In this document: positions 1-57,561 of the stretch, piece by piece
How positions within the stretch are numbered: the first letter of the stretch is position 1
Layout of the letters: the number at the start of each line of letters is the position of its first letter
Assembly: GCA_036378175.1 (NCBI GenBank)
Contig: DASUWY010000049.1
Coordinates: forward strand, 24,001-81,561
Length of the DNA stretch: 57,561 bases
Source: Thermoleophilaceae bacterium
Lineage (GTDB): Bacteria; Actinomycetota; Thermoleophilia; Solirubrobacterales; Thermoleophilaceae
Reading direction: 5' to 3'
Notes under the pieces: generated by a model
The model's input: only the letters and a program-made list of their open reading frames with translations
The model's database searches: none
What the model was told of the DNA's origin: nothing
Position numbers and translations under genes: made by a program

Positions 1-1159
1 GCGGGTCGCGCCTGATCTTGAAAATCGCCCCGCCCTTCTCGTTCTGCTCCTCGAGCTCCGGCTGGCGCAGCTCGGCGTCGTCGTACATCGTCCGGAACTT
101 GAGGCAGGGGAAGGACTCGCCACCGATGCCGGGCCGCATCGAGCGGTAGATCACCGGTCCGCGGGAGGTGAACTTCACCGCCAGCGCGATCACCAGCATC
201 ACGGGCGCGCAGAACAGGAGCAGCAGCAGCGAGCCGACGATGTCGAAGGAGCGCTTGAGGACCCAGTCGGCGCCCTCGAACACAGGGGGCTTGAGCTCGA
301 ACAGCGGGAGCGTCTGTCCCGGGACGAACTCCACGCGGTCCATCAGGATCTCCATCGTGGACGGCGCCACGCGCACGCGCACGCCGTGCCGGTGGCAGCG
401 GTCCACGAGCTCGACGGCCTCGCCCTGCGGGAAGTCCGGGTCCGCGATGAGCACCTCGTCGATCTGCCCGAAGTAGCGGTCGATCTGATCGAGCGGGCCG
501 AGGTCCTTCAGGCCATTCGAGGGCAGCGGCGTTAGCGACACGAAGCCCACGGGCTCGAGCTCGGGATGCTTTCCGCCGCCGAGCGCCGCGGCCACCTCCT
601 GGATGTGCGGCCCGGAGCCCACGAGCACGGCGCGGCGCCGGTAGCCCGCGGCCCGCAGCAGTGCGCCGCTCGCCTTCTCGAACGCCCATCGGAACGCGCT
701 CACGTAGATCAGCGCGAAGAACAGCGACCCGTAGAAGATGTAGTACGAGCTGAAGTGGCCGCCCTCCACCACGCCGTAGATCAGCGACACGATCATCACC
801 TGGAAGAGCGACCCGATCACGCGCGCGAACCCGGGCCGGATCGCGCGCGGCCCGTACAGGCGCGAGCGCGCGAACAGCAGGATCGTGACGAGGCAGGCGA
901 GAGGTGCGACGTCCCACGCCTGATGGAACGACAGCACCAGGTCGGACTTGCCGCGCACGGCCGCCTTCACCTCGAGCGCGGTCCAGATGGCGAGGAACAG
1001 GCCGAGGGCGTCGAGCGCGGCGAGGGTGACCACGCGCACGAGGCTGCGGCCCGTCTCCATGCGAAGCAGGAGCGGCTTCCGTGCACGCACGTCGCGCGAA
1101 GGGAGCGCGACCGGCGCCGACTTCACCTCCTCAAGATGTCTCACCAGCCCATTGGCCAT
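1..1159 (-). CDS. Polyprenyl-phosphate sugar phosphotransferase, C-terminus cut by window edge
   Basis: Membrane enzyme expected to transfer a sugar-1-phosphate from a nucleotide sugar to undecaprenyl phosphate, the first step of exopolysaccharide or O-unit assembly. About 386 residues are visible from an ATG at 1159. The N-terminal half has four hydrophobic segments (about 41-62, 87-101, 115-132, 140-160). A Rossmann-like central domain follows, then another membrane segment near 300-327, and the family motif CLKFRTM near 350, where catalysis occurs in bacterial sugar transferases. The call comes from this order of parts. The active-site Asp-Glu region and the C-terminus lie outside the window. 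The gene is divergent from the FAD oxidoreductase. The sugar substrate cannot be told from the sequence. Confidence 0.88.
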   Translation of the reverse strand, partial: MANGLVRHLEEVKSAPVALPSRDVRARKPLLLRMETGRSLVRVVTLAALDALGLFLAIWTALEVKAAVRGKSDLVLSFHQAWDVAPLACLVTILLFARSRLYGPRAIRPGFARVIGSLFQVMIVSLIYGVVEGGHFSSYYIFYGSLFFALIYVSAFRWAFEKASGALLRAAGYRRRAVLVGSGPHIQEVAAALGGGKHPELEPVGFVSLTPLPSNGLKDLGPLDQIDRYFGQIDEVLIADPDFPQGEAVELVDRCHRHGVRVRVAPSTMEILMDRVEFVPGQTLPLFELKPPVFEGADWVLKRSFDIVGSLLLLLFCAPVMLVIALAVKFTSRGPVIYRSMRPGIGGESFPCLKFRTMYDDAELRQPELEEQNEKGGAIFKIRRDP

Positions 1160-1435
1160 TCTCGCCCTGCCTTAAGAAACCTCTCCCGCGCGCAAATGTA
1201 CCGGTGCGCACGGAGTCGCGGACGGCGCTGCGCCGACGTCGCAGCTACGACTCTAGAGATTCATCCAGCGAGGAAGCCCCCCTTGTGGGGGGATTGCTCG
1301 CCTCTGGGCGGTCGGGCCAAGACCTGAGGGTGAAACCGCGAACGGAGCGGACGCTGATCCGAACCTACATCCGATCCGAAGATTTCGCCAGTGATTTCAC
1401 TTGACTGCCCCGCCTAGACGCGGGAGGCTCGGCAG
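1160..1435. other. Divergent intergenic region with a GC-rich hairpin
   Basis: This 276-base gap lies between two divergent genes. It holds a strong hairpin: CCCCCC 1277-1282 pairs with GGGGGG 1287-1292 around TTGT. It is enclosed by GCGAG 1268-1272 with CTCGC 1297-1301 and by CCA 1265-1267 with TGG 1305-1307. An 8-bp direct repeat GATCCGAA lies at 1356-1363 and 1373-1380. No open frame here looks like a gene. The hairpin could sit in the leader of either gene. I cannot match it to a known riboswitch. Confidence 0.5.
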
Positions 1436-2641
1436 ATGGGCTCGTATGACGCCGTGATCGTGGGCGCGAGCGTGGCCGGTTGCACCGCCGCCCGCCTCCT
1501 TGCGCGCGCGGGCGCCCGCGTGGCGCTGGTGGAGCGGAGCCCCGACCCGGATCACTACAAGACGGTGTGCACGCACTACATCCAGCCGAGCGCCACGCCG
1601 ACCATCGAGAAGCTCGGGCTCGCGGAGTTGATCGAGGAGCGCGGTGCGGTGCGGAACAGCGTCGACTTCTGGTCGCCGTACACCGGCTGGATCAGGCCGC
1701 TGGCTGAGGTCTCGTACGGGTACAACATCACGCGCCGCACCCTCGACCCGATCCTGCGCAAGCTGGCGGCCGACACCCCGGGCGTCGACTACATGCCCGG
1801 CCAGACCGTGGTCGGCCTGCGCGGCAGCGGGCGCGTGACCGGCGTGGAGATGGAGGACAGCTCGCGAGCCCGCCGCTCGCTCGATGCGAAGCTCGTGGTG
1901 GCGGCGGACGGTCGCGAGTCGCGCATGGCCGAGCTCGCGGGCGTTGCCGGGCGAGTGCGGCCGCACCGTCGCTTCTTCTATTGGGCTTACTGGAGCGGGC
2001 TCGAGCCGGGAAACACGCGCTCGCGCATGTGGTTCATGGAGCCCGACTGCGCCTACACGTTCCCGAACGAGGACGGACTGACGATCGTGCTTGCCGCGCC
2101 GCACGAGGACCGCCTGCCGGAGTTCCGGGCGGACCTCGATGGCGCGTACTCCCGCTACATCGCGGCACTGCCGGACGCTCCGAACCTGAGCGGTGCGAAA
2201 CGGGAGTCGAAGATGATCGGCAAGCTCAAGCTTCCGAACGTGATGCGTCCGGCGGCCGCGCGCGGAATGGCGTTCGTCGGCGACGCCGCCCTCGCCAGCG
2301 ACCCGCTTTGGGGCGTGGGCTGCGGCTGGGCCTTCCAGAGCGCGGACTGGCTGGCCGATTGCGTCGGGCCCGCGCTCGCGTCAGGTGCCGACATCGATCC
2401 GGGCTTGCAGCGGTACCGCAAGCTCCATCGCCGCCGGCTTGGCCCTCACCACTTCCTGATCGCCGACCTCGCCACGGCACGCAAGGCGAATCCGTTCGAG
2501 CGCCGCATGTACATCGGCGCCGCGCACGACCCGGTGGTGTACGCGGCGTTCGAAGCCGTCGGCGCCCGCCGGCGCTCGCCGCTCACAATCTTCAGCCCGC
2601 GCGTGATGGCGCACATGCTGCGGCCTCAAAAAGTTCGCTAG
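1436..2641 (+). CDS. FAD-dependent oxidoreductase (geranylgeranyl reductase / PHBH-fold monooxygenase type)
   Basis: Flavoprotein of 401 residues. The N-terminus has the dinucleotide-binding motif GASVAGC (10-16) after a hydrophobic beta strand. An acidic residue closes the second strand (VALVER). A second FAD motif, FVGDAAL, lies near residue 278, followed by a Gly-rich loop, as in PHBH-fold hydroxylases and geranylgeranyl reductases. The ATG at 1436 is preceded by GGGAGG at a suitable distance. No membrane segment or signal peptide is seen. The substrate is unknown. Neither the sigma factor downstream nor the sugar transferase upstream points to a pathway, so only the fold-level call is firm. 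Confidence 0.85.
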   Translation: MGSYDAVIVGASVAGCTAARLLARAGARVALVERSPDPDHYKTVCTHYIQPSATPTIEKLGLAELIEERGAVRNSVDFWSPYTGWIRPLAEVSYGYNITRRTLDPILRKLAADTPGVDYMPGQTVVGLRGSGRVTGVEMEDSSRARRSLDAKLVVAADGRESRMAELAGVAGRVRPHRRFFYWAYWSGLEPGNTRSRMWFMEPDCAYTFPNEDGLTIVLAAPHEDRLPEFRADLDGAYSRYIAALPDAPNLSGAKRESKMIGKLKLPNVMRPAAARGMAFVGDAALASDPLWGVGCGWAFQSADWLADCVGPALASGADIDPGLQRYRKLHRRRLGPHHFLIADLATARKANPFERRMYIGAAHDPVVYAAFEAVGARRRSPLTIFSPRVMAHMLRPQKVR

Positions 2642-2715
2642 GAGCGGGCTTTCTTCGTGTTCTGAGGTATTGCCGGGGGGCGAAACCCGCCGCACTCTGG
2701 ACTTCCGGCAGGGGA

Positions 2716-3825
2716 ATGCAGGAAGCGATCCGACACGGAGGTCGGGCGGCGGATGACCGCCCCACGCGCGAGGAGATCTCGCCCGCGGCGCGCGCTCTGG
2801 TGGAGCGCCACAGCGGGCAGCTGATCGCCACGGCGCGGCGCTACTCGCTCAGCGCCGAGGATGCGGAAGACGCGTACCAGCGCGGCCTCGAGATCCTGCT
2901 CACGCGGGCGCCTTCGGTTTCTGAGGATGACCTCGTGCCGTGGCTCAAGACGGTGGTGAAGCACGAGGCGTTCGCGATCCAGAAGCAGCGCAAGCGCGCG
3001 GAGCTGGCCGGAGACTCAGAGCTCGCTTCCGGATTCGTGCCGCCAACGCACGAGCAGGCCGAGCGCTTCGAGCGCCTGCGCGTGGGGATCGAGGCGATGA
3101 GCCGGCTCAAGCCGCAGGAGGTGCGCTGCCTGCTGCTGCGAGCGGAGGGCTACAGCTACAGGCAGATCTGCGACGAGACGGGGTTCACGTACACGAAGGT
3201 GAATCGCTGCCTGACTGAGGGCCGGCGGCGGTTCCTCGATCGCGTGGCGGGGATTGAGTCCGGGGCCGAATGCGAGCGGCTCGCGCCCTTGCTGTCACGG
3301 CTGGTGGACGGGGAGGCGACCGCGGAGGACATGTCGGCGCTGCGGCCGCATCTGCGGAGCTGCCTCGCTTGCCGGGCGGCGCTGCGGGACCACCGCGCGG
3401 CCCCGGCGCGGGTGGCGGCGTTCGCTCCGCTGCTCGTGCCTGGCTTTCTCCATCGCCTCGGCCGCTTCTTCGGACACCTCGGCATGCAGAAGACGGCGGC
3501 GGTGGTGGCGGTGGCTGGAGCGCTTGTGGGTGGTGGTGCTGTGGTGGTGAGCTCTCACGATTCGCCTCCCGCGCCACCGCAACAGTCCCGTGTTGCGCCG
3601 CGGCCCACCGTCGTGCACAAAAAGAAGCAATTACGGGTGAGGCGTCATCCGCGCGCCCACGCCGCGCACTCCGTGAAGCGCCGCATCGCAGCCCGGGCCC
3701 AGGCGCCGGTGGCGGCTCCGGCGCCCCGTCCCACCCCGGGGCCCGCGCCGGCGCCGGCGCCGGTGCCCGCAACCCCCGCTCCGGCGCCCAAGCCGTCCAG
3801 CTCAACCTCCGAATTCGGGCCCTGA
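2716..3825 (+). CDS. Sigma-70 family factor fused to a zinc-finger anti-sigma-like domain and a membrane anchor
   Basis: A 369-residue protein that appears to join an ECF-like sigma factor to its own regulator. Residues 25-95 resemble sigma region 2. Residues 120-175 form region 4 with a helix-turn-helix (EGYSYRQICDETGFTYTKVN). Residues 185-225 carry a His-x3-Cys-x2-Cys zinc-finger motif (H212, C216, C219) typical of anti-sigma factors. A membrane segment follows at 259-278. The tail is rich in Lys/Arg/His and then in Pro/Ala and is predicted to lie outside the cytoplasm. The start is the ATG at 2716, after GGCAGGGG. Upstream in-frame codons overlap the FAD gene in another frame and are unlikely to be used. 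Release from the membrane, for example by proteolysis, is an inference. Confidence 0.8.
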   Translation: MQEAIRHGGRAADDRPTREEISPAARALVERHSGQLIATARRYSLSAEDAEDAYQRGLEILLTRAPSVSEDDLVPWLKTVVKHEAFAIQKQRKRAELAGDSELASGFVPPTHEQAERFERLRVGIEAMSRLKPQEVRCLLLRAEGYSYRQICDETGFTYTKVNRCLTEGRRRFLDRVAGIESGAECERLAPLLSRLVDGEATAEDMSALRPHLRSCLACRAALRDHRAAPARVAAFAPLLVPGFLHRLGRFFGHLGMQKTAAVVAVAGALVGGGAVVVSSHDSPPAPPQQSRVAPRPTVVHKKKQLRVRRHPRAHAAHSVKRRIAARAQAPVAAPAPRPTPGPAPAPAPVPATPAPAPKPSSSTSEFGP

Positions 3826-3828
3826 GCT

Positions 3829-3879
3829 CCGGGTGTCATCCCAGATGCGCGTATTTCATGCTTAGGGGGTGACACCCGG
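3829..3879. terminator. Imperfect 14-bp inverted repeat after the sigma fusion gene
   Basis: Left arm 3829-3842 and right arm 3866-3879 pair at 13 of 14 positions around a 23-base loop. The element starts 4 bases after the stop codon and ends 44 bases before the next start. No T-run follows. It could be a terminator or an operator. Confidence 0.45.
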
Positions 3880-3907
3880 ATTGCGGGCTGCCGTTGGGCG
3901 CGCCTCG

Positions 3908-3913
3908 TAAGCT
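3908..3913 (+). promoter_or_regulatory. Putative -10 box for the GT39 gene
   Basis: TAAGCT lies 9 nt before the ATG at 3923. With the usual distance from a -10 box to the start point, the transcript would be leaderless or nearly so. No ribosome-binding site is visible. Confidence 0.4.
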
Positions 3914-3922
3914 CCCCGCCCT

Positions 3923-5374
3923 ATGCGGGCCCGTTCCGTCCAGGCGATCGTGGCCCTGACGGCGCTCGCGGCGGCACTTCGGTTCTCCACGCTCCACATC
4001 CAGAGCTACTGGTTCGACGAGGCGGTGACCGTGCGGCTGCTGCAGGGCAGCTTCGGCCACATGCTCTCCAGCATCGGCGGCAGCGAGTCCACGCCGCCGC
4101 TCTATTACATGGTCGCCTGGATGTGGAGCCGAGTGTTCGGCAATGGCGAGGTGGGGCTTCGCTCCCTGTCGGCGCTCGCGGGCACCGCGTTCGTGCCGGT
4201 GGCATACCTCGCCGCCAAGCGCCTTGTATCGGAGCGTGTCGGACTCGTGATCGCGGCGCTCGCCGCGGTCAACCCGCTGCTCATCTGGTACTCGCAGGAG
4301 GCGCGCTCGTACTCGTTGATGGCGCTGTTCGCCGCGCTCTCGTTCCTGTTCTTCGTGCGGCAGCTGGCCGAGCAGCGCGACCGCACGCTCGTGCTCTGGA
4401 CCGCCGCCTCCGCGCTTGCCATCGCCACCCACTACTTCGCCGCGTTCGTGGTGATCCCCGAGGCGGCATGGCTGCTGCTGCGGGCGCGCGACAGGCGCCG
4501 GCCGGCCGCCGCCATCGTCGTGCTGCTCGCGGTCGGCGCCGCGCTGCTGCCGCTGCTCCTTCGCCAGCGCCGGCTCGACACCACCTCGTTCATCACCCAG
4601 AGCTCGCTGGCCAAGCGGATCGCTCAGGTGGCGAAGCAGTTCGTGGTGGGCTACGCGTCCCCGGCGCAGACGGTGGTGGTCGCGCTCGGCGCGGCCTTCA
4701 TCGCCATTGCCCTCTGGCTCGTGTATGCGCGGCTGGTTGAGCGGGAGCGCCGCGCCGCGGGAATCGCGGCCCTCGTGGGGCTCGTGGGAGTGGGCATCCC
4801 GATCGTCCTCGCGCTGGCCGGCGCCGATTACCTGGACACGCGCAACGTCCTGGCCGCCTGGCTGCCGCTGATGCTCGTGCCCGCGATCGGCCTCGGCGCG
4901 CGGCGGGCCGGGCGCAGCGGCCTCGGAGCCGCCCTCGGCCTGTGCGCGATCGGCCTGTTCGTGTCGATCTCGGTGTGGGCGAACCCGGCGTACCAGCGCG
5001 AGAACAACCGTGGCGTGGCCCGCGCGCTCGGCCCGGCCACGGTGCCGCGCGCGATCGTGGTCACGCCGGCGTCGTCATCCGTGCCGATCCGCCTCTACCT
5101 CGGCGGCCGCTTCAGCCCGCGGCCGATTCCGGTGAAGGAGATCGACGTGGTGGCGCTCGCGCAGCGCGGCAGCACCTTCTCAGGCGCCAAGCCGCCGCCG
5201 CGCCCCGCCACGCATGCTCCGCCCGTGGCCGGCTTCAGGCTCGTGGAGCGGCGCGTCACGCCCACCTACACCCTGTTTCGCTTCCGCTCAGCCGCGCCGG
5301 GCGTGATCCCGCTGCCGGCGCTCTACTTCAACCGGCTCGATGACCGCCCGCCCGCGGGCATCTATCAGCACTAG
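3923..5374 (+). CDS. GT39/ArnT-like polytopic membrane glycosyltransferase
   Basis: A 483-residue integral membrane protein of the PMT/ArnT type (GT-C fold). These enzymes use a polyprenyl-phosphate sugar donor and transfer to lipid or protein on the outer face of the membrane. The first extracytoplasmic loop has the family signature SYWFDEAVT with the acidic pair D32-E33, the catalytic/metal site in this fold. About ten hydrophobic segments follow. A short soluble C-terminal part ends the protein. The donor and acceptor are unknown. The stop codon overlaps the stop codon of the convergent selB at a shared CTAG (5371-5374). Confidence 0.85.
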   Translation: MRARSVQAIVALTALAAALRFSTLHIQSYWFDEAVTVRLLQGSFGHMLSSIGGSESTPPLYYMVAWMWSRVFGNGEVGLRSLSALAGTAFVPVAYLAAKRLVSERVGLVIAALAAVNPLLIWYSQEARSYSLMALFAALSFLFFVRQLAEQRDRTLVLWTAASALAIATHYFAAFVVIPEAAWLLLRARDRRRPAAAIVVLLAVGAALLPLLLRQRRLDTTSFITQSSLAKRIAQVAKQFVVGYASPAQTVVVALGAAFIAIALWLVYARLVERERRAAGIAALVGLVGVGIPIVLALAGADYLDTRNVLAAWLPLMLVPAIGLGARRAGRSGLGAALGLCAIGLFVSISVWANPAYQRENNRGVARALGPATVPRAIVVTPASSSVPIRLYLGGRFSPRPIPVKEIDVVALAQRGSTFSGAKPPPRPATHAPPVAGFRLVERRVTPTYTLFRFRSAAPGVIPLPALYFNRLDDRPPAGIYQH

Positions 5375-6906
5375 CGTCGCCGCAGCACGTGCGCGTCGCC
5401 CACGCGGCGCGTGACCTTCTCGCCGTCCAGGTGCTCGAGGAGCGCCTGCGCGTACTTGCGCGAGGTGCCGAGCTCGTCGCGCACCGAGGCAATGCTGGCG
5501 CTGCCGTCGCGCTCGCACAGCGCGATCACCCGTGCCTCCAGCTCGGCGAGCGGCTCCGGGTGGAAGTGGAGATTGCGCGCCACGCGCACGGCCTGTCCCG
5601 CGGTGGCCAGGCGGCGGAGGCGCTCGGACGCCTCGCCCGCGGACAGTCCCGCCGCCTCCGCCAGCTCGTTGTCCGTGCGCGGCTCGCGGCCGTCCGCCCG
5701 CAGCAGCGAGGCGATCTGCAGTGCCGCCTCGTCGAGCGGCGGCGGCTGCTCCTCCACTGCTGCCTGCGGCTCGGGCTCCTCAGCCGCGGCCGGCACCTCC
5801 CCTCGCTCGAGCGCCCGCAGCCGCTCCACCACCTCGGGCGACTCGCCGTGCTTGCGCGGGTGAGCGTCAATCACCACCCCACCGCCGATCGTGTCGGGCG
5901 GGGCGAGCTGGCGGACGATCAGCCGATCGCCGGGCAGCGGCACCAGCGGCGCCTCGAGGCGCAGCTGCGCATACCCGCCGCCAAGCGGAACAACGCGTGC
6001 GGGCGCCTCGCGCGTGCCGTGGTGGATGTGCACGCGGGTGCCTCGCTCGAGCGGACGCGCGCCGGGCTCGAGCGACAGCGCGGCGTCGACGAGATACGTG
6101 GGGGCCAGATCCGCATCCGCCGCGCTCACCACGTCGCCGCGGCCGAGCTCCCGCCAGCCAACCCCCACCAGGTTGAGCGCCACCCGCTGACCGGCCTCCG
6201 CGCGCTCGACCGCCTGGTCGTGCACCTGCACGGAGCGGACGCGGGCATTCAGCCCGCGCGGCAGCACGCGCACGCTGTCGCCCGCGCCGATCGAGCCCGA
6301 CCAGAGCGTGCCGGTGACCACCGTGCCGATTCCCTTCAAGGTGAAAGAGCGATCGAGGTGAAGGCGTGGCATGCCATCCGCGCCGGCGCGTCCCTGAACC
6401 CGTTCCGCCGCGCGGTCGAGCGCGGCCAGCAGCTCGTTGAGCCCGGTCCGCTCGAGCGCGGACACCCGCACCACCTCCACCCCGGGCAGGAGATCGCGCA
6501 CCTCCTCCTCCACGAGCTCCGGCTCCCCGACGTCGGCCTTGGTCACGGCCGCCACACCCACGTCCACGCCAAGCTGCCGCAGCACGGCGAGGTGCTCGCG
6601 CGTCTGCGGCATCACGCCATCGTCGGCGGCAACGCAGAGCAGGTAGAAGTCGATCCCCGAGGCGCCGGCCACCATCGTGCGCACGAAGCGCTCGTGGCCC
6701 GGCACGTCCACCACCGACGCGCGGCGGCCGCTCGGCAGCGCGAGGGGCGCATAGCCGAGCTCGATCGAAATTCCCCTCGACCGCTCCTCCGGCAGCCGAT
6801 CGGTGTTCTTACCAGTTAGCGCATCGACCAATGCGGTCTTGCCGTGATCGATGTGACCGGCGGTTCCTAGTGTGAGCGGCTGGTCGCGGCGCTGAGGTGT
6901 GGCCAT
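5371..6906 (-). CDS. selB: Selenocysteine-specific elongation factor SelB
   Basis: GTPase that delivers selenocysteyl-tRNA to UGA codons marked by a SECIS element. The N-terminal G domain has the P-loop GHIDHGKT (about 17-24), the switch motif DVPGHE and TKAD. EF-Tu-like beta barrels follow, including the motif GIGTVVTGTLWSG. The C-terminus holds winged-helix domains that would bind the SECIS hairpin. At 511 residues it is shorter than many SelB proteins (about 590-630), mainly in the C-terminal part. It starts 11 nt after the selA stop, so the two are almost surely co-transcribed. No selC tRNA or selD is seen in the window. Confidence 0.93.
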   Translation of the reverse strand: MATPQRRDQPLTLGTAGHIDHGKTALVDALTGKNTDRLPEERSRGISIELGYAPLALPSGRRASVVDVPGHERFVRTMVAGASGIDFYLLCVAADDGVMPQTREHLAVLRQLGVDVGVAAVTKADVGEPELVEEEVRDLLPGVEVVRVSALERTGLNELLAALDRAAERVQGRAGADGMPRLHLDRSFTLKGIGTVVTGTLWSGSIGAGDSVRVLPRGLNARVRSVQVHDQAVERAEAGQRVALNLVGVGWRELGRGDVVSAADADLAPTYLVDAALSLEPGARPLERGTRVHIHHGTREAPARVVPLGGGYAQLRLEAPLVPLPGDRLIVRQLAPPDTIGGGVVIDAHPRKHGESPEVVERLRALERGEVPAAAEEPEPQAAVEEQPPPLDEAALQIASLLRADGREPRTDNELAEAAGLSAGEASERLRRLATAGQAVRVARNLHFHPEPLAELEARVIALCERDGSASIASVRDELGTSRKYAQALLEHLDGEKVTRRVGDAHVLRRR

Positions 6907-6917
6907 CGGGATGAGGG

Positions 6918-8291
6918 CTACCGGAGCGCCGCGATCACGCCGCTTGCCGCCGTGGCCGCCTCGGCGTCATCAAGCGTGCGAGGGTCGAGCAGCAGCCAGC
7001 CCTGCCGCGCGCGTCCCACCACCGGTGGGTCCCCCGCACGCAGCCGCCGCGCCAGCTCGTCCAGCGACAGCGGCGCCGGATCCACCGCGCACACCGGGCC
7101 CGACAGCTCGAGCAGCGGCAGCGCTCCGCCGCCCACCTTCGCGGCCGCGGTGATCACGCGAGCGTCCACGCCCGCTTCCGCCAGCTCGGAGCGCATCAGC
7201 TCCGCTCGCGCGGCGAGCTCGTCCTCCGCGGCGGTGAGCATCCGCAGAACCGGCACCTGGCGAAGCGCGCCCGCCGGATCACGGTAGATCCGCAGCGTGG
7301 CCTCGAGCGCGGCCAGCGAAAGCTTGTCGATCCGGAGCGCGCGTGCCAGCGGATGCCTGCGGCAGCGCTCGATCGCGTCCCGCTTCCCCACCATCAGCCC
7401 CGCCTGCGGCCCGCCGAGGAGCTTGTCGCCCGAGAAGCAGACCACGGCGCAGCCGGCCGCCACCGAGCGCCGCACCGGCGGCTCGTCCGCGAGCTCCGGC
7501 ACGCGCTCGGCCAGGGCGCCCGAGCCCACGTCGTCGATCACCGGCACGCCGAGCGCGCACAGCTCCTCGATCTCCACCTCCTCCACGAAGCCGACGGTGC
7601 GGAAGTTCGATTGGTGCGCACGCAGCAGCGCGCCGGTGTCGGCGCGGAGCGCGCGCTCGTAGTCCGCGAGCCGCGTGCGATTGGTGGTGCCCACCTCCAC
7701 GAGCCGCGCGCCCGACTGCGCCACCACGTCCGGCACCCGGAACGATCCGCCGATCTCCACGAGCTGCCCGCGCGACACCACCAGCTCGCGCCCCGCGGCC
7801 AGCGCCGCCCCGGCGAGCAGCACCGCGGCCGCGCAGTTGTTCACCACCAGCGCGGCCTCAGCGCCGGTGAGCTCGCCGAGCAGGGCTTCCACGTGTGCCT
7901 GGCGCGAGCCGCGCTCGCCGCGCTCGAGGTCGTACTCGAGGTTGGTGTAGCCGCGCCCGGCCTCCGCCGCGGCGGCCGCGGCCACCGGGGCGAGCGGCGC
8001 GCGCCCGAGATTGGTGTGCACGATCACGCCGGTGGCGTTCACCACAGTCCGCAGGCTCGGCCGCGCTGCGCGCTCGAGCCATTCGAGGGCCACTTTCACG
8101 AGATCAGGCTCGCCGGGATCGCCGGCGGTGAGCGCGTCGCGCCGCTCCGCGATCACCGCCCTCGCCGCGCTCACCGCGTACACGTGCGGAACGCCCTCGA
8201 GCCGCGCCGCCAGCTCGTCCACCGACGGCAGGCCGCGCAGCAGCGCGTTCAGCTCAGGGCCGCGTGCCGTCGACCCAGCGCTCTTCTCCAC
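6918..8291 (-). CDS. selA: L-seryl-tRNA(Sec) selenium transferase SelA
   Basis: PLP enzyme of 457 residues that converts seryl-tRNA(Sec) to selenocysteyl-tRNA(Sec) with selenophosphate. The N-terminal region has the SelA signature VNATGVIVHTNLGRAPL. The PLP-binding lysine is K290 in SGDKLLGGPQAG. The start chosen is the GTG at 8291 because AAGGAG lies 7 nt upstream. This start sits inside the 3' end of the MoaD-MoaE gene (overlap 38 bp), which suggests translational coupling. A longer reading upstream would run through the moaDE gene in another frame and is not credible. SelB follows immediately. Confidence 0.93.
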   Translation of the reverse strand: MEKSAGSTARGPELNALLRGLPSVDELAARLEGVPHVYAVSAARAVIAERRDALTAGDPGEPDLVKVALEWLERAARPSLRTVVNATGVIVHTNLGRAPLAPVAAAAAAEAGRGYTNLEYDLERGERGSRQAHVEALLGELTGAEAALVVNNCAAAVLLAGAALAAGRELVVSRGQLVEIGGSFRVPDVVAQSGARLVEVGTTNRTRLADYERALRADTGALLRAHQSNFRTVGFVEEVEIEELCALGVPVIDDVGSGALAERVPELADEPPVRRSVAAGCAVVCFSGDKLLGGPQAGLMVGKRDAIERCRRHPLARALRIDKLSLAALEATLRIYRDPAGALRQVPVLRMLTAAEDELAARAELMRSELAEAGVDARVITAAAKVGGGALPLLELSGPVCAVDPAPLSLDELARRLRAGDPPVVGRARQGWLLLDPRTLDDAEAATAASGVIAALR

Positions 8292-8901
8292 CCTCGATCT
8301 CCTTCTTCCAGATGGGCGCCTCGGCCTTGAGCCGGTCGATGATCTCGCGCGCGCCGGCGAACGCCTCGCCGCGGTGGGGAGCCGACACCGCCACCGCCAC
8401 GCTCGGCTCTGACAGCGGCACGTGGCCCACTCGATGCTCGGCCGCCGCGGCACACAACCCGTGCCGCTCCACCGCTTCCGCCACGATCGCGGCCATCTTC
8501 TCCTCGGCCATCTCCACGTAGGCCTCGTACTCGAGCTTCTCCACCTCGCGCGTCACGCCCTCGAACACCACCACGGCACCGGCGCGCGGATCGCGCACGC
8601 GCGCCACGAGCGGGTCCAGCTCGAGCGGGTCCGCCGTCACGCGAACGTGCTGCACGGCCGCCTCCCCGCCGCTCACGGGAGGAATGAGCGCAAGCTCGTC
8701 CCCCGCGTCGAGCGGCTGGTCCTCCTTCGCGTACTCGCGGTTCACCGCCATCACGAGTGGAAGACCCTCGGCGATCGATCCGAGCTCGGCCAGCGCGTCG
8801 CTCACACGCGCACCCTCGGGCAGCTCGAGCGTCACCTCGCTCGCCCCCGCGCGCTCGCGCAGCATTGCGAACAGCCGAACGGTCACCTCCATTCCGGCCA
8901 T
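8254..8901 (-). CDS. MoaD-MoaE fusion (molybdopterin synthase, MoaX-like)
   Basis: Single 215-residue chain holding both subunits of molybdopterin synthase, which adds two sulfurs to cyclic pyranopterin monophosphate. Residues 1-79 are a MoaD ubiquitin-like domain ending in Gly-Gly (78-79) after LIPPVS. MoaE begins directly afterwards. The MoaE part has the conserved lysine region APIWKKE near its end. MoaD works through a thiocarboxylate on a free C-terminal glycine, so the chain must be cut after Gly79 or act by an unusual route. Cleavage is known for the mycobacterial MoaX fusion. An alternative start is the ATG at 8892. The gene overlaps selA, linking Mo cofactor to selenocysteine synthesis. 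Confidence 0.9.
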   Translation of the reverse strand: MAGMEVTVRLFAMLRERAGASEVTLELPEGARVSDALAELGSIAEGLPLVMAVNREYAKEDQPLDAGDELALIPPVSGGEAAVQHVRVTADPLELDPLVARVRDPRAGAVVVFEGVTREVEKLEYEAYVEMAEEKMAAIVAEAVERHGLCAAAAEHRVGHVPLSEPSVAVAVSAPHRGEAFAGAREIIDRLKAEAPIWKKEIEGGEERWVDGTRP

Positions 8902-8917
8902 GCTAGTCCCGAGCAGC

Positions 8918-8923
8918 TAGCTT
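8918..8923 (+). promoter_or_regulatory. Putative -10 box for the EamA gene
   Basis: TAGCTT lies 8 nt before the ATG at 8932, in a divergent gap of only 30 bp. A leaderless transcript is suggested. Confidence 0.4.
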
Positions 8924-8931
8924 GGACGGTC

Positions 8932-9816
8932 ATGCACGTGCAGGCGCAGACAGTCGAGCGCGGGTCGATCTTCGACCGCTTCCCGGCGCCGGGGCTCGTG
9001 ATCGTGGGCATCGCGTCGGTCCAGGTGGGCGCGGCGTTCGCGACCAAGCTCTTCGATCACCTCGGGCCGGCCGGCACGGTGCTCCTGCGCGTGGGCTTCG
9101 CGGCGATCGTGCTGTGCGCGATCTGGCGCCCCTCGATCCGCGCGCACTCAGCGGCGGAGCTTCGCCTTGCGGCGCTCTTCGGTCTCGTGCTCGCGTTCAT
9201 GAACCTGACCTTCTACGAGTCGCTCGACCGCATCCACCTCGGCGTGGCGGTCACCCTCGAGTTCATCGGGCCCCTCGGCGTGGCGCTCGCGGGCTCCCGC
9301 ACGCGGCTCGACGTGCTCTGGGCGGCGCTGGCCGCGGCGGGCGTGCTGCTCCTCGGCGGGGTCGGCGCGTCGGATCTCACCGGCATGATCTTCGCCCTCG
9401 TGGCCGGCGGCTTCTGGGCCGCGTACATCCTGATCAACGCGCGCGTGGGCCAGACGTTCAGCGGCGGCAGCGGACTCGCCATCGCGATGGCCATCGGCAC
9501 GATCCCGCTGATCCCGATCGGGATCGCGGACGCCGGCTCGAACCTCCTCCACCCCGACCTCCTTGCCGTGGCACTGGGGGTCGCGCTGCTCAGCTCGGTG
9601 GTGCCCTACTCGCTCGAGCTCGAGGCGCTCCGACGCATCCGCCCCCACGTGTTCGGCGTGCTGATGAGCCTCGAGCCGGCCGTGGCGGCGATCGCCGGGT
9701 TCGTGGTGATCGGGCAGGACCTCAGCACGGTCGACGTGCTCGCGATTCTGCTGGTGGTCACGGCGAGCGCGGGCGCCACAGTGGGTGCCCGCGCCCCCGC
9801 ACCGATGGACGGCTAG
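8932..9816 (+). CDS. EamA/DMT-superfamily transporter (RhtA-like)
   Basis: Inner-membrane carrier of 294 residues with about ten hydrophobic helices in two EamA repeats. Family members export amino acids or other small metabolites. The second half carries the typical VVPYSLELEALRRI and LEPAVAAIAGF motifs of the RhtA branch. The start is the ATG at 8932. Translation further upstream would run through the divergent moaDE gene. It converges with the selenium-binding protein gene, and the two stop codons are only a few bases apart. Its substrate is not known, and there is no clear link to the sel/moa operon beyond position. Confidence 0.85.
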   Translation: MHVQAQTVERGSIFDRFPAPGLVIVGIASVQVGAAFATKLFDHLGPAGTVLLRVGFAAIVLCAIWRPSIRAHSAAELRLAALFGLVLAFMNLTFYESLDRIHLGVAVTLEFIGPLGVALAGSRTRLDVLWAALAAAGVLLLGGVGASDLTGMIFALVAGGFWAAYILINARVGQTFSGGSGLAIAMAIGTIPLIPIGIADAGSNLLHPDLLAVALGVALLSSVVPYSLELEALRRIRPHVFGVLMSLEPAVAAIAGFVVIGQDLSTVDVLAILLVVTASAGATVGARAPAPMDG

Positions 9817-9820
9817 CGCC

Positions 9821-11146
9821 CTACGGGAAGATCTCCGTGGTGCAGTCGCCGCCCGGCAGGTGGATCTCGTGCGGCCGCGCCGGCCCCGTGTCGAGCTTCG
9901 TGAAGTCCACGAAGAACGTGGGATCGAGCGCGAACGAACCGTCCTCCTGCCGCGTCAGCCGCGTCATCCAGCCGCGCAGCTCGGGATAGAACTGGTTGTC
10001 CCAGGTCGAGTAGAGCGAGTTGGTCACGTAAACGCGGTCGCCGTCAAGCGACGCCTGGAGCATCTGCGGCCCGCCGTTGAGCGCGCCCTCCGCCATCGGA
10101 TGCCCGCCGTCACGGCCGAGCAGCCCGCCGAGCCACACCTGTGACTTCAGCTCCGGCGACTCCGGGTTCGACACGTCGTAGTGGCGAAGGTCGCCGTGCA
10201 GCCAGTTCGAGAAGAACAGGTCACGGTCGTCCATCGTCAGCACGAGGTCCGTGATCAGCCCGGGCACGCCGCCGGGCAGCGGCCAGCCCTCGAGCTCCTC
10301 GTTGCCCACGTCGATCACCTTGTCCGTGGTCCACTCTCCGTTCTTCGAGAAGCGGATGATGTTGCTCGACAGCGTGGCCCCCACGAATCCCTGCGTGGAG
10401 TCCGGGTCGTGCTGCCAGCGGATCTCGAGCGGGATGAGGCCGTCGGCGCCCAGGTCGATGGTCTGCACCTTCGCCTTGCGCTCCAGGTCCCAGAAGTGGA
10501 GCTGCTTGCCGTACTTGCCGGCCGGCACGTCCTCGGGGTTGAACCCGTCTTGGAACGTGTTCGGAGCGCCCCATTCCGACGAGATCAGCGTGTTCTGACG
10601 CGGCGAGTACCAGAAGTCGTACATGAACTCCTGGCCGTTCTTCTCGTCCTCCCAGCGGCCGAGCACCGAGAAGTCCTTGGAGTCGAGCACCATGAACCCG
10701 CCGGGCAGGTTGCCTTCGCTGTCTCCGAGCATTGAAACGGTGACGATGTCACCCGGCATGCAGTGCACCGTGTGCGGCGCCGTATAGCCGGCCTTCGCCT
10801 TGATCTCCTCCGGCTCGATCACCTTGGAGATCTCCGGCTTGCGGGGGTCGCTCACGTCCAGGATGTGGATCCGCGACGAGCGCATCCCCGGCACCACGAG
10901 CGTGTCGCGGCTGAGCGAGGAATGGCACGCGGAGGAGCACACGTTCCAGCCGAAGTGGTGGAGCTCGTCGCCCACGTTCGGCATCGGTGTTCGGTGGACG
11001 ATCTGCGAGTAGGTGTCGGACTCCGGATTCACATCGACGACCGCTACGAAGTCCGGCTCCTGGATGCCGGTGCCCTCATAAAGGCAGGCGACGTAGACGA
11101 AGTCCTCGGGCGGCTGCTGCTGGGCATCCTGCGGGGATGCGTACAT
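9821..11146 (-). CDS. Selenium-binding protein SBP56 family (methanethiol oxidase-like)
   Basis: A 441-residue soluble beta-propeller protein of the SELENBP1/SBP56 family. Human and bacterial members oxidise methanethiol to formaldehyde, H2O2 and H2S in a metal-dependent way. The diagnostic segment HHFGWNVCSSACH lies near residues 63-75. WQHDPDS and the C-terminal RPHEIHLPGGDCTTE are also family-typical. It starts 3 nt after the carbonic anhydrase stop, so the two form an operon. No signal peptide is seen. Selenium binding is inferred from the family, and the enzyme role is the better supported one. Confidence 0.9.
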   Translation of the reverse strand: MYASPQDAQQQPPEDFVYVACLYEGTGIQEPDFVAVVDVNPESDTYSQIVHRTPMPNVGDELHHFGWNVCSSACHSSLSRDTLVVPGMRSSRIHILDVSDPRKPEISKVIEPEEIKAKAGYTAPHTVHCMPGDIVTVSMLGDSEGNLPGGFMVLDSKDFSVLGRWEDEKNGQEFMYDFWYSPRQNTLISSEWGAPNTFQDGFNPEDVPAGKYGKQLHFWDLERKAKVQTIDLGADGLIPLEIRWQHDPDSTQGFVGATLSSNIIRFSKNGEWTTDKVIDVGNEELEGWPLPGGVPGLITDLVLTMDDRDLFFSNWLHGDLRHYDVSNPESPELKSQVWLGGLLGRDGGHPMAEGALNGGPQMLQASLDGDRVYVTNSLYSTWDNQFYPELRGWMTRLTRQEDGSFALDPTFFVDFTKLDTGPARPHEIHLPGGDCTTEIFP

Positions 11147-11149
11147 ATG

Positions 11150-11641
11150 TCACTTCACCTCCGTGACCTTGCCCGACTTCACGTCGTAGACGAAGCCCCG
11201 GATCGACACTTCGTCAGGCACTAGTGGCGAGTCTCTGAGGAACTCTACGTCGTCGCGAACGCTCTGTTCAAGGTCTGAAAACGGGAGGAAGTCGATGTCG
11301 CTCGCGTCCGCGCCGAGGTCCTCCTTCACCTTGGCGTAAAGGTCCTCGTTCCTGAAGCTGAGCATGCCGCAGTCCGTGTGGTGGATCACGAGCACCTCGT
11401 TCGTGCCGAGCAGGCGCTGCGAGATCACGATCGAGCGCAGAGCGTCCTGCACACGGCCGCCGGCATTGCGGATCACGTGCGCGTCGCCCTCTTCGAGCCC
11501 GAGGAAACGGCTCGGGAGCAGCCGCGCGTCCATGCAGGTGACGATTGTCGTCTTGCGCGCCGGCGGGGCGGACAGGTCGCCCTTCGCGAAGCTCGAGGCG
11601 TAGCTCTCGTTCGCCTGGATCAACTCGTCGGTGACGGACAT
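11150..11641 (-). CDS. Beta-class carbonic anhydrase
   Basis: A 163-residue zinc enzyme interconverting CO2 and bicarbonate. The zinc ligands are visible as C36 (in CMDARL), H88 and C91 (in HHTDCGM). The catalytic D38-R40 pair is present. The length fits short bacterial beta-carbonic anhydrases. AGGA lies 9 nt before the ATG at 11641. It is the first gene of an operon with the SBP56 protein and is divergent from the mutase gene. Bicarbonate could serve the biotin carboxylases encoded in the window, but this is inference. Confidence 0.92.
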
Positions 11642-11715
11642 GGGCTCGTCCTTTCGGTTGGGGGAGCGGACCGAGCGGCTAATTTACCGTAAGCCGGTCG
11701 GGTTTGATGGGTTTA

Positions 11716-11725
11716 CCTCGCGAGG
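11716..11725. promoter_or_regulatory. Perfect 10-bp palindrome upstream of the mutase gene
   Basis: CCTCGCGAGG lies in the divergent gap between carbonic anhydrase and mutase, 11 bp upstream of the putative -10 box. It is placed where an operator would act. The regulator is unknown. Confidence 0.35.
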
Positions 11726-11736
11726 CCGCGTATCCG

Positions 11737-11742
11737 TATCTT
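11737..11742 (+). promoter_or_regulatory. Putative -10 box for the mutase gene
   Basis: TATCTT lies 8 nt before the ATG at 11751. It also helps select that start over in-frame codons further upstream. Confidence 0.4.
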
Positions 11743-11750
11743 TTCGGGCA

Positions 11751-13367
<1,617 letters not shown>

Positions 13368-13385
13368 CGAGGCCTGACGGCCTCG
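13368..13385 (+). terminator. Hairpin terminator after the mutase gene
   Basis: CGAGGCC 13368-13374 pairs perfectly with GGCCTCG 13379-13385 around TGAC, starting one base after the stop codon. No T-run follows. Confidence 0.6.
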
Positions 13386-13394
13386 AGCGGGCAG

Positions 13395-13418
13395 AGTTGC
13401 GGAGTTGCGGAATTGCAG
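13395..13418. repeat. Three tandem 8-bp repeats
   Basis: AGTTGCGG at 13395-13402 and again at 13403-13410 is followed by the variant AATTGCAG at 13411-13418. The gap also holds a tandem copy of AGCGAGGCCT across the mutase stop codon. The repeats are about 52 bp upstream of the next start. Confidence 0.5.
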
Positions 13419-13469
13419 GGCGGTTCCCGTTTGGAGGAATCGACCTGGGCCGGTTGAAAGCCTCCCACG

Positions 13470-13835
13470 ATGGCGACCGTCGAGGTTTCTCGAACACTCG
13501 TCAAGTCACCGCCGGAGCTGTGGGCTGAGCTCGAAGGCGATTGCCTCTCGAAGGCGGTCGGCGAGGTGACCATCCGCCCGACCGAACCGGAACGCGCGCT
13601 GGCCTGGGAGGCCGATGGGGCGAGCGGAACCGCGGTTCTGGAGCCGGCCGGATGGGGCACCAAGCTCACCATCTGCGCCGAGGTGGAGGAACTCGTGGCC
13701 GACCTCGGCTTCTGGGCCCGCATGCGCGGCGCGAAGCCGGTGTCCGTGCCGCGGCACCCGGACATGGAGCAGCGCCTCACCGCACTCCTCGACGACCTGG
13801 GCGCCGCGCACCGCAAGCCGTTCGTGCGCGAATAG
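13470..13835 (+). CDS. SRPBCC (START/Bet v1-like) small protein
   Basis: A 121-residue soluble protein. The sequence pattern (a short strand, then SPPELWAEL, and a central LEPAGWGTKLTI) fits the SRPBCC fold, a hydrophobic cavity used for ligand binding in very diverse proteins. No catalytic residues can be assigned. The ATG at 13470 has no clear ribosome-binding site. It lies 102 bp after the mutase gene, beyond a terminator-like hairpin, so it may have its own promoter. Its function is unknown. Confidence 0.65.
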   Translation: MATVEVSRTLVKSPPELWAELEGDCLSKAVGEVTIRPTEPERALAWEADGASGTAVLEPAGWGTKLTICAEVEELVADLGFWARMRGAKPVSVPRHPDMEQRLTALLDDLGAAHRKPFVRE

Positions 13836-13847
13836 CTCGCGGCGGCT

Positions 13848-16139
13848 CTAGCGCTTCAGCGTGATCTTGCGGCTCAGCCGGCCGACGTTCCCCGCGGCGT
13901 CCTTCGACGTGACCTTCAGCGTGATCTTCACCTGACGGGCGCGCCGCAGGTTCTTACGCGCCCGCTTGGAGAACTTGATGGTCACCGTCTTGCGCGCGCC
14001 GGCGTTCAACGACACCGACTTCTTCCCGATGCTCACGGTCCGCGTGATGTGGAACTGCTTGGCCACCTTGCCGGTGAGCAAGACCTGGAAGGTGCTGCGG
14101 CAGGGCTCGTCGCACGTCTCCGTGACCTTGAGGCCGTGGGCGAGCACGTTGCGCAGCTTCTGCCGCTTGATCTTGAGCTTCACGTGCGGCGGCGTTATGT
14201 CCGGCGGAGGGGCCTGCACGTTGATTCCCACGAGCGCGTCCGTGGTGCCGCCCTCGTCGTCCACCACCCTCAGGCCGACGTTGAGAGCCCCCACCGCGCC
14301 ATAGGCGTGCGTGACGGTGGGGGCGGCGCCGGTGTCCGTCTCGAATGTCCCGTTGCCGTCGAGGTCCCATTGGTAGTCCACGATCGTGCCGTCGGGATCC
14401 GATGAGCCGGCGGACGTGAAAGTCACCGGCGCACCCACCAGTACAGGGTTCGGAGAGGCCGCGATTGCCGCGGCAGGCCGCTGGTTGGCGGTGAACGAGA
14501 AGTTCTGGGTCCGCCACGCGGGGTCGTCTGGGACGAACGGGGTGGGGCCGTTCGTCTGGCTCGAGCCCCAGATGAGGTCGGGGGCGAGCGGGTCCGGAGT
14601 CGCCGCCGCGTAATCGCCCCAGCGGCACGACGGTCCCAGCGCGCAGCTGAAGTCCTGGTCCGCGGCCGCGCTCGTGGCGAGGGTCACGTCACCACTCATC
14701 GTGCTCAAGGGCGCGGTGTACTTGCGTGTCTGAGCGTGGATCTGCGCCAGCAGGCTCGAACCGCCGAGGTTGTACTGGATACCCGCGTCGTGCCCGTTGT
14801 CCGCGGGAGAGATCGCCCCGTTGAACACGAAGTTCGAGGGGTCGGAGATCGTCCCCTGCTGCCGCACCGTCATGGTGCTCGGGATGATCTCGTACCAGCG
14901 GTCGACAGAGCGGCCGCTGACGGAGTCGATCGTGTGCTGGGTCCATACCGCCTCAGCGCCGCCGGCGTCCGGATCGGCGTGACCCACAGCCTGGGTGAGG
15001 CGGGTGTCGAGCGAGTCGAGCGTGTCCGTCGACGGGGAGGGTTGCGGCACGGCGGCAGGCACGTCGAAGCTGGACACGGACAGCGCTCCCAGGCGGGTGA
15101 ACGTCGGCGCGACCCCGGATCCTCCGATCTGCCATACGGTGAGGTGGGTCTTCGCACCCGGAGTGTCACCGGTGGGGTCGTCCGCCGCCACCGCGAAGCC
15201 GCTGCCCGACGAATCAGCGATGTTCGCCGGCTCGAGCGTCACGGCGCGGTCGCCACTAGGCACCGTGATCGGCGTGCCGGTGGAGCCGAAGGTGGTGATG
15301 CTCAGCGAGGTCGGACACGTGGTCTCGTCACCCACAGGCGGCTTGGCGATCGAATACAAGCGTGCCGTCTTGAACGTGTTGCCGTCGAAGGTGTTGGCGC
15401 TCACCAGCAGGTGGTTGTCGTCGTGCCCGAGCTTCGGGTAGTCGTCGAACAGCGTGCCGCTTGGCCCCGATGGGTCGCTCTCTATGAAGAAGTGGCACCA
15501 CTGGGCCGGGTTCATGCCGGCGGGATCCGCGGTCTTCGACCAGCCCACGTCCACAAAGCTGTCATGGGAGCAGTTCCCGTCCACGCAGTCGTCGGCGGCG
15601 TAGAACCAGCGACCCGCGGACTGGTCCCACTGGACCTGCACGTCGAAGACGTTGAAGCCCGGATCGGCTACGAAACTGTCGAGCTGCACCGGGGTGCCGA
15701 CGATGCCCAGGGTGCTGCGGCTGTACTCGGCCACCACGCTGTTCACGAACTCCACGTATGCGATGGGGCCGATCGAGCCGGTGGTGTCCGGCGGCGTGCC
15801 GGCCGAGCTGTTGTCCCCGGCAGCGAGGCCGGGCGCGTTCAGCGAGCCGAACACAGCGGCCCTCGGCCCCGGGGCGAGCCTCTGGAGGGGCGCCGCGCCG
15901 GAGCGCTCCGCCCGCCGATCGGCCGCCTGCTTCAGCGCGCGGTAGTGGGACTCGTTCTGCACTCTCAGCCTGTGCACGAACGGGCCGCGCGCCGGGGCCG
16001 CTCCGGTCAGCGGCCGTGCGGTGAGCAGGGTCCCGTGGCTTGCCGGCGGGATCGGCGTCCCACCCGCGGAGGCTGCGGAAGGAACTGCCAGGAGGGGCAT
16101 CACCAGAAGCAATGCCGCGGGCCAGCGGCGGCGAGTCAC
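13848..16139 (-). CDS. Large secreted protein with a PKD domain
   Basis: A 763-residue exported protein starting at GTG 16139. A signal peptide ends near ASA (about residue 25). The N-terminal 500 residues form a region, possibly a propeller, that opens with a PPDTTGSIG motif and has several Cys pairs. A PKD domain lies around residues 560-640 (VTFTSAGSSDPDG, DYQWDLDGNGTF). The last 120 residues are a Lys/Arg-rich beta domain ending in SKDAAGNVGRLSRKITLKR, similar in style to the C-terminus of the sugar dehydrogenase at 55201-56820. A cell-surface role is inferred, and no enzymatic activity can be assigned. Confidence 0.8.
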   Translation of the reverse strand: MTRRRWPAALLLVMPLLAVPSAASAGGTPIPPASHGTLLTARPLTGAAPARGPFVHRLRVQNESHYRALKQAADRRAERSGAAPLQRLAPGPRAAVFGSLNAPGLAAGDNSSAGTPPDTTGSIGPIAYVEFVNSVVAEYSRSTLGIVGTPVQLDSFVADPGFNVFDVQVQWDQSAGRWFYAADDCVDGNCSHDSFVDVGWSKTADPAGMNPAQWCHFFIESDPSGPSGTLFDDYPKLGHDDNHLLVSANTFDGNTFKTARLYSIAKPPVGDETTCPTSLSITTFGSTGTPITVPSGDRAVTLEPANIADSSGSGFAVAADDPTGDTPGAKTHLTVWQIGGSGVAPTFTRLGALSVSSFDVPAAVPQPSPSTDTLDSLDTRLTQAVGHADPDAGGAEAVWTQHTIDSVSGRSVDRWYEIIPSTMTVRQQGTISDPSNFVFNGAISPADNGHDAGIQYNLGGSSLLAQIHAQTRKYTAPLSTMSGDVTLATSAAADQDFSCALGPSCRWGDYAAATPDPLAPDLIWGSSQTNGPTPFVPDDPAWRTQNFSFTANQRPAAAIAASPNPVLVGAPVTFTSAGSSDPDGTIVDYQWDLDGNGTFETDTGAAPTVTHAYGAVGALNVGLRVVDDEGGTTDALVGINVQAPPPDITPPHVKLKIKRQKLRNVLAHGLKVTETCDEPCRSTFQVLLTGKVAKQFHITRTVSIGKKSVSLNAGARKTVTIKFSKRARKNLRRARQVKITLKVTSKDAAGNVGRLSRKITLKR

Positions 16140-16172
16140 GCTGCGCAGTATCTCTATAACGGCGCCTGCGCG

Positions 16173-17933
16173 CTACCCCTGCGGTGGTATGGCCGCAAAG
16201 TGGCGCTTGACTACCCGCCACGCCGGCTTGCGTTTCCCGTGGATGTCGATCAGCCCCTTCGTGCTGAACGGCGGAGATGGCCGGGGATTGCCACCGGTCC
16301 AGCCGGGGCGGACCGCGTAGTCGCGCAGGAGCCACACGATCGCTCCGCCCAGGTACGGCGTGTGGTCCGCGATGGTGAGCTGCCTGCCCAGCCAGTGCGA
16401 CTGGAACGCGTACGTGCCCTTCGTGCGCGCCGACCCGCCGCGGTTTGCCTCCGCGCCGAACTCGGTGAGGAAGAGGGCCACGCCCGGAAGCTGTCTGTGC
16501 ACCGAGTCGAACAGCGGCCGCACCCTGCTCAGCCGGTCGTTGCCGTACCAGCCCACGTACTCGCTGATCCCGAACGCGTCGAGCTTCTTGAACGCGGCGG
16601 GAAGCCGCATGCGTGGACTCACGGTCTCGTCCGCCGCGAAGAAGCGAGTGGGGTCGAGGCGACGCACGAGTGCCTTCGCCTGGGCGAGATACGACGTCTC
16701 GGCACGCCCACCTCGAACGAGTTCGTTCGCCACCCCCCACGCAATCACCGACGGATGGTTGCGATCGCGCAGGATCGTCTGCCTCAGCCGCGCCAGGATC
16801 GTGCGCCGTAGCTGCTGCCGCGCGAGGTCCTTGCCCTTCAGCCGCCATACCGGGATCTGCTCCCAGAACACGATGCCCAGGCGGTCGAATGCCTCGAGCA
16901 GCCGCTCACTCGGCGGGTAGTGCTGCCGGGTGAAGTTCGCTCCGAGCGCCGTGAGCTCCGTGGCGATGTTGTCCTCGTCCGCGGTGGTGAGAGCGTCGCC
17001 GTGCGCGAGCGTCTCCTCGTGGAAGCTCGCGCCGCGCAGATGGAGCGGCTGCCCGTTGAGGAGGGGCTGGCCGCCGGGACCCTTGCTCCACTGGCGTACT
17101 CCGAAGTGGATCGTGGTGGTCTGGCCGCCGGCCGTCGCCTTCAGCTCGTACAGGTTGGGGCTACCCGGACTCCAGAGTCGCGCGCCCGGGATCGTGAAGC
17201 TCGTGCTCACCTGCGTGAGCCCGCCGGGCTGAGTCTCCTCGCCCGTCACGGGCAGCGAGGCGCTGAATCCGCCCGGTCCGGTCACGGTCAGCGCAACGTC
17301 CGCCGGCATGCTCGACGCGCCAGTGTTTCGCACCTGCGCGTTGAAGCTCACCTGCGCCGGGTTGCCAGGCGTGGCGATCACCTGCGGGGCGCCCAGATCG
17401 AGCTGCGTGAGCTTCCGGAGATAGACCTCCCTCAGGATCCCGCCGAAGTTCCACCAGCCGCGTTCGCGGCCCGCCGGTGGGATGTCGTTGCGGCTCGCGT
17501 GACCCTGAACCCGCACGAGCAGCTCGTTCTGCCCGATGCGGACGCTGTTGGCCGGCAGCTCGAAGGGCACGTGTGCGCCCGTGTGCGACCCGAGCTTCCT
17601 GCCATTCAGCCACACGGTGGCGGTGGTGTTCACGGACTCGAAGCGAATGCGCCAGCCAGTGGCGTCGGGGGCATTCGGGAGGCTGAAGCGCTCGCGGTAC
17701 CACTGCACGCGCGACAGCTCGCTGCGCTGCGAGAAGTCACGCGCGTTGAACGAGTTCGGGACCGAGACGGAGCGCCAGGGACCGGTGCGGGAGCGGCTGG
17801 TGCTCCAGCCGTGGTTGAGCAGATAGCGGCCGCTCGGGCCATCCGTATAGAGCGCGCGCTGGGATGGGACGTAGGCGTGCGCCGCCGCGGGCGGCAGCAC
17901 AAGGAGGACGGCGGCGATGAGGGCGGCCCGCAT
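16173..17933 (-). CDS. Secreted glycoside hydrolase family 2 (beta-galactosidase/glucuronidase type)
   Basis: A 586-residue exported glycosidase. The signal peptide runs from the ATG at 17933 to AHA near residue 20. An N-terminal jelly-roll domain contains VWLNGRKLGSHTGAH. An immunoglobulin-like domain follows, then a TIM barrel. The acid/base glutamate is E404 in WGVANE, and the nucleophile is E491 in LTEFGAE. Both are present, so the enzyme should be active as a retaining beta-glycosidase. Substrate specificity cannot be read from the sequence. A longer N-terminal reading would overlap the divergent pccB promoter and lacks a signal sequence. Confidence 0.88.
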   Translation of the reverse strand: MRAALIAAVLLVLPPAAAHAYVPSQRALYTDGPSGRYLLNHGWSTSRSRTGPWRSVSVPNSFNARDFSQRSELSRVQWYRERFSLPNAPDATGWRIRFESVNTTATVWLNGRKLGSHTGAHVPFELPANSVRIGQNELLVRVQGHASRNDIPPAGRERGWWNFGGILREVYLRKLTQLDLGAPQVIATPGNPAQVSFNAQVRNTGASSMPADVALTVTGPGGFSASLPVTGEETQPGGLTQVSTSFTIPGARLWSPGSPNLYELKATAGGQTTTIHFGVRQWSKGPGGQPLLNGQPLHLRGASFHEETLAHGDALTTADEDNIATELTALGANFTRQHYPPSERLLEAFDRLGIVFWEQIPVWRLKGKDLARQQLRRTILARLRQTILRDRNHPSVIAWGVANELVRGGRAETSYLAQAKALVRRLDPTRFFAADETVSPRMRLPAAFKKLDAFGISEYVGWYGNDRLSRVRPLFDSVHRQLPGVALFLTEFGAEANRGGSARTKGTYAFQSHWLGRQLTIADHTPYLGGAIVWLLRDYAVRPGWTGGNPRPSPPFSTKGLIDIHGKRKPAWRVVKRHFAAIPPQG

Positions 17934-17978
17934 GTGGATGAAACAACTACAGGCAGGCCCCGAAGTTCCGCGGACACG

Positions 17979-17984
17979 TAAACT
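17979..17984 (+). promoter_or_regulatory. Putative -10 box for pccB
   Basis: TAAACT lies 11 nt before the ATG at 17996. There is no Shine-Dalgarno sequence between them. Confidence 0.4.
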
Positions 17985-17995
17985 CCGCGCCCCCG

Positions 17996-19567
17996 ATGAC
18001 CCGCCAAAAGGTTCCAGAGACATATGAGGAGAAGCTCGCCCAGCTCCAGGAGCTGCGCGAGGCCGCGATCCACTCCGCCTCGGAAAAGGCGGTCGAGAAG
18101 CAGCACGAGAAGGGCAAGCTAACCGCCCGCGAGCGGGTGGAGAAGCTGCTGGACCCAGGCTCCTTCCAGGAGCTCGACACGTTCGTTCGGCACCGAACGT
18201 TCGACTTCGACATGCTCAAGAACCGCCCCTGGGGCGACGCCGTGGTCACCGGCCACGGCAAGATCGACGGCCGCGACGTCTGCGTCTTCTCCCAGGACTT
18301 CACCGTCTTCGGCGGCTCGCTCGGCGAGGTGATGGCCGAGAAGATGTGCAAGATCATGGACCTGGCGGCCAAGATCGGCTGCCCCGTGATCGGCCTCAAC
18401 GACTCGGGCGGCGCCCGCATCCAGGAGGGCGTGGTCTCGCTCGGTGCGTACGGCGATGTGTTCGTGCGCAACGTGCAGTGCTCGGGCGTGATTCCGCAGA
18501 TCAGCGTGATCATGGGCCCCTGCGCGGGCGGCGCCGTGTATTCCCCGGCCATGACGGACTTCATCTTCATGGTCAAGGAGACCTCGCACATGTTCATCAC
18601 CGGTCCCGATGTGATCAAGACGGTGACCGGCGAGGAGGCCACGTTCGAGGAGCTCGGGGGCGCGATGTCCCACAACACCAAGTCGGGCGTCGCGCACTTC
18701 GCGGCCGACGACGAGGAGAGCTGCCTCGAGGACGTTCGCTACCTCATGTCGTTCCTGCCGCAGAACAACCTCGAGAAGCCGCCGCGGATCCACACCGGGG
18801 ACGACCCCGATCGCATGGACGAGGCGCTCGACCACGTGGTGCCGGACAACCCCAACAAGCCGTACGACATGCGCGACGTGATCCACCTGATCGTCGACGA
18901 CGGCGAGTTCTTCGAGGTGCACGAGCACTACGCGCGCAACATCGTGTGCGGCTTCTCGCGACTCAACGGCCATGCGATCGGCGTGGTGGGCAACCAGCCG
19001 TCACAGCTCGCGGGCGTGCTCGACATCGACGCGTCGGTGAAGGGCGCGCGCTTCGTCCGCTTCTGCGACGCCTTCAACATCCCGATCCTCACCTTCACGG
19101 ACGTGCCGGGCTTCCTCCCCGGAACGAGCCAGGAGTGGGGCGGGATCATCCGCCACGGCGCCAAGCTGCTCTACGCCTACACCGAGGCGACGGTGCCCAA
19201 GCTCACGGTGATCACGCGCAAGGCGTACGGCGGCGCCTACGACGTCATGAACTCCAAGCACATGCTCGCCGACTTCAACTTCGCGTGGCCCACGGCGGAG
19301 GTGGCGGTGATGGGCCCGGATGGCGCGGTGAACATCATCCACCGCCGCGACATCGCCGCCTCACCCACGCCCGATGAGCGCCGCGAGAAGCTGATCTCCG
19401 ACTACAAGGCGCGCTTCGCGAATCCCTACTCCGCTGCCGAGCGCGGCTACATCGATGACGTGCTCATCCCGCATGAGACGCGCCCGCGCCTGATCCAGGC
19501 ACTCGAAGCGCTGCAGACCAAGCGCGTGGACCAGCCGAAGCGCAAGCACGGGAACATTCCCCTTTAG
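17996..19567 (+). CDS. pccB: Propionyl-CoA carboxylase beta subunit (carboxyltransferase)
   Basis: A 523-residue carboxyltransferase that moves CO2 from carboxybiotin to an acyl-CoA, probably propionyl-CoA. Two crotonase-like halves are visible. The first has [11 protein letters not shown] and [10 protein letters not shown]. The second has [27 protein letters not shown]. The segment [14 protein letters not shown] has Asp at the position that favours propionyl-CoA in the Streptomyces PccB family. The alpha (biotin) subunit is at 36543-38312 and an epsilon-like subunit at 26657-26902, so the complex is encoded at scattered sites. It converges with the Ig-repeat gene at 19580. Confidence 0.93.
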
Positions 19568-19579
19568 GGAAATCCCGCT

Positions 19580-21619
19580 TCAGCCCAGCACCGTGAAGCT
19601 GCTCTTTCCGAGCAGGTGGCCGTAGCGGTTCTTGCTCCGCGGCCCGATCCCGGGCCAGACGTACCACGTGTATGGGCCGGCCACGAAGCTGTAGTCGTGG
19701 CCGCCGTATGTCCAACTCGGAGGCAGCTGGAACGAGGACTTGCGTGGCCACGTGCTGAGCACCTTCGTCTTCCCGAGGTAGAGCTGAAGGTTGTAGTAGC
19801 GGGCGCGCCTCACTCGCTTCCAGGTGAGTTTGGGCGGCAGGCTCACCACCGTGCCGGGAAGCGGCCTGAGGCTCAAGGCGGTGGGCGAGCCGGGGACCGC
19901 GGTGGACGTCCGGTTGCCCGCCTGGTCGAACACGGTCACCGTGTACATGTAGTGCTTGCCGTTGCGCAGGTGACGGTCCAGGAAGCTGGTGCCCTTCCCG
20001 GCGTACACCACCTTCGTGCGCTTCCCGCGCGAGCGGGTCACTCGCACTCTGGTGGCGTCCGCGGGCTTGGTCCATGTGACGAGGACCTTGGCGTTTTGCG
20101 GGGTGGTGACCGCCTGCGGAGCGGCCGGCGGCGTGGCGTCGTAGCGCATCGCGAAGGAGGCGGTCGCGGAGTTGCCCGCGGCATCCGTGCAGGTACCGCT
20201 CACGAGGGTGTGGGCGTTCTGGTCGCCTGTATACGTGTAGTGGCTGCAGGCGACCCCGCCGGAGAGGGAGTCGACGCCCTGGAAGGCGAGCCTCACCGGG
20301 TGGTTGAACCAGCCGTTGTGGTCGGGCAGGCGATCGGGAAGCGCGCCCAGCACGGTGGGCGGAGTGTGGTCGTAGCGCAGCGGGGCCGAGCCGCTGCCCA
20401 TGTTGCCGGCCACGTCCTGACATGAGCCGCCGACGGCGGCGGACGCGCTGTCCGGCCCGCCATACACGACGTTCGACGAACAGGACGAGACACCCGAGGC
20501 GTCGTCGGCCCCCTGGAAGCTGAACGAAACCGGATGGTTGTACCAGCCGCCTGAATCGGGCGGCCGATCCGGGACGCCGGAGACCGCGGGCCCGGTGCTG
20601 TCGTAGGCGAACGCCGGCGATGCCAGCGGCGAGAGGTCGACGTTCCCGGCGAGGTCTGTGCACGATCCGGATGCCTGCACAGCAGGCCCGTCGGGGCCGC
20701 TGTAGGTCACGCTCCCGCACGGCGAGCCCACGCCGGACGTCGCGTCCGTTCCGGTGAAGTTCACCGCGACTGGATGGTTGTACCAGCCATTCAGATCGGG
20801 GCCGCGGTCTAGGGCGGAGCCGGTGGTCTCCGGCGCGGTGTGGTCGTACTTGAAGTTCATCACCAGGCCCGCGCTGTCATTGCCTGCGTTGTCGTGGCAC
20901 ACGCCCGTGACCGACGCCGTGGCGCTGTCGCCACCCGCGTACGTCACGCTCGGGCAGGTGTCGATTCCGGAGAGGTTGTCCGTGCCGCTGAAGTCGTACG
21001 TCGGCGGCGTCACGTACCAGCCGTTCGTTCCGTCCGGCCCGCTCTTGGGCGTTCCGCTCGTGACCGTAGGGGCGGTCGCGTCGTACTTGAAGGTCTGCGA
21101 GCCGTCGCCGGTGTTGCCGGCAACGTCGGTGCAGGTCCCGTCGACGCTCGCGGTCGCGCTGTCCGGCCCGCTGTACGAGACGCCGCTGGAGCAAGAGGAG
21201 ATTCCGGATGGCGTGTCGCTCCCGAAGAAGTCGAAGCTCACCGTGTGGTTGAACCACCCGTTGCTGTCCGCACTCCTGCCCGCGTTCGCGCCGTCCACGG
21301 TCGGATTGGTGGTGTCCACCTTGATCGTCACGTTGCCGTCGACGGGTGGATCCGCACCCCACGTGGCGGTGCAGGTGACCGACTGGCCGCTGGACGTGGT
21401 CTCGTTGATCGTCTGCGGGTCGCATCCCGGGCTCGTGCTGTCCGGGGGATCCGGGTCGAACGTCCAGCTCAGGTCGACTGGCGACGTGTACCAGGGGCCG
21501 CTGCAGTCCGTGGGGGCGGCCGAGCACGCCGGGGTGACGGTGTCGGCATGCGCGCGCGACGGGCTGGCCGCGGACAGCGCGACAATCGCGACCACCAGCC
21601 CGAGTCCAACCTTCCGCAT
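19580..21619 (-). CDS. Secreted Ig-like repeat protein, cassette copy A
   Basis: A 679-residue exported protein with a signal peptide ending near AHA (about residue 24). After a first Cys-rich unit come five repeats of about 80 residues. Each has a GW(F/Y)NHPV-like entry and a core with SG and Cys, and closes with a CxDxAGN pattern typical of bacterial Ig-like (HYR-type) domains. A fibronectin-type stretch follows, then a distinct C-terminal domain of about 95 residues (ARYYNLQLYLGKTKVLS, WYVWPGIGP). The middle gene of the cassette starts upstream and stops 4 nt before this start. Copy B at 22969-24300 has the same ends with only two repeats. Adhesion or surface display is inferred. Confidence 0.8.
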   Translation of the reverse strand: MRKVGLGLVVAIVALSAASPSRAHADTVTPACSAAPTDCSGPWYTSPVDLSWTFDPDPPDSTSPGCDPQTINETTSSGQSVTCTATWGADPPVDGNVTIKVDTTNPTVDGANAGRSADSNGWFNHTVSFDFFGSDTPSGISSCSSGVSYSGPDSATASVDGTCTDVAGNTGDGSQTFKYDATAPTVTSGTPKSGPDGTNGWYVTPPTYDFSGTDNLSGIDTCPSVTYAGGDSATASVTGVCHDNAGNDSAGLVMNFKYDHTAPETTGSALDRGPDLNGWYNHPVAVNFTGTDATSGVGSPCGSVTYSGPDGPAVQASGSCTDLAGNVDLSPLASPAFAYDSTGPAVSGVPDRPPDSGGWYNHPVSFSFQGADDASGVSSCSSNVVYGGPDSASAAVGGSCQDVAGNMGSGSAPLRYDHTPPTVLGALPDRLPDHNGWFNHPVRLAFQGVDSLSGGVACSHYTYTGDQNAHTLVSGTCTDAAGNSATASFAMRYDATPPAAPQAVTTPQNAKVLVTWTKPADATRVRVTRSRGKRTKVVYAGKGTSFLDRHLRNGKHYMYTVTVFDQAGNRTSTAVPGSPTALSLRPLPGTVVSLPPKLTWKRVRRARYYNLQLYLGKTKVLSTWPRKSSFQLPPSWTYGGHDYSFVAGPYTWYVWPGIGPRSKNRYGHLLGKSSFTVLG

Positions 21620-21623
21620 CTTG

Positions 21624-22265
21624 TTACCAGCCGCGCCGCGGCGAGCTGAGCTTCATCAGCAACCGGAGCATCGAGCCGCTGGCCACCGCCGCGAGCATGA
21701 GTGCGAGCGCCGCGAGCGCCAGCAGCGCCGCGGATCCCGAGTGGCTGTCGGCGGCGGCCCTGAGTGGCGCGACGGCGTCTGACACTCGGGACAGCACCGC
21801 CGCCTCCTGCCCGGTGGCCGCCGGCGATCTGTGAACGGGCGCGGCGGCGGGATGGTGGTGCGACGGCGGCCTGCGACGGTGGACGTGACGTGGCGTTCGA
21901 TGCACAGGCGCTGGGGGCGCAGCCACGACGGGGGCCGGAGCCGGCTTGGTGGGGACGGAGTGCCGGTGGACCACCGGGGTGCGCACGGGCACCGGGGTTG
22001 AGCTCGGCTTCGGCTGCGACACCGGCGTCGGTGCAGGCGCGGGCGCAGGCGTGGGGGCGCGGTCGGGCTTTGGGTTGCTGGGTTGCGGGTCGGGTGAGAC
22101 CGTCCCCGGCGCCGGGTCCGGGGATGGCGAGTCAGCGAGCGCGGGGCCGGCCGCCCACGCCGGCACTGCCAACACTGCCACGAGCGTGAGGATCAACTTG
22201 AGTCCAGCCGACGGCCCGCGTGAGGGCCGTCCGATGAACCCTGGAAGGAGGGTTCGATCCGTCAT
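21624..22265 (-). CDS. Pro/His-rich single-pass membrane protein with PRRGW tail, cassette copy A
   Basis: A 213-residue protein of unknown function, starting at the ATG at 22265. A hydrophobic N-terminal segment ending in AWAAGPALA looks like a signal peptide. It is followed by about 120 residues rich in Pro, Ala, His and Arg. A second hydrophobic segment near the end leads into LLMKLSSPRRGW at the C-terminus. The same layout and tail (LLIRLTTPRRGW) are seen in copy B. Only 4 nt separate it from the Ig-repeat gene, so the two are co-transcribed. The proline-rich part would span the wall, and the PRRGW end could be a retention or sorting signal. Both are inference. Confidence 0.7.
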   Translation of the reverse strand: MTDRTLLPGFIGRPSRGPSAGLKLILTLVAVLAVPAWAAGPALADSPSPDPAPGTVSPDPQPSNPKPDRAPTPAPAPAPTPVSQPKPSSTPVPVRTPVVHRHSVPTKPAPAPVVAAPPAPVHRTPRHVHRRRPPSHHHPAAAPVHRSPAATGQEAAVLSRVSDAVAPLRAAADSHSGSAALLALAALALMLAAVASGSMLRLLMKLSSPRRGW

Positions 22266-22294
22266 ATGAGCCAGAGAACGTCCGGATGTTCCTG

Positions 22295-22311
22295 CGGTCC
22301 TAAGGGGACCG
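22295..22311. promoter_or_regulatory. Inverted repeat 1 in the control region of cassette A
   Basis: CGGTCC 22295-22300 pairs with GGACCG 22306-22311, followed by TACA. The same CGGTC/GACCGTACA element stands at 24995-25015 in cassette B, at a similar distance from the Pro/His-rich gene. Conservation between copies supports a binding site. Confidence 0.5.
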
Positions 22312-22336
22312 TACAACGAGTCCCCGAATTTGCATA

Positions 22337-22353
22337 GCCCAGCGCGAGTGGGC
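22337..22353. promoter_or_regulatory. Inverted repeat 2 in the control region of cassette A
   Basis: GCCCA 22337-22341 and TGGGC 22349-22353 form an inverted repeat that is repeated at 25035-25057 in cassette B. In both copies it is followed within 20 bp by GGCATTGCT (22371-22379 here). Confidence 0.5.
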
Positions 22354-22401
22354 ACCTAAAAATCAAAAAGGGCATTGCTTACGCGCCAAACCGGGCTTAC
22401 G

Positions 22402-22965
22402 ATGAACACGTTGGACACTTCGTCGCTGGCCGGCTCCCGCTACCTGGAGCTGCCTTACAAAATCGTCCTCATGAGGGACAAGCGCAAGGGCTCTCGGCCC
22501 TGGCTCGCCACCGTTGAGGAGCTGCCTGGCTGCGAGGCGCGCGGCGACTCTCCGGAGGAAGCCACCCACGCGCTCCGCGACGAGATGGCGGCGTGGATGG
22601 CCGGCGCGCTGGAGGAGGGCCGCTCGATTCCGAGACCTCGGAATGCGCCCGAGGCCGCGTCGGCCCGTCTCACACTCAACGTGCCCAAGACACTGCGCGA
22701 GGGGCTCGTCCAGGCGGCCGTGCGAGAGGGCCTGTCGCTCAATCAGCTCATCACGATCGCGCTCGCCGGAACGATCCGCTGGCGCCCCGCCGCCGGAGAC
22801 AGCAACGGACGCTGGATCCAGGCACGCGCCGAGAACCTCATCAACTTGGATAACCCGCCCCGGCCCGGCCTTCGGCAGGCGCTGATGCTGAATGCCGTGC
22901 TGCTCGGGTTCGTGGCGGTGGCCGCATTGACCGTCCTCATCGTGGCCCTCGCAAACGGTTTCTGA
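22402..22965 (+). CDS. HicB-like/ribbon-helix-helix protein with C-terminal membrane anchor, cassette copy A
   Basis: A 187-residue protein. Residues about 18-75 resemble a HicB-type antitoxin fold (an IVLMRD strand, then LPGCEARGDSPEEA). Residues 85-120 resemble a ribbon-helix-helix DNA-binding domain (ARLTLNVPKTLREGLVQAAVREGLSLNQL). The last 27 residues form one hydrophobic helix. No HicA toxin gene is adjacent. It is divergent from the Pro/His-rich gene. ATG 22402 is the conventional start. A TACGAT box overlaps it, and alignment with copy B suggests the TTG at 22411 could be the true leaderless start. A membrane-tethered transcription regulator of the cassette is the inferred role. Confidence 0.75.
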   Translation: MNTLDTSSLAGSRYLELPYKIVLMRDKRKGSRPWLATVEELPGCEARGDSPEEATHALRDEMAAWMAGALEEGRSIPRPRNAPEAASARLTLNVPKTLREGLVQAAVREGLSLNQLITIALAGTIRWRPAAGDSNGRWIQARAENLINLDNPPRPGLRQALMLNAVLLGFVAVAALTVLIVALANGF

Positions 22966-22968
22966 TCG

Positions 22969-24300
22969 CTATCCGGTCACGCGGAAGCTGCTTCGCCCGA
23001 TGCGCTTGCCGTAGCGGTGGGCGGAGGGCGGGCCGAATCCTGGCCACACGTACCAGCGGTAGTGGCCCGTGGCGAGCGCGTAGGTCTTGCCCCTGAAGTG
23101 CCAGCGCGGCTTAAGCTGAACCTGCGCGGTGCGGGGCCAGATGCTCAACACTTTCTTTCCGCCGAAGAAGAGCTGCAGGTTGTAGTAGCGGGCGCCTTTG
23201 ATCTTCTTCCAGGTGAGCAGCGGCGGCGCGCCCACGACCGTGCCCACGAACGGCCTCAGGCTCGAGCCGGTGGGAATGGCCCGGATCACGGTCGTGGTCG
23301 TATTGCCCGCCTGGTCCTGGTCCGTGACCGCGTAGCGGTACTTGACTCCGTTCTTCAATCCCGTGTCGAGGAAGGAGCTGGCGCTGCCCGAGTACACGAT
23401 CGCCGCCGGCGCTCCCCCGCTCTGCGGGGAGCGGGACACGGTCACGCCTGCGGCGTCGCCCGGGACGGTCCAGGACACATCCACGCTGTGGTTGCCGGGT
23501 ATCACCTCCACCCTCGCGGCCGCCGGACGGGCGTCGTCGTACTTGAAGCTCTGTGCGCCGGATGCGGCGTTGCCCGCGTTGTCGGTGCAGGCGCCGGCGA
23601 CGCTGGCCGTCGGGTCCACCGGCCCGCTGTAGGTCGCGGTCGTGCAACCGGCGATACCGGACGTGGCATCGGTGCCCTGGAACGTGAACGAGACCGGGTG
23701 GTTGTACCAGCCGTCATGGTCCGGCGGGCGGTCGGCCGTGGCGCCGGTGACGCTGGGCGGCGTGGCGTCGTAGTTGAACGCTGACGACGCGGCGCTCGTG
23801 GTGTTGGTGGCATTGTCAGTGCAGCCGCCCATCACGGAAATGGCGCTGCCGTCGGGGCCGGAGTACGGAACGGCGGTGCACGTGCTGATGCCCGACAGAG
23901 CATCGGTACCGCTGAATGGGACCGACAACGCGTGGTTGTACCAGCCGTTGTGGTCCGGCGGCCGGTCCGGAGCACCGGCCACGTCGGTCGGGGAGGTCTT
24001 GTCGATTCTCACCGTGATGGCGTGATCTTCTGTCTCGCCTGGCGGGGGGTCGTTCCATGTGGCGGTGCAGTCAAGAGCGCTCTCGCCCTCGGTCGTGACG
24101 CTGGTGACGCCGCAGTCGCTCGACGTGACATCCGGTGTAGATGGGCTGAAGTCCCAGGCGACCGTCACGTCCGTGTTGAACCAGGGGACGCACGAGCCGT
24201 CGTTGCACGTGGCGTCCACGCTGTTGGCCGCCGCAGATTGCGGCGCGGCAATGGCCACCATCGCGGCGATGATCCCGGCCAGCACCGCAACCCGCTTCAC
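22969..24300 (-). CDS. Secreted Ig-like repeat protein, cassette copy B
   Basis: A 443-residue exported protein with a signal peptide ending near AAA. It has one N-terminal Cys-containing unit, two Ig-like repeats (each with RPPDH.GWYNH and a CTDNAxN close), a fibronectin-like linker and a C-terminal domain (GARYYNLQLFFGGKKVLS, WYVWPGFGP) closely matching copy A. It is 236 residues shorter than copy A, which equals about three repeat units. Three nt separate it from the Pro/His-rich gene upstream. Its stop lies 3 nt from the stop of the copy A HicB-like gene. Confidence 0.8.
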   Translation of the reverse strand: MKRVAVLAGIIAAMVAIAAPQSAAANSVDATCNDGSCVPWFNTDVTVAWDFSPSTPDVTSSDCGVTSVTTEGESALDCTATWNDPPPGETEDHAITVRIDKTSPTDVAGAPDRPPDHNGWYNHALSVPFSGTDALSGISTCTAVPYSGPDGSAISVMGGCTDNATNTTSAASSAFNYDATPPSVTGATADRPPDHDGWYNHPVSFTFQGTDATSGIAGCTTATYSGPVDPTASVAGACTDNAGNAASGAQSFKYDDARPAAARVEVIPGNHSVDVSWTVPGDAAGVTVSRSPQSGGAPAAIVYSGSASSFLDTGLKNGVKYRYAVTDQDQAGNTTTTVIRAIPTGSSLRPFVGTVVGAPPLLTWKKIKGARYYNLQLFFGGKKVLSIWPRTAQVQLKPRWHFRGKTYALATGHYRWYVWPGFGPPSAHRYGKRIGRSSFRVTG

Positions 24301-24303
24301 GAC

Positions 24304-24963
24304 CTACCAGCCCCGCCGAGGAGTGGTCAGCCGGATCAGCAACCGCAGCAGCGAGCCGCTGACGATCGCCACGAGGAGCAGCGTGCCCGCCGCAATCAGA
24401 AGAAGACTGCCGCTGGTGGAGTCGGCGCTCTGGGCCACCGTCAGCGGCGCGGTGGCGGCGGTGCGGACGATCCTCGCCGGTGCGGTCGTGGGGGGTGCCA
24501 CGGCTTCCGGTGCGGTCCTGGGGAGTGCCACGGGAGGCGCCGCCTTGTGCGCCGGAGCGCGATGGTGATGCCTCGCGTGATGCACGGCCGGGGCAGGCGG
24601 CGGAGTGACCACGGGCGCGGGTGTTGGGGCGGGCGGGCGCGGGGCCGTTCGAACGGGCGCGACTCTGCGCGTGACGGGGGCGGGGGTGACGGTTGTGGGC
24701 GCGGGTGTGTGGACCACCGGCGCCGGAGCGGGCCGCGACACCGGTTGCGACGGTGCGGGGTCGGGAGCCGGCTTGACCGGAACGGAGTCGGGCGACGGAC
24801 CGCTGGGCGCCGGATCCGGGGAGATGTCGGCGAACGCCGACGGCGCTCCGCAGGCCAGCACGGCCACGGCGCATGCCAACGCGAGGCGTGTCGTACGTCC
24901 GGCCGCGGTGGAACGGAAATCACACACGGCCGTCCGACCTGGAGGGAAGGGTCGAGCCGCCAT
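24304..24963 (-). CDS. Pro/His-rich single-pass membrane protein with PRRGW tail, cassette copy B
   Basis: A 219-residue protein of unknown function. The ATG at 24963 is chosen because it matches the start of copy A, with the same GGCTCA bases just before it. The layout is a signal-like hydrophobic segment ending in GAPSAFA, SPDPAPSGPSPDS, a long Pro/Ala/His/Arg spacer, a hydrophobic helix and a C-terminal LLIRLTTPRRGW. The core spacer differs freely from copy A, while both ends are conserved. This points to selection on the ends, especially the tail. Confidence 0.7.
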   Translation of the reverse strand: MAARPFPPGRTAVCDFRSTAAGRTTRLALACAVAVLACGAPSAFADISPDPAPSGPSPDSVPVKPAPDPAPSQPVSRPAPAPVVHTPAPTTVTPAPVTRRVAPVRTAPRPPAPTPAPVVTPPPAPAVHHARHHHRAPAHKAAPPVALPRTAPEAVAPPTTAPARIVRTAATAPLTVAQSADSTSGSLLLIAAGTLLLVAIVSGSLLRLLIRLTTPRRGW

Positions 24964-24994
24964 TTGAGCCAGAATCCGGAGCCTCTGTGGCCCC

Positions 24995-25015
24995 ACGGTC
25001 CTATGTAACGACCGT
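24995..25015. promoter_or_regulatory. Inverted repeat 1 in the control region of cassette B
   Basis: ACGGTC 24995-25000 and GACCGT 25010-25015 pair perfectly around a 9-base spacer, then ACA. Counterpart of 22295-22311. Confidence 0.5.
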
Positions 25016-25034
25016 ACACCCAGAATGGCCGTTT

Positions 25035-25057
25035 GCCCAGCCCGAAACGATGTGGGC
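25035..25057. promoter_or_regulatory. Inverted repeat 2 in the control region of cassette B
   Basis: GCCCA 25035-25039 and TGGGC 25053-25057, followed by GGCATTGCT at 25070-25078, mirror the arrangement in cassette A. Confidence 0.5.
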
Positions 25058-25096
25058 ACAATGGGGCGCGGCATTGCTCGTTCGAGGTTTGGCCCT

Positions 25097-25102
25097 TAGC
25101 AT
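25097..25102 (+). promoter_or_regulatory. Putative -10 box for the copy B HicB-like gene
   Basis: TAGCAT lies 6 nt before the GTG at 25109, pointing to a leaderless transcript. Confidence 0.4.
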
Positions 25103-25108
25103 TGACCC

Positions 25109-25675
25109 GTGGAGTCATCCTTGGAGTCATCACCCCTTGCGGGTGCGCGCTATCTGGATCTGCCCTACCGCATCATCCTCACCAAGGAGCGGCGAAGGGG
25201 TGGGAACGCGTGGCTCGCCCTGGTTGAAGAGCTTCCGGGCTGCGAGGCCCGTGGGGACACGCCGGAGGAAGCGACGGTCGCGCTGCGCGAGCACATGGCC
25301 ACCTGGATCGCGAGCGCGCTCGAACGTGGGCAGGCGATACCGCGGCCACGGCACGATCTGGACGCGACCAACGGGCAGCTGTCGTTCGCAATTCCCAAGT
25401 CGCTTCACGAGACGATCGCGCACGCCGCTGTGCGCGAGGGCCTGACGGTGGACCAGCTCGTCACGGTCGCCCTCGCCGCGGTACTTCAGTGGCGGCCAAG
25501 GGGGGAAGAGCCCAACGGCCGCTGGATCCAGGCGCGCGCCGCGGGTCTCGCCCAGGGCGATAATCGCACCCGCCAAGATCTCCACCGGGCGCTCACGGTC
25601 AACATGGTGCTGCTCGCGCTCGTTGCCGTGGCCGCCGTGGTCGCCCTCATCGCGGCAGTGGCGCACGGCTTCTAG
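25109..25675 (+). CDS. HicB-like/ribbon-helix-helix protein with C-terminal membrane anchor, cassette copy B
   Basis: A 188-residue paralogue of the protein at 22402-22965, starting with GTG. The parts come in the same order: a HicB-like fold (YRIILTKERR, then ELPGCEARGDTPEEA), a ribbon-helix-helix region (QLSFAIPKSLHETIAHAAVREGLTVDQL), the shared NGRWIQARA linker and a C-terminal hydrophobic helix of about 25 residues. As in copy A there is no HicA partner, and the gene is divergent from its Pro/His-rich neighbour. If the DNA-binding part contacts the conserved inverted repeats, transcription would be controlled from the membrane. This is inference. Confidence 0.75.
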   Translation: MESSLESSPLAGARYLDLPYRIILTKERRRGGNAWLALVEELPGCEARGDTPEEATVALREHMATWIASALERGQAIPRPRHDLDATNGQLSFAIPKSLHETIAHAAVREGLTVDQLVTVALAAVLQWRPRGEEPNGRWIQARAAGLAQGDNRTRQDLHRALTVNMVLLALVAVAAVVALIAAVAHGF

Positions 25676-25682
25676 CTGCTGA

Positions 25683-26630
25683 TCAGAGGCGCACCGTCTG
25701 CGCCTTCACCGCTCCCGCGCGGTGCGCCTCCAGCACCGCGAGGCACAGTGCCAGGTCCTGGATCGCCAAGCCGGTGGAGTCGAAGAGCGTGATCTCGTCG
25801 GCGGACGTCCGCCCTTGCGCGTGACCGGTGAGCACCGCGCCCAGCTCGGTCACCTGATCTCGCGTGATCGCACCCGCCTCCACCGCGCCGGTGAGCTCAC
25901 CGCCGTGCGACGCCTGGCGCCACTCGTCGCAGAAGAGGCGGCAGCGCTGCACGGCGGCGATCTCCGCCTCCGCCTTGCCGGGGCCGTCGGCGCCCAGCAT
26001 GTTGAGGTGCATGCGCGCGTGTAGAGATGCCGCGCCCACCACGGGCTGCTCGCCGGGCGTGACGCAGGTGACCACATCGCATGCGAGCGCGTCCTCGAGG
26101 CTTCCCACCTCCCAGCCAAGCTCGCCGGCGAGCGAGCCGGCGGACTCGGCGTCGACGTCGAAGCACACGCCAGGGCCGAACTCGGCGGCGGCCAGGCAGC
26201 GCGCCGCCCAGGCCCCGTTGAAGCCGCAACCGACGATCCCCGCGGTGCGGGCGTCCTCCGGTCCGAGCTCCTGCGCGGCCACCGCGGCCACCGCGCCCGT
26301 GCGCAGCGCCGTGATCGCGCGTGCATCCACGAGCGCGAGCGGCTCCCCGTCCACCGCGCTCGACACGCAGATCACCCCCATCACCACAGGCAGGCCGGCG
26401 GCCGCGTTGCCGGGGAACGAGGTGACCCACTTGAGGATCGCCAGGCCCGCACCCTTCGCGGGCATCGCGCGGAAGTCGCCGGCCGGATACGCGTCGAGGT
26501 ACACCTTCGGCGGCATGGTCCACTCGCCGCTCGCGTACTCCACGAATGCGTGCCGCACGCGCTCGATCGCCTCGTCGGCGCTGATCGCCGCGAGCACGGC
26601 CTCGTGGTTGAACACGGGTATCTCCGGCAT
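25683..26630 (-). CDS. Ornithine cyclodeaminase / mu-crystallin family protein
   Basis: A 315-residue NAD(P)-binding protein. Family members include ornithine cyclodeaminase, alanine dehydrogenase and ketimine reductase. The Rossmann motif GIVGCGFNGAWA, the substrate-side segment MPPKVYL and the region RTGAVAAVAAQ are seen. The ATG at 26630 is chosen because it gives the usual N-terminus and lies 10 nt after a TATCGT box. It converges with the copy B HicB-like gene and is divergent from the epsilon-like gene with a 26-bp gap. The exact substrate cannot be told. Confidence 0.82.
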   Translation of the reverse strand: MPEIPVFNHEAVLAAISADEAIERVRHAFVEYASGEWTMPPKVYLDAYPAGDFRAMPAKGAGLAILKWVTSFPGNAAAGLPVVMGVICVSSAVDGEPLALVDARAITALRTGAVAAVAAQELGPEDARTAGIVGCGFNGAWAARCLAAAEFGPGVCFDVDAESAGSLAGELGWEVGSLEDALACDVVTCVTPGEQPVVGAASLHARMHLNMLGADGPGKAEAEIAAVQRCRLFCDEWRQASHGGELTGAVEAGAITRDQVTELGAVLTGHAQGRTSADEITLFDSTGLAIQDLALCLAVLEAHRAGAVKAQTVRL

Positions 26631-26640
26631 CCGGCGCGCG

Positions 26641-26646
26641 ACGATA
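26641..26646 (-). promoter_or_regulatory. Putative -10 box for the cyclodeaminase-family gene
   Basis: TATCGT on the minus strand lies 10 nt before the ATG at 26630. It overlaps the -10 box of the divergent gene by two bases. Confidence 0.4.
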
Positions 26647-26650
26647 CCCT
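26645..26650 (+). promoter_or_regulatory. Putative -10 box for the epsilon-like gene
   Basis: TACCCT lies 6 nt before the GTG at 26657. Confidence 0.4.
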
Positions 26651-26656
26651 CCCGGC

Positions 26657-26902
26657 GTGAGCCGCAACGGCAAGCACTCCCCGCCGCGCCCGCGCATCGA
26701 GCTGCGACAGGCGAACGCGAGCCCGGAGGAGGCCGCGGCGATCGCGGCAGCAATCGAGCAGTTCCTGCGCGACACAACCCCTCCGCCCGCACCGGCGGAG
26801 ACCGAGGTCAACCCCTGGCTACGCGCAGCGCTCTTCGAGGGCGTGGGCCTCGACCCGGCCGGCGCATCGCCATGGGGCGACCCTCAACCCTGGGGTCGCT
26901 GA
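26657..26902 (+). CDS. Acyl-CoA carboxylase epsilon-like small subunit
   Basis: An 81-residue protein starting with GTG. The pattern LRQANASPEEAAAIAAAIEQFL matches the short helix-forming core of actinobacterial acyl-CoA carboxylase epsilon subunits, which stabilise the alpha-beta complex. The C-terminal NPWLRAALFEGVG is also seen in small proteins of this kind. The match rests on a short motif. The alpha and beta partners lie elsewhere in the window (36543-38312 and 17996-19567), not next to it, which is unusual because epsilon genes often neighbour a beta gene. Confidence 0.6.
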   Translation: MSRNGKHSPPRPRIELRQANASPEEAAAIAAAIEQFLRDTTPPPAPAETEVNPWLRAALFEGVGLDPAGASPWGDPQPWGR

Positions 26903-26904
26903 AA

Positions 26905-27007
26905 ACTGACGCGTTCAGACCAAGCGGGGCAAGGACGCAGGGTCGAAGCCTTGCTGGAGCAAGGCGAGACCGAGGACGCCGCCCCGCGCCGGTATGAACG
27001 CGTCAGT
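26905..27007. other. Nested hairpin element between convergent genes
   Basis: Outer arms ACTGACGCGTTCA (26905-26917) and TGAACGCGTCAGT (26995-27007) are a perfect 13-bp inverted repeat. Inside, GCGGGGC 26924-26930 pairs with GCCCCGC 26981-26987, GGTC 26941-26944 with GACC 26968-26971, and GCCTTGCT 26948-26955 with AGCAAGGC 26958-26965. Each side of the internal loop holds a GGACGC. The element starts two bases after the epsilon-like stop and contains the stop codon of the minus-strand gene. A bidirectional terminator, a structured RNA or a palindromic repeat family are all possible. Confidence 0.65.
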
Positions 27008-28103
27008 GGCGCTTGCGGAAGAGGCCGGGAGGCGTAAACGGCCTGCCGCCGTGACCCTGTGAGTGCGCCGCCGGCTGCTGCGAGTGGTGCGAGGAGTGCG
27101 AATAGCCCGAATCCCCGCAACCGCCCTGATCGTCGTCATCGCCACCGCCCCCGCCGGGAGGTCCGGTGTACGGCTGCGGGACCTGGGGCTTCGGCGGCTT
27201 GGTGGGTGACGGCGTGCTCTGCACCGTCTGGGTGACCGGCGCCGACACCTGCGCAGGGGTGTTCTGGACCGTCTGCGGGGCAGGCGTGGAAACCGGCACG
27301 GACGGAGTCTTCACCGGAGGCGGCGCCGGAGCAGGCGCCGGCGGGGCGGCCGGCTTCTTCGGGTGAGCGGGCACGTGCCGGTGCGTGACGTGCTGCGGTG
27401 CGTGCCGCACCACCGGCGCCGACGGGTGGTACGCCACCGGGACGCTCGCCTGCGGCGCGGCCTGGACCGGCTCGCGCGCGAGGATGGCGTTCTGGTCCGC
27501 GCCCGATCCATGCCGCGCACGGTGATGCCGGGCCGCATGACGTGCCCGCCGCGTGGAGTGCCGGGCCGCCTTGGGCTTGGCAGCCAGCTTCTGGCCGGAC
27601 GACAAACCGCCGCCACCACCACCCTGCGCCGGAGCGGACGCCGTGGCAGGCGTATGCGATCCGCCGGCGCCGCGGTGGGCCGCGCTCGAGCCGGAGCCGC
27701 CACCCGAGTGATCCGTGGACGAAACCGCCACCGCCGCGATCACGGCGCCGAGAGCAACGAGCGGGCTCGCCGCGACCGCCACCCGGCGGAAGGCCTTTGC
27801 CCGCCGCGCACGTGAGATGTCCCCCACGAACGGCGCGGGAGCGGGCACGCCCCAGGCCTCCTCCGGCAGCTCGGGAATCGCGATGAGCAGTGCGGCGAGC
27901 TCGCTCGGCCCGGGCACTTCCATCATGTCCGCCAGCTGCGCGATTCCCCGCGCGCGCCGCGGCGGAATTGACGATGGCTCCACGCCGAGCACCTTCGCCA
28001 CCTGCTCGTCCGGAATCGCGCGGCGCAGCGACAGGTCGAGCAGCGCGCGCGTGCCGGCGTCGAGCTGGCCGACGGATTCGGCCAGCTGAGCCCGGTCGAT
28101 CAT
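27003..28103 (-). CDS. Sigma-region-4-like protein with membrane anchor and Pro/His-rich tail
   Basis: A 366-residue protein from the ATG at 28103. Residues 15-60 resemble the helix-turn-helix of sigma region 4 (RAIPDEQVAKVLGVEPSSI, with RRARGIAQL). There is no region 2, so it cannot act as a full sigma factor. One membrane segment lies at 107-128. The outer part is Ser/Gly-rich, then Pro/Ala/His/Arg-rich, and ends in an Asp-run and His/Gln-rich stretch before RKRH. The layout parallels the C-terminal half of the protein at 2716-3825. It is divergent from the sulfur operon. A membrane-tethered DNA-binding regulator is inferred. Confidence 0.6.
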   Translation of the reverse strand: MIDRAQLAESVGQLDAGTRALLDLSLRRAIPDEQVAKVLGVEPSSIPPRRARGIAQLADMMEVPGPSELAALLIAIPELPEEAWGVPAPAPFVGDISRARRAKAFRRVAVAASPLVALGAVIAAVAVSSTDHSGGGSGSSAAHRGAGGSHTPATASAPAQGGGGGGLSSGQKLAAKPKAARHSTRRARHAARHHRARHGSGADQNAILAREPVQAAPQASVPVAYHPSAPVVRHAPQHVTHRHVPAHPKKPAAPPAPAPAPPPVKTPSVPVSTPAPQTVQNTPAQVSAPVTQTVQSTPSPTKPPKPQVPQPYTGPPGGGGGDDDDQGGCGDSGYSHSSHHSQQPAAHSQGHGGRPFTPPGLFRKRH

Positions 28104-28187
28104 CGAGCCAAGTGTGCGCGACCGCGCACGGGACGGTGTGCCGCGAGTGCCATCGCGCCCGATCTTATGTGCGATCCCGGCGGCAAA

Positions 28188-28234
28188 CATCCTCCGGATG
28201 GGTACCGCCCCCGCGGTATGGCCGCTATGAGCGG
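28188..28234. promoter_or_regulatory. Three consecutive palindromes before the sulfur operon
   Basis: CATCC-TCC-GGATG (28188-28200), TACCGC-CCCC-GCGGTA (28203-28218) and CCGCT-ATG-AGCGG (28222-28234) stand back to back in the divergent gap. They end 15 bp upstream of the putative -10 box of the rhodanese gene. They are candidate operators. Confidence 0.5.
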
Positions 28235-28249
28235 AAATTCTCTTCTTGG

Positions 28250-28255
28250 TACCTT
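28250..28255 (+). promoter_or_regulatory. Putative -10 box for the sulfur operon
   Basis: TACCTT lies 8 nt before the ATG at 28264. A leaderless transcript is suggested. Confidence 0.4.
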
Positions 28256-28263
28256 GCCCGGCC

Positions 28264-28620
28264 ATGGCTGAGACCAGCACCGAATTCGAGCTCTCTCCCG
28301 AGCAGGCGTCGGAACTTGAGGACGCCCAGCTGGTGGACGTTCGCACTTCGGCGGAGTACGACGCAGGCCACGCGGAGGGAGCCGTCCACGTGTCACTCGA
28401 CGAGCTTCAGGCGGCCGCAGGCGGTCTCGACCGGGACCGCCCCGTGGTCTTCTACTGCCGCGCCGGCGAGCGCTCGCGCATGGCGGTGGATGCCTTCCGC
28501 GCCTCCGGCTGGGACGCCTACGGGCTGGAGGGCGGCCTTCTGGCGTGGGCCGAGCGCGGGCTCCCGCTCGAGCCGCAGGGTGCCGAGGTGGCGCCCTTCA
28601 GCAGCATCCCCACAGCCTGA
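28264..28620 (+). CDS. Rhodanese-like sulfurtransferase
   Basis: A 118-residue single-domain rhodanese. The active-site cysteine is C65 in FYCRAGERSR. The CH2-like DVRTSAEYDAGHAEGAVHV and the C-terminal GLEGGLLAW are typical. Rhodaneses move sulfane sulfur to thiols or other acceptors. It stands 103 bp before the siroheme reductase gene and is likely the first gene of the sulfur operon. The ATG at 28264 is chosen over a TTG six codons upstream because the -10 box lies between them. Confidence 0.88.
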   Translation: MAETSTEFELSPEQASELEDAQLVDVRTSAEYDAGHAEGAVHVSLDELQAAAGGLDRDRPVVFYCRAGERSRMAVDAFRASGWDAYGLEGGLLAWAERGLPLEPQGAEVAPFSSIPTA

Positions 28621-28723
28621 TCACCAGAAATAGCTGATTCCCGGTCGGGTTTTGTACTATTACGCGATCGCCGGGCCGAATCCGGCGTTTGTCGCCCCCC
28701 GACTTCCAGGAGAGCAGCAGCCG

Positions 28724-30556
28724 ATGGAGCCAGTGACGGCACGCGAGCCCGGACAGCTGACGAAGAGCGGCGGCCGCGGTTCGCTCGAGAGCCCCGAGGT
28801 CTACGAGAACGTCCCGGGGCATGTGATCCCGATCCTCGAGCGCGAGTTCGACGACTTCGACACCCGCGCCGCCGGCTTCCTCAGCGGCCAGGAGAGCGCG
28901 GATGACTTCATCCCCTTCCGCCTGAAGCAAGGTGTGTACGGGCAGCGCCAGGAGGCGCGCCAGATGATCCGTGTGAAGCTTCCCCTCGGCGGCGTGAACC
29001 CGGACCAGCTCGACGCGTTCGCGGACATCGCCGAGCGCTTCGCCCCGCTGAAGAAGGGCCACATCACCACGCGGCAGAACATCCAGTACCACCACGTGCC
29101 GCTGGATGACGCCGCGAAGGTGATCCGCATCCTCGGCCGCGCGGGGCTCTCCAGCCGCGAGGCGTGCGGCAACACCGTGCGCAACGTCACGGGCGACCCC
29201 TACGCGGGCGTCACGGACGAGCTCTTCGACATCACCCCGTACGGCGGCGCGTTCGTGCGCTACTTCGTCCGCAACGAGGTGTGCCAGCTGCTGCCGCGCA
29301 AGTTCAAGGTGTCGTTCTCGGCGAACGACGAGGACCGCGCCATCAGCGGCATCCACGACCTCGGCTTCCTTCCGCGCGTGCGCGACGGGGTCCGCGGCGT
29401 GGAGATCCGCACCGGCGGCGGCACGTCGATCATGCCGCGCGTGGGCACCACGCTCTACGACTTCGTGGAGGTGGACAACGGGGACTACCTCAAGGTGTCC
29501 GAGGCCGTGCTGCGCGTGTTCGACCGCCAGGAGGACCTGCGCGCCAACCGCCAGCGCGCGCGGCTCAAGTTCATGGTCGACCGCGTGGGGATCGACGCCT
29601 TCCGCGAGGAGGTGGACCGCGAGCTCGAGCTGGACTGGGTGGACGAGCGAGACTTCGATCCCACGCCGCACCTGTTTCTGCACGACGAGCAGGCGCACGC
29701 GCCGGCGCAGCCGTCCGGCTACGGCTCACCGAATGGCGACCGCCGCGAGTTCGATCGCTTCGTGGAGGCGAACGTCACGCCGCAGGCGCAGGAGGGCTTC
29801 TCCGCCGTGGCCGTGAAGGTGGTGCGCGGCGACCTCACGCCGGAGCAGTTCCGCGGCATCGCGCAGATCATGCGCGACTTCACGGGCGGCTACGCCCGCA
29901 CCAGCGTCGAGCAGAACATCGTGCTGCGCTGGGTGCGCGAGGACGCTCTCTACGACGTGTGGCTGAGGCTGAAGGAACTCGACCTCGGCGGCGCGGGAGC
30001 GCACGAGATCACCGACGTGGTGAGCTGCCCTGGGACAGATAGCTGCAAGATGGGAATCACGAGCTCCATGGGCCTCAACCAGGCGGTGCAGGCGCGGCTC
30101 GAGGAGATGCAGCTCGACGATCCGCTCACGCGCAAGATCCACGTGAAGATGAGCGGCTGCCCGAACGGCTGCGGGCAGCACCACATCGCGAACATCGGCT
30201 TCTACGGCGCGTCCATGAAGGTCGGCGGCCGGCCGATGCCGGCGTACGTCGCGCACCTCGCCGGGCAGTACGAGGGCGGCGGCGTGGCGATGGGCCAGCG
30301 ACTCAAGGTCCGGCTGCCCGCCAAGCGCGTGCCGGACGCGGTGGAGCGCTGGGTGCGACTCTACGAGCGCGACCGTCAGGACGGCGAGGAGTTCAACGCG
30401 TTCGTCGCACGCGTGGGTAACGAGACGTTCGAGGCCGAGGTGAAGGACCTCGCGCTGCCCGTGGAGTTCAGCCTGGACACGATGAACCAGTTCATCGACT
30501 GGAACCGCCACGAGCCGTACAAGGTCGTCCGTGGAGAGGGCGAGTGCGCGGTCTAG
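28724..30556 (+). CDS. Ferredoxin-dependent sulfite (or nitrite) reductase, siroheme type
   Basis: A 610-residue reductase with two ferredoxin-like/siroheme half-domains. The [4Fe-4S]-siroheme cysteines are C435 and C441 (CPGTDSC) and C479 and C483 (GCPNGC). The N-terminal half carries GHITTRQNIQYHHV and the RN(V)TGDP motif. Sequence alone does not separate sulfite from nitrite reductase. The neighbouring APS/PAPS reductase makes sulfite the likely substrate, giving sulfide for cysteine. The ATG at 28724 has AGGAG about 11 nt upstream. The 3' end overlaps the next gene by 13 bp. Confidence 0.9.
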   Translation: MEPVTAREPGQLTKSGGRGSLESPEVYENVPGHVIPILEREFDDFDTRAAGFLSGQESADDFIPFRLKQGVYGQRQEARQMIRVKLPLGGVNPDQLDAFADIAERFAPLKKGHITTRQNIQYHHVPLDDAAKVIRILGRAGLSSREACGNTVRNVTGDPYAGVTDELFDITPYGGAFVRYFVRNEVCQLLPRKFKVSFSANDEDRAISGIHDLGFLPRVRDGVRGVEIRTGGGTSIMPRVGTTLYDFVEVDNGDYLKVSEAVLRVFDRQEDLRANRQRARLKFMVDRVGIDAFREEVDRELELDWVDERDFDPTPHLFLHDEQAHAPAQPSGYGSPNGDRREFDRFVEANVTPQAQEGFSAVAVKVVRGDLTPEQFRGIAQIMRDFTGGYARTSVEQNIVLRWVREDALYDVWLRLKELDLGGAGAHEITDVVSCPGTDSCKMGITSSMGLNQAVQARLEEMQLDDPLTRKIHVKMSGCPNGCGQHHIANIGFYGASMKVGGRPMPAYVAHLAGQYEGGGVAMGQRLKVRLPAKRVPDAVERWVRLYERDRQDGEEFNAFVARVGNETFEAEVKDLALPVEFSLDTMNQFIDWNRHEPYKVVRGEGECAV

Positions 30557-31215
30557 CCACAGCGGACTCGCTCGAGCCCGATCTCGAGACCGCGAGCGCC
30601 CAGGAGGTGCTCGCGCACCTCGTCGAGCGCTTCCACCCGCGGCTGTACGTGGCCTGCTCCTTCCAGAAGGAGGCCTCGGTGATCATGGACATGCTGCTCA
30701 AGATCGAGCCCGAGGCGCGCTTCTTCACGCTCGACACCGGGCTGCTCTTCCCCGAGACCTACGCCACCTGGCGGCAGCTCGAGGAGCGCTACGGCGTGAA
30801 GGTCGAGGTGTACCAGGGCATGAGCCTTGCCCGCCAGGCAGAGGAGCACGGCGACGAGCTCTGGAACGAGGACCCTGACGCCTGCTGCGGCATCCGCAAG
30901 GTCGAGCCGCTGAACGAGGCGCTGTCGCAGGTGGACGCCTGGGTGTCCGGCCTGCGGCGTGACCAGTCACGGAGCCGGCGCCGCACGCCGAAGTTCCATT
31001 GGGACGACAAGCGCGGGCTCTGGAAGGCGAATCCCCTCGCCGACTGGAGCGAGAAGGACGTGTGGAACTACATCGCGGAGCACGACGTTCCGTACAACGA
31101 CCTGCACGACCGTGGATACGCATCCGTCGGCTGCACGCACTGCACGCTTCCCGGCTCGGGCCGCGCCGGACGCTGGGCCGGAACCGACAAGATCGAGTGC
31201 GGCTTGCACGCCTGA
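30544..31215 (+). CDS. cysH: Phosphoadenylyl/adenylyl-sulfate reductase
   Basis: A 223-residue soluble reductase that turns activated sulfate into sulfite with thioredoxin. The catalytic cysteine is C219 in ECGLH near the end. C114-C115 and C197-x2-C200 provide the four ligands of a [4Fe-4S] cluster, the mark of APS-preferring enzymes. The loop SFQKEASV binds the substrate phosphate. The start is a GTG inside the end of the siroheme reductase gene, which suggests translational coupling. If APS is the substrate, no APS kinase is needed, which fits the degenerate kinase-like gene that follows. Confidence 0.92.
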   Translation: MRGLATADSLEPDLETASAQEVLAHLVERFHPRLYVACSFQKEASVIMDMLLKIEPEARFFTLDTGLLFPETYATWRQLEERYGVKVEVYQGMSLARQAEEHGDELWNEDPDACCGIRKVEPLNEALSQVDAWVSGLRRDQSRSRRRTPKFHWDDKRGLWKANPLADWSEKDVWNYIAEHDVPYNDLHDRGYASVGCTHCTLPGSGRAGRWAGTDKIECGLHA

Positions 31216-31463
31216 CGCTCGCGGGCGTCCGCTCCTCCACGATCGCGGCCCTCGTCGAGGCCGAGCTTGATGCGCGCGGTCAAAACCTCGATGTTGTAGA
31301 GTTACCCGCTCTAACCCATCGATTTGGTGGAGAACGGCTGGTCGAGGTGCACCTCGACGAGCCCACCGGAAGGCCGAAGCTCGTGATCGACACCGACAGG
31401 GAAACCGCCGCGGATGCCGCCGAGAAGGTGCTCGCCTTCATCGACGGCCACGCGCTGGCCTGA
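31197..31463 (+). CDS. Small protein resembling the two ends of APS kinase (CysC remnant)
   Basis: An 88-residue frame starting at GTG 31197, overlapping cysH by 19 bp. The N-terminus (LTLAGVRSSTIAALVEAELDARG) looks like an APS kinase start with the P-loop GK lost. The C-terminus (GRPKLVIDTDRETAADAAEKV) looks like the end of APS kinases. The middle of the kinase, including the substrate site, is missing. It could be a decayed kinase kept in frame or a small protein with a new role. The resemblance is by eye only. Confidence 0.45.
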   Translation: MRLARLTLAGVRSSTIAALVEAELDARGQNLDVVELPALTHRFGGERLVEVHLDEPTGRPKLVIDTDRETAADAAEKVLAFIDGHALA

Positions 31464-31466
31464 GCC

Positions 31467-32399
31467 ATGGACCCGCTGATCATCGTCTTCGGCCTCGGCG
31501 TGGGCATGCTCATCGGCCTCACCGGCATGGGCGGCGGCTCGCTGATGACGCCGATCCTGATCATCGTGTTCGGCTACAGCCCGGTCACCGCCGTGGGCAC
31601 CGATCTCGCCTACGGCGCCATCACGAAGACGCTCGGCGGCTGGCGCCACTTCCGCGCGAAGAACGTGTTTCTCCCCCTCGCACTGTGGATGGGCGTGGGC
31701 TCGGTCCCGGCCGCCATCGGCGGCGTGTACGTGCTGCACGTGCTCGAGCACCAGTACGGCAAGTCGTTCGACAGCGCGATGCTCGTCGCGGTGGCGGGCG
31801 CCGTGATGCTCACCGGCATCGTCGTGCTCTGCCGGGCCCTGTTCCTCAAGCGGCTGCTCGAGCGCGAGCGCGCATCGTTCGTCATGACCACGCGCGAGAA
31901 GGTGTACGCCGCGCTGCTCGGGCTCTTCGTCGGCTTCGTGCTCGGCGTGACGTCGGCGGGCAGCGGCACGCTGATCGCCGTCGGGATGATCCTGGTGTTC
32001 CGGCTCACCCCCCAGCGGGTGGTGGGCACGGACGTGATCCACGCAGCGGTGCTGCTGTGGGCCGCGTCGCTGGCGCACGTGGTGGCCGGAAACGTGGACT
32101 ACGGCCTCATGGGCACGATCCTGATCGGCTCCCTGCCCGGCGTCTGGATCGGGTCCCACCTCTCCTTCCGGGTTCCCACCGCCACCCTGCGCCTCGGCCT
32201 CGCCATCGTGATGATCGGCTCCGGCCTCGGGCTGCTCAGCAAGGCGGGCGCCGGCATCCCGGGCTGGGTGCTCGCCGCCGTGCCGGTGCTGCTCGCGCTC
32301 GTGGTGGGCGGGCAGCAACTCTCGGAGCGCGCCCGAGCTCGAGAAGCGAGCGCGCGCGCCGGTGCCCGCCTGGCCGCGCGGGGCTCCTTGACTAACTGA
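31467..32399 (+). CDS. TauE/SafE family sulfite exporter-like membrane protein
   Basis: A 310-residue membrane protein with about eight hydrophobic helices in two similar halves. Each half has the family hallmark near its start (GLTGMGGGSLMTPIL and GVTSAGSGTLIAVGMIL). TauE/SafE proteins export sulfite or organosulfonates. It starts 3 nt after the kinase-like gene, so it is the last gene of the sulfur operon and may relieve sulfite build-up. The C-terminal tail is basic and cytoplasmic. Confidence 0.88.
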   Translation: MDPLIIVFGLGVGMLIGLTGMGGGSLMTPILIIVFGYSPVTAVGTDLAYGAITKTLGGWRHFRAKNVFLPLALWMGVGSVPAAIGGVYVLHVLEHQYGKSFDSAMLVAVAGAVMLTGIVVLCRALFLKRLLERERASFVMTTREKVYAALLGLFVGFVLGVTSAGSGTLIAVGMILVFRLTPQRVVGTDVIHAAVLLWAASLAHVVAGNVDYGLMGTILIGSLPGVWIGSHLSFRVPTATLRLGLAIVMIGSGLGLLSKAGAGIPGWVLAAVPVLLALVVGGQQLSERARAREASARAGARLAARGSLTN

Positions 32400-32415
32400 C
32401 GCCACTCCGGTTAGC

Positions 32416-32440
32416 GTCGGACAGACACGTACTGTCCGAC
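32416..32440 (+). promoter_or_regulatory. Perfect 9-bp inverted repeat in the leader of the first NAT-repeat gene
   Basis: GTCGGACAG 32416-32424 pairs with CTGTCCGAC 32432-32440 around ACACGTA, right after a GGTTAGCGT box. It would be an operator or an mRNA 5' hairpin. A strong AGGAGGAGG ribosome site (about 32448-32456) follows. Confidence 0.5.
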
Positions 32441-32461
32441 ATCTGGCAGGAGGAGGCTCGC

Positions 32462-33130
32462 ATGAACTGGCTCCCCAAGCGCCGTCCATCGCCGGCGCTC
32501 GTCATCTCACTCATCGCGCTGTTCGTCGCCATGGGCGGCACCGGCTATGCCGCAGTGCATCTCGGCAAGAACACCGTCGGGACCAGGCAGTTGAAGAAGA
32601 ACGCCGTGACCAGCTCAAAGGTCAAGAACAACTCGCTCACGGGCGCCGACATCAAGAACGGCTCGCTCACCGGCGCCGACGTCAATCTGGGGGCTCTGGG
32701 TACCGTGCCCGCCGCGACCAACGCGACGAACGCGACCAACGCCGTCAATGCCACGAACGCGACCAATGCGGGGACCGCGAACGTGGCGAACTCGATCGGC
32801 GGGGTGTTCTACGTGGAGGGCAACAGCGTCACGGCGCCCGGAAAAGGCACTAGCACCTACGGAGAGTCCGATTCAAGCAACGCGACCTGCCCAGCGGGAA
32901 CCGTGGTCATCGGCGCCGGATCGGTTTCCGGGGCTGCCGGAGTCGAGGTCAGCGAGGAAGACATCCACTCCTCCACTCCCGGTGGCAATCCCGACACCGT
33001 GAGGGTGTACTTCGACAACTTCAACGACAATGACGTCACCGACAACTTCGCCGAGGCCGTGTGTGCAGCGGCGCACTCGGTGAGCAACCCGTCGGCCCTG
33101 GCGCCCGCCAAGAAGTCCGCGAGCCGCTAG
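32462..33130 (+). CDS. NAT-repeat surface protein 1
   Basis: A 222-residue protein of unknown function, from an ATG behind a very strong AGGAGGAGG site. The N-terminus RRPSPALVISLIALFVAMGGTGYAA is a hydrophobic, signal-like segment. Then comes a repetitive stretch of short strands (QLKKNAVTSSKVKNNSLTGADIKNGS). A run of Asn-Ala-Thr triplets follows, then a C-terminal globular part with two Cys. The first 80 residues nearly match the protein at 35743-36474, while the C-terminal domains differ. The strong ribosome site suggests high expression. A surface role is inferred. Confidence 0.75.
   Translation: MNWLPKRRPSPALVISLIALFVAMGGTGYAAVHLGKNTVGTRQLKKNAVTSSKVKNNSLTGADIKNGSLTGADVNLGALGTVPAATNATNATNAVNATNATNAGTANVANSIGGVFYVEGNSVTAPGKGTSTYGESDSSNATCPAGTVVIGAGSVSGAAGVEVSEEDIHSSTPGGNPDTVRVYFDNFNDNDVTDNFAEAVCAAAHSVSNPSALAPAKKSASR
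32720..32770 (+). repeat. Asn-Ala-Thr coding repeat, 51 bp
   Basis: About six 9-bp units (AAC GCG ACN-like) encode Asn-Ala-(Thr/Val) triplets. The stretch is 51 bp, exactly the length of the related tract at 35992-36042. Confidence 0.7.
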
Positions 33131-33146
33131 AGGCGATTCGGTGGAC

Positions 33147-33175
33147 GGCTGGGGCGCCTCCGCGGCGCCCCGGCC
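33147..33175. terminator. Bidirectional GC-rich hairpin between convergent genes
   Basis: GGGGCGCC 33151-33158 pairs with GGCGCCCC 33164-33171. The stem extends to 12 bp with one wobble pair. The loop is TCCGC. It lies between the stops of the NAT-repeat gene and the lipoprotein gene. Confidence 0.7.
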
Positions 33176-33184
33176 GGTCCGGCG

Positions 33185-33667
33185 CTAGCGGACCACGATC
33201 GTCTGCTTCGCCTCCACGCCCGTGGGGGTGTGGTTGTTGTTGGCGAGCATGCAGACGAGCGTGTAGCGGCCCGGCGGCAGGTGCGAGTACGTGATCCTCG
33301 GGCTGAGAGCGGGCGAGTAGGCGCCCGCCACGCCGAGCTTCTTCCCGAGCACGCCGTTGGCACCCGAGTAGCGCGGGTAGTCGAACCTGCCGCCCGCGAG
33401 CATGAAGTGGAGGTGGCCCTTTCCGGGCACCGGCGCCATGCCCACCATGTTCGGAGCCATCTGGAAATGGCCGAGCACCACCAAGACCTTGATCGGCGAG
33501 CCCGCGTGGACGACCTTCGGCCCCGTGAACCTCACGGTTGGGGTGGGGACGGCACCGCGACTCGCAGCCGCGTGGCGCGCCGGCGCGGTGCGCGCACCCT
33601 CCGACCCTCCGCAGCCGGCCAGCGCCAGCCACGCGAGAGCCGCGAGCATCACCGCCGCGCGCCTCAC
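33185..33667 (-). CDS. Small lipoprotein of unknown function
   Basis: A 160-residue protein with a lipobox LAGC (lipidated C19) after a hydrophobic segment. The mature part has VVLGHFQMAPNMVGM, GHLHFML and LPPGRYTLVCMLANNNH, a His-rich beta-sandwich pattern reminiscent of small periplasmic domains (DUF4399-like by pattern only). The GTG start at 33667 overlaps the TGA of the GGDEF-EAL gene as GTGA. This favours it over an upstream codon and suggests translational coupling. It may sense a ligand or metal for that enzyme, but this is inference. Confidence 0.65.
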   Translation of the reverse strand: MRRAAVMLAALAWLALAGCGGSEGARTAPARHAAASRGAVPTPTVRFTGPKVVHAGSPIKVLVVLGHFQMAPNMVGMAPVPGKGHLHFMLAGGRFDYPRYSGANGVLGKKLGVAGAYSPALSPRITYSHLPPGRYTLVCMLANNNHTPTGVEAKQTIVVR

Positions 33668-35625
33668 CGCTCCACCCTCGCTGCGTAGGACCCGAGCCAT
33701 CCCGCCAGGTCGGCGGCCGGCATCGGCCGCCCGAGGAACCAGCCCTGTGCGTAGTCGCAGCCGAGCTCCCCGAGCTCGTCCCAGACGGCCTCTGTCTCCA
33801 CGCCCTCCGCAACCACGTTGAGGCCGAGGTTGCGGCCGAGGTCGATCGTCGAGCGGACGATGAACGCGTCGTTCTCGTCGTCGTCCATATTTGCGACGAA
33901 GGAGCGGTCGATCTTGATCTCGTCGACGGGCAGCCGCTTGAGGTAGGACAGCGATGAGTAGCCGACGCCGAAGTCGTCGATCGAGAGGCGGATCCCCATT
34001 TCACTCAGCCGCGCGAGCACGGCGAGCGCACGCTCCGGGTCGCCCATGATGGTGCTCTCGGTGATCTCGATCACGAGGCGCTCGGCAGGCACGCCGCGCG
34101 CGAGCAGCAGATGCGAGATCTGATCCGGCAGGTCCGCCTCGAGCAGGTTGCGGGCGGACAGGTTCACGGCCACGCTGAGGTCGAGGCCCACGTCGAGCCA
34201 GGAGCGCAGCTGGCGCAGCGCGGTGTCCAGCACGTAGGCGCTGAGCTGCTTGATCAACCCCGTGTGCTCGGCAAGCGGGATGAACTCGTTCGGCGGGACC
34301 ATCCCGTGCTCGGGCCGCTGCCAGCGCACGAGCGCCTCCACGTGGCTCACCGTCCCGCTCCCGAGGGCCGCCTTCGGCTGATAGTGAAGGATGAGCTCCT
34401 CGCGCTCGATCGCCTGCCGCAGCTCGCCGAGGAGCGAGAGCTGGCTTGGATGGCCGTGGTCGAGCGCCTCCGAATAGAAGGTGTGCCCTGCGTGCGTCTC
34501 CTTCGCCTTGTACATCGCGATGTCCGCGCGCTGGAGGAGCGTGGCCACGTCGCCGGCATGCTCGGGGTGGAGAGCGATGCCGATGCTCGCCTCCACGTCC
34601 ACCGTGGCGCCGCTCACGCTGAAGCGCTCCTCGAGCGCCGAGCGCACGCGCGCCGCCACCTCGGCCGCCGTTTCACGCGAAGCACCGGGCAGCACCACCG
34701 CGAACTCGTCGCCGCCGAGGCGCGACACCACGTCCGACTCCCGCACCGCGCGGCGCACGCGCTCTGCTGCGGCCTGCAGGAGGAGGTCGCCGGCGTGGTG
34801 GCCGAGCGTGTCGTTCACCTCCTTGAAGCGGTCGAGGTCCATCACCATCACGGCGGTCGAGCCCCTGTGCATGCGCAGTAGCTCCTGCGTCTGCTCGTAG
34901 AACCAGGCGCGGTTGGGCAGGCTGGTGAGTGAGTCGTGCCGGGCCTGGTGCTCGTTCGCCTCCGCCTGACGGCGCAGGCGCTGCGACGCCTTCAGCACGA
35001 TCCGGAAGAGAGCCCCATAGAGCAGCAGCAGTCCCACGCCGAGCACCAGGTAGAGCCGCGTGGTGTCCCGCCTGATGGTTGCGGCCACCGGGGCCCAGCG
35101 GGTGTAGATCTCGAACACGCCGTCGGGCGGGGTGCCGGGCCCGCGGAGGCGCAGCGGCGCGTGCGTCTCGACCAGCTTCTCGCGGTAGGGCCGCTCGTTC
35201 ATGTCGTGCACGATCTGGGCCACGGTCGTGCCCTTCATCGCCGCGCGGAAGGCGTCGTGGGCGAGCGTCCGCCCGATCTCCGCGTGGCGGTTCGAATAGA
35301 CGATCATGCCGCGCCGGTTCTTCACCGCGATCGAGACGATCGAGCCGCCCGAGTAGCCGCCGCGCAAGAGGCCGTCGAGCGCCGATACCGCCTCGGGGCT
35401 CAGGCCCTGGCTGAGAGCGGCGGGCGAAAGCTGCGGCTGAATCCCGAAGCGCGCGACGAGCTTCGCGGACTGCGCCGCGTCCTCAATCGCCCGGCCGCGG
35501 ATCTGCGACTCGAGAGTGGCCGCCAGCGCCACCCCGAGCAGGGCGGTGACCAGCAGGCTGAGCAGGGTGAAGCGCGCCAGCAGGCCGAGTTTGGGTACGC
35601 CGATGCGTCTGGATTGCCCAGCCAT
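33664..35625 (-). CDS. Membrane-bound GGDEF-EAL cyclic-di-GMP enzyme
   Basis: A 653-residue protein. Membrane helices at about 16-36 and 206-225 flank an extracytoplasmic sensor region. The diguanylate cyclase domain has an intact GGDEF (304-308). The phosphodiesterase domain has EAL (430-432) and the rest of its catalytic set (VNLSARNL, EITES, IDDFG, IKIDRSF, VAEGVET). Both activities are thus possible, and the sensor would set the balance. The ATG at 35625 gives a normal N-terminus. A longer in-frame reading would run through the divergent NAT-repeat gene. The lipoprotein gene is coupled downstream. Confidence 0.92.
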   Translation of the reverse strand: MAGQSRRIGVPKLGLLARFTLLSLLVTALLGVALAATLESQIRGRAIEDAAQSAKLVARFGIQPQLSPAALSQGLSPEAVSALDGLLRGGYSGGSIVSIAVKNRRGMIVYSNRHAEIGRTLAHDAFRAAMKGTTVAQIVHDMNERPYREKLVETHAPLRLRGPGTPPDGVFEIYTRWAPVAATIRRDTTRLYLVLGVGLLLLYGALFRIVLKASQRLRRQAEANEHQARHDSLTSLPNRAWFYEQTQELLRMHRGSTAVMVMDLDRFKEVNDTLGHHAGDLLLQAAAERVRRAVRESDVVSRLGGDEFAVVLPGASRETAAEVAARVRSALEERFSVSGATVDVEASIGIALHPEHAGDVATLLQRADIAMYKAKETHAGHTFYSEALDHGHPSQLSLLGELRQAIEREELILHYQPKAALGSGTVSHVEALVRWQRPEHGMVPPNEFIPLAEHTGLIKQLSAYVLDTALRQLRSWLDVGLDLSVAVNLSARNLLEADLPDQISHLLLARGVPAERLVIEITESTIMGDPERALAVLARLSEMGIRLSIDDFGVGYSSLSYLKRLPVDEIKIDRSFVANMDDDENDAFIVRSTIDLGRNLGLNVVAEGVETEAVWDELGELGCDYAQGWFLGRPMPAADLAGWLGSYAARVER

Positions 35626-35742
35626 CGTCCCGATAATCGGCCCGAAAAAGCGTGCATTGAGGCGAATAGCGCAATCCGTCCCCGCGTGATAGTTAGCTTT
35701 CTGACACTGGCCCCCTGATCTCCAAAGGAGGAGGTCCCTTTT

Positions 35743-36474
35743 ATGAGCTCCCTTCGCTTTCGCCGGCCCTCGCCGGCATTCGTGCTTTCGCTCATCGCGC
35801 TGTTCGTCGCGCTGGGCGGAACCGGTTACGCGGCGCTGAACCTGCCGAAGAACAGCGTCGGCAACAAGCAGCTGAAGAAGAACGCTGTGACCAGCTCGAA
35901 GGTCAAGAACAACTCGCTCACGGGCGCGGACATCAAGAACGGGTCGCTGAGCGGGAAAGACCTCAAGCTCGGCTCGCTCGGCACGGTCCCGAACGCCACC
36001 AACGCCACGAACGCCACGAACGCCACGAACGCCGTCAACGCGCAGCACGCATCGTCGGCCGACACCGCGTCCACGGCTGGTGAGCTCGCGTATGCGACGC
36101 ATTTCGACATGACGATCGGGCCGAACGCGCCCGCTGGGAAGGACATCGCAACGATCGGCCCGTTCACCCTGAACGTGCTCTGCGACATCAACAACGGCGG
36201 CACCGACGCTGCCACGCTTCAAGTGCGGAGCACGGAGGATCATTTCGCGCTCGACGGCGGGCCTGAGACCGAGGACGAGCCTGCAAACACCAACGTCGTG
36301 TTGCGGTCGTCCACGGCGACCACTCCCAACACGAACATCGAGTACAGCAGCATCACAAGCGGCGTGCTCGCGCCCAGTGGCGCTCAGTTCTGGGGCCTCT
36401 TCCCAGTGCACGTGAACCCACCCGGTTCGCCCGGCAAGTGCCGCTTCCAGGGTCTGTACTGGAGCACGCTCTAG
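35743..36474 (+). CDS. NAT-repeat surface protein 2
   Basis: A 243-residue paralogue of the protein at 32462-33130. It shares the hydrophobic N-terminus ending in GGTGYAAL, the NSVGNKQLKKNAV strand repeats and five Asn-Ala-Thr/Val triplets. The C-terminal 140 residues are different and carry two Cys. The start follows an AGGAGGAGG site. The gene is divergent from the GGDEF-EAL gene and ends in a strong terminator. The N-terminal DNA is also highly similar to that of copy 1, which points to recent duplication or gene conversion. Confidence 0.75.
   Translation: MSSLRFRRPSPAFVLSLIALFVALGGTGYAALNLPKNSVGNKQLKKNAVTSSKVKNNSLTGADIKNGSLSGKDLKLGSLGTVPNATNATNATNATNAVNAQHASSADTASTAGELAYATHFDMTIGPNAPAGKDIATIGPFTLNVLCDINNGGTDAATLQVRSTEDHFALDGGPETEDEPANTNVVLRSSTATTPNTNIEYSSITSGVLAPSGAQFWGLFPVHVNPPGSPGKCRFQGLYWSTL
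35992..36042 (+). repeat. Asn-Ala-Thr coding repeat, 51 bp
   Basis: 9-bp units AAC GCC AC(C/G) encode four Asn-Ala-Thr triplets and one Asn-Ala-Val, followed by Asn-Ala. Confidence 0.7.
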
Positions 36475-36484
36475 ATCAGGTTCG

Positions 36485-36517
36485 GCATGGCGGGGGCCCC
36501 CTGCGCCCCCGCCATGC
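36485..36517 (+). terminator. Strong hairpin after NAT-repeat gene 2
   Basis: GCATGGCGGGGG 36485-36496 pairs perfectly over 12 bp with 36506-36517 around a 9-base loop, 10 bp after the stop codon. No T-run follows. Confidence 0.75.
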
Positions 36518-36527
36518 GCTCGTCGCA

Positions 36528-36533
36528 TAACCT
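36528..36533 (+). promoter_or_regulatory. Putative -10 box for the biotin carboxylase gene
   Basis: TAACCT lies 9 nt before the ATG at 36543, with no ribosome-binding site between. Confidence 0.4.
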
Positions 36534-36542
36534 TCCGCGCCG

Positions 36543-38312
36543 ATGTTCAGCAAGGTGCTGGTTGCAAACCGCGGCGAGATCGCCATTCGCGTGATGCGGA
36601 CGCTCGAGGAGCTCGGCATCGGAAGCGTGGCCGTGTACTCCGAGCCGGACCGTGACGCGCCCCATGCCCGGCGCGCCGATGAGGCCTTCCTTCTCGGCCC
36701 CGGGCCCGCCAACGAGAGCTATCTCGTGGTGGAGAAGATCATCGAGGTCGCCCAGAAGTCCGGCGCCGAGGCGATCCACCCCGGCTACGGCTTCCTCGCC
36801 GAGAATGCGCGCTTCGCGCGCGCGTGCGAGGAGGCGGGGATCGTGTTCATCGGGCCGCCACCCGATGCGATCGACGCCATGGGCTCGAAGACCAAGGCGC
36901 GCGAGCTGATGCGGCACGCCGGCGTGCCGATCGTCCCGGGCACCACCGATCCGGTGGAGACGGCGGCGGAGGCCGCCAAGATCATCGACGAGACGGTGGG
37001 CTACCCCGTGGCGATCAAGGCCGCGGGCGGCGGAGGCGGGAAGGGCTTCCGCGTGGCGGAATCCGAGTCGGAGCTCGAGAAGGCGTTCGAGGGCGCCTCG
37101 CGCGAGGGCGAGAAGTTCTTCTCCGATCCCACCGTGTACATCGAGCGCTACCTGCCGGACCCTCGGCACGTGGAGGTGCAGGTGCTGGCGGACGCGCATG
37201 GCAACGTGGTGCATCTCTTCGAGCGCGACTGCTCGGTGCAGCGCCGCCACCAGAAGGTGATCGAGGAGAGCCCCGCGCCGGCGGTCACGCCCGAGCTGCG
37301 TGAGCGCATCGGCAAGATCGGCACCGAGGCCGCGCGCGCCGTGGGCTACCGCTCCGCCGGGACGATCGAGGGCCTCCTCCAGGGCGACGAGTACTTCTTC
37401 CTCGAGATGAACACGCGCGTGCAGGTGGAGCACTGCGTGACCGAGATGGTCACCGGCATCGACATCGTGCGCGAACAGGTGAAGATCGCCGCCGGCGAGG
37501 AGCTCGCCTTCAAGCAGGAGGACATCGAGATCCGCGGCCACGCGATCGAGTGCCGGATCAATGCCGAGGATGCGTCGAAGAACTTCGCCCCAGCGCCCGG
37601 AAAGATCGGCTCCTACATCGAGCCGTCGGGACCCGGCGTGCGCGTGGACTCGGGCGCCGAGGAGGGCTACGAGGTGCTCCCGCTGTATGACCCGATGATC
37701 GCCAAGCTGATCGTCTGGGACGTGGACCGCGAGGCCTCCACGCGGCGGATGATCCGCGCCCTTCACGAGTACAAGGTGGAAGGGCTGAAAACGCTCATCC
37801 CGTTCCACATCGCGCTGCTCGACACCGAGCAGTGGCGAGGCGGCGAGACCTGCCGCGACCTCATGGAGAGCAAGGAGTGGCTGAAGCAGCTCCCGTACGA
37901 CACTCCTGCACCCGCCGCCCAGGAGGATGAGGACGCGAAGGTGGAGCGCGAGTACGCGGTGGAGGTGTCCGGCAAGCGCTTCGACGTGAAGGTGATCGGC
38001 GCCGCGCTGGGCGGCGTGGCAAACGGTTCGGCTCCGGCAGCCGCGGGAGCGAAGGCGCCCAAGCGTCGCGAGCGCTCGAAGTCCGGCGGCGGCGGAGCGC
38101 CCGGCGAGCTGATCTCCCCGATTCAGGGAACGGTGCTCAAGGTGGAGGTGGAGAAGGGCGCTGAGGTGGAAGAGGGCGCTCTCATCGCCGTGATCGAGGC
38201 TATGAAGATGGAGAACGAGATCACGGCGCCGGCCGCCGGCACGGTTGAAGAGCTGAACATCTCGGTTGGCGGATCAGTGTCGACCGGCGACACGATCGCC
38301 GTCATCAAGTAG
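36543..38312 (+). CDS. Acyl-CoA carboxylase alpha subunit (biotin carboxylase plus biotin carrier)
   Basis: A 589-residue protein. Residues 1-450 form biotin carboxylase: an N-terminal VLVANRGEIAIRV, the ATP-grasp Gly-rich loop AAGGGGGKGF, and EMNTRVQVEH. After a Lys/Gly-rich linker comes the biotin carrier domain with the biotinylated lysine K555 in EAMKMEN. This alpha architecture is typical of actinobacterial acetyl/propionyl-CoA carboxylases, which pair with separate beta subunits such as the one at 17996-19567. The 3' end overlaps the convergent ArsR-type gene by 39 bp. Acetyl- versus propionyl-CoA use is set by the beta subunit. Confidence 0.92.
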   Translation: MFSKVLVANRGEIAIRVMRTLEELGIGSVAVYSEPDRDAPHARRADEAFLLGPGPANESYLVVEKIIEVAQKSGAEAIHPGYGFLAENARFARACEEAGIVFIGPPPDAIDAMGSKTKARELMRHAGVPIVPGTTDPVETAAEAAKIIDETVGYPVAIKAAGGGGGKGFRVAESESELEKAFEGASREGEKFFSDPTVYIERYLPDPRHVEVQVLADAHGNVVHLFERDCSVQRRHQKVIEESPAPAVTPELRERIGKIGTEAARAVGYRSAGTIEGLLQGDEYFFLEMNTRVQVEHCVTEMVTGIDIVREQVKIAAGEELAFKQEDIEIRGHAIECRINAEDASKNFAPAPGKIGSYIEPSGPGVRVDSGAEEGYEVLPLYDPMIAKLIVWDVDREASTRRMIRALHEYKVEGLKTLIPFHIALLDTEQWRGGETCRDLMESKEWLKQLPYDTPAPAAQEDEDAKVEREYAVEVSGKRFDVKVIGAALGGVANGSAPAAAGAKAPKRRERSKSGGGGAPGELISPIQGTVLKVEVEKGAEVEEGALIAVIEAMKMENEITAPAAGTVEELNISVGGSVSTGDTIAVIK

Positions 38313-39047
38313 CGCCACCCCGAAGGTCTCCCGCAACCCGTCGATCCCCTCGTCCGTGAGATGAACCGCGCGCGTGTTGTCGGCACGCCTCACCCATCCG
38401 AGCTCGAAGGTGCGATCGGCGATGGCCGCTCCGAGCGCGCCCGCCAGGTGGTGGTGCTGCTCGCTCCAGTCGATGCAGTAGCGCACCAGCCGGCGGCGTG
38501 CCGGTAGCTCGTCGAGATGCACGCCGAAATCGGCGAGCGCGCCGATGCCTCGCTTCGTGAGGCGGTAGTCCACGTCCCAGCCGGGCGCCGACAGCCGGTC
38601 CTGCTTCGCGCGCGCGGGGTCGAACGTGCCGTCGCCGCCCTCGAGCAGCCCGCGCTCGAGCATCGAGGCCATGAGCTCGGTGCCGAGCCTGCCGGCCAGG
38701 TGGTCGTAACACGTGCGCGCGAAGCGCACCGCCTGCGCTCGCGTGCCCTCCTTCAGGGACTTCACGGGCGCCGGCGGCGCCACGCGCGCGAGCGCCTCGA
38801 GCAGCTGCCCCACGTGCGGCCCGGCGAGCCGGTAGTAGCGGTGGCGGCCGTGCTTCTCGAGGGAGAGGAAGCCGCCGTCCACGAGCTTCTTGAGATGCGA
38901 GCTGGCCGTGGACGCCGCCACGCCCGCCTCATCCGCGAGCACGCTCGCGGCGAGCGCGCGGTTGTCGCCGAGCGCGAGCAGGATCTTCGCGCGCGCGGGA
39001 TCCGCCATGAGCGACGCGACCTTCGCGATGTCGGTGTCGCCTTGCAC
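38274..39047 (-). CDS. ArsR-family winged-helix regulator with extended C-terminal domain
   Basis: A 257-residue DNA-binding protein. The N-terminal 90 residues are an ArsR-type winged helix (LMADPARAKILLAL, VAASTASSHLKKLVDGG, then a beta wing). The C-terminal 160 residues are less typical and could bind a ligand or dimerise. The GTG at 39047 is chosen because a TATCCT box lies 7 nt upstream and because longer readings cross the divergent MFS gene. It probably controls that transporter. Its overlap with the carboxylase gene at the 3' end is unusual but small. No metal-binding Cys motif is obvious. Confidence 0.82.
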   Translation of the reverse strand: MQGDTDIAKVASLMADPARAKILLALGDNRALAASVLADEAGVAASTASSHLKKLVDGGFLSLEKHGRHRYYRLAGPHVGQLLEALARVAPPAPVKSLKEGTRAQAVRFARTCYDHLAGRLGTELMASMLERGLLEGGDGTFDPARAKQDRLSAPGWDVDYRLTKRGIGALADFGVHLDELPARRRLVRYCIDWSEQHHHLAGALGAAIADRTFELGWVRRADNTRAVHLTDEGIDGLRETFGVALLDDGDRVAGRH

Positions 39048-39054
39048 CCGGGTA

Positions 39055-39060
39055 AGGATA
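39055..39060 (-). promoter_or_regulatory. Putative -10 box for the ArsR-type gene
   Basis: TATCCT on the minus strand lies 7 nt before the GTG at 39047. Confidence 0.35.
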
Positions 39061-39071
39061 TTTCCGTGACA

Positions 39072-39089
39072 TTTCGTCTCGAAACGAAA
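39072..39089. promoter_or_regulatory. Inverted repeat between the ArsR-type regulator and MFS genes
   Basis: TTTCGT 39072-39077 and ACGAAA 39084-39089 are perfect arms around 6 bp, a spacing that suits a winged-helix dimer. A GTG at 39066 in frame with the transporter would place this site inside coding sequence, so the call is tentative. Confidence 0.45.
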
Positions 39090-39104
39090 CGTCCCGGCCC
39101 GAGA

Positions 39105-40451
39105 ATGCGTCACATGCCGCTGATCGCAATCTGCCTCGGCTACTTCATGGTGATCCTCGACGCCACCGTCGTGAACGTCGCGCTGCCGGCGCTCGGGCAC
39201 GACCTGGGCGGCGGCGTGAGCGGCCTCCAGTGGGTCGTGGACGCCTACACGCTGGTGTTCGCGGGCCTGCTCCTGTCCGCCGGCTCGCTGGGCGATCGCC
39301 TCGGCGGGCGCCACGTGTTCCAGGCCGGGCTTCTCCTCTTCACCATCGCCTCCGCCGCGTGCGCCGCGGCACCGTCGGTGGGACTGCTCGTGGGCGCGCG
39401 CGTCGTGCAGGGGCTCGGCGCCGCCCTGCTCGTGCCCAGCTCGCTGGCGCTGCTCCGCGCCGTCTACCACGACCCGCGCGAGCGGGCGCGAGCCGTGGGC
39501 ACCTGGGGCGCGGTGGCGGGCATCGCGGCCGCATCCGGGCCGGTGATCGGCGGCGTGCTCGTGGCGGCCCTGAGCTGGCGGGCGGTGTTCCTGCTCAACC
39601 TGCCTGTGGGCGCCCTCGGGCTGGCGCTGTCACGTCATCACCTTCCGCCGGCGGGGGAGCGCACGGGCGCAGGGTTCGACCCCGCGGGCCAGCTGCTGGC
39701 CATCGCGGGCCTCAGCCTGTTCACGCTGGGCGTGATCGAGCGGGCGCCCGCGCCCCTGGTCGCCTCGCTTGCGCTGGGAGTGGCATTCGTGCTGCAGGAA
39801 CGGCACACGCGGCATCCGATGCTGCCACTCAGCCTGTTCCGCAACGAGACCTTCTCCGGCGCGAGCTTCGTGGGGCTCGCCATCAACCTGGGGTTCTACG
39901 GCCAGCTGTTCGTCATGAGCCTCTACTTCCAGCACGTGCGCGGCTGGTCGGCGCTCGACACCGGGCTGGCGCTGCTGCCCGAGGGGCTGTTCGTTGCGCT
40001 GTCCTCCGCCCTGTCCGGCCGGGTAATGGCGCGCGTGGGCCACCGAATCCCGATGATCACCGGCCTCGTGCTCGGCGGCGCCGGCCTCACCGGGCTGGTG
40101 ATCGCCGGCGCCGGAACGAACTATGTGTTGCTGGTGCCGCCGCTCGTGGCCGCCGGCTTCGGCATGGCGTTCACGATGCCGGCCGCCACAGCCGCCACCA
40201 TCGCCGCCGCGCCTGCGGAACGCGCAGGCATCGCATCCGGGGTGCTCAACGCCGGCCGCCAGGCGGGTGGGGCCATCGGCGTGGCGCTGCTCGGCACGCT
40301 CGTGGGCAGCGGGGCGTTCATCCCGGGCCTGCGGACGGCAATGCTCGTAGCGGGCGGGGCCTTCCTCGTCGCCGCCGCCGTCGCGGCGCTCACGGTCGAG
40401 CGGCGGGTAGGGTCTCGCGCCGGTTGCTCACCGGCACGTTCATCAACGTAG
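39105..40451 (+). CDS. MFS drug-efflux-type transporter (DHA2-like)
   Basis: A 448-residue membrane protein with 12-14 helices. The motifs FMVILDATVVNVALPAL, WVVDAYTL and GDRLGGR (motif A) and a Gly-rich motif C near SGPVIGGVL are typical of the proton-coupled drug/H+ antiporter family. Start candidates are the ATGs at 39105 and 39114, or a GTG at 39066. The gene is divergent from an ArsR-type regulator that likely represses it. The 3' end overlaps the DUF554 gene by 28 bp. The substrate is unknown. Confidence 0.88.
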   Translation: MRHMPLIAICLGYFMVILDATVVNVALPALGHDLGGGVSGLQWVVDAYTLVFAGLLLSAGSLGDRLGGRHVFQAGLLLFTIASAACAAAPSVGLLVGARVVQGLGAALLVPSSLALLRAVYHDPRERARAVGTWGAVAGIAAASGPVIGGVLVAALSWRAVFLLNLPVGALGLALSRHHLPPAGERTGAGFDPAGQLLAIAGLSLFTLGVIERAPAPLVASLALGVAFVLQERHTRHPMLPLSLFRNETFSGASFVGLAINLGFYGQLFVMSLYFQHVRGWSALDTGLALLPEGLFVALSSALSGRVMARVGHRIPMITGLVLGGAGLTGLVIAGAGTNYVLLVPPLVAAGFGMAFTMPAATAATIAAAPAERAGIASGVLNAGRQAGGAIGVALLGTLVGSGAFIPGLRTAMLVAGGAFLVAAAVAALTVERRVGSRAGCSPARSST

Positions 40452-41128
40452 GCACCGTTCTACTGGGCACGCTCATCGGCACGCTCGTGGGGAGCCGCCT
40501 TCCCGGCTCGCTCCAGGAGCGCGTGATGGCGGGGCTCGGCCTGGTCACGCTCGTCATAGGCGTGGACCTCGCGCTCGCGTGGCGGGACACGAACTCGCTG
40601 TATGTGCTCGGCGGAGTGCTGCTCGGCGGGCTGGTGGGCGAGGCGATCGGGATCGAGCGGGCCCTCCAGTCGTTCGGTGACCGCATCCAGCGAGCGGTGT
40701 CGCGTGGCCGGCACTCCACGGTGAGCGAAGCGTTCGTCACCGCCAGCCTTCTCTTCTGCGTGGGGCCGCTCACCGTGGTCGGCTCGATCCAGAACGGGCT
40801 GACCGGCGACTACCAGGCGCTCGCCACGAAGGCGATGCTGGACGGCTTCGCCTCGATCGCCCTTGCCTCCACGCTCGGCTGGGGCGTGGCGCTGGCCGCG
40901 GGCACCGTGCTGGTGATCCAGGGAACGCTGTCGCTCGGGGCCGGCCTGTTCAAGGACGTCCTGCCCGAGGGAGGCGAGGCACTGGCCGCGCTCACGAGCG
41001 CCGGCGGCGTGCTCATCATCGGCATCTCGCTGAAGCTCCTCGCCCTGAAGGACGTGAAGGTGGGGAACTTCCTGCCGGCCCTGGTGATCGCGCCCGGGCT
41101 GGTGGGGCTCGTGATGCTGTTCCGCTAG
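40424..41128 (+). CDS. DUF554 (YdfK/YqgA-like) membrane protein
   Basis: A 234-residue membrane protein with about six helices, starting at TTG 40424 with LTGTFINVGTVLLGTLIG, the usual DUF554 N-terminus. The conserved SLLFCVGPLTVVGSIQNGLTGD block and DGFASIALAST are present. The function of the family is unknown. The start lies inside the end of the MFS gene, so the two are translated from one message. Its stop is only a few bases from the stop of the convergent thrombospondin-3-like gene. Confidence 0.85.
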   Translation: MLTGTFINVGTVLLGTLIGTLVGSRLPGSLQERVMAGLGLVTLVIGVDLALAWRDTNSLYVLGGVLLGGLVGEAIGIERALQSFGDRIQRAVSRGRHSTVSEAFVTASLLFCVGPLTVVGSIQNGLTGDYQALATKAMLDGFASIALASTLGWGVALAAGTVLVIQGTLSLGAGLFKDVLPEGGEALAALTSAGGVLIIGISLKLLALKDVKVGNFLPALVIAPGLVGLVMLFR

Positions 41129-41131
41129 CGG

Positions 41132-42670
41132 CTAGGGAGCCGGCCGCGGCCAGGTGTTGAACGTGGCCTGCGGGCTGTCCGCCGGGATCGGCGCGTACGT
41201 GTCACCCACGCCGGGGTGCCGCGGGCAGGCCGGCGACATGATGTTCGGCAGGCACGGGTTGAACGCGTTCACGTTCGGATAGACGTTCTCCACCGGGTAG
41301 TGCCAGAGCGACTGCGACTGCTCGGGGTTCTCGGCGCCGCCCTGCGGGAGCGACTCCTCGATGTTGGTGTAGCCGTCGTGGTCCTGGTCGTCCGAGCCGT
41401 CGAGGATGCCGTCGCCGTCGCTGTCGGCGTTCAGCCAGTTGGTGCCGTCGTAGCTCACCGGATAGTTGCCGTCCTTCGGCACCAGCGAGTTCCACCACTT
41501 CTGGCCTGACAGCGGCCCGTGCGCCTCGGTGAAGTTCGAGAGGCCGTCGCCGTCGATGTCCTTCTCGTCGTCGCTCAGGAAGCAGTCGGCTCCGCCGTTC
41601 TGGTTGAAGGAGTTCATCCAGCCGAGCGGCGTGGTGGCCGAGTCGACGAAGGAGCCGCCGGCGGCCTGGTAGCTGAGCACGTCGCCGTTGTCGCCGGCCG
41701 TGCCGTTGCCGTTCACGTCGAAGCCGCTCTGCGTGGTGGGGCCCTGGCCGGGCGAGCACGGCGCCGCGGGGCCCGTGGGATCGCCGATCGGGTTGCCCTG
41801 CGCGGTCGGGTTCGTCGTCTGGTCGCCGTCGCTGTAGGACACGACCATCACGTCGTTGTACGGGTTCGGGTTCGGCGGGTAGGGAAGGAAGGTCTGGAGC
41901 TTGTGCGCGGGATCGATCCCGAGCGCCCAGGCGAAGGAGGCCTCGTACTCCTCGAAGAGGGTCAGTGAGTCGCCGTCGAAGTCGGTGTTCGCGTCGCTCG
42001 GATCGAGCGGGTTCGGGTAGGGGCGCTTGCTGGCCGAGGGCCACGGGATCGCGCTCGAGTTCGCGTTGCGGTTGAGGTCGAGCGCCGCCTGGTACTCGTA
42101 ACCGTCGCTCACGCCGTCGCCATCGCTGTCCGCCTTGCAGGGATTCGTGCCGAGGGCGAGCTCGAGCCCGTTGCTGAGCATGTCGCCGTCGCTGTCCGCG
42201 TTCGCGTTGCTGTAGCCGGGGCAGGGCTCAGCCTGCGGCGTGCCGGACTGGATGCTCGCGTTGGGGGACACGATCGGCGACTTCGCGCGCTTCGTGAACG
42301 CGCGGCCTGACCTGCGCGCGATCACGCGCACGAGCAGCCGGGTGGGCTTCTGGGCGCCGCTCTTGTCCGAGAGCAGCACGGCGAGCTTCGTGGGGAGCGT
42401 GACCGTGATGGTCTTCGTGCTGGCCTTGTCGGCCTTCACCCACACCACGCGCTTGCCGGCGCCCATGAACACCACCGTGTCCTTGTGGCGGCCCTTGATG
42501 AAGCCGCTGCCGTGGATCGTGAGCTTGTCGCCGATCTTCAGCTTGAGGGGGTGAATCGACTTCACCACCGGCGCCTTCGAGGCCTTCGCCTTCTTGGCGG
42601 TAGCGGGAATCGCGGCCAGGAAGAAGACCGGAATGGCGAGGAGGGCCAGCAGGAGGGTGCGACGACTCAT
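41132..42670 (-). CDS. Secreted protein with IPT-like domain and thrombospondin type 3-like Ca2+ repeats
   Basis: A 512-residue exported protein. The signal peptide ends near ATA (about residue 25). An N-terminal IPT/TIG-like beta domain contains SIHPLKLKIGDKLTIHGSGF. It is followed by acidic loops such as DSDGDMLSNGLE, DSDGDGVSDGYE, DFDGDSLTLFEE, DIDGDGLSNFTE and DSDGDGILDGSDDQDHDGYTNIEE. These match calcium-binding thrombospondin type 3 or dockerin-like repeats. A calcium-stabilised surface protein is likely. The C-terminus has paired Cys residues and no anchor. Confidence 0.82.
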   Translation of the reverse strand: MSRRTLLLALLAIPVFFLAAIPATAKKAKASKAPVVKSIHPLKLKIGDKLTIHGSGFIKGRHKDTVVFMGAGKRVVWVKADKASTKTITVTLPTKLAVLLSDKSGAQKPTRLLVRVIARRSGRAFTKRAKSPIVSPNASIQSGTPQAEPCPGYSNANADSDGDMLSNGLELALGTNPCKADSDGDGVSDGYEYQAALDLNRNANSSAIPWPSASKRPYPNPLDPSDANTDFDGDSLTLFEEYEASFAWALGIDPAHKLQTFLPYPPNPNPYNDVMVVSYSDGDQTTNPTAQGNPIGDPTGPAAPCSPGQGPTTQSGFDVNGNGTAGDNGDVLSYQAAGGSFVDSATTPLGWMNSFNQNGGADCFLSDDEKDIDGDGLSNFTEAHGPLSGQKWWNSLVPKDGNYPVSYDGTNWLNADSDGDGILDGSDDQDHDGYTNIEESLPQGGAENPEQSQSLWHYPVENVYPNVNAFNPCLPNIMSPACPRHPGVGDTYAPIPADSPQATFNTWPRPAP

Positions 42671-42675
42671 CGAGC

Positions 42676-42681
42676 ACGGTA
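42676..42681 (-). promoter_or_regulatory. Putative -10 box for the thrombospondin-3-like gene
   Basis: TACCGT on the minus strand lies 5 nt before the ATG at 42670. Confidence 0.3.
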
Positions 42682-42721
42682 TCGGCGCGCCCGCGCCACA
42701 CCTTGAGCCCAACTGGACGAT

Positions 42722-43498
42722 TTATCCCAGCGTCGTCAGATTCTCGGCGTGGATCTCCCGCTGGCGCGGCGTGTCGCGGCCCTCGGGCAGCACCGGCGGC
42801 TCCTCCCCGCGCTGGAGTGCGTCGAGGTAATCCGCATCCTCGTGGAGGATGCGCAGCGCCGCGTCGCGCCGCTGGGGCGGACCGTGGCCCGGCACCACCA
42901 GCTCCACCGAATCCACGAGCGGCGCGAGGCGCGCGAGCGTGGCGCGGTAGTCCGCCACCGAGCCGCCGTTCGAGATCCACGGGATCTCCACCGGCGAGAG
43001 GTAATCGCCGCAGATCAGCAGATCCGCGAAACGGGCGAGCAGCGCCGTGCCGTCACTCGTGTGGCCGTCCGCCGGATGGAGCTCGAGCTCCTGATCGCCG
43101 AGCTCCACGTAGCCCGGCACCGGCAGCGACTGCATCCCGGCGAGGGCGAGCGGCGCCGGCCGCACCACATAGTTGCGCGCGTCTTCGTCCCTCAGCTCTC
43201 GCTGCGCCTCGCCCGGAAAGGCACGGATGCGTTCCATCGTCGGGTCGCCCACGCCCAGTGTCAGATCGGGGTAGGCGAAACGTCCAAGCACATGGTCGTA
43301 GTCGGCGTGGGTGGCGAACAGGGCGTTCGGCTCGAAGCCCGCCTGCCGGAGCAGCGGGGGCAGCGCTTCGAGCTCCTCCGGGAAGTAGGGCGAGTCCACC
43401 AGGAGCGTCTCGCCGCCGGCGCGGATCGCCGTTGCGTTGGTCTGCCAGATCAGGCTCGTGACCACGATCGCGTCCGGATGGACGGCGACCGCCTTCAC
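42722..43498 (-). CDS. Metallo-beta-lactamase fold hydrolase
   Basis: A 258-residue MBL-fold protein starting at GTG 43498. The metal-binding signature is H64-A-D66-Y-D68-H69, a slightly changed HxHxDH (Asp in place of the second His). HTSDG, ICGDYLS and VVPGHGP supply later ligands. The substrate is unknown. It starts 2 nt after the stop of the HAD gene, so the two form an operon. An earlier reading would run through the HAD gene in another frame and is rejected. Confidence 0.82.
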   Translation of the reverse strand: MKAVAVHPDAIVVTSLIWQTNATAIRAGGETLLVDSPYFPEELEALPPLLRQAGFEPNALFATHADYDHVLGRFAYPDLTLGVGDPTMERIRAFPGEAQRELRDEDARNYVVRPAPLALAGMQSLPVPGYVELGDQELELHPADGHTSDGTALLARFADLLICGDYLSPVEIPWISNGGSVADYRATLARLAPLVDSVELVVPGHGPPQRRDAALRILHEDADYLDALQRGEEPPVLPEGRDTPRQREIHAENLTTLG

Positions 43499-43500
43499 GG

Positions 43501-44181
43501 TTACGCCACGCCCAGGAGCTTGGCGGCGTCGCGCAGCGTCTTCACCTCGGCATCCGGCTTCTTCTGGCCGGCCTCGAGAGGGTCGCCGTGGCGGTTCACC
43601 CAGATCACGGGGATCTTCGCCTTGATGCACGGCTCCACGTCGGCGTGGTAGCCGCTCGCGATGTGCACCCAGCCCTTCTTGCCTTCGATCCGGCGCTGGC
43701 ACTCCTTGAAGTGGGCGGGATCCGGCTTGTAGCTGCGCACCTGCTGCGCGGTGACCACGAGGTCGAAGTCCACGCGGAAATGCCTCCGTGTGGCGCCGAG
43801 CAGCTTGTCGTCGATGTTCGACAGGATCCCGATGTCGAACTTCTTGGCGAAGCGCTCGAGCTGCGCGTTGGTCTCACGGAAGGCGGGCCACGCGGGCACG
43901 CTGTTCGGCAGGAAGTTGGAGCGCGAGGGCTCGAGGTCCCAGCCCATCTCCTTGGCTGACCGCACTGCCGTCCGCCTCAGGACCTCCGCGTAGAGCTCGT
44001 AGGAGCCGCCCTGAATTTCGTGCTGGATGTCCAGGAACAGCGGCATCAGCACGCTCCGGTCGATGGTGAAGCCCTCTCGGTCGGCTTCCTTCTGGTACGC
44101 GTCGAAAGCGCCCGACTCCCAGTCGATAAGGGTGCCGTAGCAGTCGAAGCTCACGAAGCGGACGTCTTTGGGTAGTGGCAC
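43501..44181 (-). CDS. HAD-superfamily hydrolase (haloacid dehalogenase type II-like)
   Basis: A 226-residue hydrolase. The nucleophile is D13 in SFDCYGTLID, motif II is SN in GILSNID, and the lysine of motif III is in SYKPDP. WVHIASGYHADVEP is close to the loop seen in L-2-haloacid dehalogenases and related phosphatases. AGGAGAG precedes the ATG at 44181. It is divergent from sucC and is the first gene of a pair with the MBL-fold protein. The substrate is not known. Confidence 0.87.
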   Translation of the reverse strand: MPLPKDVRFVSFDCYGTLIDWESGAFDAYQKEADREGFTIDRSVLMPLFLDIQHEIQGGSYELYAEVLRRTAVRSAKEMGWDLEPSRSNFLPNSVPAWPAFRETNAQLERFAKKFDIGILSNIDDKLLGATRRHFRVDFDLVVTAQQVRSYKPDPAHFKECQRRIEGKKGWVHIASGYHADVEPCIKAKIPVIWVNRHGDPLEAGQKKPDAEVKTLRDAAKLLGVA

Positions 44182-44206
44182 TGCTCTCCTTGGCAGAAGC
44201 TTGCGA

Positions 44207-44212
44207 TAGGGT
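44207..44212 (+). promoter_or_regulatory. Putative -10 box for sucCD
   Basis: TAGGGT lies 42 nt before the ATG of sucC. Here a leader with AGGA (near 44248) is present, unlike in the leaderless-type genes. Confidence 0.35.
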
Positions 44213-44254
44213 CTCGCGCCCCGGCGGGCGGCGGGCGGGACATTCTAGGAAGTT

Positions 44255-45397
44255 ATGGACCTTCTCGAATATCAGGGAAAACAGCTCTTCGCGAAGCACG
44301 GCGTGCCGGTGCCTGAGGGCAAGCCCGCTTCCACCGTGGAAGAGGCCGTGGCGGCCGGCGAGGAGCTCGGCTACCCCGTTGTGGTGAAGGCGCAGGTTCT
44401 GATTGGGGGCCGCGGCAAGGCGGGCGGCGTGAAGCTCGCGAGGAACAGGGCCGAGCTCGAGGAGAACGCCAACGCGATCCTCGGGATGGACATCAAGGGC
44501 TTCACCGTCCACGAGCTCTACATCGAGAAGGCATCGGAGATCGACGAGGAGTACTACGCGGCGATCCTGCTGGACCGCACCGCTCGCAGGCCGATGGCGA
44601 TGCTGTCGCGCAAGGGCGGCATGGATATCGAGGCTGTTGCAGACGAGGACCCGAGCGCGATCGCGATCGAGCACATCGATCCGCTGCTGGGCTTCCGCGA
44701 CTTCTACGGCCGCAAGCTTGCTTTCGAGGCGCAGATCGCAGACGACGTGGTGGCGCCGGTCGGCGCGATGCTCGGAAGGCTGTACGAGATGTTCGTCGCA
44801 GAGGACGCCGTGCTCGTGGAGGTGAATCCGCTGCTCATCACCAAGGACCGCCAGGTGGTGGCACTCGACTCCAAGGTCACGATCGACGGCAACGCGCTCT
44901 ACCGGCACAAGGACACCGCCGAGATGCGCAACCTGAGCGCCGAGGATCCGCAGGAGCAGATGGCGCGGGAGCGCGGGCTCACGTTCGTGAAGCTCGACGG
45001 CAACATCGGCATCCTCGGCAACGGTGCGGGTCTCGTGATGTCCACTCTGGACGTGGTGGCGCAGGCCGGCGGCGAGCCGGCGAACTTCCTCGATGCCGGC
45101 GGCGGCTCCAAGGCCGACGCGATCGTGAACGCCGTGGAGGTGATCCTCTCCAACGAGAAGGTCACCGCCGTGCTCTTCAACATCTTCGGCGGGATCACCC
45201 GCTGCGACGAGGTGGCGAACGGGCTCGTGACCGCGTTCAAGCAGCTTCAGCCCAAGGTGCCGTTCGTGGTGCGGCTCGACGGCACGAACGACGAGGAGGG
45301 GCGCAAGATCCTCGCCGAGGCGGACCTCCCCAACGTGCACATCGAGGAGACGATGCTGGGCGCGGCAGATCGGGTAGTGGAGCTCGCGAACTCATGA
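44255..45397 (+). CDS. sucC: Succinyl-CoA synthetase beta subunit
   Basis: A 380-residue ATP-grasp subunit of succinate-CoA ligase, joining succinate and CoA at the cost of ATP or GTP. The N-terminus MDLLEYQGKQLFAKHGVPVP is typical, as are VKAQVLIGGRGKAGGVK, EVNPL and the C-terminal NIFGGITRCDEVA. It overlaps sucD by 4 bp (ATGA). Besides the citric acid cycle, it would draw off the succinyl-CoA made by the methylmalonyl-CoA mutase encoded in the window. Confidence 0.95.
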   Translation: MDLLEYQGKQLFAKHGVPVPEGKPASTVEEAVAAGEELGYPVVVKAQVLIGGRGKAGGVKLARNRAELEENANAILGMDIKGFTVHELYIEKASEIDEEYYAAILLDRTARRPMAMLSRKGGMDIEAVADEDPSAIAIEHIDPLLGFRDFYGRKLAFEAQIADDVVAPVGAMLGRLYEMFVAEDAVLVEVNPLLITKDRQVVALDSKVTIDGNALYRHKDTAEMRNLSAEDPQEQMARERGLTFVKLDGNIGILGNGAGLVMSTLDVVAQAGGEPANFLDAGGGSKADAIVNAVEVILSNEKVTAVLFNIFGGITRCDEVANGLVTAFKQLQPKVPFVVRLDGTNDEEGRKILAEADLPNVHIEETMLGAADRVVELANS

Positions 45398-46278
45398 GCA
45401 TCCTGGTCGACAAGGGGACGAAGCTCGTCGTGACCGGTCTGACCGGACGCGAGGGCAGCTTCCACGGCCTCAACAACAAGCGCTACGGCACCGACGTCGT
45501 GGCCGGCGTGACGCCGGGCAAGGGCGGGCTCGACGTTGAGGGCATCCCCGTGTTCAACACGATCGGCGACGCCGTGGAGCAGGCCGGCGCGAACACGGCG
45601 ATGATCTTCGTGCCGCCGCGTTTCGCCGCCGACTCCATCCTGGAGGCGGCCGAGGCGGGTATCGCGCTGATCGTCTGCATCACGGAGGGCATCCCGGTGC
45701 ACGACATGCTGCGCGTGTACACGCACATCAAGCGCAGCGAGACCACGCGCCTGATCGGGCCGAACTGCCCGGGCGTACTGTCGCCCGGGAAGGCCAACGT
45801 GGGGATCATCCCGGCGCACTTCTTCTCAGAGGGCAACGTGGGGCTCGTGTCGCGCTCGGGCACGCTCACCTACCAGATCGGCAACGAGCTGGCCCAACGC
45901 GGCCTCGGCAACTCCTCGATCGTCGGGATCGGTGGCGACCCCGTGCCGGGCTCGTCCTTCATCGACGTGATCACTCTGTTCGAGCAGGACCCCGAGACCG
46001 ACGTGATCGTGATGTGCGGCGAGATCGGCGGCGAGGAGGAGGAGCTCACCGCGAAGTTCATCGCCGACAACGTGTCGAAGCCGGTGGTGGGCTACATCGC
46101 GGGCTTCACCGCGCCGGAGGGCAAGACGATGGGACACGCCGGCGCGATCGTGAGCGGCTCGAAGGGCACCGCGGCGGCGAAGGCCGAGGCGCTCGAGGCG
46201 TGCGGTGTGAGGGTCGGGCGCACGCCCACCGAGGTGGCGGAGATTGCCACCGAGCTGGCCAAGGCCGCCGTCTCCTAG
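45394..46278 (+). CDS. sucD: Succinyl-CoA synthetase alpha subunit
   Basis: A 294-residue CoA-binding subunit. The Rossmann segment [12 protein letters not shown] lies near the start. The phosphorylated histidine is H248 in [26 protein letters not shown] and the SRSGTLTYQ motif are typical. It forms an operon with sucC through a 4-bp overlap. Confidence 0.95.
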
Positions 46279-46374
46279 CCGCGCTTCACCGGCCGCCGCT
46301 CACCCCCAGCTTGCGGTACGGCCGCCCCCGTGGTAGGGAGATAGCACTCGCGTTGGCCCCTACTGGAGGTTCCC

Positions 46375-48021
46375 TTGGCCCGTCCACTGTCCCTTCGCTC
46401 TGCCCTGCTGGTCGCGCTTGGCGCCGCCCTGCTTCTGGCCTGTTTCGTGCGCCCCGCGCACGCCGCGTTCCCTGGCGCCAACGGCAAGATCGTCTTCGAC
46501 CGCGCGAACTTCGTGGCAGGGATCGGCTCTGCCAATCGGCTCGCCTCGGGCGGGTGGCCGCAGCAGCAGCTCCCGTCTCTCCAGCCGCGGGGCGGCGCGG
46601 CGCCGGTCGACCAGATCTGGACGATGAACCCGGACGGCAGCGCGCAGGTGAACATCGACAACACGGCGAGCATCGACTTCGACGCCGCATGGTCGGCCGA
46701 CGGAACGAAGATCGCGTTCGTCCGCGTCGACAGCAACGTGGGCCAGATCTGGGTGATGAACGCGGACGGCTCCGGACAGCACAACGTGACCAACAATCCG
46801 GCAAACAACGACTCCCAGCCCGCGTGGTCGCCCGACGGCACGCAGATCACATTCGTGCGCGTGAACTCCAGCACCAACAGCGAGGACATCTGGGTGATGA
46901 ACGCGGACGGCACCGGCGCCCACGCCGTGTTCACGGCACCGGTTGACAGCGACTTCGGGCATCCCAACTGGTCCCCGGACGGAACGCGAATCGCATTTAC
47001 CGACCTCGCCGCGGGGCGGCTCCTCGTGGGGAGCGCGGACGGCAGCGGAGTGCCGCAGGACGTCAGCAACGGCGACGGGCACGACGACTACCCGAACTGG
47101 TCCCCGGACGGAACGCGGCTCGTGTTCGCGAAGGTCCCGGCGAACTCGCAGTCCGGAGCGTTCCAGATCTGGGTCGCGAACGCCGACGGATCGGGAGCGC
47201 ACGCCGTCACCACGCCGGACCTCGACTACGGCCAGCCCGGATCGCATGAGGACTGGTTCCCGGCGTGGTCGCCGGACGGCACGCAGATCGTCTACCAGTA
47301 CTACAACGGCTCCCCCGGTCCGCTCATCAACCAGCAGACCGTCTGGACTGTGGCCCCCGACGGCACGGGCAACCATCAGGTGAGCACGCCGGACAACTCG
47401 AACTCGGACCAGGCACCGGACTGGCAGCCGGTTGGCGCTCCCGCCTCGGCCGCCACGCTGCCGACGGGTTGCAGTACGAGTTCCACGGTGGTCGTCCACG
47501 CGGCCGATGCCACGGGATTCAAGTCGGCACTCAACGTTCACTACAAGGTCGACGGCGGCGCCGAGCAGGTCGCGGCAGCGGACGCGTCGGGCAACGTCGC
47601 GATCACGGTCCCGAACGGCACGCACTCGCTCGAGTACTGGGCTGGCGACGCCGCCGGCTACCAGGAGGCGACGCACCACACGGGCACGGTCGCCGTGGAC
47701 ACCGTGAACAAGTGCGCACCGAAGGTGGCCGTGGCGGGCGTGCGCCGCGCGTGCGTGGCGAAGACGTTCCGCATCCGCGTGCACGTGTCCACGGTGGGCG
47801 CGGCCAAGCGCGTCCGGGTGTTCCTTGGGAAGAAGCGGCTGATCTCGACCACGAGGACGTCGTTCACGCTCAAGATCAACCCGAAGAAGCTCGGTCACCG
47901 CACACGGCTGCGGATAGTCGCCACCAGTGCCACCGGCCAGGTGACGACGATCAGCCGCACCGTCACGCGCTGCGCGGTCGCGAAGCCGCACCGCCACACC
48001 GCGCCGCGCTTCACCGGCTGA
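46375..48021 (+). CDS. Secreted TolB-like PD40 beta-propeller protein
   Basis: A 548-residue exported protein starting at TTG, supported by GGAGG 5 nt upstream. The signal peptide ends at AHA near residue 27. Six to seven PD40 repeats follow, each with a WSPDGT(K/Q/R)I core and an IWVMNADGSG-like entry. They should form a beta-propeller like that of TolB. The C-terminal 200 residues are Ig-like and basic with several Cys. No catalytic residues are seen. A surface scaffold or binding role is inferred. Confidence 0.82.
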   Translation: MARPLSLRSALLVALGAALLLACFVRPAHAAFPGANGKIVFDRANFVAGIGSANRLASGGWPQQQLPSLQPRGGAAPVDQIWTMNPDGSAQVNIDNTASIDFDAAWSADGTKIAFVRVDSNVGQIWVMNADGSGQHNVTNNPANNDSQPAWSPDGTQITFVRVNSSTNSEDIWVMNADGTGAHAVFTAPVDSDFGHPNWSPDGTRIAFTDLAAGRLLVGSADGSGVPQDVSNGDGHDDYPNWSPDGTRLVFAKVPANSQSGAFQIWVANADGSGAHAVTTPDLDYGQPGSHEDWFPAWSPDGTQIVYQYYNGSPGPLINQQTVWTVAPDGTGNHQVSTPDNSNSDQAPDWQPVGAPASAATLPTGCSTSSTVVVHAADATGFKSALNVHYKVDGGAEQVAAADASGNVAITVPNGTHSLEYWAGDAAGYQEATHHTGTVAVDTVNKCAPKVAVAGVRRACVAKTFRIRVHVSTVGAAKRVRVFLGKKRLISTTRTSFTLKINPKKLGHRTRLRIVATSATGQVTTISRTVTRCAVAKPHRHTAPRFTG

Positions 48022-48040
48022 CAGCCACTCAACGGATCGT

Positions 48041-48076
48041 CATGCGCGGACTCTCGTTATCGTGAGTCCGCGCATG
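48041..48076 (+). promoter_or_regulatory. Perfect 13-bp inverted repeat covering the aminotransferase start codon
   Basis: CATGCGCGGACTC 48041-48053 pairs with GAGTCCGCGCATG 48064-48076 around TCGTTATCGT. The right arm contains the ATG (48074-48076). It could be an operator, a terminator for the preceding gene or a hairpin that hides the start codon. Confidence 0.6.
48058..48063 (+). promoter_or_regulatory. Putative -10 box for the aminotransferase gene
   Basis: TATCGT in the loop of the inverted repeat lies 10 nt before the ATG at 48074. The same box and spacing precede the cyclodeaminase-family gene at 26630. Confidence 0.4.
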
Positions 48077-49177
48077 GCTGAGCAGAAGCTGATCTCGTTC
48101 GCGCGCGGCGCGCCGTCGCTCGACATCATCGCGGTCGACGAGCTCGCGCAATCCGCCGAGCGCGCTCTGCGCGGCGATCCCGCCGGAGCGTTCGGCTATG
48201 GCACCGCCGTCGGCTATCCCCCGCTGCGCGAGTGGATCGCCGAGAGGCAGTCGGTGCCGGTCGAGCGCGTGGTCACGACGAACGGGTCAATGCAGGCGGA
48301 CGCATTCCTCTTCGAGCTGATGGTGGACCCCGGCGACGTGGTGGTGGTTGAGGCGCCCACGTACGACCGCACACTGCTGTCGCTCCAGAAGCTGGGGGCG
48401 CAGGTGCTGGCGATCCCCCTCGAGCCGGACGGCATCGATGTGGAGGCGCTGGCGGCGGCCCTCGAGGAGGGCCTCAGGCCGAAGCTCGCGCACGTGATTC
48501 CGAACTTCCAGAACCCCGCGGGCTACACGCTGTCGCTCGACAAGCGGCGCCGGCTGCTCGAGCTCGCCGAGCAGTACGACTTCGTGATCTTCGAGGACGA
48601 CCCCTACATCGAGCTTCGCTTCGAGGGCGAGCGACTCCCCACCATGCTGTCGATGGACCGCGCCGACAAGGTGGTGTACGCGTCTTCGTTCTCGAAGACG
48701 GTCTGCCCCGGCATACGCGTGGGCTACCTCGTCGGTCCAGAGCCGGTGATCGGGGCGATCGTGAAGCTCGCCACCGAGACCTACATCTCGCCGAGCATGG
48801 TGTCCCAGGCGATCGTCACGGAGTTCTGCCGCTCGGGCGCGATCGAAAGCTCGATCGAGACGGTGAAGAACGCGCTGCGCGAGCGGCGCGACGCACTCGC
48901 TAGCGCGCTGCGCCGGGAGCTCCCGGAGGCGAAGTTCGTGGAGCCGGACGGTGGCTACTTCCTCTGGGTCGAGTTGCCGGAGGGCAGCGACGTGGACGTG
49001 CTCTTCGAGAACGCGCGCGACCGCGGCCTCGTGTTCGTGAAGGGCACGGACTTCCTGATCGAGGGTGGGCAGAACACGCTGCGCATCGCTTACTCGGGCG
49101 TGACGCCGGCGGAGATCGACGAGGGCGTCTCCCGGCTGGCCGAGGCATACCGCGGCGTGGCGGACGCCGCCGCGTGA
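48074..49177 (+). CDS. PLP-dependent aminotransferase, class I/II (2-aminoadipate/aromatic type)
   Basis: A 367-residue fold-type I aminotransferase. The PLP lysine is K208 in SFSKTVCPGIRVGY. NFQNPAGYTLS and FEDDPYIELRF match the alpha-aminoadipate/MocR-related subgroup, without the N-terminal DNA-binding domain of MocR regulators. A GTG four codons upstream (48062) is an alternative start. The membrane protein that follows overlaps by 4 bp. The amino acid substrate is not certain. Confidence 0.87.
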   Translation: MAEQKLISFARGAPSLDIIAVDELAQSAERALRGDPAGAFGYGTAVGYPPLREWIAERQSVPVERVVTTNGSMQADAFLFELMVDPGDVVVVEAPTYDRTLLSLQKLGAQVLAIPLEPDGIDVEALAAALEEGLRPKLAHVIPNFQNPAGYTLSLDKRRRLLELAEQYDFVIFEDDPYIELRFEGERLPTMLSMDRADKVVYASSFSKTVCPGIRVGYLVGPEPVIGAIVKLATETYISPSMVSQAIVTEFCRSGAIESSIETVKNALRERRDALASALRRELPEAKFVEPDGGYFLWVELPEGSDVDVLFENARDRGLVFVKGTDFLIEGGQNTLRIAYSGVTPAEIDEGVSRLAEAYRGVADAAA

Positions 49178-49947
49178 CGGACGCGCCGCGGCTCGACCTA
49201 CTTCGCCCTCGCGACATCGGCGGCCTCTTCGGCGACGCCTTCAACGCCTACTCGCGCAACTTCACGGCCTTCATCGCGATCGGCGCGGCGGTGGTGGTGC
49301 CGGTCGAGCTGATCGTCTCCGGGCTTGGCCTCGGCGAGCTGAGCGGCGGCTATCGGCGGACGGGCACCGCTGCCGTGGCCGGTGTTCTGCTGGCGCAGAG
49401 CTATCTGCTCATCGGCCCCCTTGTGACGGCGATGGTGATCCACGCGCTGCTCGCCGTGGCGGACGGCCGGCGGCCCAATCCACGGCAGGCCATCACTAGC
49501 GGGCTCGAGGCCTTTCGCCCCATCTTCCTCGCGGTGCTCATCGCGGCGGCGGGCGTGGTGCTCGGGTTCATCCTGCTGATCCTGCCGGGGTTCTGGCTCT
49601 TGGTGCGCTGGTACTTCACGCCGCAGGCGGTGGTGGTGGATGGGCGCCGCGGAGCTGCGGCGCTCGAGCGGAGCGCCGAGCTCGTGAGGGGGTCCTGGTG
49701 GCGGGTGTTCGGGCTCGTGGTGTTCGCGACGGTGGCCGCGGGAATCCCGGCAACGCTCATACAGCTGCCATTCAACGCTTGGGCGAGCTCGGCCGACAGC
49801 TCGGCGATCTCGCTCGCGGGCGAGATCATCGCGTCCGCGTTCACCGCGCCCTTCCAGGCGCTGATACTCACGCTCCTCTACTTCGACCTGCTCGCGCGCC
49901 GCAGCCTGCCGGCGATGGTGCCGCCGGTGCAGCCGCCGCCGGCCTAG
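49174..49947 (+). CDS. Polytopic membrane protein of unknown function
   Basis: A 257-residue membrane protein with about six helices. The N-terminal LRPRDIGGLFGDAFNAYSRNF and the central WYFTPQAVVVDGRRGAAALERSAELVRGSWWRVFG resemble glycerophosphodiesterase-associated or DUF975-like membrane domains. The GTG start overlaps the aminotransferase stop as GTGA, so the two are co-translated. It converges with the DtxR-type gene, with only 4 bp between stops. Its function is unknown. Confidence 0.72.
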   Translation: MTDAPRLDLLRPRDIGGLFGDAFNAYSRNFTAFIAIGAAVVVPVELIVSGLGLGELSGGYRRTGTAAVAGVLLAQSYLLIGPLVTAMVIHALLAVADGRRPNPRQAITSGLEAFRPIFLAVLIAAAGVVLGFILLILPGFWLLVRWYFTPQAVVVDGRRGAAALERSAELVRGSWWRVFGLVVFATVAAGIPATLIQLPFNAWASSADSSAISLAGEIIASAFTAPFQALILTLLYFDLLARRSLPAMVPPVQPPPA

Positions 49948-49951
49948 CCGG

Positions 49952-50665
49952 CTAGCGGCCGAAGCGGTCCTTGGTGAGCACCAGCTTGTCCGGGAGGACG
50001 GTGCGCGGGGGAGGCGAGGGGTCCGCGATCACCGACACGGTCTCGGCCACGCTGCGGGTGACGGCATGGGTGCGGCCGCCGGCCTGCACCGCCACCTCGT
50101 CCTCGCCGGACGACGCGAGCTCGCCCTCGAGGCCCGGGTAGAGACCCGCTTCCTTGAGATAGAGCAGCAGGTCCTCGGCCTCGTTCTCGAAGCGGAGGAT
50201 GCGCACACTCGCGCCCTCCTGCACGTCGGCAAGGGGCACGCCTTCCTCGCGCACTCCCTCGATGATCGGGTGACCGTGCGGGCACGTGGTGGCGTCGCCT
50301 ATGGCGGCGAGCATCCGCTCCTCGAGCACGGGCGACATCGCGTGCTCGAGCCGTTCCGCCTCCTCGTGCACCTCGTGCCACGGGATGCCGAGCACGTCGG
50401 TTAGGAAGCGCTCGATCAGGCGGTGCCGGCGGACGATGGCCGAGGCATGCTCGTGTCCTGACTCGGTGAACTCGAGTGACTTGTCCTCCTTGCGGTGCAC
50501 GTAGCCGTCCGCCTCGAGGCGGCCCACCATCTCGTGCACCGTCGGCGCCGAGAGCTGCATAGCCCGGGCGATGTTCGCGCCGGTTATCGGGAGCTTCGCC
50601 TCCTGCAGCCAGTAGATGGTCTGGAGGTACTCCTCCTCGGCGACAGTCGCCTCGTGCTGGGCCAT
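49952..50665 (-). CDS. DtxR/MntR-family metal-dependent repressor
   Basis: A 237-residue regulator. The N-terminal winged helix (EEEYLQTIYWLQE, ITGANIARAMQLSAPTVHEMVGRLE) is followed by a dimerisation/metal domain (HRLIERFLTDVLGIPWHEVHEEAERLEHAMS) with His and Glu ligands and a CPHGHPI motif. A C-terminal SH3/FeoA-like domain comes last. Family members sense Fe2+ or Mn2+ and control metal uptake. No target gene is adjacent. It is divergent from the DNA ligase gene with 16 bp between. Confidence 0.9.
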   Translation of the reverse strand: MAQHEATVAEEEYLQTIYWLQEAKLPITGANIARAMQLSAPTVHEMVGRLEADGYVHRKEDKSLEFTESGHEHASAIVRRHRLIERFLTDVLGIPWHEVHEEAERLEHAMSPVLEERMLAAIGDATTCPHGHPIIEGVREEGVPLADVQEGASVRILRFENEAEDLLLYLKEAGLYPGLEGELASSGEDEVAVQAGGRTHAVTRSVAETVSVIADPSPPPRTVLPDKLVLTKDRFGR

Positions 50666-50671
50666 GCAAGG

Positions 50672-50677
50672 ATCCTA
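50672..50677 (-). promoter_or_regulatory. Putative -10 box for the DtxR-type gene
   Basis: TAGGAT on the minus strand lies 6 nt before the ATG at 50665. Confidence 0.35.
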
Positions 50678-50681
50678 AGCC

Positions 50682-51641
50682 ATGGCCCTTCCACTGAAGC
50701 CCCCTGTGAAGCCGCAGCTCGCGCGCCCCGCCAAGGAACTTCCAGGCGGAGACGGCTGGCGCTTCGAGCCGAAATGGGACGGCTTTCGCACGATCGTGTT
50801 CCGCGACGGCGACGACGTCCAGCTCCAGTCGCGCAACGGCCGCCCGATGAACCGCTACTTCCCCGAGGTGGTGGAGCAGGTGCTCCAGCTGCCGGGCCGG
50901 CGGCTCGTGCTCGACGGCGAGATGATCGTTGTGGTGGACGGCATCCAGGAGTTCGACCTTCTCAGCCAGCGCATCCACCCCGCGGCCTCGCGCGTGAAGC
51001 TTCTGTCGGAGCAGACTCCCGCGGGCTTCGTCGCGTTCGACCTGCTGGCGGAGGAGGACGAGGTGCTGTTCGACCTGCCATATGCCGAGCGGCGTGAGCG
51101 GCTCGCGGCGGCGATCGAGGATCCGGTGCAGCTCACCCCGTGCACCGATGATGCCGACGCCGCCCAGGTGTGGTTCACCGGTCGCTCCGAGGGTGTGATC
51201 GCGAAGAAGGCGGACGCTCCCTACTGCCCCGGCGAGCGCACCGGGATGATGAAGATCAAGCGAGTGCGGACGGCGGACACCGTGGTGATGGCCTTTCGCT
51301 TCGGCAAGGAGGAGGGGACGGTGGGCTCGCTCATCCTCGGCCTCTACGACGACGATGGCCAGCTGCACGTGGTGGGCCACACCTCGGGCTTCACCGCCAA
51401 GCAAAAACGCGAGCTGATCGACAAGCTCGAGCCGTACCGCACCTATGAGCGCGGCTCCGGTGAGCCGTCGCGCTGGAAGTCCGACGAGGAGCTCGTGTGG
51501 GAAGGGCTGCGGCCCGAGCTCGTGGTGGAGGTGGCGTTCGACCACATCACCGGCCACCGCATCCGCCACGGCGCGAAGTTCCAGCGCTGGCGCGAGGACA
51601 AGGAGCCGCAGGAGTGCCGGATGGAGCAGCTCCTGCCGTAG
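50682..51641 (+). CDS. ATP-dependent DNA ligase, LigC-like
   Basis: A 319-residue ligase. The AMP-accepting lysine is K31 in EPKWDGFR. Motif III is DGEMIV, motif IIIa FVAFDLL, motif IV EGVIAKK and motif V MKIKRVR. An OB-fold domain fills the C-terminus. The minimal two-domain layout matches actinobacterial LigC, which takes part in repair and end-joining. No Ku gene is adjacent. Confidence 0.92.
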   Translation: MALPLKPPVKPQLARPAKELPGGDGWRFEPKWDGFRTIVFRDGDDVQLQSRNGRPMNRYFPEVVEQVLQLPGRRLVLDGEMIVVVDGIQEFDLLSQRIHPAASRVKLLSEQTPAGFVAFDLLAEEDEVLFDLPYAERRERLAAAIEDPVQLTPCTDDADAAQVWFTGRSEGVIAKKADAPYCPGERTGMMKIKRVRTADTVVMAFRFGKEEGTVGSLILGLYDDDGQLHVVGHTSGFTAKQKRELIDKLEPYRTYERGSGEPSRWKSDEELVWEGLRPELVVEVAFDHITGHRIRHGAKFQRWREDKEPQECRMEQLLP

Positions 51642-51850
51642 ACCGCCGGTCCCGCGTACGTCGCTGCGGTGAAGCTTCGAGTCAGGCACCTGACGCAAAG
51701 CTGAAAAAACCCTCGCAAATCGAGCGTCGCTGCGCCTAATGGGGCACGGTCCTCTCGAATAATCGCGGCGGCGGATGTACTGTGCCCGCCCGTCGGGGTG
51801 CCCGGTGCGAACGTTGTGGGGCGCCGCAAGAGCCATCAGGGAGGACACGC
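51642..51850 (+). other. Intergenic region upstream of the S53 peptidase gene, with hairpins
   Basis: The 209-base gap holds a hairpin (AGCTT 51673-51677 with AAGCT 51698-51702, and GTCAG 51681-51685 with CTGAC 51690-51694) and a smaller one (CTCG 51712-51715 with CGAG 51721-51724). They are flanked by a 10-bp direct repeat CGTCGCTGCG at 51659-51668 and 51725-51734. A possible -10 box TACTGT lies at 51778-51783. GGGAGGA before the ATG is the ribosome site. No gene is seen. Confidence 0.5.
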
Positions 51851-53437
51851 ATGCCCGTACGGGTAGCCAGGGCTGCGCTGCTCGCTGCCGCATCGCTGGC
51901 GCTTCTCGCGCCGGCGGCGACGGCCCGCACGCACAGCCGCCATCACTCACGGACAAGACACGCCGTCGCGCACGGCGTCACGCCGCTCGCGGCCGAGGCG
52001 CCGGACAAGGCCGCGACTCCGAGCGCTGCCGGGGACGCCTGCACGACGCCTGCCCCCGAGCACGTGTACGCGTTCTACCACTGCTACACGCCGCAGCAGA
52101 TCAGCGACGCCTACAACGTCACGTCGCTGCACGACGCCGGCACGCTCGGCCAGCACCAGACGATCGTGCTCGTGGACAGCTACGGCAGCCCAACCGCGGC
52201 GAACGACCTCCAGGTGTTCCACGACACCTTCTATCCCGACCTGCCGAAACCGAACTTCGACCAGGTCTGCTCGGGCAGGTGCCACGACTACAACAACGTG
52301 GCGAACGGCAACGGGCAGTCCGGGCCGAACGCGGCCGAGGGCTGGGCCGGTGAGGCCAACCTCGACGTCGAGTGGGCGTACGCGATGGCGCCCGAGGCGC
52401 ACATCGTGCTGCTCGCCGTGCCGCCCGCGGAGACCGAGGGCGTGCAGGGTTTCCCGAACCTGTTCAAGGCGATCCAGGCGGCCGTCGACAGATATCCGTC
52501 TGGCACGGTCTTCTCGCAGAGCTTCGGCGTGACCGAGCAGACGTTCGGCGGCGCCGCAGCGACGCAGACCGCGAAGTTCGATCAGGTCTACAAGAACGCG
52601 ATCGCCAAGGGCGACACCGTTCTCGCATCCTCTGGCGACGACGGCAGCTCCGGCGTGAGCAAGCAGCAGAAGGACACCCGCTACTACGGCTTCCCCAACG
52701 TGGGCTGGCCGGCGTCGAGCCCGTACGTGACCGCGGTGGGCGGCACGCAGCTCCAGTACGGCTGGACCTGGGATCCGACGAGCGACACGCCGTTCAAGGC
52801 TGACGGCGATTTCAACGCGCCGTACTGGACGTGGACCGATGGCGGCAACAGCGAGCCGGTGTGGAACGAGTCGTGGCTGCCCGCTGCGACCGGGGGTGGG
52901 CCGAGCACGATCTATACGCGTCCGGCCTACCAGGACCCCGTTGCCTCGTCGATCGTCGACACGAACGGCAGCCAGGTGGACGCCCGCGGCGTGCCTGACC
53001 TCGCGTGGAACGCGGCCGTGAACGGCGGCGTGCTCGTGTACACGTCGTTCTTCCCGAACCGCGACCGCGTGGGCTGGCACGTGTACGGCGGCACCAGCGC
53101 GGCGTCGCCGCAGGTGGCTGGTCTCGTGGCGCTTGCCAACCAGCAGCAGGCGGAGGCGACTCCGCCCGAGCCGCCGCTCGGCGCCCTGAACCCGCTGATC
53201 TACAAGGCCGGCGGTGGGGCGTACCGCGACGTGGTTCCGCAGACCTTCGGGACCGCCGTGAGCGGGCAGCTCGTGAACAACCAGCTGTTCTCGTACAACG
53301 GGGACGGCGTGGCGGTCACGCCCGGTCCGGTGCCCGGCCTGCCGGTGACGAGCGGGTGGGACGAGACGACCGGCTACGGGTCACCTGACGGCGCGAACTG
53401 GGTTGCGGCAATTCGCGCTGCCAGGAACGCGCCGTAG
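51851..53437 (+). CDS. S53 family serine-carboxyl peptidase (sedolisin/kumamolisin type)
   Basis: A 528-residue exported peptidase. The signal peptide ends near ATA (about residue 25). The catalytic E168 and D172 lie in [10 protein letters not shown]. The oxyanion Asp is D263 or D264 in SSGDDGSS. The nucleophile is S416 in GGTSAASPQ. The C-terminal [11 protein letters not shown] fits the calcium site. The large N-terminal prodomain of most S53 peptidases is missing: only about 80 residues separate the signal from the catalytic domain. Activity at low pH is typical of the family, but lack of the prodomain makes folding and activation unclear. Confidence 0.88.
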
Positions 53438-53438
53438 A

Positions 53439-53503
53439 AGGTCGCAGGATCGCAGGTCGCAGGAGGCAGTTTCCTGCGACCTGCGACCTGCCATCTGCGA
53501 CCT
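53439..53503. terminator. Bidirectional terminator with nested repeats
   Basis: TCGCAGGTCGCAGGA 53450-53464 pairs perfectly over 15 bp with 53472-53486 around GGCAGTT. Outer arms AGGTCGCAG 53439-53447 and CTGCGACCT 53495-53503 can pair too. The unit GTCGCAG/CTGCGAC recurs several times. It lies between convergent stops. Confidence 0.75.
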
Positions 53504-55133
53504 ATGCCGTCGCAACCTCCCGAAGCCCCAGCTCCGCCACGGCGGCTTCGCGCATCTTGAACTTCTGCACCTTGCCGGTGATGGTCATCGGGAACTCGTC
53601 CACGAGCTTCACGTAGCGCGGCACCTTGTAGTGCGCGATCTTGCCGCGGCAGAACTCCTTGAGGTCATCGCCTGAGCACGTGGCGCCGTCGCGAAGCTGC
53701 ACCCAGGCCATCACCTCCTCGCCGTAGCGCTCGTCGGGCACGCCGATCACCGCCACGTCGGACACGTCCGGGTGGGTGTAGAGGAACTCCTCGATCTCAC
53801 GCGGGTACACGTTCTCGCCGCCCCGGATGATCATGTCCTTGGAGCGGCCGACGATGTTCACGTAGCCCTCGTCGTCCATCGTCGCAAGGTCGCCGGTGTG
53901 CATCCAGCGCGCGCCGTCGATCGCCTCGGCGGTGCGCTCGGGGTCGTTCCAGTAGCCGAGCATCACCGAGTAACCGCGGGTGAGCAGCTCGCCCGGCTCG
54001 CCGCGCGGCACCACCTGGCCGGAGATCGGGTCGACGATCTTCACCTCCACGTGCGGATGCACCCGACCCACGGTGGAGACGCGGCGCTCCAGCGGGTCGT
54101 CGGCGCCGGTCTGGGTCGACACGGGCGAGGTCTCCGTCATGCCGTAGCAGATGGTCACCTCGTCCATGTGCATGCGCTCGATCACCTTGCGCATCACCTC
54201 CACCGGGCAGGGCGAGCCGGCCATGATCCCCGTGCGAAGAGTGGAGTAGTCGAAGCTCTCGAACTCCGGATGGTCGAGCTCGGCAATGAACATCGTGGGC
54301 ACGCCGTACAGGCTCGTGCAGCGTTCGGCCTCCACCGTCTCGAGCACCGAACGCGGCTCGAACGCCGCCTCCGGCAGCACGATGCAGGCGCCGTGCGTGG
54401 TGCACGCGAGGTTGCCGAGCACCATGCCGAAGCAGTGGTAGAAGGGCACGGGGATGCACACGCGGTCGGCTTCCGTGTAGCGGCAGAACTCGCCGATGAA
54501 GAAGCCGTTGTTGAGGATGTTGTGGTGGCTGAGCGTGGCGCCCTTGGGGAAGCCGGTGGTGCCGCTCGTGTACTGGATGTTGATCGGCTCGTCGAACTGG
54601 AGCGCGCCGGACCGGGCGCGGAGCTCGTCGTCGGAGGCCCCGCCCGCCTGCGCCAGCAGCTCGTCCCAGCCGGTTGTGCCGAGGAAGATCGTGCGTTCGA
54701 GCGCGGGGAGGTTGCCGCGCACCTCCTCGACCATCGCCTCGTAGTCGGAGGTCTTGAAGGAGCTGGCGGCCACCAGCACGCGGCAGCCAGACTGGTTCAG
54801 TGCGTACTCGAGCTCCGTCGTGCGATAGGCCGGATTGATGTTCACGAGGATCACCCCCGCCTTCGCGGTGGCGTACTGCAACATCAGCCACTCCACGCAG
54901 TTGGGGCTCCAGATGCCGAGACGGTCGCCCGGCCGGAGTCCGATCGCCATCAGCGCGCGCGCCAGGCGATCCACCGCCTCGTTCAGCTCGGCGTATGTGA
55001 AGCGGATGCCCTGATGCCGGGATACCACCGCCTCCGCGTCCGGGAAGCGCGCCACGGTGCGCTCGAGGTTCGCTCCGATCGTCTCGCCGAGGAGCGGCGT
55101 GTCCGCCGCCCCGTGCGCGTAGGACAGCTCCAC
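53502..55133 (-). CDS. AMP-forming acyl-CoA synthetase (FadD-like)
   Basis: A 543-residue ATP-dependent acid-CoA ligase. The P-loop [20 protein letters not shown], the hinge region [33 protein letters not shown] and the C-terminal lysine in [11 protein letters not shown] are all present. The sequence fits fatty-acyl or medium-chain acyl-CoA ligases. The GTG at 55133 is chosen because a TACGAT box lies 8 nt upstream and because an earlier reading crosses the divergent promoter. It is divergent from the sugar dehydrogenase gene. Confidence 0.9.
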
Positions 55134-55141
55134 GGCTCCGG

Positions 55142-55147
55142 ATCGTA
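55142..55147 (-). promoter_or_regulatory. Putative -10 box for the acyl-CoA synthetase gene
   Basis: TACGAT on the minus strand lies 8 nt before the GTG at 55133. A GGAG in the gap could serve as a ribosome site instead of a leaderless start. Confidence 0.3.
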
Positions 55148-55187
55148 AAGCCTCAATGGGGCTATGGCGAATTTGAACCGCCCGGGG

Positions 55188-55193
55188 TAGGGT
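55188..55193 (+). promoter_or_regulatory. Putative -10 box for the sugar dehydrogenase gene
   Basis: TAGGGT lies 7 nt before the ATG at 55201, with no ribosome-binding site between. Confidence 0.4.
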
Positions 55194-55200
55194 CGGGCGA

Positions 55201-56820
55201 ATGCCTCGCCGTACCGTCCTCCTTGGGCTGCTGGTAGCGGCCTTCCTGCCCACGTCTGCGCACGCCGGCGTGGTGGCCACGCATGTCGGCGATTTCGACA
55301 ATCCGACCTACATCACCTCACCGCCCGGGGACACCCACCGAGTGATGGTGGTGGAGCAGCCGGGGGTGGTCAAGGTGATCAAGGACGGCGTGATTCAGAG
55401 CACGCCGTTCCTTGACATCTCGAGCATCGTGACCGGCCCGACTCATTACCCGATCGACCCTGAGCAGGGACTCCTGTCGATCGCCTTCCCGCCGGATTAC
55501 GCCACGAGCAAGCGCTTCTACGCCTACTACACGAGCAAGACCTGCACCGATTCGCTGGGCTGCGACGACGTTCTGGCCGAGTTCGACGCCACCTCCGCGG
55601 ACCAGGCCAGCCCCACGCCCCATGTGCTCATCGACATGCCGCACCCCAACCACGTGAACCACAACGGCGGCCAGCTGCAGTTCGGGCCCGACGGCGATCT
55701 CTACATCTCGACCGGGGACGGCGGCGGCAGCAACGACGTGGAGCACAACGCGCAGCAGAAGAGCAACCTGCTCGGAAAGATCCTGCGCATCCACCCCGGC
55801 GCGTCGAGCTATTCGATTCCGGCGGGCAATCCGTTCAGCGGGGACAACTGCCACACCGGTTCGAACGGCGGCTCCAACTGTCCCGAGATCTGGTCATATG
55901 GCCTGCGGAACCCGTGGCGCTTCTCGTTCGACAGCGTCACCGGCGACATGATCATCGGAGACGTCGGCCAGAGCCGCGACGAGGAGATCGACTTCGCGCC
56001 CCATCCCGGCCTGAACGCCGGCGTGAACTACGGCTGGCCGTGCTACGAGGGCTTCGAGCTCAACGCCGCGCGTCCGAGCGCGGAATGCACGCCGCTGCCC
56101 TCGCCCGTGACGTTCCCCCAGCTCGTGTACCACCACTCGTGCGCCGGGGCGTCGTTCTGCGGCGAGGGCGTGATCGGCGGCTATGTGATGCACGACCCCT
56201 CCCTGCCGGCGCTGGGCGGTTGCTACGTGTACGGAGACCTCGGCACCCCGAGGCTTAGGACGGTGCGCCTCACCGCCACCTCCGCCACCGGTGACACGGA
56301 CCTTGGCCCTCAGGTGTCCTCGCTCTCGAGCTTCGGCGAGGATGCGAGTGGGCATCTGTGGGCGGCCGACGTGACCGGCCCGGTGTACCGCCTGGACTTC
56401 GACGGCAACGCCGCCACGACCCAGACGTGTTACGGATCGCCCGGCGGCCCCACGCCGCCTCCCGCGGCTACGGACAAGACGCCGCCCACGCTCTCGCTCC
56501 GCTGGCACAGGCACCAGCGCGTGCTGCGCACGCGCTCGATCAAGGTTGCCGTCAAGGTGAACGAGGCATCCACCCTCACCGGTACGGGCACGATCCGGAC
56601 CGGTGGCAAGGCGGCGGTGATCCGGTTCAAGCGCGCGCGGCGCAAGGTCGTCCCGGGTCATCGCGTCACGCTCAAGCTGCGGCTCACAAAGCGCGGCTTT
56701 CGATCGCTGCGGCGGGCAATGAGCCATCGCCGGACGAGGATCGCCCACGTGACGGTGACGGCAAAGGATGCAGCGGGCAACGGTCGCAGCAGGCGCATCT
56801 CGATCCGCCTCGTGCACTAG
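55201..56820 (+). CDS. Secreted PQQ-type glucose/sorbosone dehydrogenase-like protein
   Basis: A 539-residue exported protein with a signal peptide ending at AHA near residue 22. Residues 25-405 form a GSDH-type propeller: [19 protein letters not shown], the [23 protein letters not shown] block and [11 protein letters not shown]. The conserved His and Arg positions that hold PQQ and the substrate in soluble glucose dehydrogenases appear to be present. The last 115 residues are a Lys/Arg-rich beta domain ending with [19 protein letters not shown], similar in style to the C-terminus of the PKD protein. The sugar substrate is unknown. Confidence 0.86.
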
Positions 56821-56824
56821 CCGG

Positions 56825-56830
56825 TAGCGT
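56825..56830 (+). promoter_or_regulatory. Putative -10 box for the amidase gene
   Basis: TAGCGT lies 7 nt before the ATG at 56838 and 4 nt after the stop of the sugar dehydrogenase gene. Confidence 0.4.
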
Positions 56831-56837
56831 TAGCCGC

Positions 56838-57561
56838 ATGTCCGGACCCGTGCCCGCCGGTACTTCCAAGCCGGCCCTTCCAACCGATCCCGCAGACCTC
56901 GACCTGCTCGACGCCGCTGCTCTCTTACGCGCGCGCGAGCTCTCGTCGCTCGAGCTGACCGAGGCGTGCCTGCGCCGCATCGAGGAGGTGAACGGCGGAG
57001 AACCGTCGTTCGATGGAGCGCCAGACGCGATCAACGCGTGGGTGCGGCTCTACCCCGAGCTGGCGCGTGAGCATGCGCACCTCGCCGACGAGCGACTCGT
57101 GCATGACGGCGATCGCTGCCCGCTCGTGTGCGGCGTCCCGCTCGCAGTGAAGGACCTCTACGGGATGAAGGGCCTGCCACTCACCGCCTCGAGCCGCGTG
57201 CTGGAGGGCAACGTGGCGGACGAGGACGCGGTGGCGTGGACGCGGCTGCGCAGGGCGGGCATGGTGCCTCTCGGTCACACGCACACGCACGAGTTCGCGG
57301 CGGGCGGCACCACGGACCAGGTGGGCAACCCGCACGCGCTCGACCGCGTGGCCGGCGGCTCGAGCGGCGGCAGCGCCGCGGCGCTGGCTGCGCGCATGGT
57401 GCCGGCGGCTCTCGGCAGCGACACCTGCGGCTCGCTTCGGATCCCCGCCGCCTGCTGCGGGGTGAGCTCGATCAAGCCCACGCATGGCCGGATCCCGATC
57501 GCCGGCGTGATCCCGCTGGGCGCGTCGCTCGACCACGTCGGCCCGATGGCGCGCACGATGG
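56838..57561 (+). CDS. Amidase signature family enzyme, C-terminus cut by window edge
   Basis: The first 241 codons of an amidase. The catalytic lysine lies in AVKDLYG. The Gly/Ser-rich signature GGSSGGSAAALAA supplies the cis-serine. The nucleophile region SDTCGSLRIPAACCG is present with Cys in place of the usual second Gly of DTGGS. GatA, aliphatic amidases and allophanate hydrolases share this pattern. The missing C-terminus prevents a finer call. Confidence 0.88.
   Translation, partial: MSGPVPAGTSKPALPTDPADLDLLDAAALLRARELSSLELTEACLRRIEEVNGGEPSFDGAPDAINAWVRLYPELAREHAHLADERLVHDGDRCPLVCGVPLAVKDLYGMKGLPLTASSRVLEGNVADEDAVAWTRLRRAGMVPLGHTHTHEFAAGGTTDQVGNPHALDRVAGGSSGGSAAALAARMVPAALGSDTCGSLRIPAACCGVSSIKPTHGRIPIAGVIPLGASLDHVGPMARTM

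Follow-up and report, generated by a model that had tools for sequence, protein, structure and literature searches.

The window, by which we mean the whole 57,561-nucleotide stretch of DNA analyzed here (G000:C49:24001-81561, from a Thermoleophilaceae genome of 89 contigs and 95% completeness), carries two adjacent gene cassettes of the same order and strands (Table 1). All six genes announced by the first-pass annotation were found in place at positions 19580 to 25675, and its count of five Ig-like repeats in one secreted protein against two in the other is right. The Ig label itself is indirect: fn3, Big_13, and Big_3_3 all match the window proteins in Pfam, but below their cut-offs, and it is on these matches that the putative Ig identity of the repeat proteins rests. 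The divergent regions between the Pro-rich and HicB genes measure 136 and 145 bases, and neither in these nor in a third space of 3 bases was a HicA toxin gene called beside HicB1 or HicB2.

Table 1. Genes and intergenic regions of the two cassettes, in window coordinates.
Feature	Position	Strand	Description
Ig1	19580..21619	-	Secreted; five Ig-like repeats; YYN.QL...YVWPG C-terminal domain
Pro1	21624..22265	-	Signal peptide, Pro/His-rich stretch with PDP motif, C-terminal membrane helix, basic tail
Intergenic region 1	22266..22401		Divergent; TGTACGGTC...AGGACCG block; candidate operator only
HicB1	22402..22965	+	HicB domain, RHH domain, C-terminal tail anchor
Ig2	22969..24300	-	Secreted; two Ig-like repeats; C-terminal domain as in Ig1
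Pro2	24304..24963	-	Pro/His-rich bitopic membrane protein; 68% identity to G223 counterpart
Intergenic region 2	24964..25108		Divergent; TGTACGGTC...AGGACCG block; candidate operator only
HicB2	25109..25675	+	HicB domain, RHH domain, C-terminal tail anchor; G223 copy is the orthologue

Judged by protein identity between copies 1 and 2 (HicB, 56%; Pro-rich, 44%; C-terminal part of Ig, 53%), the cassettes are old and diverged. The sister genome G223 has a cassette that is nearest to copy 2 (Pro-rich, 68%; HicB, 65% identity) and lies at the same place, next to an ornithine-cyclodeaminase-like gene; a single HicB was found in the search of G223, whose contig stops just past the cassette and leaves room for a second. 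Since copy 2 is closest to this single copy, the duplication appears to predate the split between the two genomes. Comparison of HicB2 with its G223 counterpart (dN 0.23, dS 0.88) indicates that HicB2 is under purifying selection, which argues for real, conserved proteins. A third Ig gene lies on contig 14 of the same genome (L016 5340-6404), has no Pro-rich or HicB partner, and is kept in G223 and in L123, a locus of another Thermoleophilaceae assembly whose surroundings match.

The HicB-like protein combines a HicB fold, a ribbon-helix-helix (RHH) domain, and a C-terminal membrane helix. In the window copies, matches to PF15919 (27.4 bits in HicB2, cut-off 27; 25.2 bits in HicB1), PF21748, and PF05534 are all near threshold, and relatives give firm family matches (PF05534 up to 46.6 bits). 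A structural model of moderate confidence built from five sequences (mean pLDDT 73, pTM 0.36) predicts a beta-beta-beta-alpha fold followed by two helices and a C-terminal helix of ∼30 residues; its top Foldseek matches are solved HicB antitoxins from Burkholderia pseudomallei and E. coli, and in sequence the RHH part weakly matches the antitoxin EndoAI. The membrane helix has a hydropathy of 2.9 and 3.1 in the two copies and ends only a few residues from the C terminus, as in a tail anchor; one Asn within it is invariant in 18 of 18 sequences. At the strand positions that we take to face DNA, by alignment to Arc/CopG, copy 1 has R/T/N and copy 2 has Q/S/A; the family residues R/L/R are strongly kept among the members linked to a sigma factor (see below). 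The window residues would fit either diverged specificity or decay.

Relatives of this protein were sought at several depths. A single-protein HicB search of the order returned G223 and three other genomes, and a profile search of the class matched 41 of 399 genomes at an E value of 1e-8, many of them through soluble HicB homologues; six-frame domain mapping of 38 sources then resolved two kinds. The first kind has the C-terminal helix (hydropathy 2.4 to 3.5) and occurs in 21 sampled Thermoleophilia genomes outside genus g1, the genus of the window. Twenty of these could be tested for a neighboring sigma factor (the G337 contig ends too early), and in all 20 a sigma is fused or adjacent to the membrane HicB/RHH protein: on the same chain in 7 (L018, L019, L020, L082/L109, L110, L116, L117) and as the directly preceding same-strand gene in 13 (L079, L080, L081, L099, L100, L103, L104, L111-L115, L118). 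In G127, the fusion gene seems to be divided between the ends of two contigs (L082 and L109). The second kind, from 14 sources (L083-L092, L105-L108), has no C-terminal helix (hydropathy ≤1.4), and none of the 14 has such a sigma; at L106-L108, a HicA-like gene, identified by eye, adjoins the helix-less HicB. The two window copies and the G223 copy are thus the sole members with a helix that were seen without a sigma. Beyond the class, in a search of 396 genomes of the phylum, matches other than its own span the RHH part and not the membrane helix. A scan of named genomes with a single HicB protein gave no match, and no plasmid record spans 80% of the sigma fusion used as query.

The sigmas of these loci are of the SigB/SigF/SigG type (TIGR02980, E values of 1e-49 to 5e-64, under the curated cut-off), with regions 2, 3, and 4 all matched. 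In a tree with the window genome's 12 best sigma matches, all 19 cluster sigmas fall on one side of a branch with support of 99/99, and no member of their clade was found among those 12, the best of 17 sigma matches in the genome. Because the whole assembly was searched, at its 95% completeness, the sigma was likely lost in the window's genus, and with none in the window or in G223 the function of the cassette there may have changed. No anti-sigma family appears among the Pfam or NCBIfam matches of the window proteins and relatives.

Surface-protein genes accompany the sigma/HicB unit in most relatives: of the 20 testable genomes, all but G402 and G383 (L103, L104) have Ig and/or Asn/Gln-rich (NQ) repeat genes at the locus (18 of 20). 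Outward from the regulator, the divergent side encodes first the NQ-repeat protein and then the Ig protein, each preceded by a Pro-rich bitopic protein of its own; L099, L111, L112, L116, L117, and L118 carry most or all of these four genes. In the window and in relatives, a Pro-rich gene directly precedes the Ig gene with a gap of a few bases or an overlap, and in 12 of 12 readable cases the second Pro-rich protein retains a PDP motif close to where its mature form begins. The Ig family, whose C-terminal domain has ten invariant residues among 15 sequences, occurs in 44 of 299 class genomes, in many of them also without the other cassette genes; its named records are metagenome assemblies labeled Thermoleophilaceae, Solirubrobacteraceae, Gaiella, and "Actinobacteria." The NQ-repeat protein consists of N/Q-rich repeats of ∼75 amino acids (e.g., QAIGQSAENDQ...NISVRVLSPGN), a composition from which a curlin-type functional amyloid fiber might be supposed; it gave no curlin match in Pfam in the relatives, and its all-beta model (pLDDT 39) is too poor for use. 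A search of the window genome with one repetitive NQ-repeat query and no positive control, which makes it weak evidence, returned no match.

That the genes remain neighbors, the point on which the first-pass annotation had staked its proposal of a functional unit, holds across the class, where the membrane HicB/RHH gene adjoins Ig and/or secreted repeat-protein genes. What the wider comparison changes is the nature of the unit: instead of three genes that stand alone, it is a larger class-wide locus in reduced form. The companion proposal, a membrane-bound regulator acting at intergenic repeats, gains from the sigma fused or adjacent in every testable relative outside the genus; DNA binding at the repeats, whose spacing is unequal and which share no motif, is putative, as is a complex of the Ig and Pro-rich proteins. 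The two conserved inverted repeats that had been reported between the divergent genes are weakly supported: a three-way alignment with G223 retains a TGTACGGTC...AGGAC(c)G block with short arms, whose spacing is 7 nt in copy 1, 9 nt in copy 2, and 8 nt in G223, and an inverted-repeat search found no arm of at least 8 nt common to both window regions. Across 16 regulator-upstream regions, dyad enumeration yielded no common promoter or operator motif, and a scan with the SigF consensus gave 0 of 16 sense and 3 of 16 antisense matches (shuffles: mean 0.9, maximum 3). The operator/promoter hypothesis drew no support from any of these approaches.

Outside genus g1, membrane helix and sigma occur together without exception, and our strongest inference from these gene arrangements is that the tail-anchored HicB/RHH protein would work with the sigma at the membrane, the two jointly controlling the divergent operon. 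On balance, we lean toward reading the window cassette as a duplicated, reduced form of this locus of the Thermoleophilia, where a HicB/RHH protein with a C-terminal tail anchor would link the control of secreted surface-protein genes with the membrane. In its fuller version, the helix would keep at the membrane both this protein and a SigB/SigF-type sigma, which is either part of the same chain or the product of the adjacent gene, while the RHH part may dimerize and bind DNA at the locus. The bitopic Pro-rich partners could alter this hold by passing between a free state and one loaded with surface protein, or cleavage near the helix could do so, and the operon would then be switched; the scheme presumes sensing, regulation of the neighboring genes, and anchoring of the Ig protein. 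Given the likely loss of the sigma in the window's genus, HicB1 and HicB2 would probably act as local membrane-bound DNA-binding regulators, each of its own Pro-rich/Ig pair, although this role after sigma loss is the less certain part. Counting against the reading are the lack of a shared motif, the unequal arm spacing, the missing sigma in the window and G223, the Q/S/A residues of copy 2, and the pTM of 0.36. We tentatively raise a further possibility, itself rather doubtful: the antitoxin-derived, tail-anchored RHH protein may by itself act as the membrane brake or anchor of a dedicated SigF-type sigma, sensing surface assembly by helix-helix contacts (through the invariant Asn) and not by an outer sensor, and in the window's genus it may have become sigma independent, duplicated, and diverged in DNA specificity.

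Several other explanations draw on the same observations. A sigma/anti-sigma-type arrangement, with the HicB/RHH protein of the window's genus a leftover or the holder of another sigma factor, would account for the separate gene placed straight after the sigma in 13 genomes, which is the usual sigma/anti-sigma layout, and the fused proteins IutY and ECF52 do act through a membrane-bound anti-sigma part (PMC8999054). We regard it as possible yet unlikely: no anti-sigma domain was matched, the R/L/R strand residues are kept in sigma-linked members as expected of DNA binding, and both window copies persist without a sigma, HicB2 under purifying selection.

The DNA-binding fold and tail anchor, lacking an outer sensor domain, and the preponderance of exported or membrane proteins among the neighbors would also suit a protein whose main task is to hold the locus DNA at the membrane, letting the large surface proteins be transcribed, translated, and exported at one place, with switching secondary. 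The strict link to a sigma nevertheless indicates transcription control, and tethering, for which there is no direct evidence, seems to us improbable. Least probable of all, and by our estimate very much so, is an orphan HicB antitoxin that gained a hydrophobic tail by chance and sits beside the Ig genes by chance or hitchhiking. The protein does have the HicB antitoxin fold, and ordinary HicB proteins with HicA-like neighbors are known in the class (L106-L108), but the window loci have no called HicA gene, conservation of the helix is strong, and throughout the class the locus repeatedly includes the sigma and surface genes.

Among known systems, HicAB shares with the window protein the HicB fold followed by an RHH DNA-binding domain (near threshold in Pfam here, firm in relatives); the window loci differ in having no HicA, in the C-terminal membrane helix, and in the link to sigma and surface genes. 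Membrane-integrated one-component regulators of the ToxR/CadC type likewise join a DNA-binding domain and one membrane helix in a single chain, but the DNA-binding domain is a winged helix where ours is RHH, and the proteins described here have no periplasmic sensor domain and, in relatives, are linked to a sigma. Closer in this last respect are ECF48, ECF52, and ECF53 (e.g., SCO4117) and IutY (ECF243), sigmas with a C-terminal extension that carries membrane helices, to which SCO4117 adds a Pro-rich outer region (PMC8999054). The fused relatives (L018, L019, L020, L110, L116, L117) carry a C-terminal extension with a membrane helix as well; their sigma, however, is of the SigB/SigF type with regions 2, 3, and 4, whereas ECF sigmas have regions 2 and 4 only, and the extension consists of HicB/RHH and a bare tail anchor, lacks an outer domain, and can be encoded apart from the sigma or, as in the window, where no sigma is present. 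In Streptomyces, sigma-BldN and its adjacent anti-sigma RsbN control the chaplin and rodlin genes, so that here too an actinobacterial sigma and an adjacent regulator are paired with genes for secreted coat proteins (PMC4255298). BldN itself belongs to the ECF group, the description of that system mentions no HicB/RHH part (PMC4255298), and its control is proven by experiment, whereas ours is deduced from position.

Because the sigmas are not of the ECF type, no anti-sigma domain was matched, and HicA is wanting at the window loci, the locus is best grouped with membrane-linked sigma/transcription control, the window holding a reduced form. Our best reading is of a membrane-anchored sigma/RHH switch that resembles the ECF52-type and sigma-BldN/RsbN systems and belongs to neither. 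The open-licence literature that we searched gave no account of a membrane protein of the HicB/RHH-sigma type. The cassettes and their sigma-linked relatives suggest a means, not described before, by which the expression of surface proteins would be coupled to the membrane. If the reading is right, it would represent a new membrane-anchored transcription control that combines a SigB/SigF-type sigma, an antitoxin-derived DNA-binding domain, and a bare tail anchor, and it would offer a lead on how surfaces are built and controlled in Thermoleophilia, a class known largely from metagenomes. Because fused, split, and sigma-free versions coexist, comparing them would allow each part's role to be tested.

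The window's own genome carries a third Ig gene, which encodes a single repeat and has no Pro-rich or HicB partner; its gene neighbourhood is also found in the sister genome G223 (locus L165) and at locus L123. Among loci of the same Ig family, L102 holds two adjoining Ig genes, another tandem pair that differs in repeat number, besides that of the duplicated three-gene cassette.

One more gene close to the cassette encodes a probable surface protein, in which a PKD domain was matched. A further Pro/His-rich membrane protein (window 27003-28103), for which a Pfam search returned no match, has a single membrane helix near residue 108, a cytoplasm-type N-terminal part and a long, Pro/His-rich outer part; G223 keeps its counterpart (L017 5772-6905).

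Features in the window, its genome and Thermoleophilia relatives
Feature	Location	Strand	Remark
Third Ig gene	L016 5340-6404 (G000, the window's genome, contig 14)	-	C-terminal domain as in cassette Ig proteins
Paired Ig genes, cassette Ig family	L102 5498-8827 + 8942-9949	-	1109 aa and 335 aa
Probable surface protein with PKD domain, 704 aa	window 13848-15962	-	domain match
Pro/His-rich membrane protein, 366 aa	window 27003-28103	-	sequence features
First Pro-rich bitopic protein	L111 9467-11131	-	fuller locus
First Pro-rich bitopic protein	L019 1777-3219	-	fuller locus
HicA-HicB-like pair	L106 2594-3149
HicA-HicB-like pair	L107 1109-1676
HicA-HicB-like pair	L108 8010-8577

In the fuller locus of relatives (L111 and L019), the first Pro-rich bitopic protein carries one NQ-type (Asn/Gln-rich) repeat and Trp-rich stretches (WTWTW, WNWNW) ahead of its membrane helix, features by which it might form the base of the repeat-protein structure. 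Some Thermoleophilia also encode ordinary HicA-HicB-like pairs, in which HicB has no membrane helix.
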